Of a stretch of DNA of 39,473 nt, positions 1 through 39,473 are shown in pieces. Position numbers and translations under genes: made by a program. The stretch spans positions 1 to 39,473 of the forward strand of contig CAJOGA010000020.1 in assembly GCA_905233855.1 (NCBI GenBank), given 5' to 3'. Position 1 is the first letter of the stretch. Every line of letters begins with the position of its first letter. Source of the DNA: an uncultured Clostridia bacterium (GTDB lineage: Bacteria > Bacillota > Clostridia > UBA1381 > CAJOGA01). The notes below the pieces were generated by a model. That model ran no database searches, was not told the DNA's origin, and saw only the letters and a list, made by a program, of their open reading frames with translations.

Positions 1-12
1 CAAAATCAAACG

Positions 13-1029
13 CTACGCTTCATATCCGTCAGGATTATTTTTCTGCCAGTTCCATGAATCTGCACACATTTTTTCTATGCCGTATTGTGTTTGCCAGCCT
101 AAAACTTTTTTCGCCAATGAAGGATCTGCATAACATTCTGCAATATCCCCCACTCTCCTTGATGTTATCTCATAAGGAATTTTAATGCCGGAAACATCTT
201 CAAATGCTTTTATTACTTCAAGTACGCTGTAACCCTTGCCTGTTCCCAAATTGATTGCCTTTGCACCGTCTATTGCGTTTTTTTCTATTGCTTCAACAGC
301 TTTAACATGCCCTAAAGCCAAATCAACAACATGAATATAATCACGCACGCCCGTACCGTCTTTTGTAGGATAGTCGTTGCCAAACACTTTGAGTTTTTCA
401 AGCTTTCCAACCGCCACCTGGGTTATATACGGAAATAAATTGTTTGGTATACCATCGGGATCTTCACCGATGAGTCCGCTTTCGTGTGCACCTATAGGGT
501 TAAAGTATCGAAGCAATACCGCCTTCCATTCGCTGTCCGACACACACAAATCCTGTAATATTTCCTCTATGAAGCATTTGGTTCTGCCGTAAGGATTTAT
601 TGCATTAATAGGCAGCGTTTCGTCCATAGGTACCGTTTCAGCCGTGCCGTAAACCGTCGCCGACGAACTGAACACTATCTTTTTTACGCCGAATTCCATC
701 ATCACATGACAAAGTGCAACTGTACCTGCAACGTTATTATCGTAGTATTCAAGCGGTTTTTCAACCGATTCGCCCACTGCTTTTAAGCCGGCAAAATGTA
801 TGACCATATCTATTTTGTTTTCTTTGAAAACGGTTCTCAAAGCAGACTTATCACGTATATCAGTTTTATACAGTTTTATTCTTTTACCGGTTATCTTTTC
901 CAATCTGTCAATAACAAGTTCTTTTGAATTGGATAAATTATCTGCAACAACAACATCATACCCTGCTTTTATAAGCTCAACGCAGGTATGGCTGCCTATA
1001 TATCCGACTCCACCCGTTACAAGTATCAT
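13..1029 (-). CDS. galE: UDP-glucose 4-epimerase
   Basis: N-terminal MILVTGGVGYIGSHTCVELIKAGYDVVVADNLSNS Rossmann motif, SSSATVYG and YGRTK active-site motifs; full-length 338 aa. Confidence 0.96.
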   Translation of the reverse strand: MILVTGGVGYIGSHTCVELIKAGYDVVVADNLSNSKELVIDRLEKITGKRIKLYKTDIRDKSALRTVFKENKIDMVIHFAGLKAVGESVEKPLEYYDNNVAGTVALCHVMMEFGVKKIVFSSSATVYGTAETVPMDETLPINAINPYGRTKCFIEEILQDLCVSDSEWKAVLLRYFNPIGAHESGLIGEDPDGIPNNLFPYITQVAVGKLEKLKVFGNDYPTKDGTGVRDYIHVVDLALGHVKAVEAIEKNAIDGAKAINLGTGKGYSVLEVIKAFEDVSGIKIPYEITSRRVGDIAECYADPSLAKKVLGWQTQYGIEKMCADSWNWQKNNPDGYEA

Positions 1030-1090
1030 GCAACTGTCCTCCCAAGTTCATTTAACATTAAGAATAATAACTTTGATTTTTACGTTAGAA

Positions 1091-1273
1091 TCAATCAACA
1101 ATTTCAACTTTTTTCAGTTCTGCCCTGAGACTGGATTTTATAGATTGTATATATTCGGCTCTGAGCTCTTCGCGTTCCTTTTTTTCGGCCTCGGTAAGTT
1201 CGCGTTCCCTCGATATTGCCGTAAGAGCGCTTATTCTTTCAATACGCTTTCTTTCCATTGCTTTGTCCTGCAC
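1091..1273 (-). CDS. DUF896 family small protein (YnzC-like)
   Basis: 60 aa, RIERISALTAISRERELTEAEKKEREELRAEYIQSIKSSLRAEL is typical of DUF896. Confidence 0.85.
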   Translation of the reverse strand: MQDKAMERKRIERISALTAISRERELTEAEKKEREELRAEYIQSIKSSLRAELKKVEIVD

Positions 1274-1279
1274 TTTCGT

Positions 1280-1642
1280 TTATGATGATTCAAGATATCG
1301 CTCGGTTTCTCTTATGTTTTTTATCATTTCGGTCATTAAACCCCAATTAACGGTTTTGTAATCATAATCGTCCTTTTTACGGTATTTGTTTGTCAATATA
1401 TATTTTTTGCTTTTACCGTTTCTTAACCCACGATAATTAGGTACTTCCCGTCCAAGCAAATAATCTATACTCACATTCAGTATGCCTGCAATTTTAGAAA
1501 GAGTGTATATATCCGGCATACTCACGCCGCGTTCATAGCCCGAAACTGTGCTCTTTGCAACACACAAATGTTTTGCCAGGTCCGCCTGGGACATATTAAC
1601 ACGTTTTCTTACTTCTCTTAACCTTTCGGGAAACTTATCCAT
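1280..1642 (-). CDS. XRE-family helix-turn-helix transcriptional regulator
   Basis: LREVRKRVNMSQADLAKHLCVAKSTVSGYERGVSMPDIYTLSKIAGILNVSIDYLLG is a canonical HTH_3 domain. Confidence 0.92.
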   Translation of the reverse strand: MDKFPERLREVRKRVNMSQADLAKHLCVAKSTVSGYERGVSMPDIYTLSKIAGILNVSIDYLLGREVPNYRGLRNGKSKKYILTNKYRKKDDYDYKTVNWGLMTEMIKNIRETERYLESS

Positions 1643-1679
1643 TCACATGCTCCTTTTTTTAAGCCAAGGACACTATGTT

Positions 1680-1717
1680 TGGGGCACAACCAATACAGAA
1701 ATTGCATTGGTTGTGCC
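1680..1717. terminator. Strong hairpin downstream of the transketolase genes
   Basis: GGCACAACCAAT ... ATTGGTTGTGCC perfect 12-bp stem between convergently stacked minus-strand genes; T-run weak on the minus side. Confidence 0.5.
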
Positions 1718-1726
1718 TCGACATTT

Positions 1727-2665
1727 TTATTTCATCGACATTGCTTCTTTTGCTTTTTCTGCAATATTTTCCGCGGTTAATCCGTACTCTTTAAGAAGTT
1801 CTGCCGGCTTACCGGACTTACCGAATCTGTCTGTGCCTATAATTCTCATAGGACACGGTGCGTTCTGAGCAACAACTTCAGCAACCGCACTTCCCAGTCC
1901 GCCCATAATGTAGTGTTCTTCAGCTGTTACGATAGCCCCTGTTTCTTTAGATGCTTTAATAATGAGCTCTTGGTCTATCGGCTTTATTGTATGAATATTG
2001 ATAACTCTTGCATCAATGCCCTGTTCAGCCAGTATTTTTCCGGCTTCAACAGCTTGAGGTACCATAAGACCTGTTGCTATGATAGTAACATCTCTGCCGT
2101 CTTTAAGAGTTACACCCTTGCCAAGTTCAAATTTATATGTGGCAGGATCATTTACGGTTTCAACAGCCAGACGACCGAATCTCATGTAAACAGGACCGTC
2201 ATGCTCTATTGCCGCTTTAACTGCCTGTTCCGTTTCGATATCGTCCGCAGGATTTATTATAACCATGTTAGGTATTGTTCTCATCAATCCTATGTCTTCC
2301 AGACATTGATGCGATGCACCGTCCTCGCCGACAGATATACCGGCGTGCGTTGCACCTATTTTAACATTAAGGTTTGTATAACCTATGGAATTTCTTACCT
2401 GTTCAAACGCACGGCCTGCCGCAAACATTGCAAACGACGATGCAAAAACGGTTTTTCCGCATGTCGCAAGGCCTGCCGCTACAGTCATCATATTGCCTTC
2501 CGCTATGCCTACGTTTATAAAACGTTCGGGATATACCTTTTTAAAAGTATCTGTTTTGGTTGATTTTGAAAGATCGGCATCCAACACAAGTATGTTTTCG
2601 TTTGCACCAAACTTTGCCAGTGCCTCACCGTATGATTCACGAGTAGCTTTCTTAGCCATTAGCAA
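1727..2665 (-). CDS. Transketolase, C-terminal (pyrimidine-binding) subunit
   Basis: ATRESYGEALAKFGANENILVLDADLSKSTKT ... AEGNMMTVAAGLA; split transketolase subunit; likely start at 2659 (MAKKATRESY). Confidence 0.92.
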   Translation of the reverse strand: MLMAKKATRESYGEALAKFGANENILVLDADLSKSTKTDTFKKVYPERFINVGIAEGNMMTVAAGLATCGKTVFASSFAMFAAGRAFEQVRNSIGYTNLNVKIGATHAGISVGEDGASHQCLEDIGLMRTIPNMVIINPADDIETEQAVKAAIEHDGPVYMRFGRLAVETVNDPATYKFELGKGVTLKDGRDVTIIATGLMVPQAVEAGKILAEQGIDARVINIHTIKPIDQELIIKASKETGAIVTAEEHYIMGGLGSAVAEVVAQNAPCPMRIIGTDRFGKSGKPAELLKEYGLTAENIAEKAKEAMSMK

Positions 2666-3525
2666 GATCCCTCCAATTCTGCATTTATTTTATCCAATTC
2701 GGCTATTGCCTGTGCATATTGTTCTGCATTCGGAGCAGTTCCGTGCCAGCTTGCCTGATTTTCCATAAATGACACATTCTTGCCCTTTACGGATTTCATC
2801 AATACCATGGTAGGCTTGCCTTTAACGGTTTTAGCTTCATTTATGGCATTATACAATTCTTCAAAGTTGTGTGCATCACAGACAATGACATTCCAGCCAA
2901 ACGCTTCAAATTTCTTGTCGATAGGAGTAGGATTCATTACCTTTGTGATGTCGCCGTCAATCTGGAGACCGTTAAAATCTACAAACGCTGTCAGATTGTC
3001 AAGTTTATAATGAGCGGCAAACATTGCTGCTTCCCAAACCTGGCCCTCTTCACATTCACCATCACCCAAAACGGTGTATACTCTATAATTTTTATTATCC
3101 AATTTGCCTGCCAACGCCATGCCGCACGCAGCAGATATACCCTGCCCCAAAGATCCGCTTGACATATCAACGCCCGGAACACCTTTCATATCAGGATGTC
3201 CCTGCAGGAATGACGATGCACTTCTGAATGTTTTAACGTAATCTACAGGAAAATATCCTCTTTCAGCCAAAGTACCGTACAACGCCGGTGCACAATGTCC
3301 CTTCGACAGAACAAATCTGTCTCTGTCAGGATTTTTAGGGTTTTTAGGGTCTATATTCATAACCTCAAAATAAAGAAGCGACATAAGGTCTGCTATAGAT
3401 AATGATCCGCCCGGATGACCCGATGCGGCGTAATGTACAGCCGTTAGTGCATTTTTGCGAATGTTGTTCGCCGTTATAGACAGCTGCTTGATTTTTGCCT
3501 TGTCCATGTTTATAATTCCTCCCAT
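2659..3525 (-). CDS. Transketolase, N-terminal (TPP-binding) subunit
   Basis: GHPGGSLSIADLMSLLYF, SKGHCAPALYGTLAERGYF, GDGECEEGQVWEAAMFAAHYKLDNL motifs. Confidence 0.93.
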   Translation of the reverse strand: MGGIINMDKAKIKQLSITANNIRKNALTAVHYAASGHPGGSLSIADLMSLLYFEVMNIDPKNPKNPDRDRFVLSKGHCAPALYGTLAERGYFPVDYVKTFRSASSFLQGHPDMKGVPGVDMSSGSLGQGISAACGMALAGKLDNKNYRVYTVLGDGECEEGQVWEAAMFAAHYKLDNLTAFVDFNGLQIDGDITKVMNPTPIDKKFEAFGWNVIVCDAHNFEELYNAINEAKTVKGKPTMVLMKSVKGKNVSFMENQASWHGTAPNAEQYAQAIAELDKINAELEGSC

Positions 3526-3559
3526 AATTTATTTATTTTAATATAAAATAATAAACCAT

Positions 3560-3979
3560 TCAGTTTGCTGTTTCCCCTTGCCTTATATTGTTCAAGGCCT
3601 GAAACGACATATCCAGTATTTCTTTAAGACGCTCATTGTCGCCCTTCAAGTACAAATATCCCACCAATGCCTCAAAGCCGGTAGCACAGCGATAATCTGT
3701 TATATCCGCGTTTTTGGGAACGGTTTGCGACTTTGCATTGCGTCCGCGTTTATACACGCTCACCTCATTGTCGTTGAGCTTGTCCATTATTGCGTGAACG
3801 GCGTCGCTCTGTGCCTTTGCTTTGACGTATGTTGTGGATGCTTTATGCAATTTTGACACCGGCAGCTCCTTACCCAAACACAGCTTTGTTCTTATGTACA
3901 GCTCGTAAACCGCATCCCCGGCATATGCCAAAGTCAGCGGCGAATACAGATTTGGATTTTCTACATTGGTTTCAAACAT
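3560..3979 (-). CDS. mrnC: Mini-ribonuclease III (MrnC-like)
   Basis: LAYAGDAVYELYIRTKL ... RGRNAKSQTVPKNADITDYRCATGFEALVGYLYLKGD, and located next to cysS as in many Firmicutes. Confidence 0.9.
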   Translation of the reverse strand: MFETNVENPNLYSPLTLAYAGDAVYELYIRTKLCLGKELPVSKLHKASTTYVKAKAQSDAVHAIMDKLNDNEVSVYKRGRNAKSQTVPKNADITDYRCATGFEALVGYLYLKGDNERLKEILDMSFQALNNIRQGETAN

Positions 3980-4026
3980 ATAAACAAAACTCCGTTTCGT
4001 GCCGATAAACGGTCAGGATAATGCCA

Positions 4027-5430
4027 TTATGACCTTATTATTTGAACACCCATCGGTGTATCTTTCAGCGTTATGCCCATTTCTTTAAGCTTATCTCGTA
4101 CGGCATCGGCCTCCGCCCAGTTCTTTGCCGCTCTTGCCTCCTGACGCTTTTGTATCAACGCATCAATTTCGGCATCTATGTCATTTGCGGTGTCTTTCTT
4201 TAACAACCCAAGCACACCGCACAGCTCAGCAAGCAACGACTTTGCCTTTTCAACGGTTGTTGCGGAAGGCTTTTCATCGGATGCAAACGCCGTGTTTGCC
4301 GCTTTAACAAGGTCAAATATTGCGGCGATGGCATCGGCGGTGTTAAGATCGTCGTCCATTGCATCCAAAAACGATTGCTTTATCTGCACAAGCTTTTCTT
4401 CAAACGCTTTTTCGCCGGCATTTAACTCTTTATCCACTGCATTTTTTGATAAAAACTCAAGATTTTCCATACAGGTATATATTCTTTCCAAAGCCGAAGC
4501 AGACTGAGCCATGAGTTCTTTTGAAAAGTTGACGGGATTTCTGTAATGTGCCGAAAGCATGAAAAATCTTATAACCTCATAATCATACTCCTGTGCAACA
4601 TCCCTTACCGTAAAAAAGTTATTGAGCGACTTACTCATCTTCTGATTATTTATATTTATATACCCATTATGCATCCAGTAGTTGGCAAACGGCTTGCCGT
4701 TTGCCGCCTCGCTCTGTGCTATTTCATTCTCATGGTGCGGAAATATAAGATCCTGTCCGCCGCTATGTATATCTATTGTCTCTCCAAGATATTTGCAAGC
4801 CATAGCCGAACACTCTATATGCCATCCCGGTCTGCCCATGCCCCAAGGGCTTTCCCATGCAGGTTCGCCCTCTTTTTGCTTTTTCCAAAGGGCAAAGTCC
4901 ATAGCGTCATGTTTTTGCTCGTTTATTTCTATTCTGGCTCCTGCCTCCAGATCCTCCAACGGCTGGTGCGACAATTTACCGTATTGTGCAAACTTCTTTG
5001 TTGAAAAATACACATCGCCGTCAACGTTATAGGCATAGCCGTTTTCTTCCAGTTTCTTTATTATATTTATGATAGCATCTATATTTTCCGTGGCTCTGGG
5101 ATGATACGTTGCCTTGCATATGCCAAGTCCCTGTGCATCGGTGAAATATTCGGCTATGAATCTTTCGGCAAGCTCTTTTACCGTTATGCCGTCCTCATTT
5201 GCACGGCGTATCATTTTATCGTCAATATCGGTAAAATTCTGCACAAACGTTACTTTATAACCCGTGTATTCCAAATACCGTCTCATAGTGTCAAACACAA
5301 TGAACGGTCTTGCGTTGCCTATATGGAAATAGTTATACACAGTAGGCCCGCAGGAATACATTTTTACGTTTTCGGGGTCTATCGGCTTAAACTCCTCTTT
5401 TTTTCGGGTTAAAGTGTTGTATATCTTCAT
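4027..5430 (-). CDS. cysS: Cysteinyl-tRNA synthetase
   Basis: [67 protein letters not shown]. Confidence 0.97.
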
Positions 5431-5473
5431 TATTAAAACAGATCTCCTTTTATCTCTATCTTTTCAGACGAGT

Positions 5474-6118
5474 TTATTCGCCTGTTTTTTCCTCCAGCAT
5501 TTTTTCCAGACGTTCCAGCTTAACCGATAATCTGCAAAGCTCTGTTGAAACAGGGTCGGGAACACGTATCTGATCAAGCTCTTCCGCATCGGTAACTCTT
5601 ACGCCATGCTGTTTAACAACTCTCGCCGGCACGCCCACACAAGTACAATGTTCGCCAACTTCATTAAGCACAACAGCGTTAGCCGCTATTTTGGAATACG
5701 CTCCGACAGTGAACGGTCCCAAAATTTTAGCTCCTGCTCCAACCATCACATGCTCTTTCAATGTAGGATGTCTTTTGCCGGTTTCCTTGCCCGTTCCGCC
5801 AAGAGTAGCACCCTGGTATATTGTGCAATTATCGCCGACTTCGGCAGTTTCACCTATAACCACGCCAACACCATGGTCTATAAAAACGCCCTTGCCTATA
5901 ACCGCACCGGGATGAATTTCTATACCTGTTAAAAAGCATGCAAACTGCGACAGCCAACGTGCTAAAAATTTCATATTCCTTTTATACAACCAATGTGCCG
6001 GTCTGTGCCACATAACGGCATGTAAACCCGGGTACAGCAAAAAAACTTCAAGCCCGTTTCTGGCTGCCGGATCTCGCTGCAATATAGCTTTTATATCATA
6101 CGATAATCTGCCAAACAT
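5474..6118 (-). CDS. cysE: Serine O-acetyltransferase
   Basis: [30 protein letters not shown] ... [33 protein letters not shown] hexapeptide repeats. Confidence 0.95.
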
Positions 6119-6364
6119 AACACAGCTCCTTCCTTAAGTTATATATCAATCAAAATCAACAACACACAGTTTTATTTAACCGCATTGATAAAACCGTTAA
6201 TCATACCGTTTTTGAATATTTGACAATTCATCAATGTTCAAAACTTTACATCATTATATTATATAATGTAATTCACAAAAAAACAACAGTTTATTTTGAG
6301 ATTAACTCAAAATAAGCAAAAACACATAAAACAGTTGTTCAACACATATACATATTATGCACAA

Positions 6365-7150
6365 TTACCCCAACGCAATATCGAGTATCATCATCAGCAA
6401 AAATCCTGCCATAACGCTTATTGTGCCAAGACGGGAATTGCCTTCCATATACGCTTCCGGCAACAGCTCCTCCACCACGACATACATCATCGCACCTGCC
6501 GCAAACGCAAGCAGCCACGGCATTATAGCAGATACTGCCGATGCCGCCAGCACAACCGCAAACCCGAACAAAGGCTCCACAGCACCCGACAGACATCCCA
6601 GCAAAAATGCTTTGACGCTGCCCATACCTTCACGCTTCAAAGGAAGAGTAACAGCCGCTCCCTCCGGAAAATTTTGTATGCCTATGCCGACTGCCAACGC
6701 AATGGCAGACAGATACATTGTTGGCTCGCTTAAATTTTGTGCCGCCAATGCAAACGATATACCCACAGCCATACCCTCCGGTATATTGTGCAGCGTTACA
6801 GCGGACACGAGCAAAGTTGTGCGTTTACTGCCGGGCGACATTTTCTTGTTTGTAACAGAATGTATGAAAAGTACAAATTTATCCAAAACGTACAGGAACA
6901 CTATACCAAGTGCAAATCCCACCGATACGGTTATCCATGCAATATTCCCCATACTTTGTGCCTGATTGACCGAAGGCACCAAAAGTCCGAACATTGATGC
7001 TGCAATCATAATGCCGGATGCAAACCCCAAAAATATCTTTTGTACCTTTTCATCGGTATTTTTTCTGAAGCAAAACACCGTTGTTGCTCCGAGACAGGTC
7101 ATTAAAAATATAAATCCGGTTCCGTATGCAACCCATACGAATGTGTTCAA
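6365..7150 (-). CDS. ZIP-family divalent metal transporter
   Basis: TLHNIPEGMAVGISFALA and AVGIGIQNFPEGAAVTLPLKREG motifs of ZIP TM4/TM5. Confidence 0.92.
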   Translation of the reverse strand: MNTFVWVAYGTGFIFLMTCLGATTVFCFRKNTDEKVQKIFLGFASGIMIAASMFGLLVPSVNQAQSMGNIAWITVSVGFALGIVFLYVLDKFVLFIHSVTNKKMSPGSKRTTLLVSAVTLHNIPEGMAVGISFALAAQNLSEPTMYLSAIALAVGIGIQNFPEGAAVTLPLKREGMGSVKAFLLGCLSGAVEPLFGFAVVLAASAVSAIMPWLLAFAAGAMMYVVVEELLPEAYMEGNSRLGTISVMAGFLLMMILDIALG

Positions 7151-7247
7151 TATAAAACCTCCTGTTTATGAATATTTGTACAGTTATAAACTGTCAATTT
7201 CAGTCTATTCATAAACAGACACGAAGGTGTCATATTTTTTATATTCA

Positions 7248-8603
7248 TCAAGCCAATGCGGGTATAAGTGTCAACGCGATGGTGAAATATATAACAAGCG
7301 ACAATGCGTCAACCAACGTGGCAATCAGCGGTGCCGCCATAAGTGCAGGGTCTGCCTTTAACAGCTTGGCAATCATCGGCAGCGTACAGCCCACAATATT
7401 TGCCAGAAGCACAGTGCAAATCATAGCAAGCGAGACAACCAGCCCCACTCTTCCGCTTTCCGGATTGAATAATACTATACGCAGATAGTTAAGCAAAGCA
7501 AGCGGCACAGCCACAATAAAGCTTACTCTGAACTCCTTCCAGATTACGGCAGGAAGGTCTTTCATATTTATTTCGCCGACAGCCATTCCGCGTATAACAA
7601 GAGTGCTGGACTGGCTTCCGGCATTACCGCCGGTATCGGTCAGCATAGGTATAAATGTTACCAAAAGCGGCACAACCGAAAAAGCTTCCTCATAAACACC
7701 CAATATCTTTCCCGTTATAATTCCGCTTATCATGAGTATCAAAAGCCAAAAAATTCTGTTTTTAGCCATTGTAAATATGCCGGTTTTAAAATACGGCTTG
7801 TCGTTCGGCGATATGGTGGACATTTTATGAAAGTCTTCCGTTGCCTCTTTTTGTATAACATCGACAGCATCGTCTATGGTAACGATGCCCACAAGTCTGT
7901 TTTCCGCATCTACTACCGGCAGGGATATAAGATCATATTTATCCATAAGATTGGCAACGTCCTCACGATCCGCAACCGTACTTACCGATATGACGTCTTC
8001 TTCCATCAAATCCTGAATTATCTGATTATCTTTTGCAAGTAAAATACGCTTAACCGTTACAACGCCCAAAAGATGGCGGCTGTCATCGGTTACATAACAG
8101 TTATATATCGTCTCGCTGTCTTCTCCGACACGTCGTATTCTTTTTAAAGCATCGGACACTGTTATGTCTTTACGCAAGCTGGTGAATTCAGCAGTCATAA
8201 TACTGCCGGCAGAATTTTCGGGATATTTTAAAAACTGATTTATGACGTTTCTTGTCTCGGGCGATGAGTTCTTTAAAACTCTCTTAACCAAAGTTGCAGG
8301 CATCTCCTCAAGCATGTCAACCGCATCATCCACCGCAAGCTGTTCAATCAATGTGGATATTTCCTTATCGGTAATCGACTTTATAATATGCTGCTGTACA
8401 TCAGGAGAAAATTCGGCAAACACATTCATTGCCTGGTCTTTTGTTAACAAACGAAACACAAGCAGTTGTTCCTCATCAGGCAGCTCTTCTATAAATGCGG
8501 CAACATCTATGTCGAACATATCCGTCAGTTCGGCACGCAACGCTTTATAATCATGCTGTTGTGCAAGTTCGTTTAATTTTGTTGTATTTATTTGCGCAGA
8601 CAT
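7248..8603 (-). CDS. mgtE: Magnesium transporter MgtE (second copy)
   Basis: MgtE N domain, paired CBS domains, TM domain with PMLTDTGGNAGSQSSTLVIRG signature. Confidence 0.96.
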   Translation of the reverse strand: MSAQINTTKLNELAQQHDYKALRAELTDMFDIDVAAFIEELPDEEQLLVFRLLTKDQAMNVFAEFSPDVQQHIIKSITDKEISTLIEQLAVDDAVDMLEEMPATLVKRVLKNSSPETRNVINQFLKYPENSAGSIMTAEFTSLRKDITVSDALKRIRRVGEDSETIYNCYVTDDSRHLLGVVTVKRILLAKDNQIIQDLMEEDVISVSTVADREDVANLMDKYDLISLPVVDAENRLVGIVTIDDAVDVIQKEATEDFHKMSTISPNDKPYFKTGIFTMAKNRIFWLLILMISGIITGKILGVYEEAFSVVPLLVTFIPMLTDTGGNAGSQSSTLVIRGMAVGEINMKDLPAVIWKEFRVSFIVAVPLALLNYLRIVLFNPESGRVGLVVSLAMICTVLLANIVGCTLPMIAKLLKADPALMAAPLIATLVDALSLVIYFTIALTLIPALA

Positions 8604-8616
8604 TTTTCTCCCCCTC

Positions 8617-9966
8617 TCACATCAACAGTTTTCCGGCGATGGAATAATACAAAACAAGCGTTACGGCATCTACTATTGTTGTTATTAACGGTGCCGCCAT
8701 TATTGCCGGATCTATCTTTAACATTTTGGCAACTATAGGCAAAATACTGCCTATGGTTTTTGCCATTATAATTGCTCCTATCTGTGCCAACGCAACGACA
8801 AGCGGTATAAGTCCCAAATTGCCGTACATTATAAGCAAACGTATATAGTTTGCCGCGGCAAGTATAATACCCACAATAATACTTATCCTGAATTCCTTCC
8901 AGACAACGTAAAAAATGTCCGATACCTTTATCTCACCCAATGCCATACCGCGTATGACCATTGTGCTTGACTGACTTCCGGCATTACCCCCTGTGCCCGT
9001 GAGCATCGGCATAAAGCTTACAAGAACAGGTATTGACGAATACACAGCCTCGTAGCTGCCAAGTATCGCCCCTGTTACCATGCCGCTCAACATAAGACAC
9101 AAAAGCCATACAAACCTGTTTGCAGCAAGCCTGAAAACACTCGTTTTCAGATACGGCTTTTCGCTCGGCGATATTGCCGCCATCTTATGGAAGTCCTCCG
9201 TTGTTTCTTCACGCAATACGTCCAGAGCATCGTCTATGGTGATTATGCCCACAAGATGGTTTTGTGCGTCCACTACCGGCAAGGCAATAAGGTCGTATTT
9301 TGCCAACAACTTTGCCGCATCTTCCCTGTCGTCGGTCGTAACGGTGAATGGCTGTTCGGTTTCCATTATATTTTTTATAAGTTCATTGTCGTTTGCAAGC
9401 AACAGTTCCTTTACCGTTACCTTGCCCTCCAAATGTCTGTCGGCATCTATCACATAACAGGTATAGATCGTCTCTCTGTCTTCGCCTACTTTTCGTATAT
9501 GCTCTATCGCCTCTTTAACCGTCATGTCCTTACTGAGTTTGGTAAACTCCGATGTCATGACGCTGCCGGCTGAATTTTCAGGATAATTCAAAAACTGGTT
9601 TATAAGCGACCGTGTTTCCGGCGATGAGTTCCTCAAAACACGGTTTACCAGCTGTGCGGGCATCTCTTCAATCATATCCACGGCATCGTCCACCCAGAGG
9701 TCGTCTATTATCCTTGACAATTCCGTATCGGTTATGGCTTCCACTATTTTTTGTTGCATGTCGGAATCAAATTCGGCAAATACTTCAGCCTCTGTTTCCT
9801 TGGGCAAAGTTCTGAATGCTATGAGTGCCTGTTCCTGCGGCAACGATTCAATAGCCGACGCAAGGTCGACGCTGTTCATATCGTCAAACACACTGCGTAA
9901 CACCTTATAATTGCGTTCGTTTAAAAGTTCTGTTATATATTCAACATCCTGACGTTGTATTGGCAT
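8617..9966 (-). CDS. mgtE: Magnesium transporter MgtE (first copy)
   Basis: MgtE N/CBS/TM architecture with MLTGTGGNAGSQSSTMVIRG; start chosen at ATG 9966 (MPIQRQDV) because of the GGGAGGAATAAAA RBS; the longer ORF to 10011 reads through the terminator-like leader hairpin. Confidence 0.95.
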   Translation of the reverse strand: MPIQRQDVEYITELLNERNYKVLRSVFDDMNSVDLASAIESLPQEQALIAFRTLPKETEAEVFAEFDSDMQQKIVEAITDTELSRIIDDLWVDDAVDMIEEMPAQLVNRVLRNSSPETRSLINQFLNYPENSAGSVMTSEFTKLSKDMTVKEAIEHIRKVGEDRETIYTCYVIDADRHLEGKVTVKELLLANDNELIKNIMETEQPFTVTTDDREDAAKLLAKYDLIALPVVDAQNHLVGIITIDDALDVLREETTEDFHKMAAISPSEKPYLKTSVFRLAANRFVWLLCLMLSGMVTGAILGSYEAVYSSIPVLVSFMPMLTGTGGNAGSQSSTMVIRGMALGEIKVSDIFYVVWKEFRISIIVGIILAAANYIRLLIMYGNLGLIPLVVALAQIGAIIMAKTIGSILPIVAKMLKIDPAIMAAPLITTIVDAVTLVLYYSIAGKLLM

Positions 9967-9983
9967 TTTTATTCCTCCCGATG

Positions 9984-10047
9984 CAAAATAAAAACCCACG
10001 TCAGCAAACAACAGTTCAGCAAAAAACTGTCAGCCTGCAGCGTAGGT
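9984..10047 (-). terminator. Terminator-like leader hairpin immediately upstream of the mgtE RBS
   Basis: Minus strand ACCTACG...CAG...ACAG-TTTTTTGCTGAA-CTGT...CTG.CGTGGGT followed by TTTTATTTT; lies 5' of GGGAGG and the ATG. Confidence 0.65.
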
Positions 10048-10055
10048 ATCTGATT

Positions 10056-10078
10056 TTTCACACTTATTCTTTGTGAAA
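10056..10078 (-). other. Small hairpin in mgtE leader
   Basis: Minus strand TTTCACA-aagaataag-TGTGAAA, 7-bp perfect stem. Confidence 0.5.
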
Positions 10079-10176
10079 TTTTTTGCCCGCGTGTATATAC
10101 AGTATGCGGCAATTATCGGCAATATATGCAGACAAAGCCGCAACAAATACGCATCACACAAGCATATTTGGACAAA

Positions 10177-10269
10177 TTAAATCATGCCAATACACAGAGG
10201 ATCGGCAAATGTAATTTTGTACAAACAGGGATCAGGTTCTACGCTTTTTCCTTTGGTACTTGTATCCAC
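10177..10269 (-). CDS. Candidate leader peptide upstream of mgtE, VDTSTKGKSVEPDPCLYKITFADPLCIGMI (30 aa, GTG start)
   Basis: Minus-strand AAGGAGG (10284-10278), 8-nt spacing, GTG start at 10269, 30 codons, TAA at 10179-10177; EPDP at residues 11-14 resembles E. coli MgtL (MEPDPTPLPRRR...). Confidence 0.75.
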   Translation of the reverse strand: MDTSTKGKSVEPDPCLYKITFADPLCIGMI

Positions 10270-10314
10270 TTACGTCTCCTCCTTTTTTCACACAATGTAA
10301 ATTTTCCCGTAAAT

Positions 10315-10320
10315 ATTATA
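10315..10320 (-). promoter_or_regulatory. Candidate -10 box (TATAAT) for the mgtE leader transcript
   Basis: Minus strand TTGCAATTGCGGCGTTTATTTTGCATATAAT; -35 poorly defined. Confidence 0.4.
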
Positions 10321-10358
10321 TGCAAAATAAACGCCGCAATTGCAATTTTACCAGGAGT

Positions 10359-10386
10359 AAAAATGCTTGCTCGCAAGGGCATTTTT
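10359..10386. terminator. Terminator-like hairpin
   Basis: AAAAATGCttGCtcGCaagGCATTTTT-type stem (AAAAATGC TTGC TCGC AAGG GCATTTTT), A/T runs on both sides. Confidence 0.5.
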
Positions 10387-10397
10387 GCGACGCCGTC

Positions 10398-10478
10398 AAT
10401 TAACGCAGTGCTCGTATGAGCACGAAAGAGCTTTAGCTCTTGGGAATTTTATGGAATAAAATTCCGTATGCGTTAATT
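10398..10478. repeat. Cloverleaf palindrome cluster
   Basis: 10-bp perfect inverted repeat AATTAACGCA/TGCGTTAATT enclosing three perfect hairpins: GTGCTCgtatGAGCAC, AAGAGCTttAGCTCTT, GGAATTTTATggaATAAAATTCC. Confidence 0.75.
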
Positions 10479-10504
10479 ATAATCTTTTTGCATTTCAAAG
10501 TCAA
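10476..10504 (-). promoter_or_regulatory. Consensus sigma-A-type promoter reading toward mgtE
   Basis: Minus strand TTGACT-17 nt-TATAAT. Confidence 0.6.
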
Positions 10505-10571
10505 TACAATATAAAACAATATGCCAATAATTTTTAACTGTCTGCCATGTGTTAAAGTGTTTTTTCTGAAA

Positions 10572-10808
10572 AAGACGAACGGTTTTGATGCAATTATTTT
10601 AATGAAATCGTTCGTTTCACTCACGGTGAAATCCAAACAAGTTTGGATGAGATCAAAGGCTTTGCCTTTGGTGAAATTAAATCCGTCCTCTTTAGCCCGA
10701 CGAAGCCGGATTTCATCACGAAGTGATTTCACCCGCGAAGCGGATTTATTCCGTCTTGAAAAGACGGATTTAACTGAAAAAACGACTTGTCGAAACAAGT
10801 CGTTTTTT
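10572..10808. repeat. Array of about eight short hairpins with GAAAT(C)-type linkers
   Basis: ACGAACG/CGTTCGT; TTTCACtcacgGTGAAA; CCAAACaaGTTTGG; CAAAGGCtttGCCTTTG; AAATCCG/CGGATTT; ATCACgaaGTGAT; CCGCgaaGCGG; CCGTCTTgaaAAGACGG; AAAAAACGACTTGTcgaaACAAGTCGTTTTTT. Confidence 0.8.
10777..10808. terminator. Bidirectional intrinsic terminator at the edge of the hairpin array
   Basis: AAAAAACGACTTGTcgaaACAAGTCGTTTTTT. Confidence 0.8.
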
Positions 10809-10821
10809 CTGTCTAACAACT

Positions 10822-10867
10822 ACCAAAAGTACACCAAACCATAGAAAGAACACCAAAAAGTACACCA
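10822..10867. repeat. Short direct repeat
   Basis: ACCAAAAGTACACCA (10822-10836) and ACCAAAAAGTACACCA (10852-10867). Confidence 0.5.
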
Positions 10868-10887
10868 TAGAACCAGCTTTTCTGGAA

Positions 10888-11850
10888 TCACTCTTTATTT
10901 ATATCAATCGCAATATCGCCGGTCGAGGTGGTGATTTCACATCTTCCCCCCGAAATTGTATCAGGTACATTGATGTTGCCGGTCGATGTTTTTGCGATGA
11001 ATACCTTTTTCGAGCGAAGCGTTCCGGTCACATCTCCGGTCGAGGTCTTGACAGTGATCCGCCCGGCGTCACAGTTTTCAAAGTGTACGTCACCGGTATT
11101 CCTTTCGATGTTGAAATCATCGGCTGCGATCACATTTTTCAGCGTAAAGCTGCCGGTGCTTCCGTTTGAAAGCAACGCCCGGCATTCAACGTCTGTCAAA
11201 ACGGTTTTTCCGGTGCTGACATTGACAGAAAGCGTTTTTTTACAATCAATGTTTTTGCCGTTGATCCTTCCCGTCGAAACCGAAAGATCGATGCTGTCCG
11301 CGCGAACACCGCTGATACCGATATTTCCGGTGCTTGTGCTGATCTTCAGGCCTCCGTCGGAGGAAGTGTCAAAGGAAACGTCCCCCGTGTTTGTTGTGAT
11401 CTGCACTTCGCCGAAGGAAAAATGATCCGGAACAGATACGTCGCCGGTGCTTGATGTGATTGTTAAAGCCGCATAGTATTCTGAAGGAAGATACACCGTC
11501 ACAGATTGCTCCTTGAAGGAAAACAACGTAAGATGATCGTACCACTCACGATTATCAACGGCGATGATTTTCAGATTGCCGTTTTCAACGGAAACCTCAT
11601 GCCTGACTTTTTCCCACTCAACACAATCTACCTGTACTCTTTCGTCCTCGGACGGCTTGAACGTGATATCGGCTTCATTCGATTCGATTGCTATTGTCTC
11701 AAAAACTTCGCTCAGCGTATACGTATTTGTTTCATATTTTGCTGTATCCAAATTTGAAAAATCAAAACCAAAGGCAATGAACGCAACCCCGATAATAACG
11801 ACTCCAATGGCAGCAAGTACTACGGCAGCGAGAATAAATTCTTTCTTCAT
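10888..11850 (-). CDS. DUF4097 family beta-strand repeat protein with N-terminal TM helix
   Basis: Repeated (S/T)STGD/STGN motifs (TSSTGDVSV, TNTGDVSF, STSTGNIGI, VSTGRING, KTSTGDVTG) after a hydrophobic N-terminus. Confidence 0.88.
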   Translation of the reverse strand: MKKEFILAAVVLAAIGVVIIGVAFIAFGFDFSNLDTAKYETNTYTLSEVFETIAIESNEADITFKPSEDERVQVDCVEWEKVRHEVSVENGNLKIIAVDNREWYDHLTLFSFKEQSVTVYLPSEYYAALTITSSTGDVSVPDHFSFGEVQITTNTGDVSFDTSSDGGLKISTSTGNIGISGVRADSIDLSVSTGRINGKNIDCKKTLSVNVSTGKTVLTDVECRALLSNGSTGSFTLKNVIAADDFNIERNTGDVHFENCDAGRITVKTSTGDVTGTLRSKKVFIAKTSTGNINVPDTISGGRCEITTSTGDIAIDINKE

Positions 11851-12449
11851 TTTGCTCTTTCCTTTCTGATAAACATAAACTTGAAAGCGACGCCTGCTTT
11901 CTTTGTCAGCTTAAAGATCCCTTTAGATGCTTCAATGCATCCGAAGAACGTAAATATAGAAACACCGGCGATGAAGAACGCCGCTCCGAGCATCATCAAA
12001 GCGGGAAGTATGTTCCCCTTAACGTAATATACGATTGCTGCAGCAATTCCGCCGAGAACACAAGCCAAAAGGGAGATTTCAATCGCCCAAAGTGAAAAAA
12101 TGAGTGCCCAGACGACGATATACAGCGAAAGAACGATCGCACTTGTGGCGGCGAGCAGCGGAAACCACACCGGGAAACCGAGAACGATCAAAACAACCTC
12201 CCAGCTGCGTAAGGCCCGTTTTGGTTTCACTTTTTCCTTGACGAACTTTGGAAGCGGGATATCCGCGACGATCTGTGTCTTGATCTCATTGATATTGCCT
12301 AATTCGGCTACCGCCGCCTCCTCGGTTATACCTTCTTCCATGCGGTCGTCGATTATTTCGCCGTAAAAGGCGATGCGCTCTTCTATATCGTCCTGCGGAA
12401 GTCCCGAAAGAACGCTTCTCAAGTCTGACAGAAATTCTTGTTTATTCAT
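11847..12449 (-). CDS. DUF1700 (HAAS) domain membrane protein
   Basis: MNKQEFLSDLRSVLSGLPQDDIEERIAFYGEIIDDRMEEGITEEAAVAELGNINEI followed by TM segments. Confidence 0.88.
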   Translation of the reverse strand: MNKQEFLSDLRSVLSGLPQDDIEERIAFYGEIIDDRMEEGITEEAAVAELGNINEIKTQIVADIPLPKFVKEKVKPKRALRSWEVVLIVLGFPVWFPLLAATSAIVLSLYIVVWALIFSLWAIEISLLACVLGGIAAAIVYYVKGNILPALMMLGAAFFIAGVSIFTFFGCIEASKGIFKLTKKAGVAFKFMFIRKERAK

Positions 12450-12759
12450 GATAATCTTCCTCTGTAATAAATTGATAAATGGAGATCACTTCTTTCCATT
12501 CTTTCTTGAATTCGTCTATTCGCTTTACACCTTTTTGTTTGATATGGTAGTATTTTCGTAGTCTTCCATCGTGTTCCGAGCTTCGCACCGTCAACATGTC
12601 GGCGCTTTCGAGTCGTTTTAATATTGTATATAACGTCGATTCGGACAACTCGATATACGGTTTAAGGTCTTTTATGATTTTATATCCGTAGGAGTCCTCA
12701 TTCTTGATCGCGGCAAGAACGCATATGTCAAGCAAACCTCGTTTCAATTGAACGTCCAT
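12442..12759 (-). CDS. PadR-family transcriptional regulator
   Basis: LKRGLLDICVLAAIKNEDSYGYKIIKDLKPYIELSESTLYTILKRLESADMLTVRSSEHDGRLRKYYHIKQKG. Confidence 0.93.
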   Translation of the reverse strand: MDVQLKRGLLDICVLAAIKNEDSYGYKIIKDLKPYIELSESTLYTILKRLESADMLTVRSSEHDGRLRKYYHIKQKGVKRIDEFKKEWKEVISIYQFITEEDYHE

Positions 12760-12779
12760 ATAATACCTCCCATCGTGTA

Positions 12780-12812
12780 ATACATCTTATCACGATGTAT
12801 CGGACTTGTCAA
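12780..12812 (-). promoter_or_regulatory. padR promoter with embedded operator-like inverted repeat
   Basis: Minus strand TTGACA-17-TAAGAT; plus strand ATACATC-ttatcac-GATGTAT (12780-12800) overlapping the -10 and spacer. Confidence 0.65.
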
Positions 12813-12930
12813 GGTGGAGTGAGGAAGATAGTTCAAATCCCCCCATCCCGTCTCTTTTTGCTGCTCTTTGCAGCGTAAAGAAACGGGAAAAGTGCACCAG
12901 CTTTTTCGACCGTTTTAACGTCCTGAAAAC

Positions 12931-12980
12931 AAAAAATCGGGCTTCCGGACGGCTGATCAACCGTCTGAAAGCCCGAAAAT
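12931..12980 (-). terminator. Intrinsic terminator
   Basis: Minus strand CGGGCTTTCAGACGG-ttgatcag-CCGTCCGGAAGCCCG-ATTTTTTG. Confidence 0.65.
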
Positions 12981-13013
12981 GCCTGTTTTTCCCATATTTT
13001 TGCCCAAAATGCG

Positions 13014-13057
13014 AAAAGAAACGTCTTTTATCGTGGTAGACAAAAGACGTTTCTTTT
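13014..13057 (-). terminator. Intrinsic terminator downstream of tRNA-Ser
   Basis: AAAAGAAACGTCTTTT ... AAAAGACGTTTCTTTT, directly after the tRNA 3' CCA. Confidence 0.7.
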
Positions 13058-13058
13058 A

Positions 13059-13150
13059 TGGCGGAGTAGGAGAGATTCGAACTCTCGCGCCGGTTACCCG
13101 ACCTATACCCTTAGCAGGGGCACCTCTTGAGCCTACTTGAGTACTACTCC
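13059..13150 (-). tRNA. tRNA-Ser (GCT)
   Basis: Minus strand GGAGTAGTACTCAAGTAGGCTCAAGAGGTGCCCCTGCTAAGGGTATAGGTCGGGTAACCGGCGCGAGAGTTCGAATCTCTCCTACTCCGCCA; anticodon GCT, long variable arm, encoded CCA. Confidence 0.95.
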
Positions 13151-13177
13151 AGATAAATAATAATTATGAGATTATGG

Positions 13178-13266
13178 TGGCGGAGAGAGTGGGATTCGAA
13201 CCCACGGACGCTTGCACGTCGACGGTTTTCAAGACCGTTCCGTTATAACCACTTCGGTATCTCTCC
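13178..13266 (-). tRNA. tRNA-Ser (TGA)
   Basis: Minus strand GGAGAGATACCGAAGTGGTTATAACGGAACGGTCTTGAAAACCGTCGACG...GTGGGTTCGAATCCCACTCTCTCCGCCA; anticodon TGA, encoded CCA. Confidence 0.95.
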
Positions 13267-13482
13267 ATGCAAAAATCAAGTGCTTGTTTATTATACAAGC
13301 TTTATTCGGTTTTGTCAATACATTTTTGCTCATTTTTTGTGCAGAAGCCAAAAATTATTTAACTGTTTAAAATTGTATTGTAATTTTAAATTATTTTGCT
13401 TATAATGAGGAAGATAAACGGCACAGGTGTAAAGAGCTGTTTAAAAAGCGGCTTTATGTTTTATTAATGCTTTGAAAGGTGA

Positions 13483-16011
13483 GTGTGTATGAAGAAATAT
13501 TTCTCTTTTATTATTACATTTATTCTGGTGTTTCAGATAATATCCCTTGTCTTTACCCAAAACGCATTTGCGAGAAATGCCGGCGGACGCTTTGAAGAAA
13601 GCTTCGACTATGCACGTCTTGCCGATGGCGATAATTTTCCGACTGTGAGCGATGATCAATGGGATGACGGCGACGGTGATTACAATTCTTATAACGCGTG
13701 GCGAAGCTTTGGTTCGCCTTTAAAAACAGTTCGCAGCTCGGGCAACAAGTATCTTGAAGTAGCACATTCCGGAAAAACAGACGCCGTGCAGCTGTTCGGA
13801 CAGGTTTTGTTTGACAGCGATAATTCCGGTGATTTGTTTAAAAACGGCACAATATCAACTCCGGCAATCTTTTCTTTTAAAGTTAATTTTAAATCGGACG
13901 CACAGGTGAATATTCAAACCTTTGGCGGAACCGATATTCGATCGTCAGATGATGTGTGCATTGATGTTTTTTATAAATCCGGCAAATTATACGTTGAAAA
14001 TACAGCGTTGGCAAATGTGGAAAAGAACAAATGGTACATCTTGAACTTTGTTATCGACAATGAAAACAATAAATACTATGTTGAAGTTTTGCATGACGAT
14101 AACACAGCTGTTATATCGCTCAATGACAATGCGGCTTTTGATTTTGCCAATAAAAAGAATAAAACCGGCTCGTTTTGTTTCAGACTTTACAGCGGTGCCG
14201 ATATTTTAATTGACGATGTATCTCTTAAAGCGATACCGCTGTCGAAAATATCCGAATATACAAAAACAACATACACTTTAACAGATTTTTTAAATTTCAA
14301 GAAACACAATTATAACTATGCTATAGACGATACAGACTTTTTAAAAGCCGATGGCACAAGGGTAGCAAATCAAAAAGGCGAAAACGTTGTGCTCAGAGGA
14401 GTTAACCTGTTGCAGGAATCGTGGATGTGTCCTACAGTCGGTCAAGACGGCAAATGGGCATATTGGGATACATTAAATACTTTTGAAAAACGTTTTGGAA
14501 AAGAGAAAACTCAAGCACTTATTGATCTTTGGGAAGATATGTATATAACGGAAAAGGATTTGGACAATATCCGGTCTTTGGGCATGAATGTTGTGCGTGT
14601 GCCGTTCTGGTACCGTAACTTTATGGATGATGACGGCAATTACAAGCTTGACAAAAACGGAAATGTTGATTTATCAAGGCTTGAATGGATAGTGGATGAA
14701 TGTGGTAAACGCGGCATATACGTCCTGCTTGACATGCACGGCTTGCCGGGTCTGCAAAGCAATAACCATTCTACAGGCAGAATAAACAGCTGTCATGTGT
14801 TCGATAATACCGAAGAAGGCGAAATGTACCGTCAGAGAGCGGAGGATTTGTGGACAGAGATAGCAAAACGTTTTGCCGGCAATCCTGCCGTTGCGGCGTA
14901 TGATTTGTTTAACGAGCCGTATAACGAAATGACCAGAAACAGCACCACCAATAAAAATGTCTGGGAATTGTACAACAGACTGTATAATGCAATCCGAAAG
15001 GTAGATCCCGACCACATGATCTCAATGGAGGCTGTATGGGAGTGGAACACGCTGCCGAATCCGTCGGAATACGGTTGGAAGAACGTACTGTACCAGTTTC
15101 ATAATTATAATTATAAGGAAAGTGAAATAGACAATAAAGTGAACGACACCAAAAATCACGCAAGCTGGAATGTGCCGTCAATCGTGGGTGAATTTGAAAG
15201 CGGCAGTATATTGAACTATACTTTGAATATGTATAATAAAAATAATATCGGCTGGATAATGTGGACGTATAAGGGTACAAATAAAGACGGCAGCGGTCCG
15301 TCGGGCTGGTATATGTATCATTCGGTTGCGACTGACGAGGGCAACGAAAATTATGCATACAACACAACGCCGCGTGTAGACCCCGAGAACGACAGTTACG
15401 ATCAAATTTGGCAAAAATACAGCCGTATGCGTACGGACGACACTTTTATGAAAAATGATGTTCTGATAAACACAGTCGAGCCGTACACATATGTATATAC
15501 AAAATCGCCCGTTGCAAAGAGAATGTGCCGCATAAGCTTCAACACAAACGGCGGAAGCGATGTTTACGATGCCGTGGTTGCTTGCGGAAATAAGCTGTCT
15601 TTTGTTACAGAGCCTGTTAAAGACGGATACATATTTGCGGGCTGGTTTGAAGATGCAAACTGTACCGATGAGTGGAATATGGATACGGATACCGTGCGTA
15701 GAGACACGGTTTTGTATGCAAAGTGGTTGGATAAGACTTCTTTAAAATATAATATTTCATTTAAGAATATATCCGCCGATGAAGCTGTAATAGGCATAGA
15801 AAAGTTGACTGACTCATCGTCGGAAGGTGTGATGCTGATGGTTTTGTATGACGGAGACGGAAAAATACTGAAGGCAGAAAACAAGAAAATCAGCTCTGCG
15901 GATACAGAAATCAAATTCGGTTTAAGCAACGCAGAATACCAACGTATAAAAGTGTTCTTGCTTAACGATATGCTGAATGCTTCTTGGTTGAGCAAAACAA
16001 TTTCAAAATAA
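13483..16011 (+). CDS. Secreted GH5-type glycoside hydrolase with N-terminal carbohydrate-binding-like domain and C-terminal InlB/Flg_new repeat
   Basis: Signal peptide; GH5-like NVVRVPFWYRNF, VLLDMHGLPG, AAYDLFNEPYNE, YQFHNYNY, IVGEFESG; C-terminal FNTNGGSDVYDAVV...GYIFAGWFEDANC...LYAKW. Confidence 0.9.
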   Translation: MCMKKYFSFIITFILVFQIISLVFTQNAFARNAGGRFEESFDYARLADGDNFPTVSDDQWDDGDGDYNSYNAWRSFGSPLKTVRSSGNKYLEVAHSGKTDAVQLFGQVLFDSDNSGDLFKNGTISTPAIFSFKVNFKSDAQVNIQTFGGTDIRSSDDVCIDVFYKSGKLYVENTALANVEKNKWYILNFVIDNENNKYYVEVLHDDNTAVISLNDNAAFDFANKKNKTGSFCFRLYSGADILIDDVSLKAIPLSKISEYTKTTYTLTDFLNFKKHNYNYAIDDTDFLKADGTRVANQKGENVVLRGVNLLQESWMCPTVGQDGKWAYWDTLNTFEKRFGKEKTQALIDLWEDMYITEKDLDNIRSLGMNVVRVPFWYRNFMDDDGNYKLDKNGNVDLSRLEWIVDECGKRGIYVLLDMHGLPGLQSNNHSTGRINSCHVFDNTEEGEMYRQRAEDLWTEIAKRFAGNPAVAAYDLFNEPYNEMTRNSTTNKNVWELYNRLYNAIRKVDPDHMISMEAVWEWNTLPNPSEYGWKNVLYQFHNYNYKESEIDNKVNDTKNHASWNVPSIVGEFESGSILNYTLNMYNKNNIGWIMWTYKGTNKDGSGPSGWYMYHSVATDEGNENYAYNTTPRVDPENDSYDQIWQKYSRMRTDDTFMKNDVLINTVEPYTYVYTKSPVAKRMCRISFNTNGGSDVYDAVVACGNKLSFVTEPVKDGYIFAGWFEDANCTDEWNMDTDTVRRDTVLYAKWLDKTSLKYNISFKNISADEAVIGIEKLTDSSSEGVMLMVLYDGDGKILKAENKKISSADTEIKFGLSNAEYQRIKVFLLNDMLNASWLSKTISK

Positions 16012-16017
16012 TAAGCA

Positions 16018-16063
16018 CTCCCGCATTTTGAACCGGACGGTTTGATGTGCGGGAGTTTTTTGC
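16018..16063 (+). terminator. Intrinsic terminator after GH5 gene
   Basis: CTCCCGCA...TGCGGGAG-TTTTTT. Confidence 0.85.
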
Positions 16064-16132
16064 AAAAAAATTGCAATATGTGCCATGTGGTTTTGAAGCA
16101 TAATGTATCTGTAAACTATATTTATATAAGAG

Positions 16133-16588
16133 GTGGTTTTTACGGAACATTCAAAAATAAGAGATACGGCATTGCTTATCGAGCTGTGGCGTCAACAAGG
16201 CTATGATACGGACAAAATTGCACATATGCTTTCAACGACGCAGCAAAACGTAAGGCAAATACAAAAGCAAGGCGTTGAATATATCCAAACGGTAGAGGCA
16301 CAGGTTGAGATGGCTTTTCTGAAAAAGGCGTTGGGATACAGCTACGACGAGACAAAATACATACGTGAAGGCTATGATGAAAACACAAACGAAACATCAA
16401 AAGTAAAAAAGGAAACCGTTACAAAGCATGTAGCACCGGACCTGAACGCCATTTTTGCGTGGCTTGAGCATCAGATGCCGGAACGGTGGGGAAAAATAAA
16501 GGATACAGAGGAGGATGAACGTTCGGGTGGAATTGTCGTCTTGCCGGAGGTTGTTATAAACAAAGGAGAAGAAGATGATGAACAGTAA
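16133..16588 (+). CDS. Phage terminase small subunit-like protein
   Basis: N-terminal HTH-like region (DTDKIAHMLSTTQQNVRQIQKQGVEYI) and immediately upstream of, and overlapping, a large terminase gene. Confidence 0.65.
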   Translation: MVFTEHSKIRDTALLIELWRQQGYDTDKIAHMLSTTQQNVRQIQKQGVEYIQTVEAQVEMAFLKKALGYSYDETKYIREGYDENTNETSKVKKETVTKHVAPDLNAIFAWLEHQMPERWGKIKDTEEDERSGGIVVLPEVVINKGEEDDEQ

Positions 16589-17969
16589 ACCTAAACAGAG
16601 ACTTTTATGGTCGCCGCAAAAAAAGCAGTGTGAATTTATGAGCCGCCCGGAGGATGAGGCGTTGTACGGCGGAGCGGCAGGCGGCGGCAAAAGCGATGCA
16701 TTGCTTGCCGAGGCTTTGCGTCAGGTTAATATTCCTTGTTACAGGGCTATTATTATAAGAAAGACAATGCCGCAATGCTCCGAACTTATCGACCGCTCAC
16801 GTCTGTTGTACGGCAGTGCGTTTCCCGATGCTGTGTTTAATGCGACAAAAAATGTGTGGACATTTAAAAGCGGTGCAAAAATATATTTCGGTTCAATGCA
16901 CCATGCGTCGGACAAGCTGAAATATCAGGGCAAGCAGTATGATTTTATAGCATTTGATGAATTGACGCATTTTACGTGGGAAGAATACAGCTATATGTTC
17001 AGCCGTAACCGTCCGTCAGGTTTGGGGACAAGGTGTTACATGCGTGCTACATGCAATCCGGGCGGAATAGGACACAGTTGGGTAAAGGCACGCTTTATCG
17101 ACGGCAAGAAACCGTATCATACATATACCGAAACGGTTACGATAGACGGAGTGGAATATAAAAAAAGCAGGGTGTTTATACCGTCCACTGTGTTTGACAA
17201 TAAGATTTTGCTCAAAAATAATCCGAATTATGTTGCAAATCTTGCAATACTACCCGAAAACGAGAAAAAGGCGTTGTTGTATGGAGATTGGAACAGCTTT
17301 TCGGGACAGGCATTCAGCGAGTTCAGAGACAATCCCGAAAATTACAATTCGCGTGTGTGGACACATGTTATAGCCCCGTTCGATATTCCGCGTGGCTGGA
17401 AAAGGTACCGCAGTTTTGACTTCGGATATGCCAAACCGTTTGCCGTGCAGTGGTGGGCGGTAGATTATGACGGCAGAGTGTATCTTTATAGGCAGTTGTA
17501 CGGCTGTACGGATGAACCTAACACAGGCGTCAAGTGGGAACCGAGCCGTATAGCAAAAAAAATAAAGGAGATAGAAAGAGAATATGAACGCGGACTGCAT
17601 GTGTACGGCGTTGCGGATCCGTCTATTTGGGATGAAAGCCGCGGTGTAGACGGCACAATAATAAATATGTTTGAACGTGAGGGAATATATTTTGAAAAAG
17701 GAGACAACACAAGGCTTGCAGGCAAGATGCAGCTGCACTACAGAATGCAGTTTGATGACGAGGGATATCCGATGATGTATGTGTTTTCAAATTGTAAACA
17801 GTTTATACGTACATTGACAACGCTTGTGTACGATAAGGTGAATGTGGAGGATATAGACTCTTCGCAGGAAGACCACGATTATGACGCATGCCGGTATTTT
17901 CTTATGACAAACCCGATAGCACCGAAAAAGAAAATTGTTGTAAACGGTGAGTTTAATCCGTTATTTTAA
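16575..17969 (+). CDS. Phage terminase large subunit
   Basis: Walker A-like ALYGGAAGGGKSDALL, Walker B YDFIAFDELTHF, nuclease motifs RSFDFGYAKPF, VYGVADPSIWD, DYDACRYFL. Confidence 0.93.
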   Translation: MMNSKPKQRLLWSPQKKQCEFMSRPEDEALYGGAAGGGKSDALLAEALRQVNIPCYRAIIIRKTMPQCSELIDRSRLLYGSAFPDAVFNATKNVWTFKSGAKIYFGSMHHASDKLKYQGKQYDFIAFDELTHFTWEEYSYMFSRNRPSGLGTRCYMRATCNPGGIGHSWVKARFIDGKKPYHTYTETVTIDGVEYKKSRVFIPSTVFDNKILLKNNPNYVANLAILPENEKKALLYGDWNSFSGQAFSEFRDNPENYNSRVWTHVIAPFDIPRGWKRYRSFDFGYAKPFAVQWWAVDYDGRVYLYRQLYGCTDEPNTGVKWEPSRIAKKIKEIEREYERGLHVYGVADPSIWDESRGVDGTIINMFEREGIYFEKGDNTRLAGKMQLHYRMQFDDEGYPMMYVFSNCKQFIRTLTTLVYDKVNVEDIDSSQEDHDYDACRYFLMTNPIAPKKKIVVNGEFNPLF

Positions 17970-18074
17970 AGTCGGCAAAAAACACTAAAATAATCGATTT
18001 CGGTTTTTGTGAAATTTTTTGTTTCCTATGCGGTTTGCGGCCAATGAGCTTCTTCGGACTGCCATCGGCGGTAC

Positions 18075-18137
18075 TAATGCAAGTCAAGCTGTTATCGGGA
18101 TTGTCGTCCCAATAACAGCTTTACCAATCTTGCATTA
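18075..18137. repeat. 63-nt near-perfect hairpin
   Basis: TAATGCAAG-tca-AAGCTGTTAT-c-GGGA-ttgtcg-TCCC-a-ATAACAGCTT-taccaat-CTTGCATTA. Confidence 0.75.
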
Positions 18138-18158
18138 CAGCTTTTAATTTGTGTAATG

Positions 18159-18728
18159 CTATATAATATTCAAATGTTCAAGCAGGATTTTTGCTCCCAA
18201 AAGAATTAATATCAATCCGCCGGCAATTTGTGCGTTCCGTTCAAATTTATCGCCGAAGATACTGCCGATTTTAACTCCTGCTGCAGACAGAACGCATGTG
18301 GTTATGCCTATAAGCGTAACGGCTGTAAATATATTGACATTCCCGGTCATAGCAAGCGAGATGCCTACTGCAAGTGCATCTATTGATGTTGCCACGGCCA
18401 TGGTAAACATTGTCTTAACGGAAAAATCCGCATTCTTTTCATTGTCATTATCTTCAGCGGAAAAAGCCTCTTTAAGCATGTTAAAGCCTATAATGGCAAG
18501 CAGAATAAATGCCACCCAATGGTCTATGGCGACAATTTGTTTTGCAAAAAGACTTCCGAAAAAGAATCCTATAAGAGGCATAATTGTCTGAAATCCGCCA
18601 AACCAAACGCCGCATTTTATCATGCTGCCGATTTTTGCTTTTTTCGATGACAAGCCTTTACAAACCGACACCGCAAAAGCATCCATGCTGAGTCCGACTG
18701 CCAGCATAAAAAGTTCAAAAAAACTCAT
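18159..18728 (-). CDS. mntP: Manganese efflux pump MntP family
   Basis: MSFFELFMLAVGLSMDAFAVSVCKGL ... VATSIDALAVGISLAMTGNV. Confidence 0.93.
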   Translation of the reverse strand: MSFFELFMLAVGLSMDAFAVSVCKGLSSKKAKIGSMIKCGVWFGGFQTIMPLIGFFFGSLFAKQIVAIDHWVAFILLAIIGFNMLKEAFSAEDNDNEKNADFSVKTMFTMAVATSIDALAVGISLAMTGNVNIFTAVTLIGITTCVLSAAGVKIGSIFGDKFERNAQIAGGLILILLGAKILLEHLNII

Positions 18729-19051
18729 TAAACCCCAAAACCTCCAAGCTTAAACGTCTGTCCGAAGTTGTATATATAAAAATACATTCCGATCCGCAAA
18801 GATTTAAAGTGTGTCATAAGCAACAGGTCAAATATAAATGTTGACCGCATCCTGACAGGTATCGCTTATATAGTCTTATTATGTTAACACGTATCTGTAA
18901 AAAAAGCAACACTTTTAAACTGTTTTTAAAAAGAGAAAATAATCGTAAAAATTTTTAAATAACTATAGAAAATATCAGCATATTATGATATACTGTTTAT
19001 AATATTTATTTTGCTTATTCTTATTATATTAAAAGAGAGGCATGTTTTATT

Positions 19052-19903
19052 ATGTTGCAAAACTTTATATCGCGGTCAATCACATTTTTTTCTTTTATTT
19101 CCATCACCGACATAATTGATATACTTCTTGTTTCGTTTTTGGTTTATCAGCTAATCCGCCTTATAAGACAAACAAGAGCAGAACAGCTTGTTAAGGGTAT
19201 ACTTATTATATTTGTTATTTTGCAGGTTAGCACATGGTTTAACTTCAGTGCGATACGCTTTTTAATAGGAAACACAATGCAGCTTGGTCTGTTTGCCATT
19301 TTAATCCTTTTCCAGCCTGAATTAAGAAATATGCTTGAACACGTGGGAAGAAGTAAAGTAGGCAGATTGCTTAAATTTTCCGACGAAAATATAAGTATCG
19401 AAAACATAACAGAAAGCATAGTGTCAGCAGTAGAATCAATGTCTAAAAATCATATAGGTGCGTTGATTGTTATGGAAAAAAATACAATGCTCGGAGAAAT
19501 AATTAAAACAGGTACCGTGTTGGACGCCAATATAAGCTCCGAACTTTTGGTCAACATTTTTGTGCCTAATACACCGCTCCACGACGGTGCCGTTATAATC
19601 CGCAACGAAAAAATTGCCGCCGCAGCTTGTTTTTTGCCTTTGTCGCAAAATATCAATCTGTCAAAAGATCTTGGAACACGCCACAGAGCGGCACTGGGCA
19701 TATCGGAAGTGTCCGATGCATCAATTATTGTTGTAAGCGAAGAAACCGGCTGTATATCCGTTGCTCATAACGGTAACCTGACAAGAAATTTAACGGCTGA
19801 ATCTTTGACAAAGCTGTTGTATAAATCGCTAAGTCAAGAGCAACATCCGAAGCACAACAATATTTTATTCTGGAAAACAAAGTCTGATGCAAAAAGGAGT
19901 TGA
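19052..19903 (+). CDS. cdaA: Membrane diadenylate cyclase CdaA
   Basis: DisA_N domain: LHDGAVIIRNEKIAAAACFLPLS ... LGTRHRAALGISEVSDASIIVVSEETG, TM N-terminus. Confidence 0.95.
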   Translation: MLQNFISRSITFFSFISITDIIDILLVSFLVYQLIRLIRQTRAEQLVKGILIIFVILQVSTWFNFSAIRFLIGNTMQLGLFAILILFQPELRNMLEHVGRSKVGRLLKFSDENISIENITESIVSAVESMSKNHIGALIVMEKNTMLGEIIKTGTVLDANISSELLVNIFVPNTPLHDGAVIIRNEKIAAAACFLPLSQNINLSKDLGTRHRAALGISEVSDASIIVVSEETGCISVAHNGNLTRNLTAESLTKLLYKSLSQEQHPKHNNILFWKTKSDAKRS

Positions 19904-20871
19904 ACATGGTCTTGAAAAAATTGCTTAACTCACCGTTATTCTTAAAAATACTTTCTGTTATATTGGCAACGATAATATGGTTCTTTGTTACCTATACACA
20001 GGATTTGGATATTACCGTTACATCACGCGACATACCGATTACATATACCGGAACCGAATCATTAACAAGCAGGGATCTTGCCATCTTGTATCCGGACAAA
20101 CCGGCAACCGTAACCGTAAAGCTGAAAGGCCGCCGTTCCATTCTTATGAACACCGTGGGTAAAATATCGGCGTCGGTTGATGTTAATAACGTGTATCAGC
20201 CCGGTCAGAAAACCATGTCCGTCGATGTAGTATTACCTATCGACGGTGTGCAGATAATAGACAAGTCGCCTTACAACATTGACGTAGACGTAAAGAACAG
20301 CGTTACCGCAGAAGTGCCTATAACGATAAAGCAAACCGGCCTTAAAAAGCAAAGTGAATATACCGTTATGTCGGAACCGCTAAAATCAACATTTACAATA
20401 CGCGGTCCTCAGGAGGCTTTATCAACTGTTTCACAAGCTATAGCTATCGTTGACGTAAGCGATGTAACATCAACTGTAAAAAAAGATTATTCCGTTACTT
20501 TGTATGATGAAAACTCAAATGAAGTAAATTTGCTTAATGTAGTTCCGGTTGAAGACAAAGTAAGCATAGAAAGCACATATCTTAAACTGTTGACTGTGAA
20601 TGTTGTGCCAAGCATAAAACCGGCAACACACAACCTGCAAGTCGGTAATATAAAGGTTACGCCGGAAACTGTTGTTTTAGGCATTCCGTCAACATACACA
20701 CGTTCTATAACGCAAATAGCGGTTAAATCGCATTTCACACCGGACGAAGCCGGCAGCTTTTCATACAACGATGTTGAGCTGGATATTCCAAAGGGTGTGT
20801 ACCTGCAAAATGCAGAGCCGCTTGCAAATATAAGCTTTGATGTTACCGACACCGACATTGCGGAAGAATAA
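19900..20871 (+). CDS. cdaR: YbbR domain protein (CdaR)
   Basis: Overlaps cdaA; N-terminal TM and repeated YbbR-like domains (VTVKLKGRRSIL..., FTIRGPQEALSTVSQAIAIVDVS). Confidence 0.88.
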   Translation: MNMVLKKLLNSPLFLKILSVILATIIWFFVTYTQDLDITVTSRDIPITYTGTESLTSRDLAILYPDKPATVTVKLKGRRSILMNTVGKISASVDVNNVYQPGQKTMSVDVVLPIDGVQIIDKSPYNIDVDVKNSVTAEVPITIKQTGLKKQSEYTVMSEPLKSTFTIRGPQEALSTVSQAIAIVDVSDVTSTVKKDYSVTLYDENSNEVNLLNVVPVEDKVSIESTYLKLLTVNVVPSIKPATHNLQVGNIKVTPETVVLGIPSTYTRSITQIAVKSHFTPDEAGSFSYNDVELDIPKGVYLQNAEPLANISFDVTDTDIAEE

Positions 20872-20886
20872 TTACCACGAAAAAGG

Positions 20887-21786
20887 ATGAATAAATTGAA
20901 CGAAACAAAAAACGACACTATAGTAAAGGCGTTAAGCTTTGACGGCAGTATAAGAATTTACGCAGCTCAAACAACCGGGTTGGTTAACGTTGCTCAACAA
21001 ACACATCACACATATCCTATCCCTACTGCTGCGTTGGGCAGAACGCTCACGGCAGCGGCAATCATGGGTGCCATGATGAAGGGCGACAACGAATCCGTAA
21101 CCATACAAATCAAAGGCGACGGCCCGATGGGCGGGTTGACTGTTGTCGGAAACTCTAAATCCGAAGTTAAAGGATATGTTAACGTGCCGGACGTTCATTT
21201 AGAATCGGCAAAGCCGGGCAAGCTTAACGTCGGAGGTGCAATAGGCAAGGGAACGTTAAGTATCATGAGAGACTTAGGTCTTAAAGAGCCGTATATCGGT
21301 CAGGTGCCTTTAGTAAACGGCGAAATAGCGGAGGACTTGACTTACTACTATGCATCAAGCGAACAGATACCCACAGCTATCGCATTAGGCGTACTTGTCG
21401 AGCCGGACGGCTCTGTGAGCCACAGCGGCGGTTTTATACTGCAGCTTATGCCGGAGGCGTCAGAAGCTGATGCGGAAAAGCTGGAAAATATAATGAAAAC
21501 ATTACCGCCTGTAACCGATATGTTAAAGAACGGTATGTCGGCAGAGGATATCTTGCTTAAAGCAACCGAAGGCTTTAACATGCTTATAGACAACCATCAC
21601 ATAACTCCTGAATATGCATGTAATTGCAGCCGTTCTAAAATGGAAAAGGCTTTGATAAGCTTGGGCAAAAAGGAACTTAAGGCTATAATCGAAGAACAAG
21701 GTCAGGCTGAACTGAATTGTCATTTTTGCAACAACAAGCATTTATTCACAAAATCCGATTTGGAAAGGCTTATAAAATCAATATAA
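20887..21786 (+). CDS. hslO: Hsp33 redox-regulated chaperone
   Basis: AALGRTLTAAAIMGAMMKGDNESVTIQIKGDGPMGG ... CNCSRSKME...CHFCNNKH zinc motif. Confidence 0.95.
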   Translation: MNKLNETKNDTIVKALSFDGSIRIYAAQTTGLVNVAQQTHHTYPIPTAALGRTLTAAAIMGAMMKGDNESVTIQIKGDGPMGGLTVVGNSKSEVKGYVNVPDVHLESAKPGKLNVGGAIGKGTLSIMRDLGLKEPYIGQVPLVNGEIAEDLTYYYASSEQIPTAIALGVLVEPDGSVSHSGGFILQLMPEASEADAEKLENIMKTLPPVTDMLKNGMSAEDILLKATEGFNMLIDNHHITPEYACNCSRSKMEKALISLGKKELKAIIEEQGQAELNCHFCNNKHLFTKSDLERLIKSI

Positions 21787-21794
21787 AGAATATA

Positions 21795-21838
21795 AAAAAT
21801 CTCTTGAAAGCGGTATCACGCAATCAAGAGATTTTTTT
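21795..21838. terminator. Bidirectional terminator between hslO and the pseudouridine synthase
   Basis: AAAAATCTCTTGA ... TCAAGAGATTTTTTT. Confidence 0.85.
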
Positions 21839-21862
21839 GTTTGAAAATAATTTTGTGTTTTT

Positions 21863-22747
21863 TTATTCGTCTGTCAGTGCCGCTATATCCTGCGGCAAAT
21901 CCGACTCAAAGTGCATATTTTCGCCCGTGATCGGATGTGTAAAATCCAAAATTGACGAATGTAATGCCTGACGGTTCAATAAAGAGGTGTCTCCTCCGTA
22001 AAGCCAGTCGCCAACAAGGCTATGACCTATATATTGAAAATGAACTCTGATCTGATGCGTGCGTCCGGTTTCCAAAACAACCCTTACCAATGTTTTGTCC
22101 GTCATACGCTTTACAACTTTATAATGCGTAACCGCTCTTTGCCCCTGAGGCGATACGATACGCGTTATAACGCTGTCGTCCGCACGGCAGATAGGTGCGT
22201 CAATCGTTCCTTCGTCGTTTGCTACACAACCATGCACCAAAGCGGTATAGCACCGCTTTATTTCACGTTTTTGTATCTGGTGCATGAACATATTGTGTAC
22301 ATGCGAATTTTTTGCTATAATAAGCAATCCCGATGTGCCTTTGTCGAGCCTGTTAACCGCACAATACGAATACGGTGTACCCATTTGCTGCCAATGATAA
22401 CACACTGCATTTGCAAGTGTATTGTCATAATTATTCATGGATGGATGCACACTCATAAGTGCGGGTTTATCTGCCACCAAAATGTCTTCATCTTCAAAAC
22501 ATATTTTAAAATCAAGCTTGACAGGCACTATATTTTCGCCCGTGCCGACAGGAATGACAACCTTGAGAACATCACCGCTGTGTACAACGTGAACCGTTTT
22601 AACGGGAACATCATTTACTATTAAACGTCCATCAAATTTAAGACGTGTTATCAGTTTGGTTGACATATTATATGTTTTTCTGATAACCTGTTCCACCGTT
22701 TTCCCGTCCGATGCATCGTCAATTATTTTGGTAAATATTCTGTCCAT
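21863..22747 (-). CDS. RluA/RluD-family pseudouridine synthase
   Basis: AVNRLDKGTSGLLIIAKN, ETGRTHQIRVHFQYIGHSLVGDWLYG. Confidence 0.94.
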   Translation of the reverse strand: MDRIFTKIIDDASDGKTVEQVIRKTYNMSTKLITRLKFDGRLIVNDVPVKTVHVVHSGDVLKVVIPVGTGENIVPVKLDFKICFEDEDILVADKPALMSVHPSMNNYDNTLANAVCYHWQQMGTPYSYCAVNRLDKGTSGLLIIAKNSHVHNMFMHQIQKREIKRCYTALVHGCVANDEGTIDAPICRADDSVITRIVSPQGQRAVTHYKVVKRMTDKTLVRVVLETGRTHQIRVHFQYIGHSLVGDWLYGGDTSLLNRQALHSSILDFTHPITGENMHFESDLPQDIAALTDE

Positions 22748-22755
22748 TGTGAAAA

Positions 22756-23208
22756 TTATTTATTGAGATTTTCCTGCAGCAATTCTTTGATATCCTGTAA
22801 AAGCTGTTCTTCCTTTGTTGGTTCCGGAGCTTCTTCCTCTTTTTCTTCTTCTTCCTCGGCTTTACGCTTTCTGCTTGCAGCACCGATTACTTTTATAATG
22901 ATAAAGATACACAATGCAATTATTAAAAAGTCTATAATGTTTTGCAAAAACATACCGTAAGCTACAACCACAGGCTCTTTGTCTGCTGCTGTCTGAACGG
23001 TCCAGCTTGCTGCACTTATGTTTATGTTGCCTATTAAAAGACCTACAAGCGGCATTATTATGTCGCTTACCAACGATGTTACTATCTTGCCGAACGCACC
23101 GCCTATAATAACACCGACAGCCAGGTCAACTACATTGCCTTTTGCCACAAATTCTTTAAATTCGCCGATTAAGCCTTTTGTTTTTTCAAGCTTTTTTGAG
23201 TTTTTCAT
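22756..23208 (-). CDS. mscL: Large-conductance mechanosensitive channel
   Basis: [47 protein letters not shown]. Confidence 0.96.
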
Positions 23209-23367
23209 AAAAAATCACCCTTTCTTTTTGTTATCTTAATTTTACTATACACACTTAAAAAAAGCAATATTTTGTCAAAAGTTTTGTAGAATTTTTAATT
23301 TTTGAAACGAACATTTTTTCAAAATTTTTATATAATGTTATCATCATAACTTTCGGAGTGATTAATT

Positions 23368-24318
23368 TTGAACACATTTTCATATAAAAATACAGAGGTT
23401 ATTACAACAGCGATACTGTTTTCGGGTGCACCGTCGCAATGGGAGGAAACCGAAGGCGAAGGCATAAAAGCAGGTATTATAGACACCGGCGTGGATTATA
23501 ACCACAGCGATTTAAAAAACAACATTGCCGATGCACGTTCTTTTATGGGTAAAGACCCGTTTGACGACAACGGACACGGCACACACATATGCGGCATTAT
23601 AGCCGCAGAAAAAAACGGTTTCGGTGTTGTGGGCACTGCACCAAAGACGAAGCTGTATGTCGCAAAAGCATTTGACAAAAACGGCATAGGGGACAACAAT
23701 GCCATAACGCAAAGCATACAATGGCTGATAAATGAAAAGGTTGACGTTATAAATATGTCGTTTTCCACTGATGAATATGTAAAAAAATATCACACATATA
23801 TCAGAAAAGCTTATAACTCAAACATATCCGTTATATGTGCGACAAACAATCCAAAACCGAATAAAGACAATGCCGGTTTGGGTTATCCGGCACTTTTGTC
23901 CGAAACAATATCGGTAAGCAATTTCAAGTTCAGAAGACAAAATGACGGCTTTTCTCAATACGCAGACCTTTCCGCAATAGGTACCAATATATACTCGACA
24001 TTTCCGGGTAACAAATACAAAAATCTTACCGGTACATCAATGTCCACACCGGTGATAACGGGATGTGCGTGTTTACTGCAAAAGAAAGCCATGTTGCGGC
24101 TGAAACGCAAGCTGTCGCCCGACGAATTGAAAACCGTGATGCTGTTATATTCTCAATATCCGCATAATATAACCAATATGCCGTATAATACCAGCGGCTT
24201 TTTCACTTTCTCAGTACCCAAAAATATCTCGCCAAATATGGAATACTATAATATCGACACATTGGTAAAGAATAAACCTGATTTTATACAAAACGTTTTT
24301 AACAAAATTCACGATTGA
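23368..24318 (+). CDS. S8 (subtilisin-like) serine peptidase, no signal peptide
   Basis: Catalytic triad motifs IIDTGVDYNH, NGHGTHICGIIAA, GTSMSTPVITGCA; TTG start. Confidence 0.93.
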   Translation: MNTFSYKNTEVITTAILFSGAPSQWEETEGEGIKAGIIDTGVDYNHSDLKNNIADARSFMGKDPFDDNGHGTHICGIIAAEKNGFGVVGTAPKTKLYVAKAFDKNGIGDNNAITQSIQWLINEKVDVINMSFSTDEYVKKYHTYIRKAYNSNISVICATNNPKPNKDNAGLGYPALLSETISVSNFKFRRQNDGFSQYADLSAIGTNIYSTFPGNKYKNLTGTSMSTPVITGCACLLQKKAMLRLKRKLSPDELKTVMLLYSQYPHNITNMPYNTSGFFTFSVPKNISPNMEYYNIDTLVKNKPDFIQNVFNKIHD

Positions 24319-24334
24319 GTATTTTGCATAGCAC

Positions 24335-24376
24335 AAAAAAACAAGCAGTAACGTTAAAAAATACTGCTTGTTTTTT
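24335..24376. terminator. Bidirectional terminator
   Basis: AAAAAACAAGCAGTA-acgttaaaaa-aTACTGCTTGTTTTTT. Confidence 0.85.
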
Positions 24377-24382
24377 GATGAT

Positions 24383-24811
24383 TTACAAATAATTTTTAAG
24401 ACTGTCGATATTTCTGCGTTCAAACTCATGCATATCCATACACAATTTTGCCACGGGTGCGTCAACATCGTCTAAATGATTGATACATTTTTTCAACTCT
24501 ATCACACCCATGTTAGTGCCTTGTATCATCATTTCGGCAAGATGTCCGGTATGATTGTTCATCATCATATTCATATTGATGCCTGCGTTTAAGCCGAGCT
24601 TTGACATGGCAGAAATATCGTCGGCACGTGCTCCGTACTTTTCCAATTCTTCAACCGCCAGATTTGCAAATTCAGAATAACGTTTGCGTTGCTCGTGCAA
24701 ATCGTTACGAAAGTTGCTGTCGGTAACCTTTTTGGAAAGCGTTTCTATGCTGTCTATAGCCATTTGTGCGTTTTGGTATACTGCGTTTAACACTTCAACA
24801 TTCTGATTCAT
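24383..24811 (-). CDS. Hypothetical ferritin-like/four-helix protein
   Basis: 142 aa, helical, MNQNVEVLNAVYQNAQMAIDSIETLSKKVTDSNFRNDLHEQRKRYSEF; family not assigned by eye. Confidence 0.6.
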   Translation of the reverse strand: MNQNVEVLNAVYQNAQMAIDSIETLSKKVTDSNFRNDLHEQRKRYSEFANLAVEELEKYGARADDISAMSKLGLNAGINMNMMMNNHTGHLAEMMIQGTNMGVIELKKCINHLDDVDAPVAKLCMDMHEFERRNIDSLKNYL

Positions 24812-24880
24812 AATAATCCCCTTTTATATAAGTTGTTATGAGTATCATGCCCTTAAAGATGAATTATTATGCATAGATTT

Positions 24881-25762
24881 TTAATCGGTGTATGTTGCAA
24901 TATCTTCAGGCGTTTCCAATGATATAAGACCTGTTTTTGCACTTCTGAACTCGTCCAGCACTATGTTTGCACAACGTTCATAGTCAATCTCGCCGCCGGA
25001 CACAATAAAACCACGTTTTTTTCCTATCCGTTCCATGATTTCAAAGCCGCCGACGCCTTCAATACTGTCGGTAAGTTTATAGCGTTGCATTACGCATTGC
25101 GGATATTTTTTACTGAGCAGTTCCAGCAAATTTGCCGCCAGAGTCTGTACATCAATGATTTCATCACGTATGCTGCCAATATAAGCAAGATTTCTTCCTA
25201 TGTTCTGATTTTCAAATTTGGGTGCAAGTATGCCCGGAGTGTCCAGCAATTCTATGCCGTTTCTTACTCTCACCCATTGCTTACCTTTTGTAACGCCGGG
25301 ACGGTCGCCTGTTTTTGTGCTGCTTTTGCCTATCAAACTGTTTATCAGCGATGATTTGCCTACGTTTGGTATTCCGACTATCATCATTTTTATTGTTTTG
25401 TTAATGCCCTTTTGTGCGTTCTTTTCTATTTTATCCCTTAAAATGTTTGAAGCTTCCGACAAAATATTGTTTACGCCTTTGCCCGAAAGCGAATTGACAC
25501 TTATGACATTCTGTCCGTTTTGTTTATAGTATTTTATCCATCTTTCGGTAACGTTTTTATCGGCAAGATCGGCTTTTGTCATAACCAGAAGACGCGGTTT
25601 TTGTTTTAATATATTATCAAATTCGCTGTTGCGTCCCGAATACGGAATTCTGGCATCGATAAGCTCTACAACTATATCAACCAATTTTAAATTTTCATCA
25701 ATTAACCGACGGGTTTTTGCCATATGCCCCGGATACCACTGGATAATTTTTCCATCGTTCAA
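24881..25762 (-). CDS. ylqF: Ribosome biogenesis GTPase YlqF/RbgA
   Basis: Circularly permuted GTPase: IQWYPGHMAKTRR, VVELIDARIPYSGRN, GIPNVGKSSLINSLIG, GDRPGVTKGKQW, LLDTPGIL. Confidence 0.95.
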   Translation of the reverse strand: MNDGKIIQWYPGHMAKTRRLIDENLKLVDIVVELIDARIPYSGRNSEFDNILKQKPRLLVMTKADLADKNVTERWIKYYKQNGQNVISVNSLSGKGVNNILSEASNILRDKIEKNAQKGINKTIKMMIVGIPNVGKSSLINSLIGKSSTKTGDRPGVTKGKQWVRVRNGIELLDTPGILAPKFENQNIGRNLAYIGSIRDEIIDVQTLAANLLELLSKKYPQCVMQRYKLTDSIEGVGGFEIMERIGKKRGFIVSGGEIDYERCANIVLDEFRSAKTGLISLETPEDIATYTD

Positions 25763-25832
25763 ACAATCACTTCCTTTTTTAAAATTTAATCAAATTGAAG
25801 GAGAAATTATTTTTATAATCTCTCCTCGGTTG

Positions 25833-26228
25833 TCATTTGCTTATTACTTTCTTTTGCCATGACTTTTGATTGCATTTGGGACATTTCATGTATCTTGTTC
25901 TTCCTATGTGCATTGCGAATAATACGCTTTTATATTTAGGCACATATTTGTGATGACAATTTTCACATTCATAATAGCCTGCTTTTTGCTCTATTTCTAT
26001 TGCAAAGATTACACCTGCAATAAGTAGTATAACCCCTATTGCTGTAAGCAAAATACTTGTCCATACCGGCATTTCTATAAACGACGCCGTAAAGAGCAGA
26101 ACTAAAAATGAAACGGTTGCCATGTATCCTATAACAGTCTCCGCCTTTAACAGCAGTCTATCCGACTCTTGTTTTTGCTTTAAAGCCCCAACTGTATTAT
26201 TTTCAGAATTATAGCCGTAATCACTCAT
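25833..26228 (-). CDS. Hypothetical membrane protein with C-terminal zinc ribbon
   Basis: Two TM segments then YYECENCHHKYVPKY...RYMKCPKCNQKSW; start at MSDYGYNSEN. Confidence 0.75.
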   Translation of the reverse strand: MSDYGYNSENNTVGALKQKQESDRLLLKAETVIGYMATVSFLVLLFTASFIEMPVWTSILLTAIGVILLIAGVIFAIEIEQKAGYYECENCHHKYVPKYKSVLFAMHIGRTRYMKCPKCNQKSWQKKVISK

Positions 26229-26913
26229 TTTGATTCCTCCTGTCGTTTGTAACATCGCCGTTTCCGCTTACCGGAATTGCATCGCCCAGATAAGTGGGCT
26301 TCGGTTTTAAGATGCAGTTTACAAAGTCCTTGTTTCTTGCCAGTACTTCCCTTAATTCCCGGTATGTCGCACCGACATACTTACGCGGATCAGCTCCTGC
26401 CCCGTAAGCCTCCAAGCCCAACTGTTTTGCGACGTACAACGCTCTGTATAAATGGTATTTTTGAGTTACTATTATAACTTTGTTTGCCTTAAAAATGTTT
26501 TTTGCCCGGTATAGACTCTCATAAGTGGAAAAGCCTGCGTGATCCATAAAAATATCCTCTGACGGCACGCCTTTTTTAATTGCGTAGTCTTTCATGATAT
26601 TTACTTCATCATAGTCTTTTCTGCCATGATCTCCGCTCATTATCAGCTTGTCCGATACATTGCGTTTGTACAAATCAATGCCTTCCGTTAATCTGTCCTC
26701 CAGCATAGGACTGGGTGAGCCGTTCCATATTCCGGCTCCTAAAACAATTATACAATCAACGTCGGACAACGATGCGTATTCGCTTTGGGTAACGATTTGT
26801 CCTGCTACGGACGATGTTACATAGAAATTTATTCCAAAAACAAATGCTGCCGATATAATAATTATCGCTGTTATGCACGTTAACAATTTTCTCTTCATCA
26901 GATTCTCCGACAA
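26221..26913 (-). CDS. DUF218/YdcF-SanA-like membrane protein
   Basis: IIVLGAGIWNGSPSPMLEDRLTEGIDLYKRNVSDKLIMSGDHG ... IVTQKYHLYRALYVAKQLG. Confidence 0.9.
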   Translation of the reverse strand: MSENLMKRKLLTCITAIIIISAAFVFGINFYVTSSVAGQIVTQSEYASLSDVDCIIVLGAGIWNGSPSPMLEDRLTEGIDLYKRNVSDKLIMSGDHGRKDYDEVNIMKDYAIKKGVPSEDIFMDHAGFSTYESLYRAKNIFKANKVIIVTQKYHLYRALYVAKQLGLEAYGAGADPRKYVGATYRELREVLARNKDFVNCILKPKPTYLGDAIPVSGNGDVTNDRRNQNE

Positions 26914-26988
26914 TGCTTTTACGCATTAAACTATTATAAAATTAATTTATCCGGCTGAAAACGGTTATGTTTTGAGCCGGATATACGA

Positions 26989-27774
26989 TTATTTTACTGT
27001 TCCTAATTTGTTGAAAGGGAATATTCTGAACACGGCATGACCGAGTATGGCATCTTCAGAGACCAAACCAAGCGATGCACGGCTGTCAAGGCTTCGGTTT
27101 CTGTTATCGCCCATTACGAACACATACCCATCGGTTATCTTTTTGGGATACACACCCTGCATACCCGGATTTGTTACCGTTGTTTCACCGGTGTAATACG
27201 GCTCATCTAAAACCTCGCCGTCCAGAACAACCTTGCCGTCTACAAAGTTTATTTCCTGTCCGCCCATGGCTATAATCCTTTTAACATAATATCTCGGCTT
27301 AAGATAGTTTGGCTGAGTGAATCTGAAAACGAATTTATCCCAACCGCTCATTTCTTTTCCCGATTCCTGCTCTTTGTTTTTTATATATTCCATTCTTGCG
27401 GTGTAATTACTGTCTAATATGATAATATCGCCGTTATGCGGCTTGTAAGCTATCTTGTTCACTATAAGTCGGTCGCTGTCGACTAAAGTAGGAAACATAG
27501 ACGCTCCGTCAACCTTAACAATGTCAAACAAAAACGCTTTAATAACAAGCGTTATTGCTATTGCCAATGCAATGGTTAACACCCAGTCCCATATTTCTTT
27601 GCCCCAGTTGATTGACGCACCTGCCGCTGCGGCTATTTCTTCACTGCCTGTAACAACAGCTTCTTCGGATGCTTCAGGCTCGGGGGTTGTTTCTTGTGTT
27701 GTTTGCGAATCTGCTGTTTCTTCTTTTTCGTCTTTTTCTTCAAATATGTTGTCTGTATTTTCGCTCATAATCAT
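26989..27774 (-). CDS. lepB: Signal peptidase I with acidic cytoplasmic N-terminal extension
   Basis: VDGASMFPTLVDSDRLIVNKIAY, YYVKRIIAMGGQEI, GYVFVMGDNRNRSLDSR; about 55 aa E/T/S-rich N-terminus. Confidence 0.95.
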   Translation of the reverse strand: MIMSENTDNIFEEKDEKEETADSQTTQETTPEPEASEEAVVTGSEEIAAAAGASINWGKEIWDWVLTIALAIAITLVIKAFLFDIVKVDGASMFPTLVDSDRLIVNKIAYKPHNGDIIILDSNYTARMEYIKNKEQESGKEMSGWDKFVFRFTQPNYLKPRYYVKRIIAMGGQEINFVDGKVVLDGEVLDEPYYTGETTVTNPGMQGVYPKKITDGYVFVMGDNRNRSLDSRASLGLVSEDAILGHAVFRIFPFNKLGTVK

Positions 27775-27844
27775 ACCACCTTCTGATTGTGTATATTAAC
27801 ACAGTTTTTAAATCAAATCAATACCAAAAGACTGCACTTTAAAA

Positions 27845-28090
27845 TCAGTCGTTCAAAAACTTTCTGATGATTTTGATTGCTGCCGGAATTGCAATAATAA
27901 TGCCTATGATACCTAAAAGCCAGGCGATTTTCTTAATGTATTTGCTAAGATATGCTCCCGTACATAAGCCGACAAGAAACGCACCGGTTTTAAAAAGTGC
28001 CGTTTCGATACCGTTTGCTGCGTTAAGTAATTTTTTTGCGTATTTTGAAATAATCGTCCACACACTTTGCATAAGTTCTTGATTATACAT
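27845..28090 (-). CDS. Small hypothetical membrane protein
   Basis: 81 aa with hydrophobic segments FLVGLCTGAYLSKYI and IAWLLGIIGIIIAIPAAIKII. Confidence 0.6.
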   Translation of the reverse strand: MYNQELMQSVWTIISKYAKKLLNAANGIETALFKTGAFLVGLCTGAYLSKYIKKIAWLLGIIGIIIAIPAAIKIIRKFLND

Positions 28091-28120
28091 AATTTAAATC
28101 TCCTTTCAAAAACGCCGTTA

Positions 28121-29584
28121 TTATTTTACGGAATATTTTTTCAATAAATCGTTTTTTATATCCCACAGTTTTTGCGACAAGTCTACATAATAATTATGCG
28201 GATTTTCAAATCTTAATACCTCATCCCATAAGGTGTTTATCTGTTCGGCACAGTATTTTCTTATATCGTGCACGTTTCTGCTCTTATACACACACTCGCC
28301 TTTATCAAATATCTTTTCCAAAAGCGGTCTGGCATAAAAGTCATAAACCACTTTCCTTTTCCAGGTGTATTGAGGGTCAAAAATCTCATAATCCCTGCTG
28401 TCGTCTATAACTTCGTCATGCAGTGTTACAACGTCTGCTATCGCTTTATTGTTTTCGCGTGAATGCAGACGGTATACCTGTTTAAAGCACGGAGTTGTTA
28501 TTTTAGAAACGTTTTCGCTTATTTTTATTTTAGGAATTATATCTCCGTTATCATTTTCTGTGGCCACTATCTTATAAACGCCGCCGAAAACAGGCTCCGA
28601 TTTAGACGTTATAAGACGTTCGCCAACGCCAAATGAATCTATCGCTGCACCCTGTATTACAGTATCTCTTATTATGTACTCATCAAGTGAGTTGGAGGCA
28701 ACTATACTGCAGTCTTCAAAGCCGGCGTCATCAAGCATTTTTCTTGCTCTTTTGGAAAGATAGGTTATGTCGCCGCTGTCTATTCTTATACCTTGCGGAC
28801 GCTTGCCCAGCGGCAAAAGCACTTCGTTAAACACCTTTATCGCATTCGGTATGCCCGACGCCAAAACGTTGTATGTATCAACCAGCAACGTACAATTATC
28901 AGGATAAACCTGTGCGTATGTTTTAAACGCTTCGTATTCGCTGTCAAACATCTGCACCCAGCTGTGTGCCATTGTACCCATTGCAGGGATGGAATATTTT
29001 TCGTCCACTATGGAGCATGCCGTACCGACGCAACCGCCGATATATGCCGCTCTTGCACCGTATATTGCCGCATTATAGCCCTGTGCTCTGCGTGAGCCGA
29101 ATTCCATAACCGGTCTGCCCTCTGCCGCTCTTACAATTCTGTTAGCTTTAGTGGCTATAAGGCTTTGGTGATTTATTGTTAAAAGAAGCATTGTTTCCAC
29201 AAACTGTGCCTGTGCCGCCGGTCCTTTAACAACAACTATAGGTTCGCCGGGGAATATTGGAGTGCCTTCGGGTATTGCCCATACATCACATTCAAATTTA
29301 AAGTTTCTCAAATATTCCAGAAACTGTTCGTCAAACACACCTTTTTTTGAAAGATAGGCAATGTCTTCTTCGTAAAATTCAAGCGATTTAAGATATTCCA
29401 CAAGCTGTTCCACGCCTGCCATTATTGCAAATCCGCCATCGTCAGGCACTTGCCTGAAAAACATATCAAAATATACCGTTTTGTCTTTCATGCCGTTGAC
29501 AAACATTCCGTTTGCCATGGTAAATTCATAAAAATCCGTTAACATTGTTAAGTTAATTTTCTCAATCAGTTTAACCGCCTCCAA
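28121..29584 (-). CDS. pncB: Nicotinate phosphoribosyltransferase
   Basis: NLTMLTDFYEFTMANGMF, EFGSRRAQGYNAAIYGARAAYIGG, GIRIDSGDITYLSK. Confidence 0.94.
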   Translation of the reverse strand: MEAVKLIEKINLTMLTDFYEFTMANGMFVNGMKDKTVYFDMFFRQVPDDGGFAIMAGVEQLVEYLKSLEFYEEDIAYLSKKGVFDEQFLEYLRNFKFECDVWAIPEGTPIFPGEPIVVVKGPAAQAQFVETMLLLTINHQSLIATKANRIVRAAEGRPVMEFGSRRAQGYNAAIYGARAAYIGGCVGTACSIVDEKYSIPAMGTMAHSWVQMFDSEYEAFKTYAQVYPDNCTLLVDTYNVLASGIPNAIKVFNEVLLPLGKRPQGIRIDSGDITYLSKRARKMLDDAGFEDCSIVASNSLDEYIIRDTVIQGAAIDSFGVGERLITSKSEPVFGGVYKIVATENDNGDIIPKIKISENVSKITTPCFKQVYRLHSRENNKAIADVVTLHDEVIDDSRDYEIFDPQYTWKRKVVYDFYARPLLEKIFDKGECVYKSRNVHDIRKYCAEQINTLWDEVLRFENPHNYYVDLSQKLWDIKNDLLKKYSVK

Positions 29585-29640
29585 GGTTTTTGCATATATA
29601 CTTATTATATACCCTGTAGTTTCAAGTTGTAAAGATTTTT

Positions 29641-30768
29641 TTATTCCAAAGAATAAACCAACACGTCATTTTCTATTTTGCAGTCTGAACCGACATCCTT
29701 GCTCATTTGCAAAAGATACGACAGTAGCTTTGTTGCGTCATCGCCGTAAACCGGCACAGCCTGACGTTTATCAACTATACGCACCGGCATCTGTGAAAGA
29801 TGAGTTATCTTTCCGTTTACATATTTTGCCGATACTATTATTGAATCTTTATTTTCATCGTCATTCTGGTCAAAAATAAAATTGCCCATGCTGTATATGA
29901 TAGGCTTGCCGTTGTAGATTTCTGTGCCCTGTAATTGATGCGGATGATGTCCGAGTATCATATCCGCTCCGGCATCTATAATATTATGTCCCAGTTCACG
30001 CTGCTTGAGCGGTATGTTAAACGATTCCTCCACGCCCCAATGCAATGACACAAACAACAAATCCACTTCGGGACGAAGCGTTGCTATATCGCTGATGATT
30101 ATATCTTCTTTTAAAGGTGCTATGCCGGACTGTTTATCGGTAGCTTCCAGCGTTCTGTAGCCTGTCTGTCCGTCTACTTTGTAGCCGTACTGGTACAAAT
30201 CGGAATATGCCAAAAATCCTATCTTAATTCCGTTTTGTTCAAGTATGACAGGCTTTCTTGCTTCGGTGATATTATCTCCGGCACCCACATGCTTTATATT
30301 GTTTTCATCAAGTATGCTGATAGTTTGCTTAAGTGCCGGCGAATTATAGTCCAAAATGTGATTATTTGCAATGCTTACAATATCTATGCCCGCATATTTT
30401 AACGCATCAACCGCCTGAGGCTGTGCCCTGAGCCATGCACCCTTGCCTATAAGCTTTTCGCCTCTGTCCGACAATGTACACTCAAGATTTCCGAATGTGA
30501 TATCGGCATCGTTTAATATATCCTTCACCTGCTCAAACGCAAGAGGATAATCATAGTTGAGCTTAACTTGAACATTTCTGCCCAGCATAATGTCGCCCAC
30601 GGCTTTAATGTCAATAACCTTTTCCGGCTCTTTTGCGGGCGAAACCTCCGCGTTTATTTTATCGACGCTATAATTATCATCGGCGTTGCCGTCATCAGCA
30701 CTGTTGCCGCATCCTCCTGCAAATACAACAAGCAAAACCGCAATCAAAAGCATAAATATCTTTTTCAT
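29641..30768 (-). CDS. CapA-family (PGA_cap) lipoprotein
   Basis: Lipobox VVFAGGCG; DIKAVGDIMLGRNV, ANNHILDYNSPAL, SLHWGVEESF, GHHPHQLQGTEIY. Confidence 0.92.
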   Translation of the reverse strand: MKKIFMLLIAVLLVVFAGGCGNSADDGNADDNYSVDKINAEVSPAKEPEKVIDIKAVGDIMLGRNVQVKLNYDYPLAFEQVKDILNDADITFGNLECTLSDRGEKLIGKGAWLRAQPQAVDALKYAGIDIVSIANNHILDYNSPALKQTISILDENNIKHVGAGDNITEARKPVILEQNGIKIGFLAYSDLYQYGYKVDGQTGYRTLEATDKQSGIAPLKEDIIISDIATLRPEVDLLFVSLHWGVEESFNIPLKQRELGHNIIDAGADMILGHHPHQLQGTEIYNGKPIIYSMGNFIFDQNDDENKDSIIVSAKYVNGKITHLSQMPVRIVDKRQAVPVYGDDATKLLSYLLQMSKDVGSDCKIENDVLVYSLE

Positions 30769-30780
30769 AACAGCACTCCG

Positions 30781-33606
30781 TTATTTAATATATTTTTTCA
30801 GATACTCACCTGTATATGATTTTTTGTTTTCCATAACCTGCTCGGGAGTACCGCATGCAACAACTTCTCCGCCGTTATTGCCGCCTTCAGGCCCCAGGTC
30901 GATTATATAATCCGCAACCTTGATAACATCAAGATTGTGTTCTATAACCAGCACCGTGTTGCCTCCGTCAACCAAATATTGCAGCACGTCTATAAGTTTA
31001 TGAACATCGGCGGTATGCAAACCTGTTGTGGGCTCGTCAAGCACATATATTGTTCTGCCTGTGCTTCTTTTGCTCAATTCGGTGGCGAGCTTTACTCTCT
31101 GTGCCTCACCGCCCGAAAGCGTTGTGGCAGGTTGTCCAAGCTTTATATAACCCAAGCCGACATCCTGCAGGGTTTTAAGCTTGCGTTTTATTTTTTCGTG
31201 ATTTTCAAAAAACTCACATGCCTCGTCAACCGTCATTTCCAGAACGTCATATATATTTTTCCCTTTATAATGCACTTCCAGAGTCTCTCTGTTATAGCGT
31301 TTGCCTTTACACACTTCACACGGAATATATACATCGGACAAAAAGTGCATTTCTATTTTCAATATGCCGTCGCCGCTGCACGCTTCACACCGTCCGCCTT
31401 TGACATTAAAGCTGAAACGGTTTGCTTTGTATCCACGCACCTTTGCCTCCGCCGTCTGTTCAAACACCGTTCGTATATCGGTGAACACTCCGGTATATGT
31501 TGCCGGATTGGAACGCGGTGTGCGTCCTATAGGAGACTGGTTGATGTCTATTATTTTATCCAGATGCTCAACACCTTTTATTGATTTAAAAGCTCCGCAC
31601 TTGGTTTTTGCACCGTTTAATTCCTTAGCCAGATATTTATACAAAATCTCATTCACAAGCGAGCTCTTGCCCGAGCCCGACACGCCGGTTACACACGTCA
31701 TGATACCAAGCGGAATTTTAACGTTTGTGTTTTTCAGATTATTCTCCGCAGCACCCTTGATTTCAAGCCATTTTCCGGTAAGGGGTCTGCGTTGTTTTGG
31801 AATTTCTATTTTCTTTTTACCGCTCAGATACTGTCCCGTTATGGAATTAGGATTTGCCTTTATCTGCTCAACATCGCCCTCTGCAATGACATATCCTCCG
31901 TTTACGCCCGCTCCCGGGCCGATGTCTATAATATGGTCCGCGGCATACATTGTATCTTCATCATGTTCCACAACGATAAGTGTGTTGCCCAAATCTCTCA
32001 GACGTTTCAACGTTGCAAGCAGCTTGTCGTTATCACGCTGATGAAGACCTATGCTCGGCTCGTCCAATATATACAGCACGCCCATCAGTCCCGAACCTAT
32101 CTGCGTTGCCAGACGTATACGCTGTGCCTCGCCGCCGGAAAGAGTTGCGGAGGCACGCGACAATGTTAAATAGTTGAGCCCGACATTCGTTAAAAATGTC
32201 AGCCGTTCCAATATCTCCTTTAATATTTGTTCAGCTATGATTTTGTCGGTTTTGCTTATTTTCAGATTTTTGAAAAAGTCAATAGCTTCGTCTATGGGCA
32301 TCTGCGTAACTTCATTTATGTTTTTGCCGCTTACCGTTACCGCCAGCACCTGGTCTTTAAGCCTTGCTCCGCCGCATTTTTCACACGGAACCATACTCAT
32401 GCTGTTTTCTATGTCCGAACGCATCCATTCCGACGTTGTTTCCTTATAGCGTCTTTCAAGATTTTTGACAAGTCCCTCAAAATCCGATTTATACGTTCCC
32501 GACCCGTTTGATCTGCTATATTTCATCGTGAGCTTTTCACCGTTGTTGCCGTAAAATATGATATGCTTAACCTCGTCCGACAGATTTTCAAAAGGCTCGT
32601 CCATACTGAAGTTATACCTTTCTGCCAGTGCGGTAAAATACATGTGTGCCACGGAGTCTTTAACATGAGGTGCCTGCCATCCGCTTGCGTTTATAGCACC
32701 TTCGTTTATGCTGAGTTTGGGATTTCTCACAAGCAAATCGGGATCTATTGTCATTCTGAAGCCCAAGCCGTCGCAATGCTCGCATGCTCCGAACGGGCTG
32801 TTGAACGAAAACATTCTCGGCGTTAATTCGTCTATGCTCACACCGCAATCATCGCAAGCATAGTTTTGACTGTAGGATAAAATTTCTCCGCCTATAATTT
32901 CTATCATGACGCTGCCGCCCGACATTCCAAGGGCAGTTTCCAGAGAGTCGGCAAGACGTTTTGTCATTTCAGGCTTGACCACAAGACGGTCTACAACAAT
33001 TTCTATACTGTGTTTTTTGTTTTTATCAAGCTCTATGTTTTCGCTGAGTTCATACATATTTGTATCAACACGCACACGTACGTAACCCGATGTTTTTGCA
33101 TCGTCAAACACTTTTTTGTGTTCACCCTTGCGTGCACGCACGACAGGTGCAAGAATTTGTATTTTTGTACCCTCCGGCAAAGCGACAACTTTATCAACTA
33201 TCTGGTCTACGCTCTGTTTGGATATCTCCTTGCCGCACACAGGACAATGAGGAACGCCTATACGGGCATACAGCAAACGCAAATAATCGTATATCTCTGT
33301 AACCGTACCGACCGTTGAACGCGGATTTTTTGAGGTTGTTTTCTGGTCTATGCTTATAGCCGGAGAAAGTCCTTCTATATAGTCTACATCCGGTTTTTCC
33401 ATTTGCCCCAAAAACTGACGTGCGTACGCCGAAAGCGATTCCACATATCTTCGCTGACCTTCCGCATAAATTGTATCAAACGCAAGCGAGCTTTTGCCCG
33501 AACCGCTTAGCCCGGTTATTACAACAAATTTATCACGCGGGATATTCACGTCTATATTTTTAAGGTTATGCTCTCTTGCACCTTTTATACTTATATAGTC
33601 TGCCAT
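30781..33606 (-). CDS. uvrA: Excinuclease ABC subunit A
   Basis: [62 protein letters not shown]. Confidence 0.98.
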
Positions 33607-33619
33607 AACTTGCCTCCGT

Positions 33620-35572
33620 TTATTTCTTCTTTAGTTTTTCCAATCTGTCTCTGAGTTGAGCCGCACGCTCAAATTGCAGATTTTCCGCCGCAAGCTTCAT
33701 TTCCTCTGTCAATTCAAGTATCAACTGTTCTTTTGCCAAACCTTTAGGTGATTTATCGGTGTCTTCCACCGCTTTTGTTGCCTCTATAACCTCACGTATG
33801 CCTTTTTTGATCGTTTTAGGCGTGATACCGTGTTCTGTGTTGTAATCCTTTTGTATTTTTCGGCGGCGGTTTGTTTCGTCTATAGCACGCTGCATTGAGC
33901 CGGTTACCGTGTCGGCATACATTATAACTCTGCCCTCACTGTTTCGTGCCGCTCTGCCTATTGTCTGAATAAGCGATGTTTCGCTTCGCAGAAACCCTTC
34001 CTTATCAGCGTCGAGTATCGCTATCAAAGATACTTCCGGCAGGTCTAATCCCTCACGCAGCAGGTTTATTCCGACAAGTACATCAAAATCACCTTCACGC
34101 AAATCGTGTATTATTTCCATTCTTTCGATGGTGTGTATTTCAGAATGCATGTATCGTACCTTTATGCCTGCGGAGGTAAGATAATCGGTCAGGTCTTCAG
34201 CCATCTTTTTTGTCAGCGTTGTTATCAGCACGCGTTCGCCCTTTTGGGTAACGCCGTGGATTTCTGTTATAAGGTCGTCTATCTGACCTTTGGTAGGCTT
34301 AACGATAATTTCCGGGTCTAACAACCCCGTAGGGCGGATAACCTGCTGTACAACCGCCGTTGACCGTTCCTTTTCGTAGTCCGCCGGTGTGGCACTTACA
34401 AAAACAACCTGATTTATTCTGTCCTCAAATTCTTCAAAAGTCAGCGGGCGGTTATCGAATGCCGACGGCAATCTGAATCCGTATTCCACAAGCGTTTCTT
34501 TTCTTGACCTGTCGCCGTGATACATTGCACGCACCTGCGGTATTGTAACGTGTGATTCATCTATGACAAGCAGAAAATCCTTCGGGAAATAGTCTATCAA
34601 TGTAAAAGGAGACGAACCCGGCTCTCTGCCGCTTATATGTCTGGAATAGTTTTCTATGCCCTGACAAAAGCCAACCTCACGCATCATTTCAATGTCGTAA
34701 TTTGTGCGTTGCAAAATCCTTTGTGCTTCCAAAAGCTTGCCTTCTTTTTCAAAATACGCAACGCGTTCGTCCAATTCCTTTTCAATGGATAAAATGGCGT
34801 TTTCCCGCTTTTGGGGCGTGGTTACATAGTGTGATGCAGGGAATATAACGCAATGGTTGCGTATACCCACAATTTCACCCGTTACAACGTTTATCTCCGA
34901 TATACGCTCTATTTCATCTCCGAAAAACTCGACGCGTATGGCGTTTTCATGCTCGTTTGACGGAAATATTTCCACAACATCGCCGCGTACTCTGAATTTA
35001 TTTCTTGTAAAATTTATGTCGTTGCGTTCGTACTGTATGTCAACCAGCTTACGGAGAACTTCGTCTCTGTCCTTCTGCATGCCCGTACGCAGGGATACTA
35101 CCAGATTGTTATAGTCGACAGGATCGCCCAAGCCGTATATACACGACACGCTGGCAACGATTATAACGTCTCTGCGTTCAAAAAGTGCCGCTGTGGCACT
35201 GTGCCGAAGCTTGTCTATTTCGTCATTGACAGACGCGTCTTTTTCTATAAAAGTGTCTGTATGCGGTATATACGCCTCCGGTTGGTAGTAATCATAATAG
35301 GAAACAAAAAATTCCACAGCATTGTTGGGAAAGAACTCTTTAAACTCACTGCAGAGCTGTGCGGCAAGGGTTTTGTTGTGTGCCAAAACAAGAGTAGGCT
35401 TATTTACTTTTTCGATAATGTTTGCTATTGTGAAGGTTTTTCCTGAGCCTGTAACTCCCAAAAGAGTTTGTGCCTTGTCGCCGTTTATTATACCGTTTGA
35501 CAGCTTTTCAATAGCCTGAGGCTGGTCGCCCGTCGGTTTAAATTCCGACACAACTTCAAATTTTTTCTGCAT
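33620..35572 (-). CDS. uvrB: Excinuclease ABC subunit B
   Basis: [43 protein letters not shown]-terminal UVR motif. Confidence 0.98.
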
Positions 35573-35772
35573 AGTTTTCCCTCCGATAACGGTTGGCGTA
35601 TCAACGCTCTTATTCTTATTTGTGAAACGAGCTCACACCGTTATTTTTAACGCTGATACCGTATTATTTAATCATATTACAAAAGCAGATTTTCGTCAAT
35701 ACAAAAAAACTGATTTTGTAATAATATTGTGTTGAAATAAACATAATTATGGATCATTATACCTATTATTGT

Positions 35773-35801
35773 TTGACAAATAAACAAACGAATGATAGAA
35801 T
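35773..35801 (+). promoter_or_regulatory. Consensus promoter for the two small membrane protein genes
   Basis: TTGACA-17 nt (aataaacaaacgaatga)-TAGAAT. Confidence 0.65.
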
Positions 35802-35834
35802 GTGTCTAGATGAATTTTTTAGGAGGATAAAATA

Positions 35835-36245
35835 ATGGCATGTTTTATTGTTCCGGCTGCTGAAGCAGTCATAACTACTATTGTTGCAAAGTCAATGAAA
35901 AGCGGAGAGAAATCCAACAAAAACTCAAATATAAAATTTGACGGCAACAATCTCGAAGCGGCTGAAAAAATTCCGTTTTCAAAAAAGTTGGGTTGGCTCA
36001 ACAAGTTACTTTGGGGCGGTTCTGTTCTGCTTGCTTTTGAACATGTTTGGCACGGAGAAGTTGTGCCTTACTTCCCATTTTTGACAGCAGCAAACGATCC
36101 TGCCGATATGGCTGAAATGCTGCATGAGATGTCAACAGTAGGCGTAACAATGGCTGTACTTGTAACAGGCATTTGGCTGGGCATGGTGGCTGTTTCCCAC
36201 ATGATAGAAAAAAGAGCTTCAAAAACAACCACTGCTAAAAATTAA
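35835..36245 (+). CDS. Hypothetical membrane protein
   Basis: RBS AGGAGG then MACFIVPAAEAVITTIVAKSMKSGEKSN...; two hydrophobic segments. Confidence 0.75.
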   Translation: MACFIVPAAEAVITTIVAKSMKSGEKSNKNSNIKFDGNNLEAAEKIPFSKKLGWLNKLLWGGSVLLAFEHVWHGEVVPYFPFLTAANDPADMAEMLHEMSTVGVTMAVLVTGIWLGMVAVSHMIEKRASKTTTAKN

Positions 36246-36257
36246 GGGGAATTTGAC

Positions 36258-36578
36258 ATGACTTTATTGATATCAATTTTTTCTGCTGTTATTTGCACGG
36301 CTATTTGGTATAAAAATGCTCCAAAAAGCCGGATGATGGTCGGCGTCCTTTGTTGGCTGTATTGGGGGGCATCTATAATGTGGCTGGCGGATGCCATATT
36401 TGAGTATGCGGAACTTGGTGCCGAATATTTTAACCCTGCACCTTCAGATATACTGAATGATCTGTATCTCGGGCTGTCCGTTGTTGCTCTCGGTTTGATC
36501 ATATGGCTTGTAATTCTTCTTGTGAAGGATCCAAAAGGCGTAATAAAAGAAGCACTTTTCAAAAAGAAAAACCTATAA
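36258..36578 (+). CDS. Hypothetical membrane protein
   Basis: RBS AAGGGGA; MTLLISIFSAVICTAIWYKNAPKSRMMVGVLCWLYWG..., cotranscribed with the preceding gene. Confidence 0.75.
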   Translation: MTLLISIFSAVICTAIWYKNAPKSRMMVGVLCWLYWGASIMWLADAIFEYAELGAEYFNPAPSDILNDLYLGLSVVALGLIIWLVILLVKDPKGVIKEALFKKKNL

Positions 36579-36661
36579 TAACACAAAATCCGCTTACATA
36601 TAACATTGAGCAGGCAAAACACTTTTTAAATGACTGTCCGCCTGATGTTTTTTATAAAAAT

Positions 36662-36717
36662 AAAAATCCCGATATACAGTCTGCAGTTTATCCAAGCTGA
36701 ATTTCGGGATTTTTTTA
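36662..36717. terminator. Intrinsic terminator
   Basis: AAAAATCCCGA ... TTCGGGATTTTTTT. Confidence 0.8.
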
Positions 36718-36767
36718 TTCGTTTTTTATAAGGTCGGTCTTACGTACATTTATTGCAAAATATAAAA

Positions 36768-38709
36768 TCAATCAACCATCTCATGACGCGGATTCATTCT
36801 GTCAAACGGCGGACGCTCATCGCCCACAGGCGATTGATAACGTTTTGCCTGTGTGGAAAACAGCTTATAGTATTCTCCGTGTGCTTTCATCAGTTCGGTG
36901 TGATTTCCTATTTCTTCAATCGTTCCGTTATTTAACACCACAATTTTGTTAGCGATGCGAAACAAATATTGATGATTTGCCCTGACGCAACGTTTCAAAC
37001 TGTGTAAAGATTTCCTGCTCGGCAATTGCGTCAAGCGAGGCGGTAGGTTCATCCAGAATCAGAATGTCGGAATTTGAGTAAAACGCTCTTGCGATCGCTA
37101 TTTTCTGCCATTGACCGATAGAAAGCTCGGTACCGTTATCCTCAAAATACCGCATAAGTGATGTATCGTACTGTTGCGGCAGCTTTTCTATAAACGTCTG
37201 TGCATTGCTGTTGTAGGCTGCCTGCTTTATTTCCTCATCGTTTATATCCCTCATAACTTCACCGAAAGCAATATTCTCACGGACTGTAACGGCATATTTG
37301 CCGTAATCCTGAAACACAACTCCGAACATATCGTACAAAGCCACGGTATCATATTCGCGTATATCATGTCCGTCTAACAAAATGACGCCCTCTGTCGGAT
37401 CGTAAAGACGCATCAGCAATTTGATAAGCGTGGTTTTACCCGCTCCGTTCAAACCGACAAGAACCACCGAATCATTAGGTGCAACAGTCATATTTATATC
37501 CTTTAACACATAATGTTCTGTGCCCGGGTATCGGAATGAAACGTGATCAAAAACAATGGTATGGCCGACGCCTCTTTCAACCTTTCTTGGCGGGTTGATG
37601 CTTGGAACAATTTTCGGTTCCTCTTTCATAAATGAAATTACGTTGTTTATGAACAGAGTAGACTCATAAATAGACGCTGTAGTTGTAATCAGCGAAGATA
37701 TTCCGCTTGCGATAGCGTTTAACGCACCGGTATATAAAGCATAGTTACCCACTTCATACTGTCCGTCGAAAACACCTCTGGCTATCATCACAAACAAAAC
37801 GCAGTTGACCACGGTAGACAGCACACTTGCCGTGATGTTCCATACGCACTCTCTCACCATCAGCTTACGAAGTCCTTTAAAGTAAATATCAAACACATTT
37901 TTATACTTTGTGATAAAGGTGTCTGTAAGATTCAGCGTTCGCATTTCCTTAACCAAATCTTTATTTGTTACCAATTCGGAGTAATAATTAAGCTGTCTGC
38001 GTTCCTTGCTTCGGCGGAACATATAGGCAAAATTTTTCTTGCGGAAATGAAAGTTTATAATGGTTGACGGTATGGAAATAGCAATAATAACAAGTGCCGG
38101 CATTATTCCGATTGCAAGAATAACTATGATATAGCTTATTATGCTTATAACAGTCGAGACGATTGAAAACGTTGCTCTGAGCGATTCAATAGGTCGGCGT
38201 GCCGCTTCTCTTGTTGCATTTTCCAGCTTTGTGTAATATTCAGGTCTGTCATAGTTTGCAAGATCGACCTGCTTGGATTTTGTCATCAACTTTATTTTGA
38301 TATGGTTTGCGACAACCTCGCCCGATATTTGCAAAACCGTTGAATAGATTCTGGCGATTGCATCGTTAAAAAGCAGGTAGAAAAACTGTGCTATAAGAAG
38401 TACTGCAATTATATGAAAGCTTGTCAGTGCATTTCCGTACGCTTTTGCAAGATTGTTCAAGATTTCTTTGCTTATCAACGAGCCGATAACCGGCATAATT
38501 CCGTTGAACAATGTCATAAATGCCATTATGAACATGATTCCACGGTTTGCTTCCCACACAAGCTTTATAATATAAAACATTCTCTCTGTCGTATCACCGA
38601 CAACTTTTTTCAAATATCCCGGAACCTCACGCAAGTGCTTCGGTGGCTTAACCCGGTATTGATCGTTAACTCTGTGACTTGGTGGCGGCGGCATATTCAT
38701 TTTTCCCAC
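36768..38709 (-). pseudogene. ABC exporter (TM + ATPase) interrupted by a frameshift near 36952-36960
   Basis: ORF 36949-38709 has Walker A GLNGAGKTTL, signature LSIGQWQKIAIARAFY, Walker B ILILDEPTAS and stops right after the H-loop IFVSHR; the C-terminus RIANKIVVLNNGTIEEIGNHTELMKAHGEYYKLFSTQAKRY continues in another frame (ORF 36768-37052). Confidence 0.75.
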
Positions 38710-38757
38710 TCTCCTGTAAATAATAAAATTAATAATCCGAACTTTGTTATTCGGTTG

Positions 38758-39225
38758 TTATTTGCGTTCGTTTATTTTTTTCAGTAAACCTATTAATTGA
38801 TTCTTTTCGTCTTCACTGAGATTTTTAAACAGTCCGTTCAAAATTTCTGTGTGATTATCCTGAATTTCGTATGCTCTTGCCCTGCCCTTTTCTGTTAAAA
38901 CAATTCTTGTTGCACGTCCGTCATCAGGATCAGGCTTCCGCTCTACGTAATTCATGTCCTCCAATTTAAGAATTGACTCAGACATTGCAGGTGCCCTTAT
39001 ACCCATAATTTCAGCAATTTGTTTTTGCCTTAATCCGTTTTCAGCGTCAATCAGAACCCGCAATATATTTTCCCTTCTGAACGGCGGATGGTTTTTATCG
39101 GGGAAACCTTTATGCGGCAGATGTGGCTTGTTATCTTCCTCATGCGGCGGAGGAAGGATACGGTGAACTATATGCTGTAGCTTTATTATCTCATGGAACA
39201 GAGTTTCGTTTGAATCGTTAAACAT
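38758..39225 (-). CDS. MarR-family transcriptional regulator
   Basis: GLRQKQIAEIMGIRAPAMSESILKLEDMNYVERKPDPDDGRATRIVLTEKGR. Confidence 0.93.
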   Translation of the reverse strand: MFNDSNETLFHEIIKLQHIVHRILPPPHEEDNKPHLPHKGFPDKNHPPFRRENILRVLIDAENGLRQKQIAEIMGIRAPAMSESILKLEDMNYVERKPDPDDGRATRIVLTEKGRARAYEIQDNHTEILNGLFKNLSEDEKNQLIGLLKKINERK

Positions 39226-39284
39226 ATACTCCCCCCTCTTTTGTTTTGTAAATTATTTGTTATATTAAGTTCGTACCCGAAGTA

Positions 39285-39316
39285 ATTATACTCTATTGAT
39301 TTGATAATGTCAATAG
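39285..39316 (-). promoter_or_regulatory. marR promoter with overlapping operator-like inverted repeat
   Basis: Minus strand TTGACA (39313-39308)-17-TATAAT (39290-39285); inverted repeat CTATTGA/TCAATAG at 39293-39316 covers the -35 and spacer. Confidence 0.65.
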
Positions 39317-39341
39317 TTCGGAAACGAAATATTTTTTTAAT

Positions 39342-39373
39342 AAAAAGCCTTCCCTTAAAAGAGAAGGCTTTTT
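39342..39373. terminator. Intrinsic terminator
   Basis: AAAAAGCCTTC-ccttaaaaga-GAAGGCTTTTT. Confidence 0.8.
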
Positions 39374-39473
39374 ATTAAAAATTGCCGTTGTTCCATATCA
39401 AATCGTCTATCAATTCCGTTTCGGATACCGTTTTGATAATTTTCCCATCACGGTCGATTATATATATAATTCC

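Follow-up and report, generated by a model that had tools for sequence, protein, structure and literature searches.

The 39,473-nt stretch of DNA analyzed here, referred to as the window, comes from an uncultured Clostridia bacterium and carries on its minus strand an mgtE gene whose end lies roughly 15 nt or less from the beginning of a second mgtE paralogue; the two genes probably form an operon. Upstream of the first mgtE is a leader (Table 1) containing a short open reading frame (ORF) that is preceded by a Shine-Dalgarno (SD) sequence and ends 210 nt before the mgtE ATG. A promoter-like site is found about 200 nt 5' of the leader ORF.

Table 1. Features of the mgtE locus and its leader, all on the minus strand, with positions given in window coordinates.
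Feature	Position	Details
Promoter-like site	10476..10504	TTGACT-17-TATAAT; 11/12 consensus positions; consensus match only
Region 1, leader SD/start	10267..10282	5' strand of P1 (MFE): GGAGGA 10282-10277, GUAAGUG 10273-10267
Leader ORF	10177..10269	GTG 10269 to TAA 10177; 30 aa MDTSTKGKSVEPDPCLYKITFADPLCIGMI; RBS AAAGGAGGAG
Region 2, 3' half of leader ORF	10196..10211	3' strand of P1 (MFE): CAUUUGC 10211-10205, UCCUCU 10201-10196
Region 3, anti-start strand	10184..10194	UGUAUUGGCAU (DNA form TGTATTGGCAT); last leader codons
Long imperfect hairpin	10084..10164	between leader ORF and terminator; contains TGCGGC/GCCGCA; MFE fold
TGCGGC/GCCGCA stem	10142-10137 / 10110-10105	found by direct search; in MFE fold
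Small hairpin TTTCACA/TGTGAAA	10056..10078	arms 10078-10072 / 10062-10056; in MFE fold
Terminator-like hairpin and U-tract	9985..10051	hairpin 10051-9990, -27.3 kcal/mol; then TTTTTATTTT to 9985
Compound stem ACCTACG/CGTGGGT	10047-10041 / 10000-9994	in MFE fold
mgtE RBS	9979-9974	GGGAGG, 3' of the T-rich tract
Region 4, mgtE start (codons 1-4)	9956..9966	AUGCCAAUACA (DNA form ATGCCAATACA); partner of region 3 when the full-length RNA is folded
mgtE	8617..9966	Mg2+ transporter, 449 aa; domains MgtE, MgtE_N, CBS; ATG at 9966
Second mgtE paralogue	7248..8603	58% identical to the first mgtE; domains MgtE, MgtE_N, CBS

Several repeated or structured elements surround the promoter-like site. At the presumed transcript start (10397-10476, minus strand) four near-perfect stems stand in series, with TTAACGCA/TGCGTTAA around three hairpins, in an array that resembles a multi-way junction and is without an Rfam match. 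A 57-nt stretch with a hairpin, 3' of the promoter-like site (10345-10401, minus strand), has an 89% copy elsewhere in the genome, 5' of a trigger-factor-like gene (L192 2024-2080), and can be read either as a shared 5'-UTR element or as a mobile repeat. Matches to Gut-1 RNA below the gathering threshold of 50 bits occur at 10705-10776 (minus strand, 44 bits) and 10600-10682 (plus strand, 34 bits); both matches consist of hairpins in tandem with GTGAAAT spacers, and 10670-10776, with two further genomic copies (on C29 and C6) that are 86-90% identical, looks like a dispersed hairpin repeat.

The leader as a whole folds far more stably than expected by chance (z = -6.5), and the interval 9984-10176 between the leader ORF and mgtE reaches -67.9 kcal/mol, compared with -45.6 ± 4.0 kcal/mol for shuffled sequences (z = -5.6; 0/300), which bears out the structured mgtE leader proposed in the first-pass annotation. 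The three stems named there, the T-rich tract, and the GGGAGG motif are all located where they had been placed, and the stems are all part of the minimum free energy (MFE) fold. The terminator-like hairpin that had been described next to the mgtE ribosome binding site (RBS) is credible as well: in both sequence and predicted fold a stable hairpin lies directly 5' of a U-tract, as in an intrinsic terminator, and only 0.7% of shuffles place a hairpin of -20 kcal/mol or lower before a comparable T-tract. This hairpin was absent from a stock terminator scan and was listed by a custom scan that tolerates bulges. Among related leaders, clear hairpin-plus-U-tract terminators are found in a minority. 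Termination at 10051-9985 may be used, and may be the regulated step; as the output, sequestration of the mgtE start codon and RBS is no weaker a candidate.

Such sequestration is evident in the predicted fold. Region 3, which sits just 5' of the interval, is perfectly complementary over 11 nt to region 4 (P = 0.003), and the resulting 3:4 helix is present in the MFE fold, where it closes the mgtE start in the manner of Salmonella mgtQ; the mgtE SD (GGAGGA, 9978-9973) lies partly within this pairing. The annotation had instead pointed to an octamer, TTGCCGAT, as a possible pairing partner of the RBS. Both copies exist (10208-10201 and 10122-10115), but the match to the RBS region is only 5 bp (CCGAT:ATCGG) and a repeated 8-mer turns up in 63% of shuffled leaders (P = 0.63); we therefore discarded the repeat as a meaningful signal, and the octamer as an alternative RBS partner. 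More plausibly, the octamer is a look-alike of the mgtE start (TGCCAAT) that competes for region 3: judged by their sequences, the mgtE start AUGCCAAU and the octamers UUGCCGAU are alike and could both pair with the anti-start strand. The corresponding 2:3 alternative joins UGCCGAU (10207-10201, inside octamer copy 1) to AUUGGCA of region 3.

A third helix, P1 (1:2), pairs the start of the leader ORF with the 3' half of that same ORF in the MFE fold; its 3' strand, region 2, includes octamer copy 1. In the window the P1 duplex has an energy of -19.6 kcal/mol (z = -1.9, and -1.4 on repeat), short of the class mean of -2.8, and taken alone it is modest.

The upstream regions of 173 mgtE hits were surveyed for SD-preceded ORFs of 12-46 codons starting M/V-[D/E]. 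Such ORFs are present in 54 of the 173, compared with 3.3 ± 1.8 in shuffles, and the same plan of ORF plus fold recurs in related clostridial mgtE leaders, consistent with the earlier suggestion that the leader ORF is the likely controller. For P1 we used a sample of 61 leader ORFs before mgtE, nearly all clostridial; because these leaders were picked, and their families (among them MDTVPGR, MDSSPVRKR, PDGR, MDLGPSH, KPPS, SVPRSS, MDAGSS, SNSD, and KQDIDY) sorted, by eye, all family counts given here are approximate. The AGT codon occurs almost only in frame (family-weighted 26.5, versus 0.5 and 2.8 out of frame; 16/17 families), and the leader ORFs therefore look translated, as the leader ORF in the window presumably is; the spacing of the leader motifs varies by whole codons. 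In leaders L001-L180, AGT makes up 81 of the 150 serine codons, compared with 13% in mgtE bodies, and CGA 55 of the 107 arginine codons, compared with 6%. Strong by sequence count, the CGA preference becomes weak once each family is given equal weight (9/15), and was set aside.

Across the 61 leaders, the P1 duplex has a mean z of -2.80 when the ORF 3' half is paired with its own start and -0.36 when it is paired with the starts of other families, the own start being better than a foreign one in 19/19 families; the cross-family co-variation of this helix is clear, and composition gives no account of it. Six further leaders, found afterwards by searching 391 genomes with a DNA pattern for the MDAGSS N-terminus (a reversed-pattern control found none), each sit immediately 5' of mgtE and carry P1, with z from -2.2 to -4.9. 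Within the MDTVPGR family covariation is weak, with three pairs changed on both sides, and pairing is kept at 91%, versus 28-49% when the strands are slid. One member of this family, L107, has a leader ORF that stops early and retains the P1 3' strand past the stop, which points to a constraint on P1 at the RNA level.

Other parts of the arrangement vary among families. Region 2 has a second partner downstream, nearer mgtE, in 14/17 families, and in 14/19 the spacer upstream of mgtE contains sequence that pairs with the mgtE start region. Pairing of the leader 3' half with the mgtE start was found in only 11/19 families and was rejected as a class-wide trait; the 3:4-type pairing thus belongs to the window and a small number of other leaders. 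The acidic, proline-rich peptide of the window contains EPDP at codons 11-14 and ADP at codons 22-24, with D2, E11, and D13 as early acidic codons; a search of 95 genomes of the order with this peptide returned, besides the window, weak matches only (E 0.2-0.7), and a pattern of SD, start, and EPDP applied to 391 genomes of the class gave five other matches, the window alone being convincing.

How translation of the leader could act on these helices was modeled by folding with the ribosome footprint masked, a thermodynamic treatment that ignores cotranscriptional kinetics and ribosome sterics. In the window, opening the mgtE start costs 12 kcal/mol, and then 4-6 kcal/mol with a ribosome at codon 23 or beyond; across families a leader ribosome in an early or a late position leaves the mgtE start more accessible than one in mid-ORF (17/19 each). 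In nascent RNA the 2:3 hairpin forms with the ribosome at codons 1-5, where it covers the leader start, and in full-length RNA 3:4 beats 2:3 unless the ribosome lies over codon 23 or a later one. In nascent RNA folded as far as the U-tract, P1 is lost and the outer terminator stem is loosened by a ribosome at the leader start, and neither happens with one at EPDP, the terminator hairpin being closed at most ribosome positions. In the full-length fold 3:4 also stays in place with the ribosome at EPDP, so that in this equilibrium model mere loss of the ribosome at that point would keep mgtE shut, contrary to the need of a low-Mg2+-induced importer, unless the second DP, kinetics, or transcription-level control matters. 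A ribosome pausing at D23-P24 would, hypothetically, lie over both region 2 and region 3 and make mgtE accessible.

Given what the computations show, namely the class of ORFs, helix P1, the 11-nt complement of the mgtE start, and the stability of the hairpin, we judge it reasonably probable that the interval is the downstream half of a leader-peptide-controlled, ribosome-gated mRNA leader for mgtE that works like mgtQ and mgtL. The 30-aa ORF would be translated by a ribosome whose position, or whose loss on acidic and proline codons, would determine which of the helices 1:2, 3:4, or 2:3 forms. Without a ribosome, P1 and 3:4 would form, the terminator-like hairpin would stand, and mgtE would be closed; a ribosome lying over regions 2 and 3, or keeping region 1 open, would loosen that closure. 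For the direction of the switch, and for the ribosome position that would turn mgtE on, these folds give a tentative picture. By analogy with the enterobacterial systems, the signal would probably be low intracellular Mg2+ acting on ribosome stability.

The strength of the terminator-like hairpin would also suit classical transcription attenuation, a rival that we regard as unlikely though worth weighing, in which leader translation would choose between an antiterminator, such as AGCGUAG (10245-10239) paired with CUACGCU (10045-10039), and the terminator at 10051-9985, and the RBS pairing would be incidental. Consistent with it, nascent RNA with the ribosome at codons 1-3 loses P1, with the outer terminator stem falling to 0.26-0.62 and the antiterminator at 0.38-0.74, and hairpin-plus-U-tracts also lie between ORF and mgtE in the SNSD-type leaders L174, L177, and L179 and the Lachnospiraceae leaders L056 and L058. 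However, the 7-nt antiterminator match, which is the longest perfect complement of the terminator within the leader ORF, is expected by chance (P = 0.15), the terminator re-forms at most other ribosome positions, and most leader families lack a clear terminator.

The same stability in nearly all modeled states could be taken to mean that the hairpin acts as an invariable terminator with some read-through, which keeps mgtE expression low, with the ORF having no regulatory role; we find such a constitutive arrangement hard to credit, since ORF and P1 are enriched and co-vary upstream of mgtE across many families. It is similarly improbable, in our estimation, that the leader is a riboswitch that binds an ion or metabolite directly and whose conserved sequence reads as an ORF by accident. 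Its strong fold, and the P1 strand kept at the RNA level despite the shortened ORF of L107, would fit a riboswitch, but the window leader has no Rfam match, comparison of the families revealed no conserved unpaired core, and AGT and other motifs hold the reading frame while their spacing changes by whole codons.

The M-box, or ykoK leader (RF00380), is a cis-regulator of Firmicutes mgtE genes that acts with an intrinsic terminator. It shares with the window the link to mgtE and the intrinsic type of terminator, but an Rfam scan of the window leader gave no match, M-box included, and an M-box or other Rfam riboswitch in the window was ruled out on the lack of a covariance-model match. The same scan of 40 related loci returned one M-box (in L032), as well as a cobalamin riboswitch and a tRNA, neither of them placed in the leader. 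In L032, which encodes the nearest MgtE homologue, the M-box (1979-2169) is followed by an SD-preceded short ORF, MEGNPGDR..., from 2250, possibly a riboswitch and a leader peptide in series. The mgtE motif SRC-65-1, described as a riboswitch candidate, is a structured RNA that precedes mgtE and holds the SD and AUG within a stem; in the portion of the source devoted to it, it is reported only in Thioalkalivibrio and an ORF is not mentioned (PMC11109978). The likeness to the window, a structured RNA before mgtE, is one of description only. Short ORFs also lie upstream of gammaproteobacterial mgtE genes (L087, L088, L090, L076, and L081; MDIPSSPACGLD.., MESSSCTLTD.., MSTPPPETKPRH), and these might be related to the Thioalkalivibrio motif.

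The clostridial leaders seem to form a hitherto undescribed class, translated as well as folded, that precedes mgtE in many Clostridia; the open-licence full-text literature yielded no mgtE leader-peptide class from this group. More tentatively, and with rather less confidence, we suggest that Clostridia widely possess, in parallel to the M-box, an as yet undescribed Mg2+ sensor for mgtE that is based on the ribosome and in which the leader's own start is masked by the 3' half of its ORF and decoding, without ion binding by RNA, reports intracellular Mg2+ through a fast-evolving M-Asp peptide with conserved Ser (AGU) and Pro/Arg codons.

Mg2+ sensing through ribosome stability on acidic and proline-containing leader peptides is already known from the enterobacterial mgtL and mgtQ. 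In the mgtA leader of E. coli, where MgtL controls a Rho-dependent terminator, ribosomes drop off under low Mg2+ at the EPDP that forms residues 2-5 of MgtL (PMC11282234). The window has the identical EPDP in a short SD-preceded leader ORF before an Mg2+ transporter gene, but at codons 11-14, still near the N-terminus and later than in MgtL, with an intrinsic-type terminator and with mgtE, not mgtA, downstream. In Salmonella, mgtQ is an 8-aa ORF between mgtC and mgtB whose Asp2 and Glu5 destabilize the ribosome and so free the mgtB RBS, which is closed by 1:2/3:4 and freed by 2:3 (PMC8092293). The window resembles it in having an SD-preceded short ORF with Asp2 and a further acidic codon before an Mg2+ transporter gene, and, in the predicted folds, an ORF-region helix (1:2) and a transporter start closed by 3:4. 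Unlike the intra-operon mgtQ of mgtB, the class is formed by 5' leaders of mgtE in another phylum with peptides of about 20-45 aa, and the window differs further in that 3:4 outweighs 2:3 thermodynamically and a terminator-like hairpin is added. Because gene, phylum, and terminator type differ, we propose by analogy that the window leader works like mgtQ and mgtL, and claim membership in neither. If true, this would be a second widespread RNA-level control of mgtE beside the M-box; the same logic, once even with EPDP, would stand before an unrelated transporter gene across Clostridia, making it a general strategy, and the mgtE leaders would offer a simple, testable system, with dozens of natural variants, for nascent-peptide ribosome destabilization in Gram-positive bacteria.
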